Positions 1-64,000 of a stretch of DNA of 64,000 nt are shown here, in pieces. The stretch is from Thalassospira profundimaris (lineage in GTDB: Bacteria; Pseudomonadota; Alphaproteobacteria; Rhodospirillales; Thalassospiraceae). Numbering within the stretch: the stretch's first letter is position 1; each line of letters starts with the position of its first letter. The notes under the pieces were generated by a model. That model did not search any database. It saw only the letters and a program-made list of their open reading frames with translations, and was not told the DNA's origin. The stretch is from positions 186,001-250,000 of the forward strand of contig NZ_JPWI01000005.1 in assembly GCF_003326795.1 (NCBI RefSeq). Direction: 5' to 3'. The position numbers and the translations under genes are program-made.

Positions 1-38
1 CGGATTTGTGCCGCGAGTGCGTCGATATCGGGTGTCAT
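1..38 (-). CDS. Partial start of a gene after frcA, probably frcK sugar kinase
   Basis: An ATG on the minus strand at 38-36 opens a frame (MTPDIDALAAQ...) that runs off the window edge, so only 12 codons are visible. It lies 54 bp after the frcA stop on the same strand, so it should be the next gene of the transporter operon. In Sinorhizobium the order is frcB-frcC-frcA-frcK, which makes a sugar kinase the natural guess. Nothing in the visible residues proves this. No strong ribosome binding site is seen. Confidence 0.4.
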   Translation of the reverse strand, partial: MTPDIDALAAQI

Positions 39-92
39 CCGGGGTTTTGATCTCGGTCTGGTAAACACGTTTGCAGGGAAAAGGCCGCGATA

Positions 93-887
93 TTACGCCG
101 CTGCCTCGGTGTCGACCCCGGGTGGTTCCTTGGCCCCGGTCATGAAGGCCACGGCATCGGACATGCTGTAATCATCAGGTTTGATGGTGCAAAGCCGCTT
201 GCCCAGACGATGAACATGAATGCGGTCCGCCACTTCAAACACATGGGGCATGTTGTGCGAAATCAGGACAATCGGCATGCCGCGTGCCTTCACATCGGCA
301 ATCAGATCAAGCACACGGCGGCTTTCCTTGACCCCAAGGGCCGCGGTCGGTTCATCCATGATCACCACACGCGATCCGAACGCCGCCGCACGGGCAACCG
401 CAACCCCCTGACGCTGCCCACCCGAAAGGGTCTCGACCGCCTGATTGATATTCTGAATGGTCATAAGTCCCAGTTCGGAAAGCTTTTCACGTGCCAGTCG
501 CTGCATTTCCTTGTGGTCAAGCGCACCGAAATACTTGCCCATAAAACCCTTTTTGCGAAGCTCGCGGCCCATGAACATATTGTCGGCAATCGACAGGGCA
601 GGGGACAGGGCAAGGTTCTGATACACCGTCTCGATACCAGCCTCGCGGGCCTCCATCGGCGATGTAAAACCAATCGGTTCGCCATCAAGCTCGATGCTGC
701 CCTCGTCAATCGTGATTGCCCCGGACAGTGCCTTGATCAGCGATGATTTCCCGGCCCCGTTATCCCCGATGACCGCAAGGATCTCGCCGGGATAAAGATC
801 GAAATCGGCGTGATCAAGGGCGGTGACCCGGCCATAACGTTTGACGATTCCGCGCGCCTTAAGAACCGGTTTTTGCATGTTGCTCAT
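93..887 (-). CDS. frcA: Sugar ABC transporter ATP-binding protein, FrcA-like
   Basis: This is the single-domain ATPase that powers sugar import by the FrcBC pair. Walker A (GDNGAGKSS) lies near residues 41-49, the ABC signature LSGGQRQ near 154-160 and Walker B (VVIMDEP) near 174-180. At about 264 residues it has one nucleotide-binding domain, like FrcA, and not the duplicated domain of RbsA/XylG. I chose the ATG at 887 because it overlaps the frcC stop as ATGA and has an AAAGG ribosome site; an upstream start would run seven residues into frcC. The overlap suggests translational coupling with frcC. Confidence 0.93.
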   Translation of the reverse strand: MSNMQKPVLKARGIVKRYGRVTALDHADFDLYPGEILAVIGDNGAGKSSLIKALSGAITIDEGSIELDGEPIGFTSPMEAREAGIETVYQNLALSPALSIADNMFMGRELRKKGFMGKYFGALDHKEMQRLAREKLSELGLMTIQNINQAVETLSGGQRQGVAVARAAAFGSRVVIMDEPTAALGVKESRRVLDLIADVKARGMPIVLISHNMPHVFEVADRIHVHRLGKRLCTIKPDDYSMSDAVAFMTGAKEPPGVDTEAAA

Positions 888-1966
888 GACGACACCTTTC
901 TGATCCACTGATCAATTGCCACAGCAATGATCGTAAGCCAGCCAATGGCAAAGACCTGCCACAGAACATCCACACCTGCCAGACGCAGGCCGGAGTTAAA
1001 GACACCAACAATCAGCGCCCCGATCAGCGGGCCGATGATCGATCCGCGTCCGCCAAACAGCGAAATGCCGCCGATCACCACGGCGGTAATCGATTGAAGA
1101 TTGGCTTCCTGGAAACTTTGCGGCGAGACAGAACCAACACGGCCGATCGATGCCCATGCCCCGATCCCGCAAACAAGCCCGGCCAGACCATAAACCATGA
1201 TCAGGGTACGGTTGGTGCGAATACCCGAAAGCTCGGCGGCTTCCTTGTCATCGCCAATCGCATAGACATGACGTCCCCAGCTGGTGTGATTAAGGATGTA
1301 CCAAAGCACCCCGAAAATCACCAGCATCAGGATCGATCCATAGGTAATTCGCGCCCCGCCAAGTGCGATGCTTTCACCAAAGAATTTCAACAGTGGTGCG
1401 ACTTCATCAAGCGTCTGGCTGCGGATTGATTGCGCGCCCGAAAGCCAAAGGTTAAGCGCAAAGAAAATGTTCCAGGTGCCAAGGGTCACGATAAAGGGCG
1501 GAAGCTTGATCCGGGTCACAAGGAAACCGTTAAGGCCCCCTGCCAGAATTCCGCCGATGCAGCCCAGAATGATGGCGATTGGTGCAGGGACCCCAAGCGT
1601 AATGGCAAGCTGTCCCATAATCACCGACATCAGCACCATGATCGCCCCGACCGAAAGATCGATGCCCGCTGTCAGGATGACAAGGCTCTGGGCGGCGGCA
1701 AGAATGCCGATGATCGAGACCTGCTGCATGATCAGCGACAGGTTAAAGGGCGAAAAGAACTTGCTGCCTGCGACAAAGCCGAAAATCACGATCGACGCAA
1801 TCAGGACGATCACCGGGATCATGGTCGGATTGCCGTGCAGGAAATGCTGCACATTGTCAAACAGGCTGCGGGGTTTATGTTCGAAGTTGGCTACAGAACT
1901 GTCACTGGAATCAAGCGTATGCTCGAAATCCTGTTTACTGCGTGACGTTTGAGCTGTGTCGCTCAT
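884..1966 (-). CDS. frcC: Sugar ABC transporter permease, FrcC-like
   Basis: This is an inner-membrane permease of the ribose/xylose/fructose (BPD_transp_2) family. About 60 hydrophilic residues come first, then 8-10 hydrophobic segments, beginning with the stretch near residues 50-70. The family loop with 'YAIGDDKEAAELSGI' is present near residues 235-250. Its stop overlaps the frcA start, and it follows frcB by about 170 bp that contain a hairpin. The family and operon order are clear. The exact sugar cannot be read from the permease alone. Confidence 0.93.
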   Translation of the reverse strand: MSDTAQTSRSKQDFEHTLDSSDSSVANFEHKPRSLFDNVQHFLHGNPTMIPVIVLIASIVIFGFVAGSKFFSPFNLSLIMQQVSIIGILAAAQSLVILTAGIDLSVGAIMVLMSVIMGQLAITLGVPAPIAIILGCIGGILAGGLNGFLVTRIKLPPFIVTLGTWNIFFALNLWLSGAQSIRSQTLDEVAPLLKFFGESIALGGARITYGSILMLVIFGVLWYILNHTSWGRHVYAIGDDKEAAELSGIRTNRTLIMVYGLAGLVCGIGAWASIGRVGSVSPQSFQEANLQSITAVVIGGISLFGGRGSIIGPLIGALIVGVFNSGLRLAGVDVLWQVFAIGWLTIIAVAIDQWIRKVSS

Positions 1967-2095
1967 TGCTTCCTCCCGACTTGGTATGAACAGGTCCGGT
2001 GTTCAAATTGAACCTGACGATCTTCAAAGCTCACCCGCCCGGTTCTGGTGACCGGTTGGTCGTGGATGCATACCAAGTGTAATCTAAAGTGGGAC

Positions 2096-2125
2096 AAGGA
2101 GGGCGGGTTTCTTGCCGCCCTCCTT
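2096..2125 (-). terminator. Intercistronic hairpin between frcB and frcC
   Basis: The 11-bp arms AAGGAGGGCGG and CCGCCCTCCTT match perfectly around an 8-nt loop, starting 15 bp after the frcB stop. There is no clear run of T on the minus strand after it, so it looks more like an attenuator or 3'-end stabiliser than a full terminator. Such an element would let the binding protein be made in excess of the permease. Confidence 0.6.
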
Positions 2126-2139
2126 CGACATCAAAGGGC

Positions 2140-3168
2140 CTAGCCCCAGCAGCGATCGGTACCTTCGGCAACACTGATCGACGGAACGCCGTTCGCAGGC
2201 TGATCGGTTACAAGGTTCACGCCGGTGTCATAGAAGTTCAGGCCTTCGGTGTTTTTCGGTTTTTCACCGCTGTCAGCCCAGGCCTTGATGGCCTCGATGC
2301 CTTTGGACGCCATCAAAAGCGGATATTGCTGCGAAGTCGCGCCAATGACGCCATCCTTGACATTGGCCACACCCGGGCAACCGCCATCGACCGACACGAT
2401 CAGAACACCTTCTTCCATGCCAAATGCCTTGAGCGCCTCATAGGCACCAGCGGCCGCCGGTTCGTTGATGGTATAGACAACATTGATCTCGGAATCGCGC
2501 TGCATCAGGTTTTCCATCGCCTTGCGACCACCTTCCTCGTTGCCGTTGGTGACGTCATGCCCGACAATCCGGTCGTCATCCTCGTCCCCAATCTTGTTGG
2601 GGTCCTTGATGTCGATCCCGAAGCCTTTCATGAAGCCCTGATCGCGCAAAACGTCAACCGACGGTGCACTCGGCGTAAGATCAAGAAGGGCGATCTTGGC
2701 GTCAGCCGCCTTGTCGCCGAGCTTGGCAGCAGCCCACTGACCAATCAGTTCGCCCGCCTTGAAGTTGTCGGTGGCAAAGGTCGCGTCAGCGGCATCAATC
2801 GGCTCAAGCGGGGTATCCAGTGCGATCACGATAAGCCCCGCATCGCGGGCCTTTTTGACAACCGGAACAATTGCCTTGGTATCGGATGCCGTCAGAAGAA
2901 TGCCCTTGGCGCCCGATGCAATGCAGGACTCGATGGCCTGCACCTGGGTTTCATGGTCGCCGTCAATTTTCCCGGCATAGGTCGAAAGATTGATACCAAG
3001 TTCCTTGGCCTTGGCCGATGCCCCTTCTTTCATCTTCACAAAGAACGGGTTGATATCGGTTTTGGTGATCAGGCAGGCGCCGATTTCATCTGCTTTTGCC
3101 TCATTCGGTGCTGCCGCAAGGCCAAGTGCAAGCGCACCAAGGGTTGCGCCAAGAAGTGCTTTTTTCAT
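2140..3168 (-). CDS. frcB: Periplasmic sugar-binding protein, FrcB-like
   Basis: This is the secreted receptor of the FrcABC transporter. It starts with a Sec signal peptide ([20 protein letters not shown]..., cleavage probably after AKA near residue 26), followed by '[21 protein letters not shown]', the usual opening of type 1 periplasmic sugar-binding proteins. Motifs recalled from Sinorhizobium FrcB recur: '[22 protein letters not shown]', '[16 protein letters not shown]', '[11 protein letters not shown]' and a C-terminal CWG. I chose the ATG at 3168 because GGGAGGAAACAC precedes it; the longer frame has no such site. First gene of the operon, reading away from the ROK regulator. Confidence 0.93.
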
Positions 3169-3309
3169 GTGTTTCCTCCCAGGGATTAACCTGACTAATC
3201 GGTCATTTTGACCAGCAATATTTGTTTTCCAACAGATCGTGGCGCGCATTCTGGGTCGGGGCCTTCAACCTGTCTGGGGCTAAGCACACACCAAACGCGA
3301 TGGGCTGTC

Positions 3310-3338
3310 AATTAATAAATCCGATTGATTTATTAATT
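3310..3338. promoter_or_regulatory. Palindromic operator between frcB and the ROK regulator
   Basis: AATTAATAAATC and GATTTATTAATT are perfect 12-bp inverted arms around a 5-bp spacer. The element lies in the 226-bp divergent region, 57 bp before the ROK gene and 142 bp before frcB. ROK repressors bind AT-rich dyads like this and are released by sugar. It probably controls both directions. Confidence 0.75.
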
Positions 3339-3394
3339 ATTCCTGTCACTCTTGATTGCAATCGGGCATTAAATGGTCCGAGTGGGAGGAATAA

Positions 3395-4642
3395 ATGACG
3401 GACACCATATCGACCAGCCCCGACCAAACAGGGGCGGAAGATCAGGCGGCCCGACCGTTGCATCCGGGCGGCGGGGCCAATCAGTTGCGTGTGCGCGCCT
3501 ATAACGAACGCCTTGTGCTGTCGCTGGTGCGCCGGAATGCCGGTCTGTCAAAGGCCGATATCGCAAGGCTTTCGGGGCTTTCGGCGCAAACGGTTTCCGT
3601 GATCATGCGCGCCCTTGAAAAGGACGGGTTGCTCAAACGCGGCGTCCCGGTGCGTGGAAAGGTCGGTAAACCCAAAGTGCCGATGGCCCTTAATCCCGAT
3701 GGCGTCTTTTCCTATGGTTTGAAAATCGGGCGACGCAGTGCGGAACTGATCCTGCTTGATTTTGTTGGCACGGTGCGCGCATCGCTCAACGAAGCCTATA
3801 AATACCCGACACCCGACGGTATTCGCCAGTTCGTCCGGGACTCGGTCAATCAGATTGCCGCCGGTCTCAGCGCCGATCAGCACAACCGTATTGCCGGAAT
3901 CGGCATTGCCGCACCCTTTGAGCTGTGGAACTGGGTGGATGAAGTCGGTGCCCCGGTCGAGGACATGAATGCCTGGCGCGAGGTCGATCTGATCGAAACC
4001 ATCGGTGCCATCCTGCCATTTCCGGTCTTTCAGCAAAATGATGCAACTGCGGCCTGCGGTGCGGAACTGGTCTTTGGCCTTGGCCCGAACTATTCCGATT
4101 TCGCCTATTTCTTCATCGGGTCATTCATCGGCGGTGGTGTGGTGCTAAATCAGGCGCTCTATGCCGGGCGGACCGGGAATGCGGGGGCTTTTGGCTCGAT
4201 GCCGGTCTCATCACGCAGCGGCCATCCAAGCCAGCTGATCGATCAGGCATCGATCTTTGTACTTGAAGAAATGCTGACCCGTGATGGTCGTGACCCGGCC
4301 ATGCTGTGGCGTGATCCCGACTACTGGAACACGCTTGGCGACACGCTTGATATCTGGATCAATCATACTGCGCGCAGTCTGGCGATTGCCATTACCTCGG
4401 TCTGTTCGGTAATTGATTTCGAAGCCGTCATTGTCGATGGCGGTTTCCCCGCCGACGTGTGCGCGCGCATTGTGGCTGCGACGCGGGCTGCAACCAATGA
4501 CCTTGATCTTCAGGGGATCGAACGCCCCCATATCGAACAGGGCCAGGTCGGCAGTGCCGCCCGCGCCATCGGGGCGGCAAGCCTGCCTTTATTCTCGCGC
4601 TATCTGCTTGATCAGAATGTTCTGTTCAAACAGATGCAATAA
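3395..4642 (+). CDS. ROK-family transcriptional regulator of the fructose-type operon
   Basis: This is a 415-residue NagC/XylR-type repressor. An N-terminal winged helix-turn-helix is near residues 35-90 ('NAGLSKADIARLSGLSAQTVSVIMRALEKDGLL'), followed by a ROK sugar-kinase-like domain with 'GIGIAAPFELWN' and 'QQNDATAACGAELVFG'. The ROK signature is partly seen at 'GGGVVLNQALYAGRTGNAGAFGSM'. The CXCGXXGC zinc motif is not evident, as in some ROK regulators. The start has a GGGAGGAATAA ribosome site. It is divergent from frcB, so it likely represses the transporter; Sinorhizobium has an analogous frcR. Confidence 0.9.
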   Translation: MTDTISTSPDQTGAEDQAARPLHPGGGANQLRVRAYNERLVLSLVRRNAGLSKADIARLSGLSAQTVSVIMRALEKDGLLKRGVPVRGKVGKPKVPMALNPDGVFSYGLKIGRRSAELILLDFVGTVRASLNEAYKYPTPDGIRQFVRDSVNQIAAGLSADQHNRIAGIGIAAPFELWNWVDEVGAPVEDMNAWREVDLIETIGAILPFPVFQQNDATAACGAELVFGLGPNYSDFAYFFIGSFIGGGVVLNQALYAGRTGNAGAFGSMPVSSRSGHPSQLIDQASIFVLEEMLTRDGRDPAMLWRDPDYWNTLGDTLDIWINHTARSLAIAITSVCSVIDFEAVIVDGGFPADVCARIVAATRAATNDLDLQGIERPHIEQGQVGSAARAIGAASLPLFSRYLLDQNVLFKQMQ

Positions 4643-4652
4643 GGCCTGATCC

Positions 4653-5423
4653 CTAGAAATTATCCTTGCGCTTGCGAATCTCGGCAAAGATTTCCACCGG
4701 GCTCTGGCCGCTCATGCCAAGATTTTCGGCAAGGGTCGGCTCGTCAGCGCGCAGGAACGGGTTGGTCGCAAGTTCGACATCCAGTCGCGACGGAATGGTC
4801 GGCAAATTGCGCGCGCGAAGCCCATCAATATCCTGACAGCGTGCAATCAGGATCGGGTTGTCGGGCTCAATCGTTTTGGCAAAGCGCGCATTGGACTGGG
4901 TATATTCATGCCCGCAATAGATCTGCGTGCTGGCTGGAAGATTGCGGAACTTGCAAAGCGATTCCCACATCTGCGCAGGCGTTCCTTCAAACAACCGTCC
5001 GCATCCAAGTGCAAAAAGACTGTCACCGGAAAAAAGCGCGGTGACCGCCGGGAAATAGAACGCGATATGTCCGCTGGTATGACCCGGTACATCAAAGACC
5101 CGACCTTCAAGATCGCCAATCAGGACCTGATCACCTTCGGCACAGGTTTCATCCATATTGGGGATGCGCGCGGTTTCTGCCGCCGGTCCCAAAAGCTTGG
5201 CACCATATTTTTCAATCAGTTCGGCATTGCCGCCAATATGGTCGTGGTGGTGATGGGTGTTGATCACCAGATCAAGGTGCCATCCCTTTTCCTCAAGGGC
5301 AGCAATCACCGGCGCTGCTTCGCCCGGATCAATCACGGCGGTCACTTCGCTGTAATGACAGCGCACAAGATAGGTGTAATTGTCTGAAAGACACGGAATG
5401 ACGATCACTTCGCCCGCGGCCAT
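4653..5423 (-). CDS. gloB: Hydroxyacylglutathione hydrolase (glyoxalase II)
   Basis: It hydrolyses S-D-lactoylglutathione to glutathione and D-lactate in methylglyoxal detoxification. The metallo-beta-lactamase motif THHHHDHIGGN near residues 56-66 supplies the two-metal site. 'VPGHTSGHIAFY' carries another metal-binding histidine, and 'YCGHEYTQSNARFA' is typical of glyoxalase II. At 256 residues it has the normal length. GAGG lies upstream of the ATG. It ends 10 bp from the convergent ROK gene. Confidence 0.95.
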   Translation of the reverse strand: MAAGEVIVIPCLSDNYTYLVRCHYSEVTAVIDPGEAAPVIAALEEKGWHLDLVINTHHHHDHIGGNAELIEKYGAKLLGPAAETARIPNMDETCAEGDQVLIGDLEGRVFDVPGHTSGHIAFYFPAVTALFSGDSLFALGCGRLFEGTPAQMWESLCKFRNLPASTQIYCGHEYTQSNARFAKTIEPDNPILIARCQDIDGLRARNLPTIPSRLDVELATNPFLRADEPTLAENLGMSGQSPVEIFAEIRKRKDNF

Positions 5424-5585
5424 GGCGTACCTCGAAACTGGAATTGCTGTGTTGGATCAAGACTAGCAGCAACCACTGTCCTGAAACAATCATCGAACGA
5501 TTAGAATCGCGCAATTGCTTACGCTGCGGGGCAAAACATGAACGGCATTGCGATGACGATACTCAATGCGCCAAAGAAGCCGACA

Positions 5586-6506
5586 TCAGAAAGGCAATGG
5601 GGAGGTTGGCCGAAGTGACCTCAAATTAACCTGCTCGGCGAGTATATCGCACACGGCACGCACAGACGGTAGTTGGCCCCGACGATGAGGGATCAGTAAG
5701 GTTGTAAGTACTTTTCCTGCGTTCCACTCGGGGAGTATCCGTATCAGTTCGCCTCGGTCCAGCTCTTTCTGGCAAACTTTTTGCGGCAAACAGGTGATGC
5801 CCAATCCGGCACTGGCGGTTCGCAACAGCACGGTTGATTCATCAGCAGCAAAGTTTCTTATTGGTTGGACTTCGACGACGTCCCCCTTTTCGTTTGCCAG
5901 CGTCCATTTTTCGGCCGTACGCGATATCAGCAAACCCTTGTGATCAGAGATGTCTTCTGGATTTGCAGGAACACCATACTCTTCCAGGTAGCTTGGTGCC
6001 GCGACCAGATAAACGGGGTCGGACCCAATCGTTCTCTGTACCAAATCAGAGTCTGGTAGCGGTCGGAAGTGATCACGCACCGCGATATCAAACCCTTCCT
6101 GTATGATATCGACGAATCGGTCAGTAGTGTGTAATTCCAGTTCAACCTTCGGATAGGTTTGAGCCACCGTCGGAAGAAGGTTCGCCAGCGAAATTTGTGC
6201 TGTGGGCACTGAACAAGTAATGCGTACCAAGCCGCTGGGTTCGGCAAGGCGACCCTTGACCAAATTCTCGGCTGCTTCAGCTTCGATAAGCATAGCGGCG
6301 GCATGCCGGTAAAAATCTCGCCCGATTTCGGTAGGCACAAAGCTTCTCGAAGTACGGTGAATTAAACGTACACCCAAGGTCTTTTCAAGTTCCGCCACCC
6401 GCTTGCTGAGCGTCGACTTGGGTAAGTCAATCTGACGCGCGGCAGCGGCAAACCCTCCATGGTCCACAACATGTACAAAAACATACAGATCATTGAGGTT
6501 CAGCAT
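5586..6506 (-). CDS. LysR-family transcriptional regulator
   Basis: This is a full-length 306-residue LysR regulator. The N-terminal helix-turn-helix is 'GGFAAAARQIDLPKSTLSKRVAELEKTLGVRLIHRTSR' at about residues 17-54, followed by a substrate-binding domain of the CrgA-like subgroup ('LVRITCSVPTAQISLANLLP'). It is divergent from a glutathione S-transferase gene, and a large perfect inverted repeat fills the gap, so it most likely controls that gene and itself. Its base composition looks less GC-rich than its neighbours. Confidence 0.9.
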   Translation of the reverse strand: MLNLNDLYVFVHVVDHGGFAAAARQIDLPKSTLSKRVAELEKTLGVRLIHRTSRSFVPTEIGRDFYRHAAAMLIEAEAAENLVKGRLAEPSGLVRITCSVPTAQISLANLLPTVAQTYPKVELELHTTDRFVDIIQEGFDIAVRDHFRPLPDSDLVQRTIGSDPVYLVAAPSYLEEYGVPANPEDISDHKGLLISRTAEKWTLANEKGDVVEVQPIRNFAADESTVLLRTASAGLGITCLPQKVCQKELDRGELIRILPEWNAGKVLTTLLIPHRRGQLPSVRAVCDILAEQVNLRSLRPTSPLPF

Positions 6507-6519
6507 TTCATAGTCTTCA

Positions 6520-6571
6520 TTTGTGGACGATATGTCTACATATCTCAGTCTACCGATCTATCGTCCACAAA
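6520..6571. promoter_or_regulatory. Long inverted repeat between LysR gene and GST gene
   Basis: TTTGTGGACGATA (6520-6532) and TATCGTCCACAAA (6559-6571) are perfect 13-bp arms with a 26-bp spacer. The arm centres are 39 bp apart, close to four helical turns. Two GTCTAC direct repeats lie in the spacer. The left arm starts 14 bp before the LysR start codon. This is a strong candidate LysR operator. Confidence 0.65.
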
Positions 6572-6631
6572 AATATACTTCATTTCTCGCAATCGACGTG
6601 AATTTTGATAAACACAACCGAGGAATGGATT

Positions 6632-7339
6632 ATGGAACTCGTGCTTTTTTACGGCGTGCCCGCGGGTTGCTCATTTGGATCAATCGTGGCGCTAGAGTGG
6701 TTGGGGAAACCCTATCGCCTGTCTCGCGTGGAAATGATGGAGCATCCTTGGAACCCGCTCTATGCCAAAATAAACCCACAATTTCAGACACCTGCGCTGT
6801 TGCTCGAATCAGGAGAGACCCTGACCGAGAGTATGGCTATTTTGAAACATCTCGCGGCCCGTAACGCGTCAGCTAACTTGGGGGCAGCGGGCGGCAGTAT
6901 GCAGGATGATCGCCTGACCGAAATGTTGGCCTATTTGAATACCGACTTTTTCTCGGCATTCAGCCCGTTATGGGTGGCCTACGAAATGGAAGATCTGGAT
7001 GATGCGCAAAAAGCATTGCTGAGAACCATCGGGCAAAAGGGTGTCGTCAAGGGCTGTACTTATTTGAATGGACTGCTTGCCGACCGGGAATGGTTGTTGG
7101 GTGGGGGACAACGCAGTATCGCGGATGCCTATCTCTCTGGTATTGGGCGTTGGATTCAATACCATCAATTGTTTGATCTGGAGCAGGAATATCCGCATCT
7201 TGCCTGTTATCTGCAAAAACTGGCCAATGATCCGGCGGTTATTTTCGCAACGGCAATAGAGAAAGGCGAAGAACCGGCGGGCAGTGGTGCCTTCAAGGGG
7301 CATATCACCTTGGACGCACTTCGTTCCCGTTTAGCCTGA
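6632..7339 (+). CDS. Glutathione S-transferase family protein
   Basis: It has an N-terminal thioredoxin-like domain beginning 'MELVLFYGVPAGCSFGSIVALEWLG', where Ser/Cys near residues 12-14 would activate glutathione. A 'TPALLL...GETLTES' loop holds the cis-proline and glutathione gamma-glutamyl site. An all-helical C-terminal domain follows ('YLNGLLADREWLLGG...SIADAYLSGI'). I chose the ATG at 6632 because AGGA lies 7 bp upstream and the homology begins there. It is transcribed away from the LysR gene, which likely controls it. The substrate is unknown. Confidence 0.88.
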   Translation: MELVLFYGVPAGCSFGSIVALEWLGKPYRLSRVEMMEHPWNPLYAKINPQFQTPALLLESGETLTESMAILKHLAARNASANLGAAGGSMQDDRLTEMLAYLNTDFFSAFSPLWVAYEMEDLDDAQKALLRTIGQKGVVKGCTYLNGLLADREWLLGGGQRSIADAYLSGIGRWIQYHQLFDLEQEYPHLACYLQKLANDPAVIFATAIEKGEEPAGSGAFKGHITLDALRSRLA

Positions 7340-7516
7340 GGGTGCAAAACGTCCCCTTCGGCGCGCGCCCGGCGATGATAACAAAAAGGTCAATTGACGT
7401 CGTACCAATTTCACCTATTTTCGACATCACGCAACGCGCAAACTTTCTGACAGTCTAAGAAGATCTGCGTTTCAAAGCTGTTTCCGTCGGGGGCGATAGG
7501 GTGCTAAAGTCCAGTC

Positions 7517-8404
7517 ATGCCTCAGGATGTCGTTGATCTTCACCGCTTTTATGCCAGCAGTACCGGGCAAGCCGCCCGGCGACTGATCCGCAGGCGTTTG
7601 CGCGTGATGTGGTCGGATGTGCGCGGCATGCGCGTCCTTGGTTTTGGCTATGCAACACCCTATCTGCGCCCCTTCATTGGCGAGGCCGAACGCGTCATGG
7701 CCTTCATGCCCGGCCGTCAGGGCTGCGTGCATTGGCCGGTCGACGAAGAAAACCGGGTCGCACTGACCGAAGAAACCATGTTGCCGCTGCCCGACAGTTC
7801 GGTTGATCGCATCCTTCTGGTTCATCTGGTCGAACATTCCGATTCCATGCGCCGCCTGATGCGCGAATGCTGGCGCGTATTGACCCCCAATGGCCGGATT
7901 ATTGTGGTGACCCCGAACCGAAGCTCGCTCTGGTCCTGGTCGGAAAAGACGCCCTTTGGCTATGGTCATCCCTATAGCGTGTCACAATTACAAAACCTGA
8001 TGCGCGAGAACATGTTCCTGCCGATCCAGCACAGCCGCGCGCTGTTCCTGCCGCCGACCCAGCGCCGTCTGTTCCTGCGCTGGTCGCAGCTGTTTGAAAA
8101 TATCGGATCACGCCTGTTCAAGGCCTTTGCCGGGGTCTCGATTGTCGAGGCCGGCAAACAGCTTTACGCCAGCAGCGGCACACCATCGCGCAAACGCCGT
8201 CTGGTGCATATCCCCGTGACCGTGCCGCCGCTCCGCCCGGCCGAGGGCAATCATCAGCATCGCACCGATGAAACCGCCAGGCTAAGCTGTGATCCGTCGG
8301 GTGCTGCCACCGATGACCGCAGCGATGTCAGGGGCCATGACAGGGGGCATGACAGACGTGATGGCTGGCGTGATGGCAGTGCCGCCGAAAAGGACCGCGC
8401 CTAG
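7517..8404 (+). CDS. Class I SAM-dependent methyltransferase
   Basis: It is a Rossmann-fold methyltransferase of the methyltransf_11 type. The SAM-binding glycine loop is at 'RVLGFGYATPYL' near residue 38, the post-motif acidic region at 'LPLPDSSVDRILLVHLVEHSD', and 'ECWRVLTPNGRIIVVTPN' follows. The target is unknown. The last 40 residues are unusual: a low-complexity, charged tail rich in Asp, Arg, His and Gly (RGHDRGHDRRDGWRDG). In related bacteria a similar gene often sits beside gloB; here a LysR/GST pair separates them. Confidence 0.8.
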   Translation: MPQDVVDLHRFYASSTGQAARRLIRRRLRVMWSDVRGMRVLGFGYATPYLRPFIGEAERVMAFMPGRQGCVHWPVDEENRVALTEETMLPLPDSSVDRILLVHLVEHSDSMRRLMRECWRVLTPNGRIIVVTPNRSSLWSWSEKTPFGYGHPYSVSQLQNLMRENMFLPIQHSRALFLPPTQRRLFLRWSQLFENIGSRLFKAFAGVSIVEAGKQLYASSGTPSRKRRLVHIPVTVPPLRPAEGNHQHRTDETARLSCDPSGAATDDRSDVRGHDRGHDRRDGWRDGSAAEKDRA

Positions 8405-8540
8405 TCCCGCCGCCTGCGATGTGACTTTCATGGACGCATCGCACAAAAAAACGCGCAAAAAGTGACGGTGAACACAGTAGTTTCATTTGTTCTAATTTAT
8501 TCCCCCGGAAGGATTTCCAAAAAACGCTGAGAATACCGGA

Positions 8541-9392
8541 ATGGATTTAGGTCGCTTTTGTCATCTTTTGCACATCCGCAAACCGCATCAACGGTTTATC
8601 GGCGGGGTCTCATATGCATTGATCCTGTCGTTGACAGTTTTGTCTGTTTCGATTGTTCATGCCCAGGACAAATTGCAGATCACGCTTTATAGCGAAGACA
8701 ACAATATCCCCTATGCCTTTCTGGACGGTGCCAGACCCGCTGGCATCTATACCCGTATTCTGAGCGAGGCCGTCGCGCGTCTTCCGCAATATGAACTTGA
8801 AATCGTCAATGTGCCGTTTCGCCGGGGGATGGACCTGCTTGAAAACGGGGAAATCATGGCGTTCTTCCCGCCCTATCAGCGTCAGGAACGCGACTGGATC
8901 GAACGCTATTCGATCCCGATCCTGTCAGAAACCGTGGTGGCACTTTGCAGCAATGATTATGCGCGCAGCCACGAACTGGGCATCTTCCCCGATGATTTCA
9001 AAGGCGCAAGCTTTGCCAATAATGCCGGTTATCGACTGGCGGGTGACGACTTCTTTGCCATGGTTGATGCTGGCGACATCACGCTTGAAGAAGCCAACAC
9101 CACAGCCAGCAATCTGCGCTTTCTGATGGCCGGGCGGGTCGATTGTTATGTCAATGAACGCATGGCCATTCTGGCGGGGATGCGCGAGCTTGATGTGGAT
9201 CGCGACCTGGCCCGTCTGTTTAACGAAACCGCGATCATCGGTCAGGAATTCGGCTTTGTCGCCTATGGACCGGACCCGCAAAATCGCTGGCCATATCGCG
9301 ATGCCTTTGCCGATGCCCTTGATACGGTTCTGGCTGAAATGCGCGACAGCGGCGAAATCGACCGGCTGGTCGTCGACTATTTCGCCTATTAG
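8541..9392 (+). CDS. Orphan periplasmic solute-binding protein (PBP2-like)
   Basis: It has an N-terminal hydrophobic segment (residues 22-40, ending VHAQ), likely a signal peptide after a long n-region, then a bacterial extracellular solute-binding domain 3 fold ('ITLYSEDNNIPYAFLDGARPAGIYTRILSEAVARL'). No permease or ATPase gene is next to it, so it may be a receptor subunit or a secreted sensor instead of part of an uptake system. Two other orphan proteins of this kind occur in the window. The ligand is unknown, though amino-acid-like compounds are usual for the family. Confidence 0.75.
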   Translation: MDLGRFCHLLHIRKPHQRFIGGVSYALILSLTVLSVSIVHAQDKLQITLYSEDNNIPYAFLDGARPAGIYTRILSEAVARLPQYELEIVNVPFRRGMDLLENGEIMAFFPPYQRQERDWIERYSIPILSETVVALCSNDYARSHELGIFPDDFKGASFANNAGYRLAGDDFFAMVDAGDITLEEANTTASNLRFLMAGRVDCYVNERMAILAGMRELDVDRDLARLFNETAIIGQEFGFVAYGPDPQNRWPYRDAFADALDTVLAEMRDSGEIDRLVVDYFAY

Positions 9393-9460
9393 GCCAAAGG
9401 CAAGGGGCTGACCAGTGCGAAGCGTGCCCGACCCAATATGTTCGACCCGGTATGTCCGAC

Positions 9461-10090
9461 CTAGCGTGCCGAGGCCGCAAGCCCGATCCCGAAGCTGACA
9501 AAGATGCTGCCCGAAATGCGCTGGAACCATTTCTTGCCATTTCCGGTCAGGAATTTGCGCGACCGCGCGGCAAACATCGAATATCCGACAATCGATGAAA
9601 ACGACATGACGACAAAGGTCGTGTCCATGATCGCAAACTGCGATGCCAATGGTGCATCATGATCGATGAAAAGGGGGAACAGGGCGGTAAAGAACGCAAT
9701 GGCCTTCGGGTTGCTGGCCGAAACAATGAAGCCCTGTACATAAAGGCGAAGTGCCCCTGGTGTCCGTTTCGGGCTATTGGTGATGGCATTCTCTACGGCG
9801 GGCAGGCGGCTTTCACGCCAGAACTTGATGCCAAGCCAGATCAGATAGGCCGCCCCGACATAGTGAATGATCATGAACAGCGTGCCCGACGTCATGATCA
9901 GGGCGCCAAGACCAAGGGCCGATAAAAGCCCCATCAGTCCCGTACCTGTCACACAGCCAAATGCCCCGATGACAGATGCGCGCACGCCATGGCGGATGCT
10001 GTTGGTGATCCCCAGCATGATCGCAGGGCCAGGCGTCAGGGTGGCAATAAAAACGGCAAGGAAATAAAGGGCAAACTGATCAATGGTCAT
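9461..10090 (-). CDS. LysE/RhtB-family exporter
   Basis: A 209-residue inner-membrane protein with about six hydrophobic segments. It opens with 'FIATLTPGPAIMLGITNSIRHG', the signature of the LysE/RhtB amino-acid and metabolite efflux family. 'YLIWLGIKFWRE' and 'GFIVSASNPKAIAFFTALFPLFID' are also typical. The substrate cannot be predicted, but homoserine/threonine-type amino acids are usual. The end of the gene overlaps a short 14-bp tandem repeat. Confidence 0.88.
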   Translation of the reverse strand: MTIDQFALYFLAVFIATLTPGPAIMLGITNSIRHGVRASVIGAFGCVTGTGLMGLLSALGLGALIMTSGTLFMIIHYVGAAYLIWLGIKFWRESRLPAVENAITNSPKRTPGALRLYVQGFIVSASNPKAIAFFTALFPLFIDHDAPLASQFAIMDTTFVVMSFSSIVGYSMFAARSRKFLTGNGKKWFQRISGSIFVSFGIGLAASAR

Positions 10091-10201
10091 GGCGGTGCGG
10101 GTTCCTGATCAAGCCGGTAACGGGAATGAATATTGCAGCTATTCAATGCGAAGCGTGTGAATGGGTCAATCCTGATGAACGCGTATCAGATGCGCAAAAA
10201 C

Positions 10202-10233
10202 AAACAGGCCACCTGAAATCAGGTGGCCTGTTT
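10202..10233 (-). terminator. Terminator of the petABC operon
   Basis: The 15-bp perfect arms AAACAGGCCACCTGA and TCAGGTGGCCTGTTT enclose a 2-nt centre. On the minus strand they are followed by TTTGTTTTTG. It lies 26 bp after the petC stop. Confidence 0.85.
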
Positions 10234-10258
10234 TTAAGCGTCGCAGTGATGATCGAAC

Positions 10259-11035
10259 TTAATGTTCGATATCGCGCCAGATTTTGCGTTTCAGCGCATA
10301 AAGCATCGCCGTCAGAACGATCAGGAACAGGATGACCTGCAGACCAAGTTCCTTGCGTGCTTCAAGTTCCGGCTGTGCCGTCCAGTTCAGGAAGGCAACA
10401 ACGTCGCGCGAATGCTGTTCCAGGGTCGCCGGTGTTCCATCGCTATATTCGACCGCTTCGTCATAAAGCGGCGGCGCCATGGAAATCTGGTGGCCCGGGA
10501 AATAATGGTTGTAAGACTTCCCGTCTGACAGGTCGAAGCCTTCAGGGGCTTCTTCCTCATAGCCGGTCAGCAGGGCGAACACATAATCCGGGCCTGCCAC
10601 ACGGGCTTTGGTCATCAGGGAAAGATCGGGCGGAATTGCCCCGCCGTTCGAAGCAGCAGCAGCCTTTTCGTTCGGGAACGGGGACGGGAAATAGTCGGAC
10701 GGCTTGCCCGGACGGGTGAACATGTCACCATCATCATTCGGACCGTCTTCAATGTCATATTCCGCTGCGATCGCCTTGATCTGGTCTTCGTTAAATCCAA
10801 TGCCTTCAAGGTTACGGAAGGCAATGAACCGCAGGCTGTGACAGCCCGCACAAACGTTTTTATAGACCTGGAAACCGCGTTGCAGCTGGGCACGGTCATA
10901 GGTGCCAAACAGACCCTGCCAGCTCCAGTCCTGTGCCGCAGGTACCGGGGTATCCCCGGCAGCCCTGGCTGCAGTTCCGGTGAATGCGGTTACCGCGAAG
11001 GCGGCAGCAATTGCGGTCAGTGCGAACTTACGCAT
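10259..11035 (-). CDS. petC: Cytochrome c1, bc1 complex
   Basis: This is the membrane-anchored c-type cytochrome subunit of ubiquinol-cytochrome c reductase, passing electrons from the Rieske centre to soluble cytochrome c. It has a signal peptide (to about residue 26), the heme motif CAGCH near residue 62, an axial methionine in '[12 protein letters not shown]' and a C-terminal membrane anchor ('[20 protein letters not shown]'). I prefer the ATG at 11035, which has AAGGAGGGTGCAA upstream, over the GTG two codons earlier. It overlaps the end of petB, implying coupled translation. Last gene of petABC. Confidence 0.95.
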
Positions 11036-12299
11036 TTGCACCCTCCTTCAAAACAGACTCACTGATGCTTGCCGGAAGCGGTTTGGTTCGTTCAAGCTTC
11101 CCGACCAATGGCATCACCACAAGGAAATGCACGAAGTAGTACAGCGTCGAAAGCTGGCCCATCACGATCACCTTAAGACCCGGAATTCCCATGAAATAGT
11201 CATCCGGTGCCTTCGCCCCGCAATAGCCGAGGATGAAGGTATCAATCACAAACAGCCAGAAGAACCATTTGTAAACCGGACGGAATTTCGAGCTGCGAAC
11301 CTTCGAGGTATCAAGCCACGGAATAACGAACAGGATGACGATTGACGCAAACATCGCAAGAACGCCAAGCAGTTTTGCCGGGATGCCAAGGATGGTGAAG
11401 TCAATCGAGCGCAGGATCGCATAGAACGGCAGGAAGTACCATTCCGGCACGATGTGCGGCGGGGTTACCAGCGGGTTGGCCGGGATGTAGTTATCCGGGT
11501 GGCCAAGGTAATCCGGTGCAAAGAACACAAACGCACAGAAGAAGATCAGGAACACGCCCAGTCCGAACAGATCCTTGATCGTGTAGTACGGATGGAACGG
11601 AATGCTGTCCTGCGGGGTTTTGATTTCAACGCCGGTCGGGTTGTTCGAACGCACGCTATGCAGTGCCCAGACATGCAGGACAACAAGGCCCAGAATGACG
11701 AACGGCATCAGATAGTGCAGCGAGAAGAACCGGTTCAGTGTCGGGTTATCAACCGAGAAACCGCCCCAGAGCCAGGTCACCAGCGGATCGCCAATGATCG
11801 GGAAGGCAGAGAACAGGTTGGTAATAACCGTCGCACCCCAGAACGACATCTGGCCCCACGGCAGGACATAGCCCATGAAGGCAGTCGCCATCATTGCCAG
11901 AAGGATCAGGATGCCGATCCACCACAGCATTTCACGCGGTGCTTTGTATGACCCGTAATACAGGCCACGGAAAATATGGATAAAGACGCAGATGAAGAAC
12001 ATCGATGCGCCATTCATGTGAATATAGCGGATCAGCCAGCCATGGTTCACATCGCGCATGATACGTTCGACAGACTCAAACGCCATGCTGGTATGGGGGG
12101 TATAGTTCATCACCAGGAAAATCCCGGTAAGGATCATGGTCACCAGAACAAAGCCTGCCAGTGAACCAAAGTTCCACATATAGGACAGGTTTTTCGGGGT
12201 CGGATATTCATAGGCGGAATGGTGCAACATGGAGATTACCGGAAGACGGTCATCAACCCATTTCACCACTTTGTTATTCCATTGAGGTGCGCTCATCAT
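11028..12299 (-). CDS. petB: Cytochrome b, bc1 complex
   Basis: The integral membrane subunit with both quinone sites and hemes bL and bH. About eight membrane spans are visible. The Qo-site PEWY motif appears as '[20 protein letters not shown]', and heme-ligating histidines lie in '[32 protein letters not shown]' and '[24 protein letters not shown]'. At 423 residues it has the usual alphaproteobacterial length. Two adjacent ATGs exist; GGAGCTGT is better spaced for the second (12296). It follows petA by 8 bp. Confidence 0.96.
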
Positions 12300-12307
12300 A
12301 CAGCTCC

Positions 12308-12859
12308 TTAGCCGATACGGACGGATGTGTCGGTGAGGAAGGTGTAGGTCGGCACCTCGAGATTCTTCGGCGCAGGACCACGGCGGATACGGCCCGACGT
12401 ATCATAGTGCGAGCCATGGCACGGACAGTACCAACCATCATAATCGCCTCGGGCTTCCCCGGTGGCGGTGCCCATCGGGATGCAGCCCAGATGGGTGCAT
12501 ACGCCGACAACAATCAGCCATTCCTTCTTTTCGACACGTGCATCGTCGGCTTGTGGATCGACGAGCTCGTTCAATGCAACCTCGTTGGCTTCATTGATTT
12601 CGCGTTCGGTACGATGGCGGATAAAGACCGGTTTGCCTCGCCACATAACCTTGACTGCCTGACCAACCGCGATGTTGGCCAAATTAACCTCGACCGAGGC
12701 AAGTGCGAGAACATCTTTGGACGGGTTCATGCTGTCCACGAACGGCCACAACGCGACGCCGGTGCCAACGACACCGACAGCTGTGGTCGCCAAGGTCAGG
12801 AAATCCCTGCGGTTCTCGTCCGGCTGGTGATCGCCGGAAGAATGCACCGTTTGCGACAT
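12308..12859 (-). CDS. petA: Rieske iron-sulfur protein, bc1 complex
   Basis: The mobile 2Fe-2S subunit that takes the first electron from ubiquinol. The N-terminus has a Tat-type signal anchor ('[25 protein letters not shown]'). Cluster ligands are in CTHLGC and CPCHGS, near residues 130-135 and 150-155. First gene of petABC. A perfect FNR/FixK-type box is centred 87 bp upstream of its start codon, which points to oxygen-responsive control. Confidence 0.96.
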
Positions 12860-12939
12860 AATTTATCCCTCTTTCTGCCCCCAAAACAGGCATGTGGATT
12901 GCCAAAAGCAAGACTTAGGACATCCCTGCCTGATTTCCC

Positions 12940-12953
12940 TTGATGAAAATCAA
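12940..12953. promoter_or_regulatory. FNR/FixK-type box upstream of petABC
   Basis: TTGAT-GAAA-ATCAA is an exact match to the TTGAT-N4-ATCAA consensus bound by FNR, FnrL and FixK proteins. Its centre is 87 bp before the petA start codon. If it acts at position -41.5, transcription would start near 12905 and leave a leader of about 46 nt. Confidence 0.75.
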
Positions 12954-13366
12954 ACAATGAAGTCGCTAAAAGCCTCTAGCCCTGTTTCTGGTCCGTCATA
13001 CTAACAAAAATCGGGTTTGTTAAGGAGAACTTGGAGTTGCAATTTGTTTGCATTCAATAAGATCATATGGTTTTGCAGTGCACAAATCTGTAAAACCTAG
13101 CGTAAATGCGGGTATCCTGCCTTTTACGAACCAATGGTTTACTGCTTTGGTTTTTCTTATTCCAAAAAAGTCTAATAGGGCGGTTAAAGGGTAATTATCT
13201 GTCCTTCCCGATCTGATTCGTCATCCTGCGACCGCTCGAATCCTCCCGGAACTTTCCGGTCATGCGAATGCGATGTTTTTGTTTCCGGAAATTCAAGGCG
13301 ACGTGTCGGTCGATGTTGACTGTCAGGATGCTTCACAGGCCTTGATTCCGGCGGATGTCACAATGG

Positions 13367-13382
13367 TGTAAGTTTTCTTACA
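13367..13382. promoter_or_regulatory. Dyad upstream of the nitrilase-TRAP operon
   Basis: TGTAAG-TTTT-CTTACA is a perfect 6-bp inverted repeat, 115 bp upstream of the nitrilase start. It may be the target of the LysR regulator that lies after the TRAP genes. The following bases carry no run of T, so it is not a typical terminator. Confidence 0.4.
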
Positions 13383-13497
13383 TATAGCGCAAGCCTGGCC
13401 CACCTATGCGCCCTTCCTGTCGCCTCGTAATGTTTCCGCAACAAGCAGGAGCAAAGTGCTCCCTCGAGGAAACTGTCAGGCAAAGGGTAAGAACTTC

Positions 13498-14385
13498 ATG
13501 CAAAGCAAGGTCGTAGCAAGCGCGGTGCAACACCAGCCCGTCGAACTGGGTGGTATAGCCGAGAATCTTGCTTTCATTCTCAACCAGATGCAGGTCGAGG
13601 CATCAAACGGTAGCGATCTTGTCGTGTTTCCCGAAGCCAACCTGACCAGCTTTTTCAAACATGAAGAAGGCGGTCTGAAACGGCTCTGGAACGAGGGTTC
13701 CGTTGATGTTGATGGTCCGGAGCTCAAGGCAGTTGCCGAGGCCGCAAAGACTCTTGGCATCTATACGGTCGTTGGCTTCAATGAACGTTCTTCGATCGTC
13801 GGCACCATTTATAACAGTGCCGCCCTGATCGGACCGGAAGGCATCGTCGGTGTCACCCGCAAATGTTTCTTCCCCGGCATTGAAAAGCTGTATTACACCC
13901 CGGATTACAACCGCACGACCTTTGACTGTGCGCTGGGCAAGATCGGGATCGTGATCTGCTATGAAACCCTGTTCCCCGAAGTTGCACTGGAACATTTCAG
14001 ACAGGGTGTAGAAATTCTTGCAGTCACCTCTTCCTTCTGGTCGGGCGGCACCAAAGGCGGCGCAGGGGACCCGGTCACCAAAAAGAAATTCTGGGAAACG
14101 GTTCCGACCGTTACCGCCATTCAGAACCAGGCATTTGTTGTTTCGTGCAATGCCTGCGGCTTCCTCGATCTCGGCAAGAAAGTCGGGACCTGGGAACGCC
14201 TTGGCCTGAGCCAGATCGTCTCCCCCAACAGTGGCATTCTCGCACAGGCCGGACAGTTCGCCGCCGAAACCATTCGGGCCGAACTGCTTGAGAGCGATCT
14301 CATCGAGGCACGCGCCAATTATCCCCTGATGGCAGATCGTCTTCGGGGTCGAAAACTTGTCGAACAACCTGTACCAACCAGATAA
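13498..14385 (+). CDS. Nitrilase-superfamily carbon-nitrogen hydrolase
   Basis: It hydrolyses a C-N bond (nitrile, amide or carbamoyl group) by a Glu-Lys-Cys triad. The triad is visible: Glu in 'VVFPEANLTSFF' (near residue 43), Lys in 'TRKCFFPGIEKLYY' (near 122), and Cys in 'GIVICYETLFPE' (near 157). At 295 residues it matches the family. I chose the ATG at 13498 (AAAGGG upstream); a GTG at 13456 is possible. It is 20 bp ahead of a TRAP transporter, so it probably acts on the imported compound. Substrate unknown. Confidence 0.88.
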   Translation: MQSKVVASAVQHQPVELGGIAENLAFILNQMQVEASNGSDLVVFPEANLTSFFKHEEGGLKRLWNEGSVDVDGPELKAVAEAAKTLGIYTVVGFNERSSIVGTIYNSAALIGPEGIVGVTRKCFFPGIEKLYYTPDYNRTTFDCALGKIGIVICYETLFPEVALEHFRQGVEILAVTSSFWSGGTKGGAGDPVTKKKFWETVPTVTAIQNQAFVVSCNACGFLDLGKKVGTWERLGLSQIVSPNSGILAQAGQFAAETIRAELLESDLIEARANYPLMADRLRGRKLVEQPVPTR

Positions 14386-14405
14386 TTATCAGAACGGAGG
14401 CACCA

Positions 14406-15404
14406 ATGAACAGCAAGTTCAAATTTGCGGCATTTGCTGCAATCGCAATGGCCGGTTTCGGTAGCCAGGCCATGGCTCAGGAATTCACCTTTACCTTCGG
14501 TCATGTTCTTATGGAAGATACCCCGAACGGTAAGGCAGCACGCGCATTCGAAAATGAAGTCGAAGAAAAATCCAATGGCCGCATCGAGATCAATGTGATC
14601 CCGGCTGGTGGCCTCGGTGGCGATGTCGACATCATCGAACAGCTGCAAAATGATCTGGTCCAGATCGCAATTCCGCCGACCGCGACCCTGGGCAACTTCG
14701 AACCGAAACTTCAGGTTCTTGACCTGCCTTTCATCCTTCCGAGCGAAGAAATGATGGTCAAGGTTCTTGATGGCGAAGTCGGTCGTTCGATCCTTGATAC
14801 CCTTGATCAGCACGGCATGCATGGCGTGAACTTCTGGGGTGCCGGTTTCCGTAACATCACCAACAATGTTCGCGAAATCACCGCGGTCGAAGACCTTGCC
14901 GGCATCAAGATGCGCACCATGCAGGCACCGGTCATCCTGACCCAGTACAACGAATGGGGTGCAAACCCGACGGCAATGGCCTTTGCCGAAGTTTACGGCG
15001 GTCTTCAGGCCGGCGTTGTTGATGGTCAGGAAAACCCGATCGCCAATATCGTTGCGATGAAATTCTATGAAGTTCAGAAATACATGACCCTGTCGTCACA
15101 TGCCTATCACGGCTATGCCGCAGTCATGAGCGAGAACGCATGGAACTCGCTTCCTGATGATCTGCGTGCCGTCGTTGTGACCGCCTTCGACAATGCCCGC
15201 GACCTTGCTCGTCAGCTCACCAACGAGTATGAGGCAGAACAGCTTTCCAAAATCAGCTCGGACATCGCAGTCCATCGCCTGACGGATGCTGAAAAGGATG
15301 CCTTCATCAAAGGCAGTTTCGCTGTCCATAAGGCCTTTGCCGATGTAGTTACACCGGAACTGATCAATTCCATTTATGCAGTTACCGGCGCAGGTCCCAA
15401 GTAA
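14406..15404 (+). CDS. dctP: TRAP transporter solute-binding subunit
   Basis: Periplasmic receptor of a tripartite ATP-independent transporter. It has a signal peptide ending AMAQE at about residue 25, then the DctP fold ('FTFGHVLMEDTPNGKAARAFENEVEEKSNGRI'). The conserved arginine that binds the ligand carboxylate is in 'GIKMRTMQAPVILTQYNEWGANPTAMAF'. CGGAGG precedes the ATG. Operon with dctQ and dctM, and with the upstream nitrilase-type gene. The ligand is likely an organic acid linked to that hydrolase. Confidence 0.93.
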   Translation: MNSKFKFAAFAAIAMAGFGSQAMAQEFTFTFGHVLMEDTPNGKAARAFENEVEEKSNGRIEINVIPAGGLGGDVDIIEQLQNDLVQIAIPPTATLGNFEPKLQVLDLPFILPSEEMMVKVLDGEVGRSILDTLDQHGMHGVNFWGAGFRNITNNVREITAVEDLAGIKMRTMQAPVILTQYNEWGANPTAMAFAEVYGGLQAGVVDGQENPIANIVAMKFYEVQKYMTLSSHAYHGYAAVMSENAWNSLPDDLRAVVVTAFDNARDLARQLTNEYEAEQLSKISSDIAVHRLTDAEKDAFIKGSFAVHKAFADVVTPELINSIYAVTGAGPK

Positions 15405-15428
15405 TCTGCACATTTCGAAATGATGGGC

Positions 15429-15460
15429 CGACTTGCAAGACTGCAATCTTGCAAGTCGGT
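15429..15460 (+). terminator. Attenuating hairpin between dctP and dctQ
   Basis: The 13-bp perfect arms CCGACTTGCAAGA and TCTTGCAAGTCGG surround a 6-nt loop, followed by TTTTTG. It lies 24 bp after the dctP stop and 21 bp before dctQ. A leaky terminator here would keep the binding protein more abundant than the membrane subunits. Confidence 0.8.
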
Positions 15461-15481
15461 TTTTGACAATGGGACGGCAAA

Positions 15482-15991
15482 ATGTTCGAAAAATTTGACA
15501 AGGCCCTTGCCCGCCTCGAAGACGGATCCATGATCTTTCTGATGGCTGTCGCAATTTGCCTGACATTTCTTCAGGTGGTCATGCGCTATGTCTTCAGTGC
15601 CCCGCTTTACTGGGCCGAGGAAGTTGTGCTCTATGCGATCATCGTCATGAGCTTTGTCGGCATCAGCATCGGCATCCGTCTTGGCAGCCATATCTCGGTT
15701 GATCTTCTCGATGCCATCGTTCCGGCGCGATATATCCCTGTCCTTCGGATCATCGCCATTGCCTTGGGGATTTTGTTTGCACTCGCTCTGGTCTATTTCG
15801 GCGGCAAACTTTTCCTGAACACGCTTGAACGTGGTCAGTTGTCCCCCGCACTGCGCATCCCCGTTTCAGCCGTTTACGCAATCATTCCCGTTTCCGGTTT
15901 CCTGTCGCTGTTTCGCTATGGCTATGCGCTTGCACAATTACTGCAAGGCAAACAGATCGCGGCATCCGAAGAAAACCTGCGCGCCATGTAG
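15482..15991 (+). CDS. dctQ: TRAP transporter small permease subunit
   Basis: A 169-residue membrane protein with four hydrophobic segments, the layout of DctQ. 'LTFLQVVMRYVFSAPLYWAEEVVLYAIIVMSFVGISIGIR' matches the family core, including the RYVF and WAEE positions. It pairs with the large subunit DctM to form the sodium-driven permease. The gene starts 21 bp after a hairpin and is followed by dctM after 50 bp. Confidence 0.92.
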   Translation: MFEKFDKALARLEDGSMIFLMAVAICLTFLQVVMRYVFSAPLYWAEEVVLYAIIVMSFVGISIGIRLGSHISVDLLDAIVPARYIPVLRIIAIALGILFALALVYFGGKLFLNTLERGQLSPALRIPVSAVYAIIPVSGFLSLFRYGYALAQLLQGKQIAASEENLRAM

Positions 15992-16041
15992 GTCGCACCC
16001 GCAAACAGCTGAATTCCGGTTTCTATCAGGGCAAAAGAATA

Positions 16042-17322
16042 ATGTTATCAGGACTCTTGCTTTCATTCGGGGGCCTTCTGCTATTTGGCCTTCCGATCTT
16101 CGCGGCACTGGCCTTTGCCGTTGTTGTCGCCGTCGGTTTCTGGGGGCCATTTGATCCGGTGATTGTTCCGATGCGCATGTTCGCAGGCATGAACAATTTC
16201 TCGCTGATGGCCATCCCGTTCTTCATTCTCGCATCCGAACTGATGCGTATTGGTGGCTTGTCCCAGCGTCTGGTCGACCTGGCAACCGTACTGGTTGGCT
16301 GGATCCCGGGCGGGATTGCTGCGGCAACTGTCCTGTCATGCCTGTTCTTCGGGGCGATTTCGGGATCAAGCCCGGCAACCGTGATTGCGATTGGCAGCAT
16401 CATGTTCCCGGCACTGGTTGCCGCGGGCTATGATCGCTTCTTTGCCATCGGTCTGATCACTGTGGCAGGGACGCTGGGCCCGATTGTTCCGCCCAGCATC
16501 GGTCTGATCATTTATGGGTCCGTCACCGGCGCGTCGGTCGGCAAGCTGTTTGCCGGTGGTGTCGGCCCGGCTCTGTTGATTGGGGCTCTTCTGATTGCGG
16601 CTTGCGTGATTTTTGCCATCCGGCGCGGCTATCCCCGTCAGGATTTCCCGACCCGTGCGGCCTTCCTTCTTGCAGTCAAACGTTCGGCATGGGGCCTTGG
16701 CTTGCCCTTCCTGCTTCTGGGCGGCATTTATTCCGGTGTCTTTACCCCGACTGAATCCGCGGCTGTTGCCTGCATGTATGGCTGGTTCGTCGGTGCGGTA
16801 ATCTATAAGCAGATCGGTCTTGCCGAACTTAAAAGCATCCTGAAATCATCAGGTGCGATTGCCGCCACCCTGCTTCTGATTACGGCGGGTGCATCGGCAT
16901 TCTCTTGGCTTCTGACGATTACCGGCGCACCGGGCAGCCTGTCCTCACAGGTTCTGAGCAACACAAGTGATCCCTTCACCGTTGCTGCGCTGTTCAATAT
17001 TGTCATGCTGGTGACCGGCTTCTTCCTTGATAGTGCATCCGCCATCATCGTTCTCGCGCCGCTGCTTCAGCCGATTGCAGCCCAGGTTGGCATTGACCCG
17101 GTGCATTTCGGCCTGATCACGGTTGTGAACTTCTCGGTGGGCATGCTCACCCCGCCGGTCGGGTTGAACCTGTTTGTGGCGATGGGTGTTTCAAAGATGT
17201 CGTTGCGCGATGTCTTGCGGGGCTGCCTGCCCTTCATCGCAATCATGATCGTTGCCCTGATCCTGATCACCTATGTGCCATGGATCACCTTGTGGCTACC
17301 CGATCTGATCTACGCGCAATAG
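16042..17322 (+). CDS. dctM: TRAP transporter large permease subunit
   Basis: A 426-residue DctM-family protein with 10-12 membrane spans, the transporting subunit of the TRAP complex. Signature stretches are 'MNNFSLMAIPFFILASELM', 'GAISGSSPATVIAIGSIMFP' and 'VNFSVGMLTPPVGLNLFV', the last being a substrate and sodium site region. It ends the nitrilase-dctPQM operon and is followed by a strong terminator shared with the convergent LysR gene. Confidence 0.94.
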   Translation: MLSGLLLSFGGLLLFGLPIFAALAFAVVVAVGFWGPFDPVIVPMRMFAGMNNFSLMAIPFFILASELMRIGGLSQRLVDLATVLVGWIPGGIAAATVLSCLFFGAISGSSPATVIAIGSIMFPALVAAGYDRFFAIGLITVAGTLGPIVPPSIGLIIYGSVTGASVGKLFAGGVGPALLIGALLIAACVIFAIRRGYPRQDFPTRAAFLLAVKRSAWGLGLPFLLLGGIYSGVFTPTESAAVACMYGWFVGAVIYKQIGLAELKSILKSSGAIAATLLLITAGASAFSWLLTITGAPGSLSSQVLSNTSDPFTVAALFNIVMLVTGFFLDSASAIIVLAPLLQPIAAQVGIDPVHFGLITVVNFSVGMLTPPVGLNLFVAMGVSKMSLRDVLRGCLPFIAIMIVALILITYVPWITLWLPDLIYAQ

Positions 17323-17353
17323 GACTGCCAAGACGTGTTGATGTGAAAAACAG

Positions 17354-17379
17354 GCGGGGCCGGAGCAATCCGGCCCCGC
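17354..17379. terminator. Terminator between dctM and the LysR gene
   Basis: GCGGGGCCGGA and TCCGGCCCCGC pair perfectly around GCAA. TAGTTTTC follows on the plus strand. It lies between two convergent genes and ends on the LysR stop codon. Confidence 0.8.
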
Positions 17380-18281
17380 TAGTTTTCTTCGTAAAACAGC
17401 CGCCGGTCTTTCTGGCAGGTCTCAAGCAAAAATTTCCAGACCGACATCAGACCCGGGAAACGGTGCAAGTCGCTTGACGACGAAATCCAGTATTTGCGTG
17501 CAAACGCTATTTCCGGGCAGACCCGGATCAGATTGAATTCCGAAATCAGGTAAATCGGGAAAATCCCCAGTCCGAGCCCGGCCGAAGTCGCAAACAGCTG
17601 CGACACCATGCTTGTGCCGCGAAACGCATATTTCAGGTTTGGTGAAAGTTCTTCATGGTAATTCAGGGTCTGGGAAAAAATATGGTCGCGGACATAGCCG
17701 ACCCACATGTGATCAAGCACATCTTGCGATCCCTTAAGTGGCCCGTGTTCGGCGATATAACCTTCACTGGCATAGATCCCCAATGTGTAGGGGGTCAGAA
17801 CCTTCTTGATCGTATTTTCGCCTTCGGGTTCTTCAAGGGTTACACAGATATCGGCTTCACGGTTGGTGATCCGGGCCTGTTTGGGCAATGAAACCAGTTC
17901 GAAATCAATATTCTGGCCACGCAGCCACCAGGAAAGTTTTTCCGCCAGATAGCCGTTCCCAATACCCTCAACCACACCGACACGGATTTTAAGACGCGGC
18001 GCAGATGGACTGTTTTGCTTGGCAAAGGCAAGACGCAACTGGCGTTCGCATTCCTCGGCATAGCTGGCCAGATCACGCCCGTCGCGGGTCAGTTTATAGC
18101 CCGACTTGTCCTGGGAAAACAGTCGAACACCCATGCTGTTTTCAAGATTTGAAATCCGGGCCTTGACCGTCACACGCGATGTATCAAGAACCCGGGCTGC
18201 CGCCGACAAGGTTCCTTCACGCGACAGCACCAGAAGATGCTTCAAATCATCCCAGTTAAGGTCAAAGTGGGGTTCCTGCAC
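17379..18281 (-). CDS. LysR-family regulator next to the TRAP operon
   Basis: The helix-turn-helix is 'GTLSAAARVLDTSRVTVKARISNLENSMGVRLF', near residues 24-56, followed by a LysR substrate-binding domain. The frame is open upstream to 18434, but the family start is best met by the GTG at 18281, which gives 300 residues and has AGGA about 10 bp before it. The ATG at 18353 is an alternative. Convergent with the TRAP operon, so likely its regulator. Confidence 0.85.
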   Translation of the reverse strand: MQEPHFDLNWDDLKHLLVLSREGTLSAAARVLDTSRVTVKARISNLENSMGVRLFSQDKSGYKLTRDGRDLASYAEECERQLRLAFAKQNSPSAPRLKIRVGVVEGIGNGYLAEKLSWWLRGQNIDFELVSLPKQARITNREADICVTLEEPEGENTIKKVLTPYTLGIYASEGYIAEHGPLKGSQDVLDHMWVGYVRDHIFSQTLNYHEELSPNLKYAFRGTSMVSQLFATSAGLGLGIFPIYLISEFNLIRVCPEIAFARKYWISSSSDLHRFPGLMSVWKFLLETCQKDRRLFYEEN

Positions 18282-18617
18282 AGATATGACATCCTGAATA
18301 CGGCAAGGCGGGATACTTGAAAAAAAACGGTTCGACCCGTCTTTGAAATTCATCCCCGAAGATACCGAAAATACATCGGGTTTGAAACACCATTGAACCG
18401 GATTATAAAGTTTTACCGGCGCGGGGCTGCCCATTCACCCCAATGCTTTCAGCTGCTGCTGGACCAAAGGCTTCCGGAAAGTCGGGCTGCGGGCATGGTT
18501 GCGATTAATTGCCGTCAATTTCTGGCGACTTCCTGTCTAATTGGGGTAAAAGGTCGTGATCATTCATACGATAATGGTCCGAACCGGCCGGACCACTTTC
18601 CGATAACGACAGGCACC
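18282..18617. other. 336-bp gap between the LysR gene and trmL
   Basis: This divergent region should hold the promoters of both genes. A dyad TGGTCCG-N7-CGGACCA occurs at 18575-18595, 22 bp before trmL. Open frame upstream of the LysR start covers half of the gap but does not resemble a LysR N-terminus. I see no RNA gene. Confidence 0.5.
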
Positions 18618-19091
18618 ATGAGAATCTGTTTATTTGAACCCGACATACCGCAAAATACTGGCACCATTCTGCGGATGGCAGCCTGTTTCGGGTTGCCCGT
18701 CGATATCATTGAGCCTTGCGGGTTCTTGCTGACCTCGGCGGCACTCAAACGCGCCGGGATGGATTATCTCGACAAGGCCGATTATATACGCCATGCCGAC
18801 TGGCGCAGCTTCGCTGAAGCACGCGACAACGGCACGGTTCCCGGTCGCCTGGTTTTGCTGACCACCAAGGGGGCGGAACCCTATTGCGATTTTGAATTTC
18901 GCGCTGACGATATTCTGATGCTGGGTTCCGAAAGCAAGGGGGTGCCTGATCCGGTGCATGATTATGTCGATGCCCGCGTGGTGATCCCGATGAAGCCCGA
19001 AATGCGGTCGCTCAATGTGGCGATGGCAACCGCGATGACGCTGGGCGAGGCGCTCCGTCAGACCAACAGTTTTCCAAAGAGGACGCAATGA
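18618..19091 (+). CDS. trmL: tRNA (cytidine(34)-2'-O)-methyltransferase
   Basis: A minimal SPOUT methyltransferase that modifies the wobble base of certain leucine tRNAs. '[25 protein letters not shown]' is the TrmL N-terminus, with the conserved NTG. The knot region is at '[49 protein letters not shown]'. I chose the ATG at 18618 because it begins this motif. Its stop overlaps the hemF start as ATGA, so the two are coupled. Confidence 0.93.
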
Positions 19092-19951
19092 GCAGCACAG
19101 ACGCAACCCTGATTGAAACGCGCAAGAAAACCGCACAGGCATGGTTCCGTCAGTTGCGCGATGACATCTGTGCGAGTTTCGAGGCGTTGGAAGACAGCTA
19201 TACCGGGCCGCTCTCTGATCGACCGGCTGGTCGGTTTGAACGCACGGTCTGGGAACGAGGCACCAATGAGGGCGGCGGCGAAATGTCGGTCATGAAGGGC
19301 CGGGTGTTTGAAAAGGTCGGGGTCAATATTTCGACCGTGCATGGTGAGTTTTCCGAAAAATTCCGGGCCGAAATTCCCGGTGCGGCGGAAAACCCCAATT
19401 TCTGGGCAGCGGGCATATCACTGGTCGCCCATCCCTGTTCGCCCCATGTCCCGGCGGTTCATATGAATACCCGCCATATCGTCACCACCAAGGCATGGTT
19501 TGGCGGTGGGGCTGACCTGACACCGGTCTTCCCGCAAGAAACCGATACCGCCGATTTCCACGGGGCGCTCAAAGCTGCCTGTGATGCCCATGGCGATGAC
19601 TATTACGATCGTTTCAAAAAGTGGTGCGATGAATATTTCTGGCTGCCGCACCGCAATGAACCGCGCGGTGTGGGCGGGATTTTCTATGATTATCTTGATG
19701 CCGACTGGGACGCGGACTTTGCCTTTACCCGGGATGTCGGCAAGGCGTTTCGCGATATCTATCCGAAACTGGTCGCACGCCATTACAACAAATCCTGGAC
19801 CGACGAGGAACGTCAGGCCCAGCTGGTCAAACGCGGTCGCTATGTCGAGTTCAATCTGCTCCATGATCGCGGCACACGCTTCGGCCTGATGACCGGTGGC
19901 AACACCGAAGCCATTCTGATGTCGCTTCCGCCCGAAGCAAAGTGGCCGTAA
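19088..19951 (+). CDS. hemF: Oxygen-dependent coproporphyrinogen III oxidase
   Basis: It converts coproporphyrinogen III to protoporphyrinogen IX using O2 in heme synthesis. Typical blocks are '[19 protein letters not shown]', 'NPHAPTVHMN'-like '[13 protein letters not shown]', '[13 protein letters not shown]' and '[31 protein letters not shown]'. Length 287 is normal. It is translationally coupled to trmL by a 4-bp overlap. It supplies heme for the nearby cytochromes, though it is a general housekeeping gene. Confidence 0.96.
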
Positions 19952-19997
19952 CCGGTTCACCGCTTTCACGCGATAGGATCGGATATGGTGAAGGGGC

Positions 19998-20918
19998 TTA
20001 CTGCGTCGAAACGGTCGGGGCCTGTTTTGTGATCGTTTCTGATGCTGTTGCGTTCAGCGTCTGCCAGTAAGCAACTGCCGGATTTATCACGCCGCTATTG
20101 ACCAGACAGCGCTGGATAAAACCGCTTTCGCGCAGTCTCTTGATGCCCCGGTTCAATGCGTCGACAACCATGCCTGAATCCCTCAGGCTGGCCGAGACCA
20201 TGAAATGCTGTGTCGCGGGCAGCGATATTTTGACGCCTTGGATCGGGTAAAGCCAGATGCTGTCAACCTGCCGTCCCATGTCTTCCTGTGACGAGAACTC
20301 AAGTAACGTAAAATCGGCACGTCCCGCATCAATAAGCGCAAACATCTGTTTGGTGGTTGCCGCAGTGCTCAGGCTTGCCAGCGACAGGCTTTCAAGAACC
20401 TGCCAGTCCAGTCGCCAGCTGCGAATGCCCACAGCACGCAAGTTTCGGATGTCCTGAATGTTCAACTGGCGATCCGGGGTAATCAAATTGCGGCGGGCAT
20501 AAAGGCCCTTTTCAATTTCACCGGACAGAAAAACCGGTTCGGTTTGAAGGGCGCCTTCATCGACCGAGATGTTGAATATCCAGTCGGTCTTGATATCCGC
20601 CTGACCCGACAGGATCATTTTGCGGCTGCGCTCTGAATTCGGGGAGTGCACCGGTTGGACCTCTGCCTCGAAGCCGCCTTCTGACAGCGCTTCGCGAAGC
20701 AGCGTATAGTTCATAAGTGACAGGTTCGACTGGTTTGGTTGCCGGCATTTGCGGCAATCGTCGGAACGACTGAGGATACAGTCATTCAGTCCATCCAGAT
20801 CTGCCTGCTGGACTGGAATCCTGATGGTGCGTTTTTGCTCCGATGATCGGGCATCTGCACCGAAACCATCGACGAAAAACAATGCGGCAATGATCCCGAA
20901 GAACAGCCTGAACCGCAT
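19998..20918 (-). CDS. Orphan periplasmic solute-binding-like protein
   Basis: A 306-residue protein with a signal peptide (residues 1-24, ending ADARS) and a PBP2-like fold: 'LLREALSEGGFEAEVQPV', 'RKMILSGQADIKTDWIFN' and a C-terminal 'LNRGIKRLRESGFIQRCLVNSG'. Three cysteines near residues 47-58 (C-x8-C-x2-C) are unusual and could form a disulfide or a metal site. No transport partner is adjacent. Ligand and role are unknown. Confidence 0.65.
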   Translation of the reverse strand: MRFRLFFGIIAALFFVDGFGADARSSEQKRTIRIPVQQADLDGLNDCILSRSDDCRKCRQPNQSNLSLMNYTLLREALSEGGFEAEVQPVHSPNSERSRKMILSGQADIKTDWIFNISVDEGALQTEPVFLSGEIEKGLYARRNLITPDRQLNIQDIRNLRAVGIRSWRLDWQVLESLSLASLSTAATTKQMFALIDAGRADFTLLEFSSQEDMGRQVDSIWLYPIQGVKISLPATQHFMVSASLRDSGMVVDALNRGIKRLRESGFIQRCLVNSGVINPAVAYWQTLNATASETITKQAPTVSTQ

Positions 20919-21204
20919 GGCTCCCTCATATACATTTCTTATTATGTAGTTCAGGGTTTTATCTCAAATAAAGGATGATTACTACAAAAGAGCATCAATC
21001 CTTGTAATGAGGACGCGGGCCGGATTTGCTGCGCTTGCGTCATTTCAGGGCAGTTCAAATGCGGATCTTGCGGTTTTTGATCATACGATCCTGTCGCCAT
21101 TGTGGCCCGCATCTTTATGATCTGGTCTGATCACTTCGATAGCGGGCTATATTGTATGAGGATTTAAAAGGTTTTATTTTGCAGATATTTATCAGCGAAA
21201 TGCC

Positions 21205-21855
21205 CTAGTCATGGGTCTGGCCGCTATAGCGGGTTTGAACCATCGAGGGACGGGTGCCGAATTCCTCATACCATTGCGAAAGCTTCGGGCGGCCGGTTTT
21301 GAAATCGGCCAACGCGCGAAATTCGATCCATTCCAGCCCGGTGGCCAGCGCAATATGGCCAATCGTGATCGGGTGCTTGGGATCAAGACTGGCTTCAAGA
21401 TAATTGAATGTTTCGATCAGTTTGGTCTTCTGGCCCTCTGCCAGCGGGGGATAGCGCAAAGGTTCCGGGCGGCGCGCCGTTTCCCAGCGATAGAGCACAC
21501 CTGCATCGCACATGCCTTGCGCCAAAGCATGCAAACGCAAGGCATGCAGCCGTTTTGGTGCCTTGTGCGGGATCAGTTTTCGGCCCTCATGCAGGCGATC
21601 GAGATAGTCGCAAATCACCAGTGAATCATAAAGTGTCATGCCATCGGGCAGCACCAGAACCGGCACCTTGCCCAGCGGATTGGCGGCAAAGATCGCATCA
21701 TTGCGGTTGGTCGGGCTGGTTTCGTGATGGATGACCTCGATGCGCTGTTGCAGGCCCGCCTCGATGGCAAAGACCAGCACTTTGCGGGCAAAGGGCGAGT
21801 GGGTCTGATAGAGCAATTGATGGTCGGGTTTTAAATCATCAGACTTTTGGGGCAT
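21205..21855 (-). CDS. Glutathione S-transferase family protein
   Basis: A 216-residue GST. The N-terminal thioredoxin-like domain begins 'LLYQTHSPFARKVLVFAIEAGLQQRIEV', where Ser/Pro near residues 20-22 mark the active site. 'NPLGKVPVLVLPDGMTLYDSLVICDYLD' holds the cis-proline and the glutathione carboxylate site. The C-terminal helical domain contains 'HIALATGLEWIEFRAL'. Not closely similar to the other GST in the window. Substrate unknown. Confidence 0.88.
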   Translation of the reverse strand: MPQKSDDLKPDHQLLYQTHSPFARKVLVFAIEAGLQQRIEVIHHETSPTNRNDAIFAANPLGKVPVLVLPDGMTLYDSLVICDYLDRLHEGRKLIPHKAPKRLHALRLHALAQGMCDAGVLYRWETARRPEPLRYPPLAEGQKTKLIETFNYLEASLDPKHPITIGHIALATGLEWIEFRALADFKTGRPKLSQWYEEFGTRPSMVQTRYSGQTHD

Positions 21856-21929
21856 GGATTTCGACCTTGGACGGTGCGCAGGGCGGTTGAAAGTGACTTA
21901 GCCATGCGGTTTGCACGCAGGCAATAAAA

Positions 21930-21952
21930 AACCCGGTCCAGTGGACCGGGTT
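21930..21952 (-). terminator. Terminator of ilvE
   Basis: AACCCGGTCC and GGACCGGGTT form a 10-bp stem with a 3-nt loop. On the minus strand TTTTTATTGC follows. It lies 47 bp after the ilvE stop. Confidence 0.85.
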
Positions 21953-21998
21953 GATTATTTGGCAAAATCTAATAATCGATGTGATTATTAAAAATAAA

Positions 21999-22895
21999 TC
22001 ACTCAGCAGCAACCGCAGCCTTGTCGCCACGGACCAGCGCCATATAGTCTTCCATCAGGGTCTTGCAGACCGTTGCCGGGGTGAATTTGTACTGGCCGAT
22101 TTCAGCCACCGGAGTGACTTCGGCAGCCGTGCCGGTCAGGAAGCATTCTTCGAAATCTGCCATTTCTTCAGGCATGATGGCGCGTTCGATGACTTCATAT
22201 CCGCGTGCTTTCGCAAGGCCGATGACGGTGCGGCGGGTAATGCCATCCAGGAAGCAATCGGGCTTTGGCGTATGGATCTTGCCATCCTTGATAAAGAACA
22301 CGTTGGCACCGGTCGCTTCTGCCACCTGACCACGATAATCAAGCATCAGGGCATCGGCATAGCCTTTGCGCTCGGCTTCGTGTTTGGACAGGGTGCAGAT
22401 CATGTAAAGACCGGCTGCCTTGGCGTTGGTCGGTGCGGTGTTCGGTGCCGGACGTGCCCATTTCGACAGATCAAGACGAATACCTTTCAGGCGTTCTTCC
22501 GGCTTGAAATAGCTTGGCCATTCCCAGCAGGCAATCGCGACATTGATGCGCGTGGTCTGGGCGGAAACACCCATCATCTCACTGCCGCGCCATGCAATAC
22601 GACGGATATAGCCTTCGGTAATGTTGTTGGCGGCAAGGGTTTCGATAACCGCGTCATCAAGTTCCTTGGCGCCATAGGGGATTTTCATATCCAGAATTTC
22701 GCCGGACTTGATCAGACGTTCGCCATGTTCGGCCAGCTTGAAAACCTTGCCGTTATAGCAACGTTCGCCTTCGAAAACCGCACTACCATAATGGACAGCG
22801 TGGCTCAGCACATGCAAAGTGCTTTCACGCCAGGGTTTAAGTTCACCATTATACCAGATAAAACCATCACGGTTATCAAAGGTCGGAGTCGTCAT
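21999..22895 (-). CDS. ilvE: Branched-chain amino-acid aminotransferase
   Basis: A PLP class IV transaminase for the last step of valine, leucine and isoleucine synthesis and the first step of their breakdown. 'FIWYNGELKPWRESTLHVLSHAVHYGSAVFEGERCY' is the IlvE N-terminus. The PLP lysine lies in 'APNTAPTNAKAAGLYM', and 'EATGANVFFIKDGKIHTP' with 'LDGITRRTVIGLA' are typical. Length 298 is normal. Divergent from a MarR gene; a dyad that probably controls both lies between them. Confidence 0.94.
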   Translation of the reverse strand: MTTPTFDNRDGFIWYNGELKPWRESTLHVLSHAVHYGSAVFEGERCYNGKVFKLAEHGERLIKSGEILDMKIPYGAKELDDAVIETLAANNITEGYIRRIAWRGSEMMGVSAQTTRINVAIACWEWPSYFKPEERLKGIRLDLSKWARPAPNTAPTNAKAAGLYMICTLSKHEAERKGYADALMLDYRGQVAEATGANVFFIKDGKIHTPKPDCFLDGITRRTVIGLAKARGYEVIERAIMPEEMADFEECFLTGTAAEVTPVAEIGQYKFTPATVCKTLMEDYMALVRGDKAAVAAE

Positions 22896-22977
22896 TTGCC
22901 AAATTCCAATTCAAAATCGTTCCTGGACGTAACTTTATGTCCTTATTTGTCTGGTCGAAGTAACATTCATAGATTAA

Positions 22978-22998
22978 TATGTCAATATAACTGACATA
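22978..22998. promoter_or_regulatory. Dyad between ilvE and marR, candidate MarR operator
   Basis: TATGTCA and TGACATA are perfect 7-bp arms around a 7-bp AT-rich spacer. The right arm ends 10 bp before the MarR start codon, so binding would block that gene. It also lies 83 bp upstream of ilvE. MarR dimers typically bind such dyads. Confidence 0.65.
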
Positions 22999-23008
22999 AC
23001 GGATAAGC

Positions 23009-23524
23009 ATGGCAGATATCTCTACACGTAAAGTCAATCCGCTTTTTCTGCGGGAAGAAGAGCTTAGGCAGGGCATTGAATTGCTTTTTTATGCCTATCG
23101 CGATTTCACCGCGGTCGCGGACCAGATGCTTGAGCAATATAATTTCGGGCGGGCACATCATCGGGTCATCTATTTCGTCAGCCGGAACCCCGGAATTACG
23201 GTCAGCGACCTGTTGTCGATTTTGAAAATCACCAAGCAGTCGCTGTCACGTGTGCTCAGCCAGCTGGTGCGCGAAGGGTTCATTGAACAGCGAACCGGTT
23301 TGCAGGATCGCCGCCAGCGGCTTTTGACCCTGACCGAAAAGGGTGAGGCGCTTGAACGCGAACTCACCGAAAAGCAGCGCGCCCTGATTGCTGCGGCCTA
23401 TCGCGAAGCCGGTGCCGAAGCCGTCGAGGGATTCCGCAAGGTAATGCTTGGCATGCTGGGCGAAGAGGATCGCAAGCGCTTCGCTGATGAAGGTCCCACG
23501 GGGCTGCGCCAGCGCGCCGGTTAG
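23009..23524 (+). CDS. MarR-family transcriptional regulator
   Basis: A 171-residue winged helix-turn-helix protein. The core is 'YNFGRAHHRVIYFVSRNPGITVSDLLSILKITKQSLSRVLSQLVREGFIEQRTGLQDRRQRLLTLTEKGEAL', with the MarR wing 'DRRQRLLTLTEKG'. Dimerisation helices flank it. Divergent from ilvE over a dyad, so it probably regulates itself and perhaps ilvE. The ligand is unknown. Confidence 0.9.
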   Translation: MADISTRKVNPLFLREEELRQGIELLFYAYRDFTAVADQMLEQYNFGRAHHRVIYFVSRNPGITVSDLLSILKITKQSLSRVLSQLVREGFIEQRTGLQDRRQRLLTLTEKGEALERELTEKQRALIAAAYREAGAEAVEGFRKVMLGMLGEEDRKRFADEGPTGLRQRAG

Positions 23525-23601
23525 TTCGCAGCCTGTCTGTGCCTGCTGTCGCCGACGGGGGGCAGGCAATCGCGATATAAGTGATTAAGTGACCAGATCA
23601 G

Positions 23602-23638
23602 ATAAAGTGCCTTGCGGTCGAAATGCCGGGCACTTTAT
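23602..23638 (+). terminator. Terminator of the MarR gene
   Basis: ATAAAGTGCC and GGCACTTTAT pair around a 17-nt loop, followed by TTTTG. It lies 78 bp after the MarR stop. Confidence 0.7.
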
Positions 23639-23744
23639 TTTTGTCTGCAAGGTACCGATGTCTTGATCCTTACGCTTTTGAAACACTTTATCGCCAAGTT
23701 ATTCGTCATTTAATCAGAATGGTTTCGGTCTTTGGGGACGTGCA

Positions 23745-24473
23745 ATGACTGGTGTTGATCAGCCGCATATTCTGGTGGTCGATGATGATGATCGCCTGCG
23801 GGATCTGTTAAGCCGCTATCTTGGTGAAAACGGGTTCTCGGTGTCGGCTGCGCGCGATGCGGCTCAGGCACGTGCCAGTCTGGCCGGATTGCAATTTGAT
23901 CTGATTGTTCTTGATGTTCTGATGCCCGGTGAAAAGGGTGTCGATCTGGCGCGCAGCCTGCGTGAGTCCGGGTCCAGGGTTCCCATTCTTTTGCTGACGG
24001 CTCTTTCGGAAACCGAAGACCGGATCGCCGGACTTGAAGCCGGGGTGGATGATTACCTTGCCAAACCGTTCGAGCCGCGCGAGCTTGTTCTGCGCATCGA
24101 GGCCATCCTGCGTCGGTACGGCGAAATGCCCGAACCAACCGAAGAAGTCACAGAGATTGCGGGCTCAGAGATTGTGTGTTTTGGTCGCTTCAGTTTCGAC
24201 CCGGCCAAGATGAACCTGCAACGCGACGGGGAGCATGTCTATCTGACATCGGCCGAGCAGGCCTTGCTTGCCGCCCTGATCAAGCGCCGCGGGCAAACGA
24301 CGTCACGTGAACAGCTTCATGAAATGATCAGCGGCAATGCGATTGATCCTGCTGCCTCGCGCAGTATTGATGTACAAGTCACGCGCTTGCGCCGTAAATT
24401 CGAAGAAGACCCGAAACAACCAAGATACTTGCAGACCGTACGCGGTCGGGGCTATGTCCTTTATGCCGATTGA
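23745..24473 (+). CDS. OmpR-family response regulator
   Basis: The receiver domain (residues 8-120) has the acidic pair DDDD, the phosphorylatable Asp in 'LIVLDVLMPGEKG', a Thr in 'LLLTAL' and a Lys in 'DYLAKPFEPREL'. The C-terminal winged helix ends with 'SIDVQVTRLRRKFEEDPKQPRYLQTVRGRGYVLYAD'. It is followed after 50 bp by a histidine kinase, forming a typical pair. Sequence style resembles the OmpR/EnvZ pair of alphaproteobacteria. Targets are not visible. Confidence 0.93.
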   Translation: MTGVDQPHILVVDDDDRLRDLLSRYLGENGFSVSAARDAAQARASLAGLQFDLIVLDVLMPGEKGVDLARSLRESGSRVPILLLTALSETEDRIAGLEAGVDDYLAKPFEPRELVLRIEAILRRYGEMPEPTEEVTEIAGSEIVCFGRFSFDPAKMNLQRDGEHVYLTSAEQALLAALIKRRGQTTSREQLHEMISGNAIDPAASRSIDVQVTRLRRKFEEDPKQPRYLQTVRGRGYVLYAD

Positions 24474-24523
24474 TCAGGGCATCTGTCTTGTCAGTAGCGA
24501 TGAATTGAACAGGGAATTGCACG

Positions 24524-25858
24524 TTGGGTAGTGAACAAAATAGCCGGATCAAGTCATTGATGCCGACGGGCCTTCTTGGACGGTCGTTGCTGATCCTGAT
24601 GACGCCGATGCTGCTGCTGCAAATCGTCACTGTTCTGATTTTCTTCGAGCGTCACTGGGACACGGTCGCCCGTCAACTGAGCCGTGGTCTTGCCGGTGAC
24701 GTTGCCTATGTGATCGATTATCTCGGCGAATATCCCGACAAGGAACATTATGTCTGGCTGCAGCATTCTGCGCGCGCGCATATGCAACTTGATATCGCCT
24801 TCGAACCAGATGAAATCCTTGAGGAACAAACAACCGAACCGCCACTTGGTCTGGTGTCAGAAGAATTGTTTGTTGCCCTGACCGAGCGTGTGCAGCGTCC
24901 GTTCTATTTCAATCTTGATCTTGATAACCGCAGGCTGGAAATTCGCGTGCAGTTCAAGGAGGGCGTGATTTCAATCGTCGCCCCGCGCAAGCGTCTTTAC
25001 AGTTCGACGACCTATATCTTCTTTATGTGGATCGCGGGGTCGGCATTGATCCTGTATGGGGTTGCGGTGATCTTCATGCGCAATCAGGTCCGCCCGATCC
25101 GGCGTCTGGCAAAGGCAGCCGATCAGTTCGGTCGCGGTGTCAATGTCGGTGACTTCAAGCCCGAAGGTGCTGCTGAAGTCCGCATGGCAGCAAGTTCGTT
25201 CATGTCGATGCGTGACCGTATCGTCCGTCACCTGTCGCAAAGAACAGCACTTCTGGCCGGTGTTTCACACGATCTGCGCACACCGCTGACGCGGATGAAA
25301 CTTGAACTTGCCATGCAGCAATCATCGCCGGGTATCGACGCACTTAAACAGGACGTGATCGATATGGAGCGCATGGTCGATGCCTATTTGGCATTCGCGC
25401 GCGGTGAAGAAGGCGAGAAGGCGGAACTGACCGATATCGGTAAACTTCTGACCGATCAGGTCGGCGAGGCATTGCGTGACGGACAACAGATTGATCTTCA
25501 CATCGAAGACAGTCTGGAAATGGACCTGCGCCCGCAATCATTGCGTCGCTGTGTTTCCAACATCATGTCCAATGCCGGTCGGTATGCGAACAATCTGTCG
25601 GTGCGGGCCGGTCGTCGCGGACAGGATTATGAAATCGTGTTTGACGATGATGGCCCCGGTATTCCGGCAGATAAGCGCGAAGAAGTGTTCAAACCGTTTT
25701 TCCGTCTTGAGGAATCCCGAAACCAGGCGACCGGCGGTGTTGGTCTTGGCATGACAATCGCACGTGATTCCGCACGCGGTCATGGCGGCGAAGTTCATCT
25801 TGAAGATGCGCCGGGTGGCGGTTTGCGGGTGCGGCTGGTCCTGCCAATCGGTCACTAG
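24524..25858 (+). CDS. EnvZ-like sensor histidine kinase
   Basis: A 444-residue membrane kinase. Membrane segments lie near residues 18-38 and 160-182 with a periplasmic region between, then a HAMP domain. The phospho-accepting histidine is in 'LLAGVSHDLRTPLTRMKLELAM'. The ATP-binding domain shows the N box ('CVSNIMSNAGRYA'), G1 ('DDDGPGIP') and G2 ('GGVGLGMTIA'). The start is probably the TTG at 24524, with AGGGA 8 bp upstream. Partner of the preceding response regulator. Confidence 0.92.
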   Translation: MGSEQNSRIKSLMPTGLLGRSLLILMTPMLLLQIVTVLIFFERHWDTVARQLSRGLAGDVAYVIDYLGEYPDKEHYVWLQHSARAHMQLDIAFEPDEILEEQTTEPPLGLVSEELFVALTERVQRPFYFNLDLDNRRLEIRVQFKEGVISIVAPRKRLYSSTTYIFFMWIAGSALILYGVAVIFMRNQVRPIRRLAKAADQFGRGVNVGDFKPEGAAEVRMAASSFMSMRDRIVRHLSQRTALLAGVSHDLRTPLTRMKLELAMQQSSPGIDALKQDVIDMERMVDAYLAFARGEEGEKAELTDIGKLLTDQVGEALRDGQQIDLHIEDSLEMDLRPQSLRRCVSNIMSNAGRYANNLSVRAGRRGQDYEIVFDDDGPGIPADKREEVFKPFFRLEESRNQATGGVGLGMTIARDSARGHGGEVHLEDAPGGGLRVRLVLPIGH

Positions 25859-25873
25859 TCAAACTGGAACTTA

Positions 25874-25916
25874 CAGACAAAAAGCCCCGCAATTTCTGCG
25901 GGGCTTTTTGTCTGTA
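25874..25916. terminator. Bidirectional terminator after the histidine kinase
   Basis: A 19-bp stem with a CG-rich core, GCCCCGCA and TGCGGGGC, flanked by A and T runs. It starts 16 bp after the kinase stop and serves the convergent nitroreductase gene too. Confidence 0.9.
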
Positions 25917-25955
25917 GGGTGGTGCGACGAGGGGTGAAGTCGGGCCGGATTATGA

Positions 25956-26651
25956 TCAGAAGAATGTCGCGATTTCCGAAAGGTCCTTTTTCTCGGTCGC
26001 ATGGGCCGGGATGGTGGCGTCCGGTGCCGGGTAGCCGGTGACAAGCAGGATATAGGGCTTGTTGTGATCGGGGCGGCCGCAAATCTCGGTCAGGAAGCTC
26101 ATCGGGTTTGGCGTGTGGGTCAGGGTTGCTAGGCCTGCACGATGCAGGGCTGCGATCAGAAAGCCGGTTGCGATGGAAACCGATTCCGGCACGTAATAGT
26201 TCTTGCGCAACTTGCCATCGGCCGAGGTACTTTTGCGTTCACCAAAGATGCAGATCAGCCAAGGGGCGGTTTCCAGAAACGGCTTGCTGTCATCGGTGCC
26301 AAGCGGCTTGAGGGCTTCGAGCCATTCTTCACCGGCGCGGCCTTCGTAAAAGGCGCGTTCTTCTTCTTCGGCGGCAGCGCGGATTTTCTTTTTCATTGCC
26401 GGATCGCCGATTACCGAGAAGTGCCATGGCTGATGGTTGGCCCCGTTGGGGGCAGTACCCGCCGCACGAATACAGGTTTCGATGATATCGCGCGGCACGG
26501 CACGGTCTGAAAATTCGCGCACGGTATGGCGGGTTTTGATCTCATCATAAAAGGCCTGCGCGCGGGCACGCATTTCGGCAAGGTCGTATTCCTGATAATC
26601 AGGCAGCGGGATGGGCTGAAATTCGGTGGTGAGGTGTTTGGTGGCAGACAT
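25956..26651 (-). CDS. Nitroreductase-family flavoprotein
   Basis: An FMN-dependent oxidoreductase of 231 residues. '[42 protein letters not shown]' contains the FMN-phosphate-binding Arg and the 'PNGANHQPW' motif found in the IYD/BluB-like branch. '[22 protein letters not shown]' and a terminal '[10 protein letters not shown]' are also typical. Its substrate may be a halogenated or nitro-aromatic compound. The GntR operator sequence occurs 28 bp upstream of its start, so it is probably controlled by the next gene. Confidence 0.88.
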
Positions 26652-26679
26652 GACGCTTCCTGAAATATTGTTAGTTTAA

Positions 26680-26692
26680 ATTGTCAGACAAT
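26680..26692. promoter_or_regulatory. GntR-type operator upstream of the nitroreductase gene
   Basis: ATTGTC-A-GACAAT is a perfect dyad, 28 bp before the start codon. The same 13 bp, plus the next three bases ATT, recur upstream of the GntR gene at 27679. FCD-type GntR proteins bind TTGT-N3-ACAA-like dyads. Confidence 0.75.
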
Positions 26693-26893
26693 ATTAAAGA
26701 TGAAGAAGGCCCGGAGCAAGGTGCAAAATATCATCCGGCGGTCAAACTTGGTGTGTTGCGAGCAGCCCGCGTTAGCCATGAAGCCTGTTACTGATCACGC
26801 CAGTGCCGACTTCTGTTCGTGCAAGTCAGATCGCGGGAAGCTGCACCTGCGTGTTGTGCCGGGATGACGGTATTTGACACCGACTATTGGCGA

Positions 26894-27577
26894 TCAGTCG
26901 GCTTGCGGGTTGGCAAAGTGATCGTCAGACAGCGCCTGAACCAGTTGCCGTGACTGGTCGACATGGGCAATCATGATGGCTTCGGCGTGTTTGGGATCAT
27001 TGGCGCGCACCGCTTCAAGCAGGTCGCGATGGGTGGCGTTGGTGGCAAGAACCTTTTCGTCGGCCACCAGAACCCGGAATTGCAGCCAATAGACGTTATT
27101 GGCAATCCGGCGCAGCTGTTCGCGCAGCAGTTCATTCTTGCTGACATCGGCAAACAGCATATGGAAGGCAAGGTTATGCTGGGACATGGCATTCAGGTCA
27201 CGGCTGGCCTCGGCGGCGTCAAGCGCGGTCTGGATGTCTTCAAGCGGGGATATCGCCCCGGCAAGTGCGGGGGTTGCCAGGCGAACAGCCAAACCTTCGA
27301 GTGCGCCACGAACTGTGAAAAGATCATCGACTTCGCGCCGTGTCATGTGCCGGACACTGACCCCGCGATAGGGTTGGGAATGCAGTAATCCGTCAGAGGT
27401 CAGTTGACGAAAGGCCTCGCGAACCGACGGGCGACTGACATCAAGTTTTTTGGCAAAGTCAATTTCCGTCAGTCTCTGTCCGGGGGCCAGACGTCCTTCG
27501 CGGATGGCGTTGGTGATTGCATCTGCAATCTGCTGAACGGTCAGAGCATCAGACATTTCGCCGGTTGATCGAGTCAT
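26894..27577 (-). CDS. GntR-family regulator with FCD domain
   Basis: A 227-residue FadR-subfamily regulator. The winged helix-turn-helix is 'AITNAIREGRLAPGQRLTEIDFAKKLDVSRPSVREAFRQLTSDGLLHSQPYRGVSVRHMTRREV', residues 17-82. The C-terminal FCD ligand domain includes 'HNLAFHMLFADVSKNELL' with histidines typical of its metal site. The start could be the ATG at 27556. Dyads shared with the nitroreductase gene suggest autoregulation and control of that gene. Confidence 0.9.
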   Translation of the reverse strand: MTRSTGEMSDALTVQQIADAITNAIREGRLAPGQRLTEIDFAKKLDVSRPSVREAFRQLTSDGLLHSQPYRGVSVRHMTRREVDDLFTVRGALEGLAVRLATPALAGAISPLEDIQTALDAAEASRDLNAMSQHNLAFHMLFADVSKNELLREQLRRIANNVYWLQFRVLVADEKVLATNATHRDLLEAVRANDPKHAEAIMIAHVDQSRQLVQALSDDHFANPQAD

Positions 27578-27883
27578 CTGTCACCGCATTGAGATGTGTC
27601 ATTGTATCGAGGCAAGCCAGGGTATATCTAACCTGACCAAAAGCTTGTCAATCGGGTCTGTTCTGCCTAATGTGCCTGATTGTCAGACAATATTCTACAC
27701 TTAATTTTTATTGTTTTATGTAAATTACACAAAATGACAAGAAATATGGATTGTTTTGTTGCGATATACGGTTAGTTGATGTTAAATCGCGCCAACTTGG
27801 CATGGAATGCGTGCCGGGATAAAACTCCGTGTTTCCCGCCACGGTTCCACACACAGACAGACGAAACGGATTGATGTAGCGTT
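27578..27883. other. 306-bp divergent region between the GntR gene and fpr
   Basis: AT-rich promoter region. It holds the GntR-type dyad at 27679-27691 and a short dyad TGTAA-A-TTACA at 27719-27729. No gene or RNA is apparent. Confidence 0.5.
27679..27691. promoter_or_regulatory. GntR-type operator upstream of the GntR gene
   Basis: ATTGTC-A-GACAAT, identical to the dyad before the nitroreductase gene. It lies 101 bp upstream of the GntR start and 192 bp upstream of fpr, so control of either gene is possible. Confidence 0.7.
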
Positions 27884-28660
27884 ATGGCCAGCAATTTTAA
27901 CGAAGAAACAGTCACTTACGTCCATCACTGGACTGACACTCTGTTCACGTTCAAAACCACCCGCGATCCGGGATTCCGATTCATCAATGGTCAGTTCGCG
28001 ATGATCGGACTCGAAGTAGAAGGCAAGCCGCTTCTGCGCGCCTATTCGATGGTCAGCGCGAATTATGATGAAGAGCTTGAATTCTTCTCGATCAAGGTGC
28101 CGAACGGTCCGCTGACCTCGCGCTTGCAGCATATCAAGGTTGGGGACAAGATCCTTGTCGGGCGGAAGCCGACCGGAACCCTGATCCATGACAACCTACT
28201 GCCGGGCAAGAATTTGTGGTTGCTGTCGACCGGTACCGGTCTGGCCCCGTTCATGAGTGTCATCCGCGATTACGAAACCTATGAGCGCTATGAGAAGGTA
28301 ATTCTTGTGCATGGTTGCCGCGAAGTTCGCGAACTGGCCTATCAGGAATTCATCCATAGCGAACTCCCGAACAACGAGTTCTTCGGCGAAGATGTGCAGA
28401 ACAAGCTTCTGTATTATCCGACCGTCACGCGTGAAGAGTTCAAGAACCAGGGCCGTATTACCGAACTCATGAAGTCGGGCAAACTTTATGATGATCTTGG
28501 TCTGCCCAAGCCGACCCTTGAAAATGATCGCTTCATGCTGTGCGGCAACCCGGAAATGATTGCTGATACCCGCCAGATGCTGGTCGAGTGGGGCGGCAAG
28601 GAAGGCAATATGAACGAACCCGGTCACTTCGTGATCGAGAAAGCTTTCGTCGAGAAATAA
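27884..28660 (+). CDS. fpr: Ferredoxin/flavodoxin-NADP reductase
   Basis: A 258-residue FAD enzyme that exchanges electrons between NADPH and ferredoxin or flavodoxin. The FAD motif is 'LLRAYSMVSANYDEELEFFSIKVPNGPLTSRLQHI'. The NADP region has 'LLSTGTGLAPFMSVIRDYETY', 'VILVHGCREVRELAYQEF', and 'DRFMLCGNPEMIADTRQML'. The C-terminal 'FVIEKAFVEK' is usual in bacterial Fpr. It may support oxidative-stress defence and biosynthetic reductases. Confidence 0.94.
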   Translation: MASNFNEETVTYVHHWTDTLFTFKTTRDPGFRFINGQFAMIGLEVEGKPLLRAYSMVSANYDEELEFFSIKVPNGPLTSRLQHIKVGDKILVGRKPTGTLIHDNLLPGKNLWLLSTGTGLAPFMSVIRDYETYERYEKVILVHGCREVRELAYQEFIHSELPNNEFFGEDVQNKLLYYPTVTREEFKNQGRITELMKSGKLYDDLGLPKPTLENDRFMLCGNPEMIADTRQMLVEWGGKEGNMNEPGHFVIEKAFVEK

Positions 28661-28682
28661 ACTGCCTTTCCCGGGGCAGTTG

Positions 28683-28712
28683 ATGGCGGCATGTCATTTG
28701 ATATGCCGCCAT
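28683..28712 (+). terminator. Terminator of fpr
   Basis: ATGGCGGCAT and ATGCCGCCAT pair perfectly around a 10-nt loop, followed by TTTTT. It lies 22 bp after the fpr stop. Confidence 0.85.
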
Positions 28713-28754
28713 TTTTTTGTGGTTGGCTCTGTTTTCGCCAATAGGTTGCAATGA

Positions 28755-28774
28755 TCCTCCTCAAATGAGGATAG
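28755..28774. promoter_or_regulatory. Motif upstream of the chemoreceptor gene, shared with its paralogue
   Basis: A 20-bp block containing the dyad TCCTC-AAAT-GAGGA. It ends 92 bp before the chemoreceptor start. 18 of its 20 bases recur at 30488-30507, upstream of the paralogue. It is a candidate binding site for a shared regulator. Confidence 0.5.
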
Positions 28775-28866
28775 ATGCGTCTAATTCGTTTGTATAGGTT
28801 CCGCGTCAACGCATCGGCTTGGCAATCGCTAAGTCGTTTTCCTGATACCAGGCGAGAGGACATCAC

Positions 28867-30357
28867 ATGGGATCTTTTGGTTTTTTCCGGCGTGGCGACA
28901 CTGCGACCGCTGCAAGTACGCTTGATGCACTGGAACAGTCGCTGGCCGTTATCGAATTCGACTTGCAGGGCAAGGTGCTGCGTGCAAACAAGAATTTTTT
29001 GACAATTATGGAATATGAGTTGTCAGAGATCGTCGGCAAGCCGCATGCAATCTTTGTCCCCGACGACATCCGCCGAAGCCCGGATTACGAGACCTTTTGG
29101 TCCGATCTGCGGGCGGGCTCATTCAAAAGTGCAGCATTCCCGAGGATCACAAAGACAGGTCGCCAAGTATGGATCGAGGCAACCTACAATCCGGTGCGCG
29201 ACCGCAAGGGCAACGTCGTCAAGATTGTCAAATTTGCTTCCGACATTACCAAGCGTCAGGAGATGCTGGCCAATTTCGAAGGCAAGGTAACCGCCATTAA
29301 CCGCAGTCAGGCAGTGATTGAGTTTGACCTTGATGGCAAAATCCTTGATGCAAACGACAATTTCTTGTCGGTGATGGGGTACCAGCTTTCGGAGATTGTC
29401 GGAAAACATCACAGCATGTTTGTGGATCCAGATTATGCGAAAAGTCTGGATTACACTGAATTTTGGCGCGAACTGCGCAGGGGGAATTTCTCCTCGCAGC
29501 AGTTCAAGCGTTTTGCCAAGGGCGGCAAGGAGATCTGGATTGAAGGATCCTATAACCCGATCTTTGATGCCAATGGCGTGCCCTATAAGGTTGTTAAATA
29601 TGCTGTGGATATTACCGAACAGGTCAAGCTTCTGACGGATCTTAAGAAGATGATCGACAGCAACTTTGGTGAAATTGATCTGAGCTTGAAAGAACTGGAT
29701 CAGCGTTCCTCGATTGCCTATTCGAGCTGTGAAGAAACGTCGGCGAACGTTCAGGCTGTTGCCGCCGGTGCCGAACAGCTTGCGGCATCAATTGCCGAAA
29801 TTTCGCGCAGCATGGCCGGGGCAAGAGCATCAACCGATCAGGTGTTTGAAAAGTCGATTGCTGCGGGCACATCGACAGAGAAAATGAATGAAGTCGTGAC
29901 AGCTATGAGCAGTATCATTGATGTCATTCAGGGAATTGCAGGGCAGATCAATTTGCTGGCGTTGAATGCGACGATTGAATCGGCCCGTGCAGGCGAAGCA
30001 GGCAAAGGCTTTGCTGTTGTTGCGACAGAGGTCAAGAACCTTGCCAATCAGGTTGCCAGGGCGACTGAACAGATTACGGGTGAGATCGAAGGTGTTCAGA
30101 GCATTGCCGGTGAGGTCAGCGGTGTGCTGGGCTCGATCCGGACGGAAGTAGAAGATGTGCTAAATAACGTGACGACGATTTCTTCTGCGGTGGAGGAACA
30201 AAGTTCCGTAACCCAGCAGGTGTCGAGCAACATGCAAAGTATGGCAAGTTCTGTTGAACAGTTCGCAAGTAGCGTGGACTTTATCCGGGATGCTTCTTCG
30301 ACAGTTCTGGTAAATGTCAGTCGAACCCGTGAGGCTGCATTGGTCCTTGCGCGTTAA
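28867..30357 (+). CDS. Soluble methyl-accepting chemotaxis protein with two PAS domains
   Basis: A 496-residue chemoreceptor without membrane spans, so probably cytoplasmic. PAS 1 covers about residues 18-130 ('[39 protein letters not shown]') and PAS 2 about 140-255. The signalling domain has the hairpin tip '[33 protein letters not shown]', which contacts CheA and CheW. It ends [11 protein letters not shown]. No heme or FAD motif is proved, but Aer-like redox sensing is plausible. The next gene is a paralogue that lacks the tip. Confidence 0.92.
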
Positions 30358-30409
30358 GCGAATTCGACGGCGTGGCCGAAAAGAAGATTGTTCCCAGAAC
30401 GATCGATTA

Positions 30410-30443
30410 AAAGAGGCATGGCATATAATCGCCATGCCTCTTT
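30410..30443 (+). terminator. Terminator after the chemoreceptor gene
   Basis: AAAGAGGCATGGC and GCCATGCCTCTTT are perfect 13-bp arms with an 8-nt loop, followed by GTTTTAG. This separates the two PAS genes into different transcription units. Confidence 0.85.
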
Positions 30444-30487
30444 GTTTTAGGGCTCCAGGGTTTTGCATCCTATACGAGTGTATTATG

Positions 30488-30507
30488 TCCTCCCCATATG
30501 AGGATAG
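30488..30507. promoter_or_regulatory. Motif upstream of the PAS paralogue
   Basis: It matches 18 of 20 bases of the block at 28755-28774 and keeps the GAGGATAG half. It ends 80 bp before the start codon. The dyad reads TCCCC-ATAT-GAGGA, so one arm is imperfect here. Confidence 0.5.
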
Positions 30508-30587
30508 TGGGGACGCGATCCCGGTGATATATTCACGATAACGAATATGTTTAGCGTTGCGCCAGGCAACAATCCGGGAGAGCCGTC

Positions 30588-31943
30588 ATGAATTCCGTTG
30601 CTTCGTCTATCGGGCAAGATCGCAATGATCTGTCATATGACCTGCATGCTGCTGTTGATGTGTCATTCGCCGTGGCTGAATTTGACCTGAATGGCAGGAT
30701 CATCAGGGTCAATGAGCGATTTCTGGCGATGACCGGATATGACGAAAGCGAAGTTGTCGGGCAACATCATTCCATGTTCCTGCCTGCCGAGGTGGTCAAC
30801 GGACCGGACTATGATCTGTGCTGGATCGAGTTGCGCGCCGGAAAGAGCAAGCGGGTTGTTCTGCCCTGTGTGACCAAACAGGGTGATCTTATCTGGGTCG
30901 AGGAGACCTATGGCCCGATACGTGATTGCAAGGGAGCGGTAAGCGCAATCATGCGGCTTGGTGTTGATGTCACCGAACGTCATGAAAAGCTTATTGACCT
31001 GCAGGGCAAGGTCGATGCGATTGAGCATAGCCATGCGGTGGTCGAGTTCGATGTGAAAGGCAATATTCTGACGGCCAATCACCATTTCCTTTCGATCATG
31101 GGATATGAACTTGCAGAAATTGTCGGCCTGCATCACAGCATGTTTGTCGAACCCGATTATGCTCAAAGTGCCGACTACCGCGCATTCTGGCGATCTCTTG
31201 CCAACGGAAAATACAGCGCCCGGCAATTCAGACGGGTCGGAAAGGACGGTGACGAGGTCTGGTTTGAGGCAACCTATAACCCGGTCTTTGCCCCGGATGG
31301 CACGGTTCGTAAAATTGTCAAATTTGCTGTCGATATCACGGGCGAAGTCCATTCGCTGGGTGATTTGAAAACGACCCTTGATTCAAGCTTCATTGATATT
31401 GACCGCAGTTTGTGCAAGTTCGATCAGAATTACGAAAGGGTCGCCAAGGCATGTCGTCTGGCACAGGTTCATCTTGAAGCCAGCAGCATGATCGCCGGAC
31501 GGTTGGTGTCATGCGTTGAGGAAAGCGCCCAACGGATGACGGAATTGCAATCTGTGGCCGATCATGTTTTCGATACGGTGATCGAAGGCGATGTTGCCGC
31601 CGTCGCGATGGAAAATGCACTGGATGCGGTGCGTGACGGCGCAAGGGGCACGCCCGAACTCAAGGCACGGATCGACAATCTTGATGAATGCGTCAGCGAG
31701 AATGTGCGCATATTGACCGCCCTGCGTCTGGACATGAAAGCGATGCTGGACCGTGTGGCCGTTGTCTCGGTGGCCGTCGAGAAGCAAGGCGATGTCATAT
31801 CGCAGGTCACCAGCGAGATGCATGGTGTTCAGACGTCGCTTGCGACATCGCAAGGGTTGCTTTCGGGATTGCAGATGGTGTCGGAAGAAATGGTGGTGGC
31901 GGTCGGTCGCACGCGCGAGGCATCGGTAGTTTTGGCGCGCTAA
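30588..31943 (+). CDS. Two-PAS protein, chemoreceptor paralogue lacking the signalling tip
   Basis: A 451-residue protein with two PAS domains at about residues 22-130 and 140-255, similar to those of the preceding gene ('AVVEFDVKGNILTANHHFLSIMGYELAEIVGLHHSMFVEPDYAQSADYRAFW'). The regions after PAS 2 and at the C-terminus (VGRTREASVVLAR) also match the neighbour. Between them the conserved CheA/CheW-binding hairpin is missing and the part is about 45 residues shorter. It is intact, so it probably has a new role, such as a sensor or modulator. Automatic tools may call it only a PAS protein. Confidence 0.85.
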   Translation: MNSVASSIGQDRNDLSYDLHAAVDVSFAVAEFDLNGRIIRVNERFLAMTGYDESEVVGQHHSMFLPAEVVNGPDYDLCWIELRAGKSKRVVLPCVTKQGDLIWVEETYGPIRDCKGAVSAIMRLGVDVTERHEKLIDLQGKVDAIEHSHAVVEFDVKGNILTANHHFLSIMGYELAEIVGLHHSMFVEPDYAQSADYRAFWRSLANGKYSARQFRRVGKDGDEVWFEATYNPVFAPDGTVRKIVKFAVDITGEVHSLGDLKTTLDSSFIDIDRSLCKFDQNYERVAKACRLAQVHLEASSMIAGRLVSCVEESAQRMTELQSVADHVFDTVIEGDVAAVAMENALDAVRDGARGTPELKARIDNLDECVSENVRILTALRLDMKAMLDRVAVVSVAVEKQGDVISQVTSEMHGVQTSLATSQGLLSGLQMVSEEMVVAVGRTREASVVLAR

Positions 31944-31971
31944 TCTGTAAAAAGATAGCGCGGCACGAGCG

Positions 31972-31998
31972 GGGACAGGCATCTTTGGTGCCTGTCCC
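31972..31998 (+). terminator. Terminator after the PAS paralogue
   Basis: GGGACAGGCA and TGCCTGTCCC pair around a 7-nt loop, followed by TCTGTTTTTT. It lies 28 bp after the stop. Confidence 0.85.
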
Positions 31999-32028
31999 TC
32001 TGTTTTTTGGGGGGAACAGGTTCCGCGA

Positions 32029-32373
32029 TCAGAACAGGCGTGCGCCATTGGGCACATCCTCGTCCGGGCGGATCAGGACGATGCCCTTGTCATCTGCACC
32101 ATCGGGGAAGCCAAGACACAGGAATTCGGACATGAAGGGACCGACCTGTTTTTTGGGGAAATTGATGACACCGGCAACCTGACGGCCGATCAGTTTTTCA
32201 GGGCTGTAATATTTGGTGATCTGGGCGGATGTTTTTCTGGTGCCGATCTCGGGGCCGAAATCCACCCACAGCTTAAGGGCGGGACGGCGGGCTTCGGGGA
32301 ATTCCTGTGCGTCGATCACTGTGCCGACACGGATATCGACTTTCAGAAAATCATCAAAACTGATTTCGTTCAT
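32029..32373 (-). CDS. csaA: CsaA-like tRNA-binding domain protein
   Basis: A 114-residue single OB-fold protein of the EMAP II / tRNA-binding family. 'FLKVDIRVGTVIDAQEFPEARRPALKLWVDFG' and 'QITKYYSPEKLIGRQVAGVINFPKKQVGPFMSEFLCLG' match CsaA, a dimeric protein with reported export-chaperone activity in Bacillus. Its role in Proteobacteria is less clear; it may bind tRNA. Length is normal for the family. It lies alone between the PAS gene and the phasin gene. Confidence 0.9.
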   Translation of the reverse strand: MNEISFDDFLKVDIRVGTVIDAQEFPEARRPALKLWVDFGPEIGTRKTSAQITKYYSPEKLIGRQVAGVINFPKKQVGPFMSEFLCLGFPDGADDKGIVLIRPDEDVPNGARLF

Positions 32374-32496
32374 TGGGCAAGGGCCTCCTTGTTATGAAGA
32401 CAGCTTACTGTTCGGAAATCAGGCTGATAAGTCCAAAGCATCGCGGGTGGGCAAATTCCGGAGTTTGAGCAAAATCCGCGGGGCAGACAAAAGAAA

Positions 32497-32522
32497 ATGG
32501 CAGGACCTTGCAGTCCTGCCAT
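32497..32522 (-). terminator. Terminator of the phasin gene
   Basis: ATGGCAGGAC and GTCCTGCCAT pair around a 6-nt loop. On the minus strand TTTTCTTTT follows. It lies 35 bp after the phasin stop. Confidence 0.85.
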
Positions 32523-32557
32523 CAAGTAGATTACGGGAAGTTATCAGCGGAAAGCTG

Positions 32558-33010
32558 TTACTTCGCAGCAGCGGTCTTTTCGATCGCTGCCTTGAATTCA
32601 TCAAGGGATTCGGTAAAGCGAGCCTGCAGAAGAGCAAGAGCTTCTTCCTGGGACTTGGTTACCAGACCAGACAGTTCCTTGGCGGTCGAAAGTGCGTCTT
32701 CGTATGCAGCTTTCGCGGCTTCGGTCTGCTTGGCAGCCGTAGCCATCGGGTCGTCAGCGGTAGTAGCAGCGAAATCTTTGCCCTGGGTTTGAACTTTATC
32801 CAGCAGCGCTTTGAAAATTTCGCTCTGACGCTGAGCAACAGCCTGGAAACCGTCGAAGGCTACCTTGTTGGCTTTGGTGAGGGCTTCCACGTTTTTACGC
32901 TGGAAAGCCATCATTTCATTCACGTCAACACCCGGAAGTTTGAAGTCCGCAGTGTATTTGGTGAAGTCGAGGTCAAAGAACGGGTTGGTTGCCTTTTTTG
33001 CGGCGGTCAT
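32558..33010 (-). CDS. Phasin family protein
   Basis: A 150-residue helical protein of the phasin_2 type, which coats polyhydroxyalkanoate granules. 'NPFFDLDFTKYTADFKLPGVDVNEMMAFQRKNVEALTKANKVAFDGFQAVAQRQSEIFK' is the typical core. Alanine- and lysine-rich helices continue to the C-terminus, ending KTAAAK. The ATG at 33010 has GGAG 9 bp upstream and is better than the longer frame. It suggests the organism stores PHB, although no PHA synthase is in the window. Confidence 0.92.
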   Translation of the reverse strand: MTAAKKATNPFFDLDFTKYTADFKLPGVDVNEMMAFQRKNVEALTKANKVAFDGFQAVAQRQSEIFKALLDKVQTQGKDFAATTADDPMATAAKQTEAAKAAYEDALSTAKELSGLVTKSQEEALALLQARFTESLDEFKAAIEKTAAAK

Positions 33011-33238
33011 GGTTTTGCACTCCATCAACATTTGCAACAGGTGTGGAATGAGGCGCTATTGTGCGCCGCACAAATTCAACTGCAATATGCCGGAATGAGC
33101 CGGATGCGTCAAGGATTATTTTGCACTGCACAATAACTTTAGGGTTAATGTTTTGTGTCTGCAAAATCCCTTGGGTTGGGTTTTGGGAATTGCTGCGTCA
33201 GATCAGGGGGTTAGATATCAGGCGCGACCTGATTGTCT

Positions 33239-33925
33239 TTACTGACGCAGATCTGGGGCCGTTGTGTCGGTCGTGCCCGATGATTTTTTCGACGAGAATC
33301 GGCGGCAATTTTCAGAAAGCTTGCGACACAGTTTTGCGGCCTTGCCCAAACCTTTTTCAACCTGCCCGTCCCAATCGGCGGCACGCGACAGTTCGCGATC
33401 AAGATAGGCCATCGTCGGACCAAAGTCGGTGCTGTCATCATCAAGCCACTGGCGGAAGGTGCGGGCATAGATTGCCGTCAGTCCGGTAACGCGCAGCGAT
33501 CCGTGAAGGCCGGATGTCCGAAAACCCGAAGCATCCAGCATCCAGCGCATCGAACCAAAATGACTTTTGATTGCCCGGATCGAGTCCGCCGGGCCGAGAT
33601 CACCGCGTGCTGCAATGATCGAACGCAGGGCAGGGCGATAATCAGCCAGCGCATCAAAGCGCGCCATGATCACGGCAATCAGGCGATCATGGCCGGGTTC
33701 GTTGAAATCATCGGCATCAAGATCGGCCAGAACTTCGTGATCAATCTTGCGGATGAAGCGACGAAGGATATCGCCCTTGCCGTTGCAGTGCGCATGGCAG
33801 TCGGCCAGACTGAGGCCAGCAGACCGGGCGATATCGATCATGGTGACGTCATGCCAGCTTTTCTCGGCAGCCAGTTTAAGGGCGGCATCGATCAGGATAT
33901 TTGGGATATCCTTTTTGGCGGGCAT
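33239..33925 (-). CDS. TetR-family regulator
   Basis: A 228-residue protein. The N-terminal helix-turn-helix, residues 8-50, is 'ILIDAALKLAAEKSWHDVTMIDIARSAGLSLADCHAHCNGKGDILRRFIRKI', which fits TetR although the recognition helix is atypical. The C-terminal part is a helical ligand domain of the COQ9-like TetR branch. AGGAGACGCTC precedes the ATG. It lies beside proC and the phasin gene; its targets are unknown. Confidence 0.8.
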   Translation of the reverse strand: MPAKKDIPNILIDAALKLAAEKSWHDVTMIDIARSAGLSLADCHAHCNGKGDILRRFIRKIDHEVLADLDADDFNEPGHDRLIAVIMARFDALADYRPALRSIIAARGDLGPADSIRAIKSHFGSMRWMLDASGFRTSGLHGSLRVTGLTAIYARTFRQWLDDDSTDFGPTMAYLDRELSRAADWDGQVEKGLGKAAKLCRKLSENCRRFSSKKSSGTTDTTAPDLRQ

Positions 33926-33961
33926 GAGCGTCTCCTGTCAGGTCAGATTACGAAATGTCGA

Positions 33962-34777
33962 TCAGCTTGCCAGCTCGACCGAACGTTTGCGGGCGGCTTC
34001 GATAGCACGGGTCATCAGTTCCGGCAGACCGTTTTCCTGATCCATCAGAACATTCAATGCCGCGGCCGTGGTGCCGCCGGGGCTTGTGACATTCTGACGC
34101 AGGGTGGCTGCGGTTTCTTCGCTGGCATCAAGAAGGAAGCCGGCACCAATCACGGTCTGGCGGGCAAGCAGCATGGCCTGATCGGCTGGAAGGCCCGCAG
34201 TTTCGCCAGCCTGTGCCATGGCTTCGACCAGATGGAAGATATAGGCAGGGCCGCTGCCCGAAAGGGCGGTAACCGCATCCATCAGGCTTTCATCCTCGAC
34301 CCAGGAAACCAGTCCGACCGTGGCCAGCAGGGTTTCACACATGTCGCGCTGGGCGATGCTGACATTTTCGGTCGGGCACATGACGGTCATGCCGCGCGAT
34401 ACAGCCGCCGGGGTGTTGGGCATGGCGCGTACGATGCGGGCCAGTTTGCCGAGATGGCTTGCAAAGAATTCAATGGTCTTGCCCGCCGCAACCGACAGGA
34501 AGACGGTTTCTGCACGGACAAGCGGTTTGTAAGCGTCAATCACATCTGGCAGGACCTGCGGCTTGACGGCGAACAGGATGACCTGCGGGATAAAGTCCTG
34601 CGGAATGCCGGCAACGTCGGTAACCCCATGAATGCCATAACTTGCTTCAAGCTTTTCGGCGGCTTCGGCCTGTTCAACGATATAGACATTGTCAGCCTTG
34701 AGGCCCTGGGCCAGCCAGCCTTCAAGCATGGCACTGCCCATCTTGCCACAGCCGACCAGCAAAAGACGCGTATTCAT
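33962..34777 (-). CDS. proC: Pyrroline-5-carboxylate reductase
   Basis: It reduces 1-pyrroline-5-carboxylate to proline with NAD(P)H. The Rossmann motif is 'LLLVGCGKMGSAMLEGWLAQGL' at residues 4-25. 'FAVKPQVLPDVIDAY', 'IVRAMPNTPAAVSRGMTVM' and 'VTALSGSGPAYIFHLVEAMAQAGETAGLP' are conserved. The C-terminal 'NVTSPGGTTAAALNVLMDQ' is the ProC signature. Length 271 is normal. A TetR gene follows on the same strand after 36 bp, so they may be co-transcribed. Confidence 0.96.
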   Translation of the reverse strand: MNTRLLLVGCGKMGSAMLEGWLAQGLKADNVYIVEQAEAAEKLEASYGIHGVTDVAGIPQDFIPQVILFAVKPQVLPDVIDAYKPLVRAETVFLSVAAGKTIEFFASHLGKLARIVRAMPNTPAAVSRGMTVMCPTENVSIAQRDMCETLLATVGLVSWVEDESLMDAVTALSGSGPAYIFHLVEAMAQAGETAGLPADQAMLLARQTVIGAGFLLDASEETAATLRQNVTSPGGTTAAALNVLMDQENGLPELMTRAIEAARKRSVELAS

Positions 34778-35162
34778 AAAATCTGCTCCGCTTTATCCAT
34801 CGGGTTCTGTTGATGATGACGCTATCAACAGTCTTGATGCAATGCCGTAGCGATCTTCTCAAGGTGGGTCAAGTCAGTGCAAAGGACAAGGGCCCATGGC
34901 AGGAGAGCTTTGAAAAAGCGTGTTTATCCACATTGAAGGTGGCTTTGCCTGACAAGGCCGGGCTTTGCGGGATTTTGTTTTGTCAGGCCATGCCCAAGAT
35001 GCGGCTTTGCGCGATTTGTTTTGTTTGGCAAAAAAAGCGGCTGCTTGCAAAAAAAAACTGCATTGCAACGAAAAAGGACGGCATTCATGCCGTCCTGATA
35101 CGTCAGATCAGTCAAAACACCGGGCACATTGCCGGGATGGTTTGTGATGGTCTGGTGTGGTC
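34778..35162. other. 385-bp gap between proC and the YbjN-family gene
   Basis: It holds the YbjN-gene terminator at 35075-35096 and the proC leader. The octamer GGCTTTGC repeats at 34941, 34961 and 35003, and GCCTGACAA (34947-34955) is inverted at 34980-34988. I see no gene or known riboswitch. Confidence 0.5.
35075..35096 (-). terminator. Terminator of the YbjN-family gene
   Basis: AGGACGGCA and TGCCGTCCT pair around a 4-nt loop. On the minus strand TTTTTCG follows. It lies 66 bp after the stop. Confidence 0.8.
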
Positions 35163-35669
35163 CTAGGCCTGACCTGCCGGTTCGAGCATTGCATGGGTCA
35201 GGGCATCGTCCGGGGATTGACCCTGGCCGAGAACAAAGTTGAAGGCCGGGAAGAAGCGTTCGCATTCCGAAATCGCGATATCGATCAGTTCCTCGAACTG
35301 TTCGACCATCGGGGGAACGTCTCCTCCAAACAACAGCGTGTGGCGGAACAGTGGCATGTTTTCTTCAAGCCACAGCCCGAAATGCCCGATCCAGAGCTGT
35401 TCGTTGCATTTGGCAACCAGCTCGTACATGCGCGGACGCAGGGGTTCGGGCACAAACAGGTCAAAGCAACATGCGATATGCAGCGCCTCGGCATCGTCGC
35501 GCCAGGTGAAATAGACCAGATAAGTACACCAGTGGGCCGGAATCTCGACCACCACCTCGTCGGTGCTGCGTCGTTCCAGATGCCATTGGTTCGTGCGAGC
35601 GATATCTTCGACAAGGAGCAACGGATTTTCGTCGCCCAGATCGCCAATATCGTCGAGTTGGTCGTTCAT
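35163..35669 (-). CDS. YbjN-domain protein
   Basis: A 168-residue soluble protein of the YbjN / type III secretion chaperone-like fold (DUF1790 group in alphaproteobacteria). Recognisable parts are 'NQWHLERRSTDEVVVEIPAHWCTYLVYFTWRDDAEALHIACCFDL' and 'VAKCNEQLWIGHFGLWLEENMPLFRHTLLF'. Its role is not well known; E. coli YbjN affects stress and motility. It sits near proC and ubiK, an order common in related genomes. Confidence 0.85.
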   Translation of the reverse strand: MNDQLDDIGDLGDENPLLLVEDIARTNQWHLERRSTDEVVVEIPAHWCTYLVYFTWRDDAEALHIACCFDLFVPEPLRPRMYELVAKCNEQLWIGHFGLWLEENMPLFRHTLLFGGDVPPMVEQFEELIDIAISECERFFPAFNFVLGQGQSPDDALTHAMLEPAGQA

Positions 35670-35870
35670 ATATACCCAGCCTGTATAAGCATGTGCGAAA
35701 GGGCGCGCACTATATGCCGGTGCCCGCCGTCTTTCAACCGTCCTGCGACGCAGGAGCGCAATGAATTTTGGAACTCGGCTTAAGCCCGGTCCGTTTTATC
35801 CGTCCTGATCGACCTTTCAGCGATCCTGATAGACGGCCCACATCCATTTATGTGGGGATTTAAACGGCGA

Positions 35871-36185
35871 TCAGGCGTCTTTTTTTGCAGCCGGTTTCGA
35901 GGCCGCACGTTTTGCCGCCGGTTTGGCAGGGGCTTCAGCTGCTTCGAGACGCTTTTCAAGTTCGACGATGCGGGCTTCAAGTGCGTCAATGCGTTCGGCG
36001 GCCTTGATCGCGACATCATGGACGACGTCGAATTCTTCGCGGGTGACCATATCCATGCCCATCAGGATTTTTTCGAATTGCTGACGGACAAGGGCATCAA
36101 CTTCGCCTTTGACGCCCGTCATGGTGCCCAGTGCAGAATTGGTCACGCGGGTAATGTCGTCGAGAATGCGGTTGTTGATCTGCAT
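35871..36185 (-). CDS. ubiK: Ubiquinone biosynthesis accessory factor UbiK
   Basis: A 104-residue BMFP (YqiC-like) protein. The N-terminal 'MQINNRILDDITRVTNSALGTMTGVKGEVDALVRQQFEKIL' is an amphipathic membrane-binding region. A coiled coil with regular Leu/Ile spacing follows (residues 48-85), then a Lys/Ala/Pro-rich tail. UbiK helps the Ubi enzyme complex and membrane lipids work together in ubiquinone synthesis. It feeds the bc1 and Nap chains indirectly. Confidence 0.88.
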   Translation of the reverse strand: MQINNRILDDITRVTNSALGTMTGVKGEVDALVRQQFEKILMGMDMVTREEFDVVHDVAIKAAERIDALEARIVELEKRLEAAEAPAKPAAKRAASKPAAKKDA

Positions 36186-36394
36186 GATGGTCTCCGGCTT
36201 TTGGGATCAATGTGTTGCGCATAATATGGGTGTTCGCTGTCATAGAGCAAGCTGATCGTCAGCAAAGGGCAATCTGGCGAACTTGCTGTGACGATATCGT
36301 GATTTTGACTGGCTTTTCTTGCTCCAGATCAGGGGCGGTCCTATAAAGTGACCAGAAAGTTCGATCAATGGGTTTTGCCCGCCAGGAGAATGCA

Positions 36395-37381
36395 ATGCTT
36401 ATCGTCACCGGTGGTGCCGGCTTTATCGGTTCCAATATTGTTGCTGCCCTTGAAGAACGCGGGGAAACCGACATTGTTGTCGTTGATCGCCTGCGCGACG
36501 GCATCAAGTGGAAAAACATTGCCAAGCGCAATCTGCGCGACATTGTCCATCCCGACGAACTGCCTGCTTTTCTTGAACAGCATTCGGGCAATGTCGATGC
36601 GATTTTCCATATGGGTGCGATTTCCGCGACCACGGAAACCGATGCCGACAAGATCCTGAACAACAACCTGAAACTGACGACCTGGCTTTGGGACTGGTGT
36701 GCGCGCCATTCGGCACGGCTGATCTATGCATCCTCGGCCGCGACCTATGGCGATGGCAAGCAGGGCTTTGATGACAGCTTTGACGAGGCTGATCTTGCCA
36801 AGCTTGCACCGCTCAATGCCTATGGCTGGTCCAAGCATGCGACCGACCGTCGTTTTCGCCGCATTCTCGATCAGAACGGCTTCCGCCCGAAACAGTGGGC
36901 CGGCCTGAAATTCTTTAACGTCTATGGCCCGAATGAATATCACAAGGGCGGTATGCGTTCGGTGGTTTCGCAGATGTTTGACAAGCTGTCGGCTGGTGAA
37001 ACCGCAACACTTTTCAAATCCCATCATCCCGATTACGAGGATGGCGGACAGCTGCGTGACTTTGTCTGGGTCGGTGATGTGGTCAGTATCATCATGTGGC
37101 TTTATGACAATCCACAGGTCAGCGATCTGTTCAATATCGGGACCGGCAAGGCGCGCAGTTTCAAGGACCTTGCCCTTGCCGTCTTTGATGCCATGGGCAA
37201 GGAGCCGGTCATCAATTATGTGCCGACCCCGGAATCCATCCGTGACAAGTACCAGTATTTCACCGAAGCCAATATGAACAAGCTGCGTGCGGCGGGCTAT
37301 GATCGTGACATGACATCCCTTGAAGAAGGGGTGCGTCTTTATATTCAGGATTATCTCGCGACCGAAGATCCGTTCCGTTAA
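36395..37381 (+). CDS. hldD: ADP-L-glycero-D-manno-heptose 6-epimerase
   Basis: It makes the heptose donor for lipopolysaccharide inner core. The NAD(P) motif 'MLIVTGGAGFIGSNIVAAL' starts at residue 1. The SDR catalytic residues are in 'IYASSAATYGDG' and 'YGWSKHATD' (Tyr-x3-Lys). 'FNVYGPNEYHKGGMRSVV' is typical for HldD (RfaD). The ATG at 36395 follows CAGGAG; an earlier ATG at 36368 would add nine non-homologous residues. Confidence 0.93.
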   Translation: MLIVTGGAGFIGSNIVAALEERGETDIVVVDRLRDGIKWKNIAKRNLRDIVHPDELPAFLEQHSGNVDAIFHMGAISATTETDADKILNNNLKLTTWLWDWCARHSARLIYASSAATYGDGKQGFDDSFDEADLAKLAPLNAYGWSKHATDRRFRRILDQNGFRPKQWAGLKFFNVYGPNEYHKGGMRSVVSQMFDKLSAGETATLFKSHHPDYEDGGQLRDFVWVGDVVSIIMWLYDNPQVSDLFNIGTGKARSFKDLALAVFDAMGKEPVINYVPTPESIRDKYQYFTEANMNKLRAAGYDRDMTSLEEGVRLYIQDYLATEDPFR

Positions 37382-37505
37382 CAGGATGTGGATCCGCAGC
37401 ATCGGTCTGTTTGCCATGATGCTGCCCATATCCTTTGAGACATCAGGATCATCACCCGAACATGATCGTTCGATTTAACTGCTTCTGCCAACCGGAGTTT
37501 CCCCG

Positions 37506-38339
37506 ATGCTGAGCCTTGCCTTTCCGGCGATAGACCCGATTGCGATTTCCATCGGCCCGATTGCCATTCGCTGGTATGCGCTGGCCTATATCGCGGGGCT
37601 GCTTCTGGGGTGGAAGTACGTGGTTTATTACTGCACCAAGTCGCCCAACATCATGAGCAAACGCGACGTTGATGATTTGCTGTTCTGGGCCACACTTGGT
37701 GTGATCCTTGGCGGGCGGCTGGGATATATCCTGTTTTACAATCTGGAATATTATCTCGAAAATCCGGCCAATATCCTTAAGGTCTGGCAGGGGGGCATGG
37801 CATTCCATGGCGGGTTCATGGGGGTCATCGTCGCGATCATCCTGTTTGCGCGCAAACGCGGGATTTCGATCCTTGCCGTACTTGATGCCGCGGCTGTCGC
37901 AACCCCGATTGGTCTGTTTTTCGGGCGCATTGCCAACTTCATCAATGGCGAGCTGTTCGGGCGCACCACCGACGTGGCCTGGGGCATTGTGTTTCCCAAT
38001 GGCGGACCGGAACCGCGCCATCCGAGCCAGCTTTATGAAGCAGCCCTTGAAGGTCTGATCCTGTTTATCGTGTTGTTTGCCTTGTCGCGCAGTGCCTTTG
38101 TGCGTCATCGTCCGGGCATTCTTGGCGGAACATTCGTTGCCGGATATGGCATTTCGCGGATCATTGTCGAATTCTTCCGCCAGCCCGATGCACAGCTTGG
38201 CTTCCTTGCCGGTGGGGCGACGATGGGGCAGCTTCTGTCGATCCCGATGGTGCTGTTCGGGGTCGGTTGCATTGTCTATGCAATGAAATCCAAGCCGATT
38301 GAAACCCGTGCCCATCCCAAAGAGGCAGAAGCCGCGTGA
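37506..38339 (+). CDS. lgt: Prolipoprotein diacylglyceryl transferase
   Basis: An inner-membrane enzyme that attaches diacylglycerol to the lipobox cysteine of prelipoproteins. About seven membrane spans are visible. The Lgt signature is in 'IGLFFGRIANFINGELFGRTTDVAWGIVFPNGG' with the essential Arg and Asn, and 'WQGGMAFHGGFMGVI' contains the conserved HGG. The 277-residue length is normal. Its stop overlaps the next start as GTGA, coupling it to midA. The lipoprotein gene at 40440 is one likely substrate. Confidence 0.95.
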   Translation: MLSLAFPAIDPIAISIGPIAIRWYALAYIAGLLLGWKYVVYYCTKSPNIMSKRDVDDLLFWATLGVILGGRLGYILFYNLEYYLENPANILKVWQGGMAFHGGFMGVIVAIILFARKRGISILAVLDAAAVATPIGLFFGRIANFINGELFGRTTDVAWGIVFPNGGPEPRHPSQLYEAALEGLILFIVLFALSRSAFVRHRPGILGGTFVAGYGISRIIVEFFRQPDAQLGFLAGGATMGQLLSIPMVLFGVGCIVYAMKSKPIETRAHPKEAEAA

Positions 38340-39469
38340 GCCAGCTGCCTGAAACCGATAGCCCGCTTCTGGATCATATCAAGCGCCGGATTGCGCTTTC
38401 CGGGCCGATCAGCATTGCCGATTTCATGAATGAGGCGCTGGCCCATCCGGAATATGGCTATTACCGCAAACAGGATCCGTTCGGGCGTGCCGGAGATTTT
38501 ATTACCGCACCCGAAGTCAGCCAGATGTTCGGGGAACTGATCGGTCTTTGGGCCGCCGTGACCTGGCAGCAACTGGGCTGTCCGCCCAAGATCGATCTGA
38601 TTGAACTGGGACCGGGACGCGGGACGCTGATGTCCGATGCCTTGCGGGCTGTGCGCAATGTGCCGGGTATTGGTGACGCCTTGACGGTGCGGTTTGTCGA
38701 AACCAGTCCGGTTCTGCGCACCCATCAGCAAACTGCCATCATGGCCTATGGCATTCCGGCAACCTGGCACGAAGCGTTTGACGATATCCCGACACGTGCG
38801 GGCGTGCCCGCAATTGTGATTGGCAATGAATTCTTTGACGCCCTTCCGATCCGTCAGTTCGAACGGGGCGATCATGGCTGGGCCGAGCGGCTGGTTGGTG
38901 TTGATGCCAATAGTGGCGAACTTGGATTTGTCCGTGGACGCGAAACCCCGGTGACCGACGCACTGATCCCGGCCACATTGCGCGGGACAGCCAAAAAGGG
39001 TGACATCTTTGAAAGTTGTGCCCCGGCAATCGCCATTGCTGATCAGATTGCGCGGCGCCTCAATGAAACAGAGGGCGCGGCACTGTTTATTGATTACGGG
39101 CATCCGAGCAGTGCCTTTGGCGATACGTTGCAGGCACTAAAGGGCCATGAATATCATCCGGTCCTGAGCGATCCGGGCGATGCCGATCTGACCGCACATG
39201 TGGATTTTGCAGCCATTGCACGGACGATGAATGAAGCAGGCGGACGCACAGGTGCGGTTTTGACGCAGGGTACGTTCCTTAAAATGCTGGGCATTGAACA
39301 GCGTGCCGAGCTTTTGAAAACCAGTGCCGATGAACAACAGGCCGTTGCCATTGATCAGGCATTGGCACGGCTGATTGATGCCGACCAGATGGGAACGCTT
39401 TTTAAAGTTCTGATCGGATATGGTCGCAATACAACCCCGCCACCTTGTGTAAGTGGCGTTGCGGGCTAA
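38336..39469 (+). CDS. MidA/NDUFAF7-family protein-arginine methyltransferase
   Basis: A 377-residue SAM-dependent methyltransferase (DUF185). 'EYGYYRKQDPFGRAGDFITAPEVSQMFGELIGLW' and 'IDLIELGPGRGTLMSDALRAV' are the family signatures, the second being the SAM site. In mitochondria the homologue methylates an arginine of complex I subunit NDUFS2, and the bacterial form is thought to do likewise. The GTG start overlaps the lgt stop. Part of a conserved lgt-midA-pgeF block. Confidence 0.9.
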   Translation: MSQLPETDSPLLDHIKRRIALSGPISIADFMNEALAHPEYGYYRKQDPFGRAGDFITAPEVSQMFGELIGLWAAVTWQQLGCPPKIDLIELGPGRGTLMSDALRAVRNVPGIGDALTVRFVETSPVLRTHQQTAIMAYGIPATWHEAFDDIPTRAGVPAIVIGNEFFDALPIRQFERGDHGWAERLVGVDANSGELGFVRGRETPVTDALIPATLRGTAKKGDIFESCAPAIAIADQIARRLNETEGAALFIDYGHPSSAFGDTLQALKGHEYHPVLSDPGDADLTAHVDFAAIARTMNEAGGRTGAVLTQGTFLKMLGIEQRAELLKTSADEQQAVAIDQALARLIDADQMGTLFKVLIGYGRNTTPPPCVSGVAG

Positions 39470-39504
39470 ATACCGATCAACCAGAACGACGGAGCCACCG
39501 ATCC

Positions 39505-40326
39505 ATGACCCATCCGATTACTGACGGTATCGAACGTTCGTCAAACGGACTGACATGGTTTGAAGCCGAACGCCTGTCGGGCAAGCACGGGCTGCGCCAC
39601 GGGTTCCTTAGTCGCAAGGGCGGGGTCAGTGACGGTATTCATGGCGGGCTCAATGTCGGTTTCGGGTCCGATGATGACAAGGACCGGGTTGCCGAGAACC
39701 GGGCGCGTGCCGCATCGGCCTTTGCGACAATTTCCGAAAATCTGACCACGGTCTATCAGGTGCATGGCACCGATGTTGCCGTTCTTAACAAGCCGCTTTC
39801 ACGTGACGAGGCACCCAGGGCCGACGCGATGGTTACTGACCGTCCGGGCATCATGCTGGGCATTCTGACGGCCGATTGTACGCCGGTGCTGTTTCATGAT
39901 CCGGTTGCCGGTGTGATCGGGGCCTGCCATTCCGGCTGGCGCGGATCATATGGAGGCATTTCGGCCAGCACGGTTGCGGCGATGGAAAAGCTTGGTGCGA
40001 AGCGCGAAAACATTACTGCCGCAGTCGGGCCATGCATTGCGCGCAAATCCTACGAGGTGGATGGCGCGTTTCGCGACACCATTCTGGGCGGACCCGAAGG
40101 CAATGATGATTTGTTTGACCCATCGGTGCGGGACGGGCATTTCATGTTTGATCTGCCGGAATATGTGCGGCGCCGGACCATTGCGACCGGGATTGCATCG
40201 GTCGAGCTGGTGGCGCGCGATACCCTGGCCGAAGAACATCTTTTTTACAGTTACCGCCGCACGACGCTTCGCAAGGAGCCCGATTACGGGCGGCAACTTT
40301 CCGCAATCATGTTGACAGAGGCGTAG
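39505..40326 (+). CDS. pgeF: Peptidoglycan editing factor PgeF
   Basis: A 273-residue protein of the YfiH/laccase-domain family. It contains metal-binding residues in 'TVYQVHGTDVAVL', 'ILTADCTPVLFHDPVAGVIGACHSGWRGSYGGI' and 'AVGPCIARKSYEVDGAF'. PgeF removes wrongly incorporated L-Ser from peptidoglycan precursors in E. coli. GGAG precedes the ATG at 39505; the frame open upstream overlaps midA and lacks homology. Follows midA by 35 bp in an operon. Confidence 0.93.
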   Translation: MTHPITDGIERSSNGLTWFEAERLSGKHGLRHGFLSRKGGVSDGIHGGLNVGFGSDDDKDRVAENRARAASAFATISENLTTVYQVHGTDVAVLNKPLSRDEAPRADAMVTDRPGIMLGILTADCTPVLFHDPVAGVIGACHSGWRGSYGGISASTVAAMEKLGAKRENITAAVGPCIARKSYEVDGAFRDTILGGPEGNDDLFDPSVRDGHFMFDLPEYVRRRTIATGIASVELVARDTLAEEHLFYSYRRTTLRKEPDYGRQLSAIMLTEA

Positions 40327-40354
40327 GGCCAAACACGGCTCAGGGGGAGACGTC

Positions 40355-40423
40355 ATGCCGCATATGATTATGCTGTTTTTCTTTATGATCATCGCAACCA
40401 TGGTTGGTTGCGTTTTGATGTGA
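40355..40423 (+). CDS. Possible 22-residue membrane microprotein
   Basis: ATG at 40355 is preceded by CAGGGGGAGACGTC, a strong ribosome site, and opens a 22-codon frame ending TGA at 40423. The peptide (MPHMIMLFFFMIIATMVGCVLM) is almost wholly hydrophobic with one Cys. It lies between pgeF and the lipoprotein gene, so it would be co-transcribed. The short length makes chance possible. Confidence 0.35.
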   Translation: MPHMIMLFFFMIIATMVGCVLM

Positions 40424-40439
40424 ATATGTAAGTGGCCTT

Positions 40440-41453
40440 ATGACATCAATCCTCCGTTCCCTTGTTCTGTTTGTTCTGACAATTGCCCCGCTTGCGGCCT
40501 GTGGTGATTTGCCGCGCCCGTTCGAGGGGGCCGGACGTGAGGGCGATCCGTCACTTCTGGAATTGCGTGATACCGGAACGGTGCGGGTCGAAGGCGGTGA
40601 TGACTTGCCCGAAGGTGCGTCGGCACATCTGGCGCGCGCCATGGCACGTGCCTTGCGCAACCATGATATCCCGGCCTATAGCGACAGTTCCGAAGGCGGC
40701 AGTTACATCCTGCGCCCGAATGTGGAAACAAGTCTTGTCGAAGACGGTGCCAAGCTTGATCTGACCTGGGTTCTGATGCGTCCGGATGGTCTGGCGATTG
40801 ATACGGTACGATCGAGTGGTGAACTTTCTGCCGAACAATGGTTTGCCGACAGGCCGGGCGGTCCCGAAGAAAACAGCCTGCTGGTCCCGCAGGATCTGGC
40901 TGAAAAGGTCCGGGAACTTGACGGCATCAAGGAAGACCCGATGATCAGGACCTATGACGGTCTGGTGGCGACCCCGGCAGACGAGATTGCCTTTATGATC
41001 ACCGGTGACCGGTCGGCATTCAAGGCAGCGCCGTTTATGAAGATTGCGCTGATCGATTTTTCCGGCGCACCTGGCGATGGCAATACGGCACTTTCGCGCT
41101 CGGCCGGGGCGTTGCTGCAATCCAAGGGCATTCTTGTTGATAACAGGGAAATTGATGAAAACAGCGTGATCCTGTCCGCGACCATTGCCGTGACACCGGT
41201 TGAAAACAGCAAGAATCCGCCGGTCGACAGGGTATCCATTGAATGGATCATCATGGAAACCAACGGCAGCGAGCTTGGCCAGATGAACCAGAACAATGTC
41301 GTGCCCCATGGCAGTCTTGATAAATACTGGGGGCCGGTGGCATCGCTTGCGGCACAGGCGGCGGTCGAAACACTTGAAGGTGTTTTGGGCCAGATTGCCA
41401 CGCGCAAAAAGCTTCAGTTGCGGGCAGATAAAAAGACGCTTTCTGCCCGATAG
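40440..41453 (+). CDS. Conserved hypothetical lipoprotein
   Basis: A 337-residue protein with a lipoprotein signal: 'SLVLFVLTIAPLAACGDL' with Cys near residue 21 in the lipobox LAAC. The mature part has 'ADEIAFMITGDRSAFKAAPFMKIALIDFSGAPGDGNTALSRSAGALLQ' and 'VSIEWIIMETNGSELGQMNQNN'. Similar proteins are found beside pgeF and prs in related bacteria, but I know no proven function. Likely membrane-attached after Lgt processing. Confidence 0.8.
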   Translation: MTSILRSLVLFVLTIAPLAACGDLPRPFEGAGREGDPSLLELRDTGTVRVEGGDDLPEGASAHLARAMARALRNHDIPAYSDSSEGGSYILRPNVETSLVEDGAKLDLTWVLMRPDGLAIDTVRSSGELSAEQWFADRPGGPEENSLLVPQDLAEKVRELDGIKEDPMIRTYDGLVATPADEIAFMITGDRSAFKAAPFMKIALIDFSGAPGDGNTALSRSAGALLQSKGILVDNREIDENSVILSATIAVTPVENSKNPPVDRVSIEWIIMETNGSELGQMNQNNVVPHGSLDKYWGPVASLAAQAAVETLEGVLGQIATRKKLQLRADKKTLSAR

Positions 41454-41752
41454 GGTTCCGTTAAGGTGGCGAATGGCCGCCTGATGCATGACAGCCTTGT
41501 CGTTATTCGTCATTGGCCCCATTTACAGACTGTTAACGGCTGGTTATAAAGCCGCCGCGAACTGCCATGGTGCAGATTTGCCCATGAATGGTCTTTGAGT
41601 GTCGTGAACATGTCGTCAGTTCGGGCGGGGTTTCCCCGGTTTCCGGGCATTTGGGCGACAGGGGCAAGCGGGACCGCTCCTGGCTGATCTGTGTTGGTGG
41701 AGTCGCAAAAAGATTTTTCGCTTTCCCGGCACCCATTAACCGAGGCCCCGCT

Positions 41753-42685
41753 ATGAAGATCCTCGCTGGTAACAGTAACCGCCCGTTGGCTGAGGCAATT
41801 GCTGACCATCTGAATCTGCCGCTTACCCGCGCAGATGTTAAGCGTTTCTCCGATGAGGAAATCTGGTGTGAAATTCAGGAAAACGTCCGCGGTGAGGACG
41901 TTTTTGTCATTCAGAGCACCTCTTTCCCCGCAAACGACAACCTGATGGAACTTCTGGTGATACTCGACGCGCTGCGTCGTGGGTCTGCACGTCGCATCAC
42001 GGCTGTCATTCCGTATTTCGGCTATGCCCGTCAGGATCGTAAATCCGGTCCCCGTACCCCGATTTCGGCAAAGCTGGTTGCCAACCTGATTACGGTTGCC
42101 GGTGCTGACCGCGTTCTGACCATGGATCTCCATGCCGGTCAGATTCAGGGCTTCTTCGACATTCCGCTTGATAACCTGTTTGCATCGCCGGTTCTGACCA
42201 GCGACATCCGCAACAAGTTCGAAGGCCAGAAACTGGTCATCGTCAGCCCGGATGTCGGCGGTGTCGCCCGTGCGCGTTCCGTTGCAAAACGTCTGGATGC
42301 CGAACTTGCGATCATCGACAAACGTCGTCCGCAGGCCGGTGTTTCCGAAGTCATGCATGTTATCGGTGATGTCAAAGACGCAGCCTGCATTCTGGTCGAC
42401 GATATCGTTGATTCGGCAGGCACCCTTTGCAATGCAGCCGGTGCGCTTAAAGAACGCGGCGCATCGTCGGTTGCGGCATATGTTTCCCACGGTGTCCTGT
42501 CGGGCCCGGCGGTTGAGCGTATCGCCAATTCCCCGATGACCGAAGTTGTCACTACCGATTCCATCCGTGCATCGGATGCGGTTCGTGACTGCACTAAAAT
42601 CCGACAGCTTCCGATTGCGCCGCTGATGGCTGAAGCCATCCGCCGTATCTCGGAAGAAAAATCTGTTTCCGTTCTTTTCGATTGA
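41753..42685 (+). CDS. prs: Ribose-phosphate pyrophosphokinase
   Basis: It makes PRPP from ribose 5-phosphate and ATP for nucleotide, His and Trp synthesis. '[41 protein letters not shown]' is the start. '[25 protein letters not shown]', '[16 protein letters not shown]' and the PRPP loop '[21 protein letters not shown]' are clear. The ATG at 41753 has GAGG 9 bp before it. The open frame upstream to 41588 is leader, not protein. Length 310 is normal. Confidence 0.96.
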
Positions 42686-42702
42686 GGGTATAAGGCCCTC
42701 GT

Positions 42703-42730
42703 CGCGGTGGCACCCCTGGAGGCCACCGCG
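42703..42730 (+). terminator. Terminator of prs
   Basis: CGCGGTGGC and GCCACCGCG pair around a 10-nt loop, followed by CTTGTTTT. It starts 18 bp after the prs stop and comes 78 bp before rplY. Confidence 0.8.
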
Positions 42731-42808
42731 CTTGTTTTCGTGGGCTTTCAGCGGTGATTTTCACCAACCTGCGAGAACAATATTTTTATAGTTCAAGGAG
42801 ATTTTCCG

Positions 42809-43429
42809 ATGGCAAACACTGTTATCACTGCGGAAATCCGTGAACGGGCCGGAAAGGGGGCCGCCCGTGCCGTGCGTCGTGCCGGTATGGTCCCTGGTGT
42901 CATTTATGGTGCAAAACAGGAAGCTGTTCTGTTCCAGATCGACCCGCGTCCGCTTTGGAAACTTCTGCATAAGCCGGGCTTCTATTCTCATGTTCTGACC
43001 GTTGAAGTCGGAAAAGAGAAATATGAAGTTCTGCCGCGCGACGTTCAGTTCGACAAAGTTACCGATCAGATTCTTCACATCGATCTTCTGCGCTTTGCAA
43101 AAGGCCAGACCATCCATGTTGAAGTTCCGGTTCGCTTCGAAAACGAAGAGAAATCGCCGGGCCTGAAAAAAGGCGGCGTTCTTAACGTTGTCCGTCACGA
43201 TGTCGAAGTTATCTGCGCTCCGAATGCAATTCCGGAAGAGCTGGTCTTTGACCTTTCGGGTGTTGAAGTTGGTGACTCGATCCACATCTCGGCAATCAAA
43301 CTGCCGAAAGGTGTTGAGCTTGCGATTACCGACCGTGACTTCACCGTTGCGACCGTTGCTGCTCCGTCCGCTCTGAAGTCGGAAGAAAATGCCGCTTCGG
43401 ACGAAGACGCAGAAGCGACCGAAGAATAA
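42809..43429 (+). CDS. rplY: 50S ribosomal protein L25/Ctc
   Basis: A 206-residue long-form L25 with the N-terminal 5S rRNA-binding domain ('ERAGKGAARAVRRAGMVPGVIYGAKQE...') and the C-terminal TL5/Ctc beta domain ('VPVRFENEEKSPGLKKGGVLNVVRHDVEVICAPNAIPEELVFDLSG'). The last 25 residues are acidic. CAAGGAGATTTTCC gives a strong ribosome site. Followed by pth after 15 bp, the usual rplY-pth operon. Confidence 0.95.
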   Translation: MANTVITAEIRERAGKGAARAVRRAGMVPGVIYGAKQEAVLFQIDPRPLWKLLHKPGFYSHVLTVEVGKEKYEVLPRDVQFDKVTDQILHIDLLRFAKGQTIHVEVPVRFENEEKSPGLKKGGVLNVVRHDVEVICAPNAIPEELVFDLSGVEVGDSIHISAIKLPKGVELAITDRDFTVATVAAPSALKSEENAASDEDAEATEE

Positions 43430-43444
43430 GATCGAGGTCTTACG

Positions 43445-44230
43445 ATGTTTTTGGTGGTTGGATTGGGAAACCCGGGATCGGGCTATGCCGCCAATCGCCA
43501 CAACATTGGCTTCATGGCGGCGGACGAACTCGTCCGCCGCTATTCTTTTGGGCCCTGGCGTAAAAAGTTTCAGGGTCAGATTTCCGAAGGTGAACTGAAC
43601 GGTCAAAAGATTCTGGTTCTGAAACCGGAAACCTTCATGAACCTTTCGGGACAAAGCGTTGGCGAAGTGCTGCGCTTCTACAAGATTCCGGTCGAAGACG
43701 TTATTGTCCTGCATGATGAGCTGGACCTGCCACCGGGCAAGCTGCGCGTCAAACGCGGCGGCGGCCATGGCGGCCATAACGGATTGCGATCCATTGATGC
43801 CCATTGTGGCAAGGAATATCGCCGGGTCCGTCTTGGCATTGGTCATCCGGGGGAAAAATCCCGTGTGCATGGCCATGTTCTTGGGGATTTCTCCAAGGCC
43901 GAGAGTGAAGGCTGGCTGATGGCGCTTCTGGACGGGGTTGCGGCGGAATTCGCGCGACTGGTCAAGGGCGATGATGGCGGCTTTATGAGCAAGGTCTCGG
44001 CCATTGTGAACCCGCCCAAGCCCAAGGCGCCGAAGAAAGACAAACCGGCTGCCAAACCGGCCGGGAATGATGGCGACACCGATGCGGGTCTGCAAAGGCA
44101 GGCTGGCGACGGATTGGACGAATTGTCCGGTGCAGCAAAGGTCCGCGTGGAACGCGCAGACACACCGGTCAGCAACGCAGCTTCGGCCATGGCCGAAGCC
44201 CTTGCCAGGGCATTTGGCAAAAAGAAATAG
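43445..44230 (+). CDS. pth: Peptidyl-tRNA hydrolase with long C-terminal tail
   Basis: It frees tRNA from stalled peptidyl-tRNA. '[26 protein letters not shown]' carries the catalytic His near residue 20, with Asn in '[13 protein letters not shown]' and Asp in '[29 protein letters not shown]'. The family core ends near residue 195. About 65 further residues are Lys/Ala/Pro-rich and then Ala/Asp-rich; they are probably disordered and are seen in some alphaproteobacterial Pth. Operon with rplY and likely ychF. Confidence 0.95.
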
Positions 44231-44297
44231 TCTTTCGGTCTGGCAATACCCGGATCGATCCTGATGAACAGAAATTCAAGTTACGGAGCCCGGAAAG

Positions 44298-45401
44298 ATG
44301 GGATTCAAATGCGGTATCGTTGGTCTGCCCAACGTTGGCAAATCGACCCTTTTTAACGCCCTGACCCAGACGGCTGCTGCCGAGGCAGCAAACTTCCCGT
44401 TCTGTACCATCGAGCCGAATACCGGTCGTGTCAGCGTTCCTGATGATCGTCTTGACAAGATTGCCGCCATTAGCAAATCGGCGACCATCATTCCGACCCA
44501 GCTCGAATTCGTTGATATTGCCGGTCTGGTCCGTGGTGCATCCAAAGGCGAGGGCCTTGGCAACCAGTTCCTTGCCAATATTCGCGAAACGGATGCGATT
44601 GTGCATGTTCTGCGCTGCTTTGAAGATGGTGACATCACCCATGTCGAAGGGTCGGTTGACCCGGTTCGCGATGCCGAGACCATCGAGACCGAACTGATGC
44701 TTGCCGATATGGACAGCCTTGAGAAACGCGTTACCGGTTTGCAGAAACGTGCCAAAGGCAATGACAAGGACGCCAAGCTGACGCTGGAACTGGTTGAACG
44801 TACCCTTGAAGTTCTGCGCGAAGGCAAGCCGGCACGTGTTGTTGAACTTAACAACGAAGACGAAGCCAAGGCATTCCGCATGTTGCAGCTTCTGACCAGC
44901 AAGCCGGTCCTTTATGCATGCAATGTTGATGAAGACAGTGCTGCGGATGGCAATGCGCTTTCGGCCAAGGTTGCCGAAATGGCAGCAGCCCAGGGTGCGC
45001 GTTCGGTGGTGATTTCAGCGGCTATTGAGTCGGAAGTTGCCCTTCTGGAAAGTGCAGAAGACAAGAAAGAGTTCCTTGAAGGTCTTGGTCTTGAGGAAAC
45101 CGGTCTGGCGCGCGTCATTCGTGAAGGGTACAAGCTTTTGAACCTTTTGACCTTCTTTACGGTTGGTCCGAAAGAAGCCCGCGCATGGACGGTTTATAGC
45201 GGTGCAACCGCACCGAATGCGGCGGGTGTCATTCACACCGATTTCGAGCGCGGCTTCATTAAGGCCGAAACCATTGCCTATGACGATTTCATCGAATTTA
45301 ACGGTGAATCCGGTGCGCGTGATAACGGCAAGCTCCGTCAGGAAGGCAAGACCTATATCGTCAAGGATGGCGATATCTTCCACTTTAAATTTAACGTCTA
45401 A
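44298..45401 (+). CDS. ychF: Redox-regulated P-loop ATPase YchF
   Basis: A 367-residue Obg-family protein that prefers ATP. G1 '[14 protein letters not shown]' is at residues 8-21 and G3 '[20 protein letters not shown]' at about 71. The G4 position reads 'YACNVDED', the NxxE-type change tied to ATP use. A coiled coil (125-200) and a C-terminal TGS domain ('[39 protein letters not shown]') follow. It binds ribosomes and dampens oxidative-stress responses in other species. Confidence 0.96.
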
Positions 45402-45429
45402 GCCATCGCTTTTTCGTTTCGGATCAAAG

Positions 45430-45457
45430 GCCGTCGCACCCTGTGTGGCGGCTTTTT
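45430..45457 (+). terminator. Probable terminator of ychF
   Basis: GCCGTCGCAC pairs with GTGTGGCGGC through eight canonical and two G-U pairs, with a 3-nt loop, followed by TTTTT. It lies 28 bp after the stop. Confidence 0.65.
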
Positions 45458-45545
45458 CCGTTGTGGCAAAACCTTTTTGACGGCAGGGGACTTGTCAAAC
45501 TGTGCCTAAAACGTCAACCTTCGCTCTTGCAGCAATGAGGTCCCG

Positions 45546-46283
45546 ATGAACGAACTGAGCCCCGCCAACCGCATTCTTCTGATTTTCAATTCCGCCACCG
45601 GGCAGCCGGGACGGTTGGGAACGGTGTTGCGCAAGTATGGCTATGAGTTCGATATTCGCCGCCCGGGCGAGGGCGATACATTGCCCGAAGACCTGACGGG
45701 CTATCATCTGGTTGTAGTGTTTGGCGGCCCGATGAGTGCCAATGACGATGATCTGGGCAATGTGCGCGCGATCATGGATTTCCTGCCTCGCGTGGTTGCC
45801 AGTGATGCGCTTTATCTTGGTATTTGCCTTGGCGCGCAGCTGATGGCACGCCATCTTGGTGCGGAGGTGCAAGCCCATCCCGATGGCCTGACCGAGATCG
45901 GCTATTACCCGGTGCAGGCGACCGAGGCGGGGCGTGATCTGTTTCCCGACGAGATGATGGTCTATCACTGGCACAGCGAGGGATTTGGTCTGCCCGAAGG
46001 GGCGGAACTGATTGCGACGGGGGCAACATTCCCCCATCAGGCCTATCACATTGACGAGCGTATCTGGGGCATTCAGTTCCATCCCGAAGTCGATGATGAA
46101 ACCCATGAACGCTGGCTGTCAAATTCAGCGGCCAAGACGGATCGACCAAACGGTCAGGGACCGGATCTTCAACGGGCGGGACGTGCCAAATATGACGCGG
46201 CGTTCGGGGAATGGTTCGAACGCTTTGCCGCCAGGGTGCTGGCGCGTGACCGTGCACCGGTCGATTTCGGGTGTTGCGACTGA
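45546..46283 (+). CDS. Class I glutamine amidotransferase family protein
   Basis: A 245-residue GATase_1 protein. The nucleophile Cys is in 'LYLGICLGAQLMARHLGAEV' (near residue 95), and the His-Glu pair in 'IWGIQFHPEVDDET'. It stands alone without a synthetase domain, like the GMP-synthase-like amidotransferases that act on gamma-glutamyl compounds or donate ammonia to an unknown partner. No partner is adjacent. The partner and acceptor remain unknown. Confidence 0.85.
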   Translation: MNELSPANRILLIFNSATGQPGRLGTVLRKYGYEFDIRRPGEGDTLPEDLTGYHLVVVFGGPMSANDDDLGNVRAIMDFLPRVVASDALYLGICLGAQLMARHLGAEVQAHPDGLTEIGYYPVQATEAGRDLFPDEMMVYHWHSEGFGLPEGAELIATGATFPHQAYHIDERIWGIQFHPEVDDETHERWLSNSAAKTDRPNGQGPDLQRAGRAKYDAAFGEWFERFAARVLARDRAPVDFGCCD

Positions 46284-46306
46284 TCGGGAACAAACGCCAG
46301 GCTGTC

Positions 46307-46834
46307 TCAGGCGTTTTCAGGAATGCTCAGATGGTCTGCCAGCCAGTTTCTGATGGTCGTGGCATCAAGGGGCAGATCATCGGCGATGCCGCCGTGAAAT
46401 TCCTCCCAGGCCGGGGCATATTCATCGCGCACGCCGACCAGAACCGGAATATCAAGATCAAGCGCGCGCGAGATCACATCACGCAATCCCCTGCCATCAG
46501 CTTCGCTGCGGCCAAAGCGCGCAACAATCAGCAGATCACACCGGGTTTCCACGTCACGTTCGAGCTGTTCGGACAGCGATGACAATGCATCGCCATCGAG
46601 TTTGCAGCCCTTTGCCATTGCGCCACGGTTTTTGGTGATCGGCATTTCCGCGCCGCTACGCAGGTTGCGCACATAGACAAGCGTTCCGCAATCGCGGTCC
46701 TTGCGGCGCTTTTGCACATATCCTGCGATGCGGTTGGCATCAATGCTTGCGGCGATTTCGCCCAGCACGTCGTCAATCGGGTCTTTTGGCCGGAATGGAA
46801 TCCCGGCCAAAAGGAAGCCTTGGCTTTGTGTCAC
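46307..46834 (-). CDS. DUF2478 protein, last gene of the nap cluster
   Basis: A 175-residue protein of the DUF2478 family. It opens 'MTQSQGFLLAGIPFRPKDPIDDVLGEIAASIDANRIAGYVQKR' and has 'CDLLIVARFGRSEADGRGLRDVISRALDLDIPVLVGVRDEYAPAWEEFHGG'. The fold resembles nucleotide-triphosphatases, but a standard Walker A is absent. Members are usually beside molybdenum uptake or molybdoenzyme genes. Here it follows napC by 21 bp on the same strand, so a role in molybdenum handling for NapA is a fair inference. Confidence 0.75.
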   Translation of the reverse strand: MTQSQGFLLAGIPFRPKDPIDDVLGEIAASIDANRIAGYVQKRRKDRDCGTLVYVRNLRSGAEMPITKNRGAMAKGCKLDGDALSSLSEQLERDVETRCDLLIVARFGRSEADGRGLRDVISRALDLDIPVLVGVRDEYAPAWEEFHGGIADDLPLDATTIRNWLADHLSIPENA

Positions 46835-46855
46835 GCGGTTTGGTCCATCTTTAAC

Positions 46856-47446
46856 TTATTGCCATTCGGGAATACCCGACATGTCGGGAAGATGATGCGC
46901 GATCCCCTTGTGACAGTCGATACAAGTCTTTTCACCGGTGAACAAAAATTTCTGATGGGCCTCGGATGCACGCGGGCTTTGGCGGGTGATATCCATCGAT
47001 TCCGATGAATGACAGTTACGGCATTCAAGGGAATTGTTGGCCGACAGACGTGCCCATTCGTGCTGGGCAAGTTCAAGCCGCTTTTCAAGGAACTTGTCAC
47101 GCGTGCTGATGGTACCAAATATCTTGCCCCAGACTTCCTTGGATGCCTGCATCTTGCGCGCGATCTTGTCGGTCCATTCATGCGGAACATGGCAATCCGG
47201 GCAGGTCGCCCGAACACCTGAACGGTTGCTGTAATGGATCGTGGTTTTCAGTTCCTCGTAGACATTGTCCTTCATTTCGTGACAGCTGATGCAGAATTGT
47301 TCTGTGTTGGTGGCTTCAAGTGCGGTGTTAAAGCCACCCCAGAACATGATCCCGGCGATGAATCCGCCGACCGTCAGGAAGGCAAGACTGTAATGCACGC
47401 TGGGGGTCGTCAGAACCGTCCAGTACCGTTTTAAAAAGTTCATCAT
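46856..47446 (-). CDS. napC: NapC/NirT tetraheme cytochrome c
   Basis: A 196-residue quinol dehydrogenase that passes electrons from the membrane quinol pool to NapB. An N-terminal membrane anchor is near residues 15-38 ('[20 protein letters not shown]'). Four CxxCH heme sites follow: CISCH, CPDCH, CRNCH and CIDCH. The '[46 protein letters not shown]' segment is typical. Last of the standard nap genes, 12 bp after napB. Confidence 0.96.
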
Positions 47447-47458
47447 CAGCCAATCTCC

Positions 47459-47923
47459 TTATTCCGCGATGCGGGTGCTGTTGTTTGGCAGGAGTTGGTC
47501 AATATCGACAAAGGTGTTGTCGACCAGCGGTTTGACGTCTTTTTGTGACACGTGACATTGCGTGCAGAAATAACGACGCGGACTGACTGCCGCAAGAAAC
47601 TGGCTGTCGCGGTCCATGAAGTGGGTGATCGAGACCATTGGTGCCCCGCTGTCACCCGTACGCGAACGGGCATGACAGGACAGACATTTATTGGCGTTGC
47701 GATCAATCTGATATCCCTCGATATCATGGGGGATGGTTGGCGGCTGTTCGGGGTAATTGCGCGGACGTTTTTCGCTATTATCCTCGAAATTCGAGATGCG
47801 TGGTGCCGGGGAGTCCTGATCGGGCGCGGCACTGCGCAGGGTCGTAATCGGTTCCGCAGCCATCGCCATGCTTGTGATGCCGATAATCGCAAGGGCAAGC
47901 AGCCATTTGGGGGTGAGTTTCAT
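47459..47923 (-). CDS. napB: Diheme cytochrome NapB
   Basis: Small periplasmic subunit of nitrate reductase, 154 residues. It has a signal peptide (to about residue 22), and two heme sites, CLSCH and CTQCH. 'PRNYPEQPPTIPHDIEGYQIDRNANKCLSCHARS' is the NapB signature. The ATG at 47923 has GGAGG upstream; the longer frame would overlap napA. It accepts electrons from NapC and passes them to NapA. Confidence 0.95.
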   Translation of the reverse strand: MKLTPKWLLALAIIGITSMAMAAEPITTLRSAAPDQDSPAPRISNFEDNSEKRPRNYPEQPPTIPHDIEGYQIDRNANKCLSCHARSRTGDSGAPMVSITHFMDRDSQFLAAVSPRRYFCTQCHVSQKDVKPLVDNTFVDIDQLLPNNSTRIAE

Positions 47924-47934
47924 GGTTTCCTCCC

Positions 47935-50439
47935 TCACACTTTTTCAATGCGGATGGCGCATTTCTTGAAGTCGGTCTGCTTTGACAGCGGATCGGTGGC
48001 ATCCAGGGTGACCTTGTTGATCAGTTCGCTGGCATCAAACCAGGGGACAAAGACCAGTCCGCGTGGCGGCTTGTTGCGGCCTCGGGTTTCAACCCGGGTG
48101 CGCATGTTTCCGCGTCGGGAGGTTACCTTGATCTCGTCGCCACGGCGCAAGCCGAGCTCGGCAGCGTCATCAGGATGCATGAAGCAGACGGCATCAGGGA
48201 AGGCACGATAAAGTTCCGGCACACGCTGGGTCATCGACCCGGAATGCCAATGCTCGATCACGCGCCCGGTGCATAGCCAGAGCGGATATTCTTCATCCGG
48301 ACTTTCGGCAGCAGGTTCATAGGGCAGCGCAAAGATGCGGGCCTTGCCATCCTTGTGTCCATAAAACTCGACCCCGGCACCCGGTGTGACATAGGGATCG
48401 TATCCTTCGCGATAGCGCCAAAGCGTTTCCTTGCCATCGACCACCGGCCAGCGTAAGCCGCGGACCTCGTGATAGACGTCGAAGGGGGCAAGGTCATGTG
48501 CATGACCCCGGCCAAAGGTGGCATATTCCTCAAACAGGCCTTTCTGGACGTAGAAGCCGAATTCCTGTGATTCCTGGTTGTTATAATCCGGGGCGGTTTG
48601 TTCAAGCGGGAACTTGTCGACATTGCCATTGCGATAGAGCACGTCAAACAGGGTCTTGCCGCGCATTTCCGGTGCCTTGGCCAGAAGTTCTTCCGGCCAG
48701 ACATCTTCCATGGTGAAGCGCTTGGAGAATTCCATCAGCTGCCACAGGTCGGACTTGGCTTCGCCCGGTGCGTCAACAAGCTGATGCCACATATGTGTGC
48801 GGCGTTCGGCATTGCCATAGCAGCCTTCCTTTTCCACCCACATGGCCGTCGGCAGAACCAGATCGGCGGCTTCGCACGTAACTGTGGGATAGGCATCCGA
48901 TACCGTGATGAAGTTTTCCGGGTTGCGATAGCCTGGCCAGCCTTCCTCGTTCATGTTGGCTGCGGCCTGCATGTTATTGTTGCACTGAACCCAATAGGCG
49001 TTGAGCTTGCCATCGCGCAGCATGCGGTTCTGAAGGACTGCATGGTAGCCGACCTTGTCGGGAATGGTGCCATCCGGCAGTTTCCAGATTTCCTCAGCAT
49101 GTTTGCGATGCTCGGGATTTGTCACCACCATGTCGGCAGGCAGGCGGTGAGAGAACGTACCGACTTCACGCGCTGTGCCACAGGCAGATGGTTGCCCGGT
49201 CAGCGAGAAGGGCGAGTTGCCCGGCTCGGCAATCTTGCCGGTCAGAAGATGGATGTTGTAAACAAGGTTATTGGCCCAGACCCCGCGGGTATGCTGGTTA
49301 AAGCCCATGGTCCAGAACGATGTGACCTTGGTGTTCGGATCGGCATAAAGTTCGGCCAGTGCTTCGAGGCGTTCCTTGGGAACACCGGAAAGCTGATGGA
49401 CTTTATCAAGGGTATATTCCGAGACGAATTCGGCATATTCGTCGAATGTCATGTCGGTTGATCCGCCGGCATCGGCGGCATGTTTGGCCGACTGTTCGCG
49501 CGGATCTTCCGGGCGCAGACCATAACCGATATCGGTGTTGCCACGGCGGAAAATGGTGTGCTTGTTGACAAAGTCGGTATTGACCCGGTTGGTCGAAATG
49601 ATGTGGTTGGCGATATAGTTGAGGATCGCCAGATCGGTTTGCGGTTCAAACACCATCGGAATGTCGGCCAGATCAAAGCAGCGATGCTCGTAGGTCGAAA
49701 GCACGGCAACCTTGACATGCGGGGCCGAAAGACGCCGGTCGGTGACGCGGGTCCAGAGGATCGGGTGCATTTCCGCCATGTTGGAGCCCCAAAGCACAAA
49801 GGCGTCGGCGGCTTCCATGTCGTCATAGCAGCCCATCGGTTCATCCATGCCAAAGGTGCGCATGAAGCCGACAACGGCAGAAGCCATACAGTGGCGGGCA
49901 TTGGGATCAAGGTTGTTGGAACGGAAACCGGCCTTCATCAGTTTGGAGGCAGCGTAGCCTTCCCACACCGTCCACTGGCCAGACCCGAACATACCAACTG
50001 AAGTTGGTCCCTTGGCCTTGAGGGCGGCCTTCCATTTTTCGGCCATGACATCGAATGCCTCGTCCCAGGATACCGGTTCGAAGTCGCCATTCTTGTCAAA
50101 AACACCGTTCTTTTTGCGCAGAAGCGGTTGGGTCAGGCGGTCCTTGCCATACATGATCTTGGACAGGAAATAGCCCTTAACGCAGTTCAGACCGCGATTG
50201 ACCGGGGACAGAACATCCCCGTGGGTCGCAACGACATGATTGTCCTTGGTTGCAACCATCACCGAACAGCCCGTGCCGCAGAACCGGCAGGGGGCCTTGG
50301 ACCATTTGAGCTGGGTGTGTTCGGTCTCAGTTACCAGATTCTGGGCTGATGCCGGCAAGCTGATGCCAGCGGCAGCGGCAGCAACGGCTGCGGCCTTGGC
50401 CTTGAGGGCATCTCGGCGGGATATCTTTGCCTTGAACAT
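47935..50439 (-). CDS. napA: Periplasmic nitrate reductase catalytic subunit
   Basis: An 834-residue Mo-bis-MGD enzyme that reduces nitrate to nitrite. A Tat signal '[29 protein letters not shown]' starts it. The 4Fe-4S ligands are C-x2-C-x3-C in '[12 protein letters not shown]' and a Cys in '[12 protein letters not shown]'. The molybdenum-ligating Cys is in '[28 protein letters not shown]'. The C-terminal domain '[26 protein letters not shown]' binds the guanine cofactors. Part of napEFDABC. Confidence 0.97.
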
Positions 50440-50483
50440 CGTATTGTTCCTTGATCCAGAGGTCGGAAATTCTATTGAAATCG

Positions 50484-50735
50484 TCAGTTGGCTTTTTCGC
50501 TGTGATGGAACACCAGATTGACGCCCAGAACGCCGGGAATTTCGCCAATCTTTTGCATGGTGTCGGCAAGCTGGCGGTCGGTATCGGCTTCAAGCACGAC
50601 GACGAGCTTGCCATTTGCGTCTTCTGCAGTGACTTCTGCGCCATCAAGCTCTTCGAGCCGGGTTTTGATGATGGTGATCTGTTCGGGCCTTGCCTGAACG
50701 ATCATGCTGGAGATCACCCCGATATCTTCATTCAT
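50484..50735 (-). CDS. napD: NapD chaperone
   Basis: An 83-residue cytoplasmic protein with a ferredoxin-like fold. It binds the NapA Tat signal and prevents early export before cofactor loading. '[45 protein letters not shown]' and '[21 protein letters not shown]' are typical. It overlaps the end of napF by 8 bp and precedes napA by 44 bp. Confidence 0.93.
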
Positions 50736-51252
50736 GGGCGTATTCCTTTTGCGGTGTGATCATGATGGCATCGGCCGGGCAGGCGGTCTGACAGGCACCG
50801 CATCTGGTGCAGGTGCTTTCATCAATGATGACGCGCGCCCGTCCGCCCAGTTGCGGGGGAATACGAATGGCTCTTTCCGGGCAGATATCGCCGCATGACC
50901 GGCAATAGATGCCCTGTTCTGCAAAGCAGTTTTTGGCAACAGTGATGTCAAGCTGCCATGCCGGATTTGCTGTGCGATCAAATACATCTTCAGCACAGGC
51001 ATCAGCACAGGCCCCGCAAAAGGTGCATTCACCCTTGTTGAAATCAATCGTCGGGAACTGCTTGTCATCAAGGGAGATGATCCCTTCCGGACAAGCTGGC
51101 ACACAGTCACCACAAGCGGTGCAGTTGGCGTGAAAATTAACAGCCCAGGGGGGGCGGATTGCATGCGTATCAGGATGCACATGGCGATCCTGCGTCGGAC
51201 GCAAGCGGTTCAGAAAATCCCTGCGGCTGGGTTGTTTGAGAGTTTCAGGCAT
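50728..51252 (-). CDS. napF: Ferredoxin-type protein NapF
   Basis: A 174-residue cytoplasmic iron-sulfur protein thought to help NapA maturation. Four cysteine clusters are visible: 'CTACGDCVPACP', 'CTFCGACADAC', 'CRSCGDICPERA' and 'CTRCGACQTACP'. The N-terminus 'SRRDFLNRLRPTQD' looks Tat-like but NapF stays in the cytoplasm. It follows napE by 16 bp and overlaps napD. Confidence 0.94.
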   Translation of the reverse strand: MPETLKQPSRRDFLNRLRPTQDRHVHPDTHAIRPPWAVNFHANCTACGDCVPACPEGIISLDDKQFPTIDFNKGECTFCGACADACAEDVFDRTANPAWQLDITVAKNCFAEQGIYCRSCGDICPERAIRIPPQLGGRARVIIDESTCTRCGACQTACPADAIMITPQKEYAHE

Positions 51253-51268
51253 TTTTCAGCCTCCGCCG

Positions 51269-51442
51269 TCAGACCGGTGGTCCGGGCGGCCCTGCAAACA
51301 TTTGATAAATCCAGATTGAAAAACCAAGCCCGCCAACGATTGCAATCGCAAGCGCTGGTGCCAGAACAACTGCCAGAAACAGAAAGCTTCTAAGCTCTTT
51401 CTTGCGCCGGTCGGCACTTTCAAGAGTGATTTGGTCCGTCAT
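51269..51442 (-). CDS. napE: Small membrane protein NapE
   Basis: A 57-codon gene easily missed because of its size. The protein starts MTDQITLESADRRKKELRSF and then has one membrane span (about residues 19-45, FLAVVLAPALAIAIVGG). It ends in a Pro-rich GPPGPPV. The RRKKELRSF stretch followed by a single helix is typical of NapE. Function is unknown; first gene of napEFDABC. A GAGACGAAACC stretch precedes the start. Confidence 0.88.
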   Translation of the reverse strand: MTDQITLESADRRKKELRSFLFLAVVLAPALAIAIVGGLGFSIWIYQMFAGPPGPPV

Positions 51443-51525
51443 GGTTTCGTCTCTCTCTGTCTCATTTCTGAGGTGGAAACCTTATTTTCGCCAGCGGTCG
51501 GTGCGAAAATCGGCATTCTCTTTAA

Positions 51526-51553
51526 GGTATTCCGTTTTCATATGGGGAATACC
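51526..51553. promoter_or_regulatory. Inverted repeat upstream of napE
   Basis: GGTATTCC (51526-51533) and GGAATACC (51546-51553) are perfect 8-bp arms with a 12-bp spacer. Their centres are 20 bp apart, about two helical turns. The element lies 84-111 bp before the napE start. No FNR-type TTGAT-N4-ATCAA box was seen here. Confidence 0.5.
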
Positions 51554-51682
51554 CGGACAGAGTGTAAGGGGATTTAGACGGTCATAGCAATCTTAAGTAT
51601 AACAAGTCATATATTAATATAATTAGAACGATAATAAAAAGTGGCTGTGTCTCAGGCCATGCGCGGAATTGGCAGATTTTGT

Positions 51683-52723
51683 CTAAAACCTGTCAATGAT
51701 CGTGACACCGGTTCCGGCAAAGTGATTCATGCTCATCAGTGCGGTGGCACCCTCGGCCAGGGTGACTCGATCCCCGATCAGCTTTTGCGGGGCGAGTTTG
51801 CCAGTCACGATCATGTCGATCATTGCGTCATAGCGAAATGCCTGCATGCCGTGGCTACCCAGGATTTCAAGTTCATGGGCAACAACCCGGTCCATCGGGA
51901 CTTTGGCATGGGCGTGGTCGCCGGTCATCAGTCCGATCTGGATATGCTTGCCGCGTTTGCGCAAGCATGAAACCGAGTTAAAGCAGGTAACCGCGCTTCC
52001 CAGGGCATCGACTGATACATGTGCACCGCCACGGGTCAGATCCTTGATCGCGGCGGGAATGTCATCAATGGCACGCGCATTGAGAACCGCATTGGCACCA
52101 AGTTCTTTGGCGAATTCAAGTTTGGTGTCATCAATATCAACAGCAACGACAAAGGCACCGGCTGCTGCCGCAATCATGATGGCCGAAAGCCCGACCCCGC
52201 CAGCGCCATGGACGGCAACCATCTCACCGGCACTTACCTTGCCCTGATCAATCACGCCGCGAAAACTGGTGGCAAAGCGACAGCCAAGGCTTGCTGCCGT
52301 GGCGAAATCCATTTCATCAGGCAGGCGCACCAGATTGGTGTCGGCATAGTCAATGGCAACATATTCGGCAAAGCTGCCCCAATGTGTAAAGCCCGGCTGG
52401 AACTGATGGTCGCAGACCTGATGATTGCCGCTGTGACATTCCGGGCAATGACCGCATCCGGAAACAAACGGTACGGTGACCCGGTCGCCTTCCTTCCAGC
52501 GTTTGATGTCCTTGCCAACCGCAACCACAGTTCCGGCAAATTCATGGCCCGGAACGTGGGGAAGCTGAACGTCGGAGTCATGTCCCATCCAGCCATGCCA
52601 GTCACTGCGACACAGTCCCGTTGCGCCAACCTTGATGACAACGCCGCCATTGGCCGGGGTCGGATCGTCAAGTTTCTGGACTTCGATCGGGCCCTGATAT
52701 TCGGTGAAATAGGCAGCGCGCAT
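51683..52723 (-). CDS. Zinc-dependent alcohol dehydrogenase family protein
   Basis: A 346-residue medium-chain dehydrogenase. Catalytic zinc ligands are Cys in '[12 protein letters not shown]' (near residue 37) and His in '[14 protein letters not shown]'. Structural zinc cysteines are in '[15 protein letters not shown]'. The NAD motif is '[28 protein letters not shown]'. It oxidises an alcohol or reduces an aldehyde. The tail '[20 protein letters not shown]' is usual in this branch. Its substrate is unknown. Confidence 0.92.
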
Positions 52724-52767
52724 GGTGTTTCTCCGGGACGTGAAGGATGGGCTTTATCAAGGTTTGA

Positions 52768-53739
52768 TCAAGTATCGTCCCTGTTGCTGTCCGGATGCAA
52801 GCGGACAACTTTGGGAACGCCAACAGACGGTTTGGATTTTGGCTGTTGCGGCGGGTTTGGCTGATAGCGACCCCACGGGGATTTATCGGTACTTTCGCCC
52901 TCCTTGCTCCACGGGCCGCGCCGATCGTTGCGCATACTCGCATGCCTGGCAGCGCGTTCCGCCTCATAGGCTGCCGCCCATGGCGGGATGTTCGACCCGC
53001 GACCCGTTCCGCGTGTTTTGCGACCCGGGCGATAAATGCCAAAGGCCGGTGCGGGTGAGCCATCATGCCAGAGTGGCACGTTGCGATGCTTGAAGAACGG
53101 GATCAGGGCCATGCCGGCAATAAAGCCTGCAATATGGGCGACCCAGGCAATGTTGCCCCCGGCACCGCTTCCGAAATTGATGATCTGCGTGATGAACCAG
53201 AAACCGAGCACAAAGACGGCCGGTACATAGAAAATGAACACCCAGAAGAACCAGACAAGAATGCGCGCCTTGGGGAATAACAGGAAATAGGCGCCCAGAA
53301 CCCCGGCCAGTGCACCGGATGCACCGATCATCGGGATTTGCGACTGGGTATCAAGAAGACCGTGACCAAGGGCGGCGGCGACACCACAGATCAGATAGAA
53401 CATCAGAAACCGGAAATGCCCCATGGAATCTTCGACATTGTTTCCGAAGATCCAGAGATACAGCATATTGCCGCCAAGATGCATCCAGCCGCCATGCATG
53501 AACATGGCCGAGAAGATCGACAAAAAACCGAAGCCGGACGGGAAGGGCGAAAATTCCGGCGGCAGATTGGCATGGCCAAACAAGATGGCCGGAACAGCGC
53601 CATATTGCAGATTGACCAGCTGCGCGGAGCGGGGGTCGAGACTTACAGTGACCAGAAACACCGCAACATTAAGCGCGATAATGGCGTAGGTAACCCACGG
53701 TGTGATGGTGGTCGGATTGTTATCCTTGATCGGTAACAT
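52768..53739 (-). CDS. Rhomboid-family intramembrane serine protease
   Basis: A 323-residue membrane protein with six or so spans. The catalytic Ser is in 'IPMIGASGALAGVLGAYFLLFP' (GxSG) and the His in 'NIAWVAHIAGFIAGM'. 'MFMHGGWMHLGGNMLYLWIFGNNVED' is the conserved loop with the HxxxN-like motif. The C-terminal 110 residues are soluble, Arg/Pro/Gly-rich and probably disordered. Substrates are not known. Confidence 0.93.
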   Translation of the reverse strand: MLPIKDNNPTTITPWVTYAIIALNVAVFLVTVSLDPRSAQLVNLQYGAVPAILFGHANLPPEFSPFPSGFGFLSIFSAMFMHGGWMHLGGNMLYLWIFGNNVEDSMGHFRFLMFYLICGVAAALGHGLLDTQSQIPMIGASGALAGVLGAYFLLFPKARILVWFFWVFIFYVPAVFVLGFWFITQIINFGSGAGGNIAWVAHIAGFIAGMALIPFFKHRNVPLWHDGSPAPAFGIYRPGRKTRGTGRGSNIPPWAAAYEAERAARHASMRNDRRGPWSKEGESTDKSPWGRYQPNPPQQPKSKPSVGVPKVVRLHPDSNRDDT

Positions 53740-53797
53740 CGACGAATTGCCTGTTCCTTGCCTTTACAAAGAAATGGATGATGAAGCCTGCCCGCCG

Positions 53798-54721
53798 TCA
53801 GGCAACATCGGCCTGCCGGACCGGTGACAGCCGGTCGCGCAGATGAGTCGCAAGTTGACGATATTCGCGTTTGCGCGCCGAACTTCTGCGCCAGACCATA
53901 CCGATGCGACGGACCGGTACCGGATTTTCAAAGGGCAGGATTTTCAGAAGGTCCGGACGGCGGGCCTCGACTTCAAGCGACATTTCCGGAAGCAGGGTCG
54001 ATCCGACGCCAGCTGCAACCATCTGAACCAGGGTCGACAGACTGTTTGCCTGAAAGTCGGCGGATTTGCTCCATCCGGCTTTCTGACAAACTTCAAGGGC
54101 CTGATCGCGAAGACAATGGCCGTCCTCAAGCAACAGAAGCTTTTCATCCTTGATATCGGCGATTTCGAGATGGTTCTTTTTGGTCAGCGGATTATCCGGG
54201 CTGCAGGCAAAGACGAAATGGTCTTCAAACAGATCGAATTCCTCAAGCCAGTTTTCCTCGATCGGCAAGGCAATCAGGGCAAGGTCAAGCTTGCCAGCAG
54301 ACAGCAGCTTTATCAGATTACCTGTCTGGTCTTCACGCAGGAAAGGCTGCAATTTAGGAAAACCGGATTTAATCTGGGTCATCACATCGGGCAAAAGATA
54401 CGGGCCGATGGTCGGGATGACACCGATATGAATAGGACCCGACAGTGGTTCGGTGGCCGCCTGTGCCATGGTGGTCAGTTCATCGACTTCCTGCAGAATG
54501 CTTCGCGCCCGCGAAACAACTTCTTCGCCCAGCGGTGTGATCAGGACCTGACGCTTGTTGCGTTCAACCAGCTGCGCACCAAGAAGGTTCTCAAGTTCGT
54601 TGATCGCCGCAGACAGGCTTGGCTGCGTGATAAAGCAGGCCTCAGCCGCGCGGCCAAAATGGCCACATTCCGCCAACGCAACTAAGTACTTGAGCTGCTT
54701 GATACTTGGTTGGGCAGCCAT
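53798..54721 (-). CDS. oxyR: Hydrogen-peroxide sensor OxyR
   Basis: A 307-residue LysR-family activator. Its helix-turn-helix is 'CGHFGRAAEACFITQPSLSAAINELENLLGAQLVERNKR'. The redox pair is present in 'LLLEDGHCLRDQALEVCQKAG', equal to Cys199 and Cys208 of E. coli OxyR. Peroxide oxidation forms the disulfide that activates it. Divergent from ahpC-ahpD, with a near-consensus OxyR site over its own start, so it probably represses itself and activates ahpC. Confidence 0.95.
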   Translation of the reverse strand: MAAQPSIKQLKYLVALAECGHFGRAAEACFITQPSLSAAINELENLLGAQLVERNKRQVLITPLGEEVVSRARSILQEVDELTTMAQAATEPLSGPIHIGVIPTIGPYLLPDVMTQIKSGFPKLQPFLREDQTGNLIKLLSAGKLDLALIALPIEENWLEEFDLFEDHFVFACSPDNPLTKKNHLEIADIKDEKLLLLEDGHCLRDQALEVCQKAGWSKSADFQANSLSTLVQMVAAGVGSTLLPEMSLEVEARRPDLLKILPFENPVPVRRIGMVWRRSSARKREYRQLATHLRDRLSPVRQADVA

Positions 54722-54756
54722 AAATTTTTCCTATCAACAACTGAGGATTTATCTAT
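54720..54756 (-). promoter_or_regulatory. OxyR binding site between oxyR and ahpC
   Basis: On the minus strand it reads ATAG-N7-CTCA-N7-ATAG-N7-TTAT, against the OxyR pattern ATAG-N7-CTAT-N7-ATAG-N7-CTAT. Thirteen of the sixteen core bases match and the spacing is exact. It overlaps the oxyR start codon and lies about 131 bp upstream of ahpC. Confidence 0.75.
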
Positions 54757-54887
54757 TTGTCTTAGTTAGTCCATTTCACTACAAATCGCTAGCAGTGAGT
54801 GTGTTTTTTGCACTTGCACACAAGATTTCTCGGTCTGTCGGGGCCGTTAATCGGGATTTTTAACTGGGTTATGGAGTAACCAAACAA

Positions 54888-55415
54888 ATGCTTACCGTTG
54901 GTGATACGCTTCCTGAATTTAATCTGACTGGTGTTTCGGGCAAAACCCCGGACAGCTTTGCACCGGTGACCGACAAGTCCTATGAAGGCAAATGGAAGAT
55001 CCTGTTCTTCTGGCCGAAAGACTTCACCTTTGTCTGCCCGACCGAGATTGTCGGCTACGGCGAACTGAATGGTGAATTCGAAGACCGTGACGCAGTTCTT
55101 CTGGGTTGCTCGACCGACACCGACTTCGTCCATGCTGCATGGCGCACCCACCACGAAGATCTGGGTGACAGCCCGTTCGTATGGCTGGCTGACGAGAAAA
55201 AAGAACTCTCGACGGCTCTGGGTGTTCTGGCCAAAGACGCCGGTGTTGCGCTGCGTGCGACCTTCATCATCGATCCGGACAACATCATCCGTCACGTCCA
55301 GGTTAACGACCTTAGCGTTGGTCGTAACCCGCAGGAAGCACTTCGTATTCTTGATGCACTGCAGACCGACGAGCTTTGCCCGTGCAACTGGAACCAGGGT
55401 GACGCAACCCTCTAA
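54888..55415 (+). CDS. ahpC: Alkyl hydroperoxide reductase AhpC-type peroxiredoxin
   Basis: A 175-residue two-Cys peroxiredoxin that reduces H2O2, organic peroxides and peroxynitrite. The peroxidatic Cys is in 'FFWPKDFTFVCPTEIVGYG' (near residue 48). The resolving Cys is in 'TDELCPCNWNQG' near the C-terminus. Placed next to ahpD and divergent from oxyR, the layout seen in Actinobacteria and some alphaproteobacteria. No AhpF is present here, so AhpD is the probable reductant. Confidence 0.95.
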   Translation: MLTVGDTLPEFNLTGVSGKTPDSFAPVTDKSYEGKWKILFFWPKDFTFVCPTEIVGYGELNGEFEDRDAVLLGCSTDTDFVHAAWRTHHEDLGDSPFVWLADEKKELSTALGVLAKDAGVALRATFIIDPDNIIRHVQVNDLSVGRNPQEALRILDALQTDELCPCNWNQGDATL

Positions 55416-55447
55416 GTTGCCATTGGCGATTTAGTCCAGACGATATT

Positions 55448-55471
55448 GGGATCGGGTATCCGCCCGATCCC
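55448..55471 (+). terminator. Partial terminator between ahpC and ahpD
   Basis: GGGATCGGG and CCCGATCCC pair around a 6-nt loop, followed by GTTTTAG. It lies 32 bp after ahpC and 105 bp before ahpD, so ahpD may be expressed at lower level than ahpC. Confidence 0.7.
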
Positions 55472-55576
55472 GTTTTAGCCAAAACATATCCATTCTGTGT
55501 TTCTTGCTTTGCCCGACCGGTGCAGGCGATGGATGATCTGTTTTTCGTTTTTGCATTTTGTATCAGAGGATTACCA

Positions 55577-56113
55577 ATGAGTTCGATTACCGAAATCAAG
55601 GACGCAATGCCGGCCTATGCCAAGGATCTCAAACTGAACCTGTCGAGCATGGCCAACAATCCGGGCATGACGGACCAGCAGGTTTACGGCACCGCATTGG
55701 CTTGTGCCTTTGCATCGCGCAACGCCAAGCTGATCAAGGCAGTTGCTGCAGAAGCAAAAGAAAAGCTGTCGGAAGAAGCAATTGAAGCGGCCAAGGGTGC
55801 GGCGGCAATCATGGGTATGAACAATATCTATTACCGTTTCGTCCATCTGGTATCGGATGCCGAATACGGCACGATGCCTGCACGTTTGCGCATGAACATC
55901 ATCGGCAAGCCGGGCATTGATAAAGCCGATTTCGAACTGTTTTCGATCGCGGTTTCGGCGATCAATGGTTGTGGCATGTGCATTGATTCCCATGACAAGG
56001 TCCTTAAAGGTGCTGGCGTCAAAAAGGAAACCATCCAGAATGCGATCCGCATCGCATCGGTCATCCATGCGGTCGCGGTTGTGATTGACGCCGAAGACGC
56101 ACTGGCCGACTAA
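55577..56113 (+). CDS. ahpD: Alkylhydroperoxidase AhpD
   Basis: A 178-residue all-helical protein of the CMD/AhpD family. The active site CxxC with its proton-relay His is in 'AINGCGMCIDSHDKVLKGAG'. A glutamate relay residue lies in the helix before it. AhpD reduces AhpC using lipoylated proteins in Mycobacterium. The ATG at 55577 begins the family N-terminus ('SSITEIKDAMPAYAKDLKLNLSSM'). Confidence 0.94.
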   Translation: MSSITEIKDAMPAYAKDLKLNLSSMANNPGMTDQQVYGTALACAFASRNAKLIKAVAAEAKEKLSEEAIEAAKGAAAIMGMNNIYYRFVHLVSDAEYGTMPARLRMNIIGKPGIDKADFELFSIAVSAINGCGMCIDSHDKVLKGAGVKKETIQNAIRIASVIHAVAVVIDAEDALAD

Positions 56114-56143
56114 GCCAAAAGAATTCGGGCGATTGCCCAAAGA

Positions 56144-56180
56144 AAAAAGCCCCGGTTGCGTTATGCAGCCGGGGCTTTTT
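56144..56180. terminator. Bidirectional terminator after ahpD
   Basis: AAAAAGCCCCGG and CCGGGGCTTTTT are perfect 12-bp arms with a 13-nt loop. It lies between ahpD and the convergent alpha/beta hydrolase gene. Confidence 0.9.
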
Positions 56181-56198
56181 GTTGTTTGAGAAACGGGT

Positions 56199-57005
56199 TT
56201 AGCCATCCACAAGTTCGGCAAGGCCAAGATGCTTCAGGCTGGCATCAATCACCTGATCGGGCTGATCGAAATGCGGGATATGTCCGCATTCCCGGATCAG
56301 CAGTTTGGTGGACGGACCACTGACATTTGCACAAATGGTGTGGACCTGATCATCACTGCCAAACTGGTCATCATCGCCCTGAATGACCAGAAGCGGGCAG
56401 GTGATGCTGGCAAGCTCATCCACCATGTTCCAGTCGCGGAAGGCCGGTTGACGCCATGTATCGACCCACGCGCTAAAGACGGCATCGGTCTGGAAGAAGT
56501 GATGGCGTTCAAGCCTGGTCTTCCAGTCGGTATTGGCATAGATGCCCGCCGCATCATTGATCCCGGCAATGGTGACATCTTCGACATAGACGTGGGCGGC
56601 TTCGGAAATGACAGCGGTGACATTGTCTGGGAAACGTGCGGCATATTTAAGCGCGATGGTCGCCCCGTCACTATGTCCGAAAAGGATCGGTTTGCTTAGC
56701 CCCAGTTCCGTGATCAGGCCATGCAGATAGATATCGCTTTCGGTGTTATGGAAATCGACCGCGCGGGGAATGTCACCATCTTCATGGGGGTCGGACCGGC
56801 CGTGGCCGCGCCGTTCATAGACAATCACCGGATGGCGGGTTGCGGTGGCAAGCTTGGCGGGAAAGTCCCGCCACATGCGGATGGTGCCCAATGCTTCATG
56901 CAGAAAGATGATGGTCGGGGCGTCTTCGCGCATATCGGCTGGTTCGATCCGCTGACAGGACAGGCTTATCCCGTTGACGGTGGCATAGAAATTCTCGGTT
57001 ATCAT
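56199..57005 (-). CDS. Alpha/beta hydrolase
   Basis: A 268-residue alpha/beta-fold enzyme. The nucleophile elbow is 'PILFGHSDGATIALKYAARFP' (GHSDG, Ser near residue 106). The oxyanion loop is 'IIFLHEALGTIRMWRDFPAKLA', the acid in 'LLVIQGDDDQFG' and the catalytic His in 'IRECGHIPHFDQP'. The HEALG opening is typical of a group often near aspC or amino-acid genes. Substrate unknown. Confidence 0.88.
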   Translation of the reverse strand: MITENFYATVNGISLSCQRIEPADMREDAPTIIFLHEALGTIRMWRDFPAKLATATRHPVIVYERRGHGRSDPHEDGDIPRAVDFHNTESDIYLHGLITELGLSKPILFGHSDGATIALKYAARFPDNVTAVISEAAHVYVEDVTIAGINDAAGIYANTDWKTRLERHHFFQTDAVFSAWVDTWRQPAFRDWNMVDELASITCPLLVIQGDDDQFGSDDQVHTICANVSGPSTKLLIRECGHIPHFDQPDQVIDASLKHLGLAELVDG

Positions 57006-57064
57006 GCTTTGTCCGATTTATCGGTAATTCAGTGCGTAATTGTTGAATTCGATAATGGACAAAA

Positions 57065-57096
57065 AAACAGGGCCCGGCAAGTGCCGGACCCTGTTT
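57065..57096 (-). terminator. Terminator of the aminotransferase gene
   Basis: AAACAGGG-C-CCGGCA pairs with TGCCGG-A-CCCTGTTT, leaving one mismatch. On the minus strand a run of seven T follows. It lies 37 bp after the stop. Confidence 0.85.
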
Positions 57097-57132
57097 GGAT
57101 GGTCATGATCCCGATAACCGGGGTCGCAACCC

Positions 57133-58427
<1,295 letters not shown>

Positions 58428-58550
58428 ATTCTCGCCATTTGCGGGTTCTTTGGGATGATTTTATCCAATTTTGCGGCCCATAGGATGTCAGATTGAACAC
58501 AACATCGAATCAAACGGCGAAGAAGTGCCCATGTTCCCAAAGAAAAATTC

Positions 58551-58566
58551 GAAGAGATGCATCTCT
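58551..58566. promoter_or_regulatory. 16-bp palindrome upstream of the small unknown gene
   Basis: AAGAGATGCATCTCTT is fully self-complementary, 85 bp before the start codon. A TTGGTT-N16-TAATAG promoter candidate begins at its right edge. It is a good candidate operator. Confidence 0.5.
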
Positions 58567-58651
58567 TGGTTGTTGATTGAGGTGGAATAATAGTATCGAT
58601 TGTTTGTTACGGATTTCTAATTCAATTCTGAGCAGCAAAAGGGGTGCTTTT

Positions 58652-58855
58652 ATGAAGGTTATGATTAACGATCTCAGCGTCGCAATGGAAGTTAAGAACA
58701 AAGGTGTAGAGTTTCGCGTTCATGACAATCAAGGCAATTTTCAGGGGGACTGTTACGTTACAAAGTCTGGTCTTACTTGGTGTCAGGGAAAAACCCTTAA
58801 AGCAAACGGTATTAGCGTGAGTTGGGAAGAGTTTATTGAATGGATGAACTCTTAA
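58652..58855 (+). CDS. Small unknown protein, 67 residues
   Basis: The frame begins ATG at 58652, with AAAAGGGG upstream, and encodes MKVMINDLSVAMEVKNKGVE... It contains 'FRVHDNQGNFQGDCYVTKSGLTWCQGKTLKANGISVSWEEFIEWMNS'. The alternation of polar and hydrophobic residues suggests a small beta-rich fold ending in a helix. Two cysteines are present. It is lower in GC than its neighbours. I recognise no family. The gene has its own palindrome-bearing promoter region and lies upstream of uvrB. Confidence 0.7.
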   Translation: MKVMINDLSVAMEVKNKGVEFRVHDNQGNFQGDCYVTKSGLTWCQGKTLKANGISVSWEEFIEWMNS

Positions 58856-58885
58856 CGATCTGCTCCCAAGTTTTCTATTTTGCCC

Positions 58886-58924
58886 CCTGACGTCTCCTGA
58901 CATTTCCTGACAGGAGCTGTCAGG
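58886..58924. repeat. CCTGAC direct repeats and dyad upstream of uvrB
   Basis: CCTGAC starts at 58886, 58896 and 58906, exactly 10 bp apart. The third copy is also the left arm of CCTGACA-N5-TGTCAGG (58906-58924). The array lies 67-106 bp upstream of uvrB. No T-run follows, so it is not an ordinary terminator. Confidence 0.6.
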
Positions 58925-58991
58925 GGTGGGGCTTGCGGTCAGGCCTATCTGACTTATAACTAGGGGCAAGATCAAACGAGGGATTTGCCCG

Positions 58992-61127
58992 ATGAATGCG
59001 TTGCCGGAATTTCTGACCAAACGTCGCCCGCCTGTTGAAGGATCGCGCGAATTCAAACTGGTGACAGATTACCAGCCCGCTGGTGATCAGCCATCGGCCA
59101 TTGCCGAATTGATGGCCGGGATCGAAAGCAACGAGCGTGATCAGGTTCTTTTGGGGGTAACCGGGTCGGGCAAGACCTTTACGATGGCCAATATCATCGC
59201 CAAGACCCAACGTCCGGCACTGGTTCTTGCGCCAAACAAGACGCTGGCCGCCCAGCTTTATGCCGAAATGAAGCACTTCTTTCCGGACAATGCGGTCGAG
59301 TATTTCGTTTCCTATTACGACTATTACCAGCCCGAAGCCTATATCCCGCGCTCGGACACCTATATCGAAAAAGACAGTTCGATTAATGAGCAGATCGACC
59401 GGATGCGCCATGCGGCAACGCGCGCCATCCTTGAACGCAATGACTGTATCATCGTGGCATCGGTGTCGTGCATTTACGGTATCGGGGCGGTGGAAACCTA
59501 TCTTGAGATGACCCAGCGCATCTCGGTCGGGGACGAGATTGATCGCAACGACATCATGAAGCGTCTGGTGGAGTTGCAGTATACCCGTAATGATGCGGCC
59601 TTTTCGCGCGGGACCTTCCGGGTGCGTGGCGATGTTCTGGAAATCTTCCCGGCCCACGCCGAAGACCGCGCATGGCGTGTTTCGATGTTTGGTGACGAGA
59701 TCGAAGAACTTGCCGAGTTTGACCCGCTGACCGGGCACAAGTTTGCCACCATGGATTCGGTCACGGTCTATGCAAACTCGCACCATGTCACCCCGCGCCC
59801 GACCCTTGTGCAGGCGATGGCAGGCATCAAGCAGGAACTGAAAGACCGTCTGGCGCAGTTCCAGGCTGAGGGCAAGTTGCTGGCGGCTGAACGGATCGAG
59901 CAGCGCACGACCTTTGATCTGGAAATGATGGAAACCGTCGGGCACTGCAAAGGGATCGAAAACTATTCCCGCTGGCTTTCGGGCCGCAATCCGGGGGAAC
60001 CGCCCCCGACCCTGTTTGAATATTTGCCGGAAAACGCATTGCTGTTTGTCGATGAAAGCCACGTCGCCGTGCCGCAGATCGGCGGCATGTTCAGAGGCGA
60101 CTATAATCGCAAATTCACGCTGGCCGAGCATGGCTTCCGCCTGCCAAGCTGCGTTGATAACCGTCCGCTGAAATTCGAGGAATGGGAAGCCATGCGCCCG
60201 CAAAGTGTGTTTGTTTCGGCAACACCGGGCAATTGGGAAATGGAACGCACAGGCGGTGTCTTTGCCGAACAGGTAATTCGTCCCACCGGGCTTATTGATC
60301 CGGTTTGCATTATTCGTCCGGTCGAAACCCAGGTCGATGATTTGCTGGGTGAGGCCAAGGCATGTGCGGCCAAGGGACAGCGTGTTCTGGTCACGACACT
60401 GACCAAGCGCATGGCCGAGGACCTGACCGAATATCTGCATGAACATGGCATTCGCGTTCGGTATCTGCATTCCGATATCGATACGCTTGAACGCATCGAA
60501 ATTATCCGTGACTTGCGACTGGGCGTGTTTGACGTTCTGGTGGGGATCAACCTTTTGCGTGAAGGTCTTGATATCCCGGAATGTGCGCTGGTCGCGATCC
60601 TTGATGCCGACAAGGAAGGATTCCTGCGCTCCAAAACATCGCTTGTGCAAACAATTGGCCGTGCGGCACGTAACGTTGACGGCCGGGTGTTGCTTTATGC
60701 CGACAAGATGACTGACAGTCTTGAATATGCCATCGGTGAAACCAACCGCCGCCGTGAAAAGCAGATGGCCTATAACGAGGAACATGGCATCACACCGGAA
60801 ACAGTCCGCAGCAAGATCAATGATGTTCTGCAAAGTGTTGCCGAGCAGGATTATGTCACAGTCGATACCGGCGTTTCGGGTGATACCCTTATTGGCCATA
60901 ACCTGCGTGCGCATATCGAGGATCTTGAAAAACGCATGCGTGAAGCCGCCGGGAACCTTGAATTCGAAGAAGCCGCGCGCTTGCGTGACGAGATCAAGCG
61001 TCTTGAAGACCAGGAACTTGGACTGGCCGAAGCAGGCCCGATGGCGCGCAGCATCGGAACCGTCGGGCCGGGGTCAAAATCGGCCAACAACCCCAAATAC
61101 AAAGGGCGTCGTCGCAAGGGCCCATAA
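58992..61127 (+). CDS. uvrB: UvrABC excision nuclease subunit B
   Basis: A 711-residue helicase-like protein that verifies DNA damage after UvrA and recruits UvrC. Walker A '[17 protein letters not shown]' is near residue 55. The beta-hairpin region has '[24 protein letters not shown]'. Helicase motifs include '[16 protein letters not shown]' and '[32 protein letters not shown]'. The C-terminal UVR domain is '[28 protein letters not shown]'. It has a long empty antisense frame, a by-product of codon use. Confidence 0.97.
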
Positions 61128-61211
61128 CATCACATGGCACACCTGTACGATTGTCGGTTGAAAAATATTCGCCTGAGGGAATGTAAGCCTTGGCAATCGG
61201 CGGGCTGCAAC

Positions 61212-61227
61212 CCCATCTAAGGATGGG
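61212..61227 (+). terminator. Possible weak terminator after uvrB
   Basis: CCCATC-TAAG-GATGGG, 85 bp after the uvrB stop, followed by CGGGTATTTTA. The stem is short and the T-run poor. Confidence 0.3.
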
Positions 61228-61284
61228 CGGGTATTTTATCGCCAGTTCAAAAGGTTGGTTTACGCCGGGTGGGAGAATATCTTG

Positions 61285-62055
61285 GTGCCGCGTTTGGTGT
61301 CTTGGTGGATATGCTCTGTCATTGTAATGATCGGCACGGTCACTACTGGTCAACCAGTGGTGGCAAGAACACTTGTTGTCGCATTGAACAACGCACCGCC
61401 TTATCGCATCATCAAAGATACGGCTTCGGGTATGTCCTATTCCGGCATTTACATTGATGTTGTCCGCGAGGCCGCAAGCCGGGCCGGGATTGATCTTGAA
61501 TTCGAGGTCGTCCCCTTCAAGCGGGCGCTACATCTGATCGAAAAAGGCAAGGCAGATCTGATGCTTGGTCCGAACCGGACCGATGAACGCCAGAAATACA
61601 TGTATTATTTCGGTGCGGCATTACCCAATGAACCAAAGGCGGTTTATCTGGAGGCATCCGATGCTGATGTGGTGAGTATCACAGATCTGGGCCAGAAATC
61701 GGTCGGCGTTCTGCGCGGGGCCAATTATGGCTGGCAACTGGAAGATGCCAAGGATGTGCGTCTGGTCGAGGCTGTCGATTATGCTGCCTTGTTCAGGATG
61801 CTTGATCTTGGGCGCATTGATGCATTGATCGTCCCCGAACTTCAGGGTGTTGAGCAAATCCGGCAAGGGGGCCCGTTCAATATCCGCAAGGCCAGTCTGG
61901 TTTTGCAGGGACAACCATCCTTTATCGGGTTGTCGCGCCTGTCTGATTACTACATTGATGGCAGCTTCACCGAACTTGAGCAGGTGCTGGTCAAGATGCG
62001 TCAGGACGGGACGTTTGATGCGATTTACGACCACTATGCCCAGCCCGTGGACTAG
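61285..62055 (+). CDS. Orphan periplasmic solute-binding protein (PBP2-like)
   Basis: A 256-residue protein with a signal peptide (to about residue 27, ending VVART) and a solute-binding domain 3 fold: 'LNNAPPYRIIKDTASGMSYSGIYIDVVREAASRAGIDLEFEVVPFKRALHLIEKGKADLMLG' and 'VLVKMRQDGTFDAIYDHYAQ'. The GTG at 61285 has GGGAG 9 bp upstream; a TTG at 61282 or 61255 is also possible. No transport partners are adjacent. Ligand unknown. Confidence 0.75.
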   Translation: MPRLVSWWICSVIVMIGTVTTGQPVVARTLVVALNNAPPYRIIKDTASGMSYSGIYIDVVREAASRAGIDLEFEVVPFKRALHLIEKGKADLMLGPNRTDERQKYMYYFGAALPNEPKAVYLEASDADVVSITDLGQKSVGVLRGANYGWQLEDAKDVRLVEAVDYAALFRMLDLGRIDALIVPELQGVEQIRQGGPFNIRKASLVLQGQPSFIGLSRLSDYYIDGSFTELEQVLVKMRQDGTFDAIYDHYAQPVD

Positions 62056-62107
62056 GCCCGAATGAACGCGCCGGTTCCGCTATGGCGGGGAATGTCATTG
62101 AAATCAA

Positions 62108-62142
62108 AAACGCTGGCGATCGGGAATGATCTGCCAGCGTTT
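62108..62142. terminator. Terminator between the binding protein gene and msrP
   Basis: AAACGCTGGC and GCCAGCGTTT pair perfectly, with GATC/GATC pairing further inside. A tracts and T tracts flank it on both strands. It separates two convergent genes. Confidence 0.75.
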
Positions 62143-62188
62143 CGGTTTCAGGTATGCCTGAACAGTTTTTGGTCAAGGCAACGACCAA

Positions 62189-63157
62189 TCACATGAACAG
62201 CTTTTCGTTTTCCATGCCCTTATACATATCGGCAACATAGTCGCCGTAACCGTTATAGATACGGGTCGGGACACTTTCCCCGTTATTGAGCAGGCGTTCA
62301 TGTGCCTGTGACCAGCGCGGATGGGGAACTTCGGGGTTCACATTGGCCCAGAAGCCATATTCGTCGCTGTTGATGTCTTCCCAGAAGCTTTTTGGACGCT
62401 GGTCGGTAAAGGTAAAGCGGACGATGGATTTGATATTCTTGAAGCCGTATTTCCAGGGCGTGACCAGACGTAAAGGCGCGCCATTCTGCTTGGGCAGTTC
62501 TTCGCCATAGATACCGGTGGCAATCATGGTCAGTTCATTGGTGGCCTCGGCCATGGTCAGGCCTTCGATATAGGGCCATGGATACCAGAACTGACGCAGG
62601 CCCGGCATGGTGTCTTTCTGGCTGGCGGTTTCCATTTCGACATATTTGGCCCCCGATAATGGCTTGGCAAAATCGACCAGTGCCTTCATCGGGAAACCCG
62701 ACCAGGGAACGGTCATCGCCCATGCCTCGACACAGCGGAACCGATAAACGCGTTCTTCAAGCGGCATTTTTCGGACAAGGTCTTCAAAATCAATCTCGAT
62801 TGGGTTTTCCACCAGACCGTCAATCTTGACCGTCCAGGGACGGACATTCATGGCCTGGGCTGCCTGCGAGATCGATTTGTGGGAGCCGAATTCATAGAAG
62901 TTGTTATAGGTCAGCGCCTTGGCCTTTTCGGTCAGTTCGCGATCAACCGTATAGGCGGGATTGCGTGATACCGGATACAGGTCTGCGGTGGAGGCAGCTC
63001 CCTGTGCCAACGCACTGCTGATTGGCAGGGATGCGGCGGTTGCGCCGATGGATCCGGCAGCGATACCCTTAAGAAACTGTCGGCGGTTTTGGTAAACCGA
63101 TTGCGGTGTTGTATCACGTTCAGGGATTTCCCAGCCCTTCTTACGGCGTATCAGCAT
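62189..63157 (-). CDS. msrP: Protein-methionine-sulfoxide reductase catalytic subunit MsrP
   Basis: A 322-residue Mo-molybdopterin protein of the YedY family that repairs oxidised methionines in periplasmic proteins. The Tat signal is 'NRRQFLKGIAAGSIGATAASLPISSALA'. The Mo-ligating Cys is in 'VYRFRCVEAWAMTVPWSGFPMKALVDFAKP'. The ATG at 63157 follows GGAGGACGAC. Its usual membrane partner MsrQ is not next to it: the downstream gene is convergent. It is divergent from a LysR gene. Confidence 0.93.
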   Translation of the reverse strand: MLIRRKKGWEIPERDTTPQSVYQNRRQFLKGIAAGSIGATAASLPISSALAQGAASTADLYPVSRNPAYTVDRELTEKAKALTYNNFYEFGSHKSISQAAQAMNVRPWTVKIDGLVENPIEIDFEDLVRKMPLEERVYRFRCVEAWAMTVPWSGFPMKALVDFAKPLSGAKYVEMETASQKDTMPGLRQFWYPWPYIEGLTMAEATNELTMIATGIYGEELPKQNGAPLRLVTPWKYGFKNIKSIVRFTFTDQRPKSFWEDINSDEYGFWANVNPEVPHPRWSQAHERLLNNGESVPTRIYNGYGDYVADMYKGMENEKLFM

Positions 63158-63295
63158 GTCGTCCTCCAATTGCGCACTTGAACCAATGTCCGTGCAAAAG
63201 TCGCTTTGGGCAAGTCACGCCTCGGTGATCGGTTAGTGAAATCCCGTTGAATTCACCTGCTTAAGCATTTCTTCCTACGTGGAAAGCAGGCGAGC

Positions 63296-63333
63296 TGATC
63301 AAAGCAATGATCAATTGATCGTGCGAAGTGATC
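63296..63333. promoter_or_regulatory. TGATC repeats between msrP and the LysR gene
   Basis: TGATC occurs at 63296, 63308, 63316 and 63329. The middle two make the perfect 12-bp palindrome GATCAATTGATC (63309-63320). The cluster lies 48-86 bp before the LysR start, where a self-binding site is expected. Confidence 0.45.
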
Positions 63334-63381
63334 GGATGGCGGATAGAATGATCGCAAACAACATCAATCAGGGTGGTTTAC

Positions 63382-64000
63382 GTGTTTGAGTTCAAGGATA
63401 TCGAAATTCTTCAGGATATCATCAAGGCTGGCGGTTTCAGGGCCGCGGCCCAGAAATACAATCTGTCGCAATCTGCGATTTCTGCGCGTGTGTCCGGGCT
63501 TGAGAAAAAACTGGGCATCATGCTGTTTGATCGCAGTAACCGACAGGTGCGTCTGACCGCGGCCGGTTTGCGCTTTGTCGAGGAAGCCCAGCGGCTTTCA
63601 CGCGCACGTGATCGCATCTGGCAGGAGCTGACCCATCCCGGCGAACTGAGCGGGACGGTGCGCATCGGGGTGGCGGAAACCATCGTCCATACGCTTCTGA
63701 CCGACATGCTCAACAAGCTGAAGAACGATTTTCCCAAGGTCCGCTTTGAATTGTCGGTCGATACGTCCGGGCAGCTTGGCAAGGCACTTGAAGACGACGA
63801 GATGGATGTCGCGATCATGCTGCGCGAATCCGTTCCGCAGGGTGCGGTAGCAGCCCCGCTTAAACCGGTCGAACTGGGCTGGTATTGCGTCGAAACGATG
63901 GAGCTGGGTGACAAACCATTATCGTTAAGCGAACTTGCAGGCCATGCGATCGTGACTTTCCCGAAGGGCACACCGCCGTTTCGCGAGATAGAAAGTATCT
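63382..64000 (+). CDS. LysR-family regulator, cut by the window end
   Basis: A GTG at 63382 opens a frame that continues beyond the window (206 codons seen). The helix-turn-helix is 'GGFRAAAQKYNLSQSAISARVSGLEKKLGIMLFDRSNRQVRLTAAG', then a LysR substrate-binding domain ('GTVRIGVAETIVHTLLTDMLNKLKNDFPKVRFELSVDTSGQL'). It is divergent from msrP. It may regulate msrP, but LysR genes often act elsewhere too. Confidence 0.88.
   Translation, partial: MFEFKDIEILQDIIKAGGFRAAAQKYNLSQSAISARVSGLEKKLGIMLFDRSNRQVRLTAAGLRFVEEAQRLSRARDRIWQELTHPGELSGTVRIGVAETIVHTLLTDMLNKLKNDFPKVRFELSVDTSGQLGKALEDDEMDVAIMLRESVPQGAVAAPLKPVELGWYCVETMELGDKPLSLSELAGHAIVTFPKGTPPFREIESI

Follow-up and report, generated by a model that had tools for sequence, protein, structure and literature searches.

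Beside the gene of a soluble chemoreceptor (P1), Thalassospira profundimaris carries a paralogue, P2, from which the hairpin tip that binds CheA and CheW is missing. P2 is real, selected and so far seen only in Thalassospira. Both genes lie on the + strand of the window, the whole stretch of 64,000 nucleotides that was analysed. Our best reading, a tentative one, is that P2 is a neofunctionalised sensor, no longer part of the CheA array, which passes on its signal by touching another protein directly, broadly as BdlA does. The features of the locus are as follows.

28682 to 28713, + strand: terminator-like hairpin before P1 (z -6.0)
28758 to 28773, + strand: palindrome TCCTCAAATGAGGATA, about 110 bp upstream of P1
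28867 to 30357, + strand: P1, soluble PAS-PAS-MCP chemoreceptor with intact hairpin tip (496 aa, MCPsignal 109.5 bits)
29908 to 30045, + strand: P1 segment without P2 counterpart, residues 348-393, containing the tip (best ungapped split)
30410 to 30443, + strand: terminator-like hairpin in the gap from P1 to P2 (-23.7 kcal/mol, z -7.2)
30491 to 30506, + strand: palindrome TCCCCATATGAGGATA, about 100 bp upstream of P2
30588 to 31943, + strand: P2, PAS-PAS protein of 451 aa whose chemoreceptor hairpin is shortened and tip-less
30663 to 30986, + strand: PAS1 of P2, residues about 26-133 (Pfam, PDB matches, AlphaFold)
31035 to 31346, + strand: PAS2 of P2, residues about 150-253 (Pfam, PDB matches, Foldseek)
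31338 to 31640, + strand: predicted descending helix of P2, residues 251-351 (AlphaFold model, periodicity)
31641 to 31655, + strand: predicted new hairpin turn of P2, residues 352-356 (AlphaFold; symmetric-deletion expectation 355)
31656 to 31937, + strand: predicted ascending helix of P2, residues 357-450, with the P1-like end RTREASVVLAR (AlphaFold, BLASTP)
31971 to 31999, + strand: terminator-like hairpin after P2 (scan and z calculation)

BLASTP aligned P1 and P2 with 177/476 identities (37%, E 3e-119) over PAS1, PAS2, the post-PAS helix and the C-terminal end, and the large gaps fell in the hairpin. This bears out the first-pass annotation, which had described two PAS domains, a matching post-PAS helix and a like C-terminal end in both proteins. 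Pfam gave PAS family matches in two stretches of each. MCPsignal was detected in P1 with 109.5 bits and was not detected in P2 at E≤1. Both are small proteins and a membrane part was not evident in either.

The best ungapped split of the alignment placed the part absent from P2 at residues 348-393 of P1, 46 residues with the whole CheA/CheW-binding tip inside; neighbouring splits score within 1-2 units. That P2 lacks the conserved hairpin tip, as had been annotated, is confirmed by these missing residues and by the absent MCPsignal match. The annotated shortening of about 45 residues is correct for the difference in length, whereas the missing segment itself is 46 residues, because P2 has one extra residue before the gap. 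In MCPs generally no other part is as well conserved as the tip, and without it contact with CheA/CheW and the formation of trimers of dimers are not expected of an MCP-type protein. The loss in P2 extends past the tip to the usual methylation motifs. A strict methylation-type motif was found in 18 of 20 P1 rows versus 0 of 13 P2 rows; the two P1 exceptions are G018 and G020, whose incomplete row the position filter does not judge fairly. A relaxed pattern was found in one of the 13 P2 rows (G005). Thus P2 shows neither mark of an MCP signalling domain, MCPsignal with its tip or the methylation motifs, and P1 shows MCPsignal.

The AlphaFold model of P2, a monomer with a mean pLDDT of 85 and a pTM of 0.41 at which the placement of the domains is uncertain, has two PAS folds followed by helices 251-351 and 357-450, joined by a turn at 352-356. 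Had the deletion preserved the pairing of the arms, the turn would be expected at residue 355; the model thus predicts that the shorter hairpin turns where a register-keeping deletion would place the turn. As P1 rows were present in the input alignment, this match is a consistency check and not independent proof. Both arms showed a 3.5-residue periodicity (0 and 9 of 2000 shuffles were as strong), and together with the model this describes P2 as a long antiparallel hairpin with heptad periodicity. Arm for arm, the P1 and P2 hairpins would differ in length by about 23 residues. According to Alexander and Zhulin, the length classes of MCPs reportedly differ by symmetric heptad insertions or deletions, with the tip constant. 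The deletion in P2 is consistent with this in that the arms stay in register, but in P2 the tip is the missing part. The PDB sequence matches of P2 stopped short of the tip-bearing tail, and full-length Aer (31cj) matched by its PAS only. No MCP hairpin was found among the Foldseek PDB matches listed (50 of 1644), all of which were PAS proteins.

The best PDB sequence relatives of PAS2 of P2 were 3ewk (MmoS, E 1.2e-10) and then 8dik (Aer PAS, E 2.8e-6), which we take to represent flavin-binding redox sensor families; for PAS1 the best matches were phototropin chains. Judged by its nearest solved relatives, P2 therefore belongs by sequence match with the FAD/Aer-like PAS proteins. Among the columns invariant in both P1 and P2 are two asparagines and four tryptophans within the PAS domains, residues that presumably touch flavin. 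The second PAS domain of P2 resembles those of flavin redox sensors in sequence, and flavin binding itself is putative.

P2 was present in 13 of 29 Thalassospira genomes. Its frame, annotated as intact in the window and found open there, is also open in all 13 carriers and encodes 450 or 451 aa in 12 of them. In the 28 genomes with the whole locus (in G014 it ends at a contig edge) we found both genes in 10, P2 alone in 3, P1 alone in 10 and neither in 5. The mapped loci have the same order, a reductase-like gene, the receptor or receptors, and then four opposite-strand genes that to us look like CsaA, phasin, TetR and ProC. The three genomes with P2 and without P1 at the locus (G002, G015 and G005) have intact P2 frames, and no further P2 match was found in G002 and G015 at E≤1e-60. 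In a tree of five flanking proteins, all 13 P2 carriers fell within a group of 17 genomes on a branch with support 100; four of these 17 lack P2, and none of the 11 genomes on the other side has it. The near-sisters G005 (L092) and G006 (L093) carry, at the same locus, P2 only versus P1 only. P1 of G020 is broken by a run of N and was excluded from trees and rates.

A P2 that stood alone in most genomes, or was decayed in relatives, would have spoken against the first-pass annotation. P1 and P2 adjoin in 10 of the 13 P2 genomes, and P2 stands alone in 3 and is broken in 0, so that neither case applies. The constant company of a neighbouring MCP, as for CetB, was not found, since P1 is absent from the locus in 3 of the 13, and obligate pairing is therefore unlikely.

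To compare selection on the two proteins, omega was calculated for the PAS half and the tail. In 11 P2 pairs (PAS dS under 0.6, G005 left out) it ranged over 0.096-0.151 for the PAS half and over 0.092-0.216 for the tail. The tail of P1 gave 0.022-0.053 in 16 pairs, taken from those with PAS dS up to 1.2 and having for each half a defined dS under about 1.3. The tail of P2 is relaxed about fourfold versus a working MCP, yet is far from neutral, and P2 is a selected gene and not a decaying one. As it is kept by selection without the part that contacts CheA/CheW, it probably signals to something else. In the 12 short P2s the tail is exactly 190 residues long without a gap, and 40 of the 190 columns are invariant. 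Over nine of the genomes that have both genes, mean pairwise identity was 0.97 for the P1 tip and 0.71 for the new turn of P2. The other P2 parts gave 0.79 (descending arm 301-326), 0.88 (PAS-PAS linker), 0.75 (PAS2) and 0.57 (post-PAS helix), and so the descending arm at 301-326, not the turn, is the best-kept stretch of the tail. In the G023/G026 pair, synonymous divergence of P1 (L085 and L086) was 0.97 in the PAS half versus 0.26 in the coiled-coil half, and that of P2 was 0.28 and 0.14. The sharp difference within P1 suggests recombination within the locus.

We built a tree of the PAS regions of the P1s, the P2s and an outgroup of seven related PAS receptors. P2 formed one clade (100/100), and P1 and P2 were one group against the outgroup (99/98). 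P2 joined the P1s of the P2-carrying clade at weak support (67/73), and a tree in which all P1 were constrained together was not rejected (p 0.234), so the exact branching point of the duplication could lie in several places. From these groupings, the duplication behind P2 took place inside the genus or shortly before the genus radiated. The single P2 clade and the upstream palindrome common to both genes agree with the annotated duplication and loss of the CheA/CheW tip, and the palindrome came along with the duplication.

G005 branched first within P2 in the PAS-region tree, and the other 12 grouped at 99/98. Between the hairpin anchor motifs, the P2 of G005 has 116 residues, versus 113 in P1 and 67 in P2. 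The tip consensus was not found in this full-length hairpin, which AlphaFold predicted as a single long one turning at 376-382, with low confidence around the turn. The whole G005 hairpin is clearly related to P1 (0 of 1000 shuffles scored as high). Its distal segment showed a weak likeness to four P1 tips (21-31 of 1000 shuffles scored as high), and a periodicity of its distal arms was not clear (88 and 223 of 2000 shuffles). In a tree of shared tail columns, G005 grouped with nine other P2s at support 72 and was not deepest. The G005 form, with its full-length hairpin and erased tip, is likely an intermediate, and the simplest order is that the tip sequence was lost first and the excision came later. 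Given the tail tree, the weak tip likeness, the poor periodicity and the single genome on which this form rests, its standing as an intermediate falls short of proof. Of all results, the solitary P2s and the G005 form do most to alter how the locus was first read.

The hairpin between P1 and P2 was not picked up by the scan that listed the other two terminator-like hairpins. With this hairpin between them, each gene is probably transcribed alone. The palindrome TCCYCAWATGRGGATR precedes all 13 P2 starts, at a distance of 79-101 bp, and 14 of the 18 P1 starts that were read (G017 and G020 excluded), at 105-111 bp, and the P1s of G001, G010, G019 and G021 have variants of it by eye. Per Thalassospira genome it had 0-7 matches, with at least one in 27 of 29 genomes, and the reversed-control palindrome had no match in the 29. 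When one mismatch was allowed, six places were found in the genome of the window, two of which lie before P1 and before P2. The palindrome was also found before a receiver protein gene followed by receiver-HDOD, before a receiver-EAL gene followed by a PAS hybrid kinase, and between the likely starts, chosen by hand, of a receiver protein and a receiver-EAL. This last receiver protein has what we take to be a LuxR-like end; Pfam matched its receiver only. Places in this genome include C1:511385, C1:516655 and C33:76913 (L129, L125 and L126). The sixth place overlaps the end of a gene we presume to be UreG-like and was taken as chance. In other genomes a subset of 29 of the sites found was examined, and most of these lie by P1 or P2, by receiver-HDOD or genes next to it, by receiver-EAL or by MCP-like frames. 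Five of them (L142, L146, L149, L150 and L160) matched none of eleven query proteins, so the list of palindrome targets is incomplete. Across Thalassospira this rare palindrome marks a small set of signalling genes: the two PAS receptors, receivers, receiver-HDOD, receiver-EAL and hybrid kinase. P1 and P2 are thereby grouped with c-di-GMP-type genes, and we take this as no more than a hint.

The receiver-EAL protein of C33 was found in 5 of 29 genomes, all five with P2, and 8 of the 13 P2 genomes had no match at E≤1e-80; this co-occurrence is explainable by relatedness. Receiver-HDOD had matches in 26 of 29 genomes at E≤1e-60, 23 of them at 46% identity or more, and the remaining three were paralogues at 33-35% identity. 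Neither co-occurrence yields a clear partner for P2.

Relatives of the P2 tail were searched for beyond the genus. In the order sample, the tail profile A1 matched 14 of 199 genomes, each of them a Thalassospira (E≤1e-12, scoring up to 16 candidates in a genome), and in the class sample 1 of 385, the genome of the window (E≤1e-14, at most 8 candidates per genome). The P2-tail family search gave members from Thalassospira only. Within the samples searched, the tail is so far seen only in this genus. A search with P2 as query gave 29 loci, a set that is no census: two from Thalassospira, 18 that were read (L054-L071) and nine weak ones that were left out (L072-L080). All 18 that were read encode the tip, 15 by pattern, L068 in the correct frame, and L056 and L061 from translation, and tip loss was not found among them. 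L056:1491-3491 and L061:4857-6905, both from Methylobacterium, encode three-PAS MCPs with the tip ARAGAAGRGF, in which alanine replaces the central glutamate; their C-terminal end looks PilZ-like to us. The genome of the window has about 39 chemoreceptor-type frames in 4.7 Mb, with 39 of 40 MCPsignal matches over the curated cut-off. At the level of titles and abstract openings, the literature searched gave no description of a tip-less chemoreceptor.

AerC of Azospirillum brasilense has a layout with two PAS domains. It is described as a soluble FAD-binding chemotaxis receptor of an alphaproteobacterium that works in aerotaxis (PMC6406031). By this description AerC is a probable counterpart of P1, and differs from P2, which is not expected to reach CheA. 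BdlA of Pseudomonas aeruginosa, a PAS-PAS-TarH protein of biofilm dispersion, is reported to act not in taxis but by oligomerising with the phosphodiesterases DipA and RbdA (PMC4047105, PMC8694187, PMC7930318), and as outlined there is a precedent for a PAS-PAS receptor that acts in this way (PMC4047105). By their descriptions, BdlA and its relative HM1275 of Shewanella vesiculosa resemble P2 in that a chemoreceptor-type domain follows two Aer-like PAS domains, for which FAD is predicted. The same descriptions set BdlA apart by its TarH domain and its activation by cleavage between the PAS domains, whereas P2 is without the tip. The link of this type that we observed is the palindrome common to P2 and receiver-EAL genes.

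The first-pass annotation had offered three functions for P2: a decoy, a partner in mixed dimers, or a sensor with a new output. The new output, still a candidate, fits best, and an obligate mixed dimer is weakened by the three solitary P2s and by the difference of about 23 residues per arm. That P2 modulates P1, by mixed dimers with one tip or by blocking P1 dimerisation through the PAS domains and post-PAS helices, is rather unlikely as its function. The two genes adjoin in 10 of 13 P2 genomes, share the palindrome (13 of 13 P2, most P1), and encode matching PAS domains, post-PAS helix and C-terminal end. The cytoplasmic PAS proteins CetB and CetC of Campylobacter jejuni, encoded beside a separate MCP gene, are likewise reported to share the MCP partner CetA (PMC3558505). 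As described, CetB acts with the membrane MCP CetA, whereas P2, a paralogue of the whole receptor in which the hairpin is shortened, also occurs without P1. A terminator separates P1 and P2, the near-sisters G005 and G006 keep only one gene each, and P2 is intact in the three genomes without P1. Mixed dimers with P1 cannot be its only role, and are possible where both genes exist.

Somewhat less probable is that P2 is a sink or decoy that binds flavin, another signal or a regulator without an output of its own. The raised omega of its tail (0.09-0.22 versus 0.022-0.053 in P1) and the new turn, which is no peak of conservation, would suit a sink, but a pure sink would not need the constraint seen in the gapless 190-residue tail, with its 40 invariant columns, and in the 3.5-residue periodicity of both arms. 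We consider it improbable that P2 is a receptor which was inactivated recently and is now being lost: it is absent from 4 of 17 genomes of its clade and evolves faster than P1, but no frame is broken in 13, omega is well below 1 in both halves and the palindrome is kept in all 13. An assembly or frame artefact, in favour of which nothing was found, can practically be dismissed, since 12 genomes have the frame open over 450 or 451 aa.

For the neofunctionalised sensor that we favour, the following course may be proposed. P2 would have arisen within Thalassospira as a duplicate of P1 or a P1-like gene, promoter region included. The tip sequence would have eroded first, through a G005-like state, and a deletion of about 46 residues would then have removed the tip, both helix arms staying in register. 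P2 would fold as a dimeric bundle beneath two FAD-type PAS domains, could neither join CheA/CheW arrays nor be adapted by methylation, and may relay a redox or energy signal when its shortened hairpin touches a non-CheA partner, as BdlA does with phosphodiesterases. Candidate partners are encoded by the genes that the palindrome marks, for receiver, receiver-HDOD, receiver-EAL or hybrid-kinase proteins, and the partner is the least certain step of this explanation. A more specific claim, which we regard as possible and rate below the favoured reading, is that a chemoreceptor lineage was converted by tip erasure and then excision into a stand-alone sensor whose shortened four-helix bundle directly controls another signalling protein, with a living intermediate in one species.

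If true, this would be an experiment of nature that shows the departure of an MCP from the array. In P1 the tip is the best-conserved part, at an identity of 0.97, and a selected paralogue without exactly that part suggests that the PAS-plus-bundle half is useful without CheA. P1, P2 and the G005-like form, as small proteins without an evident membrane part, make array-free signalling by such a bundle directly testable.
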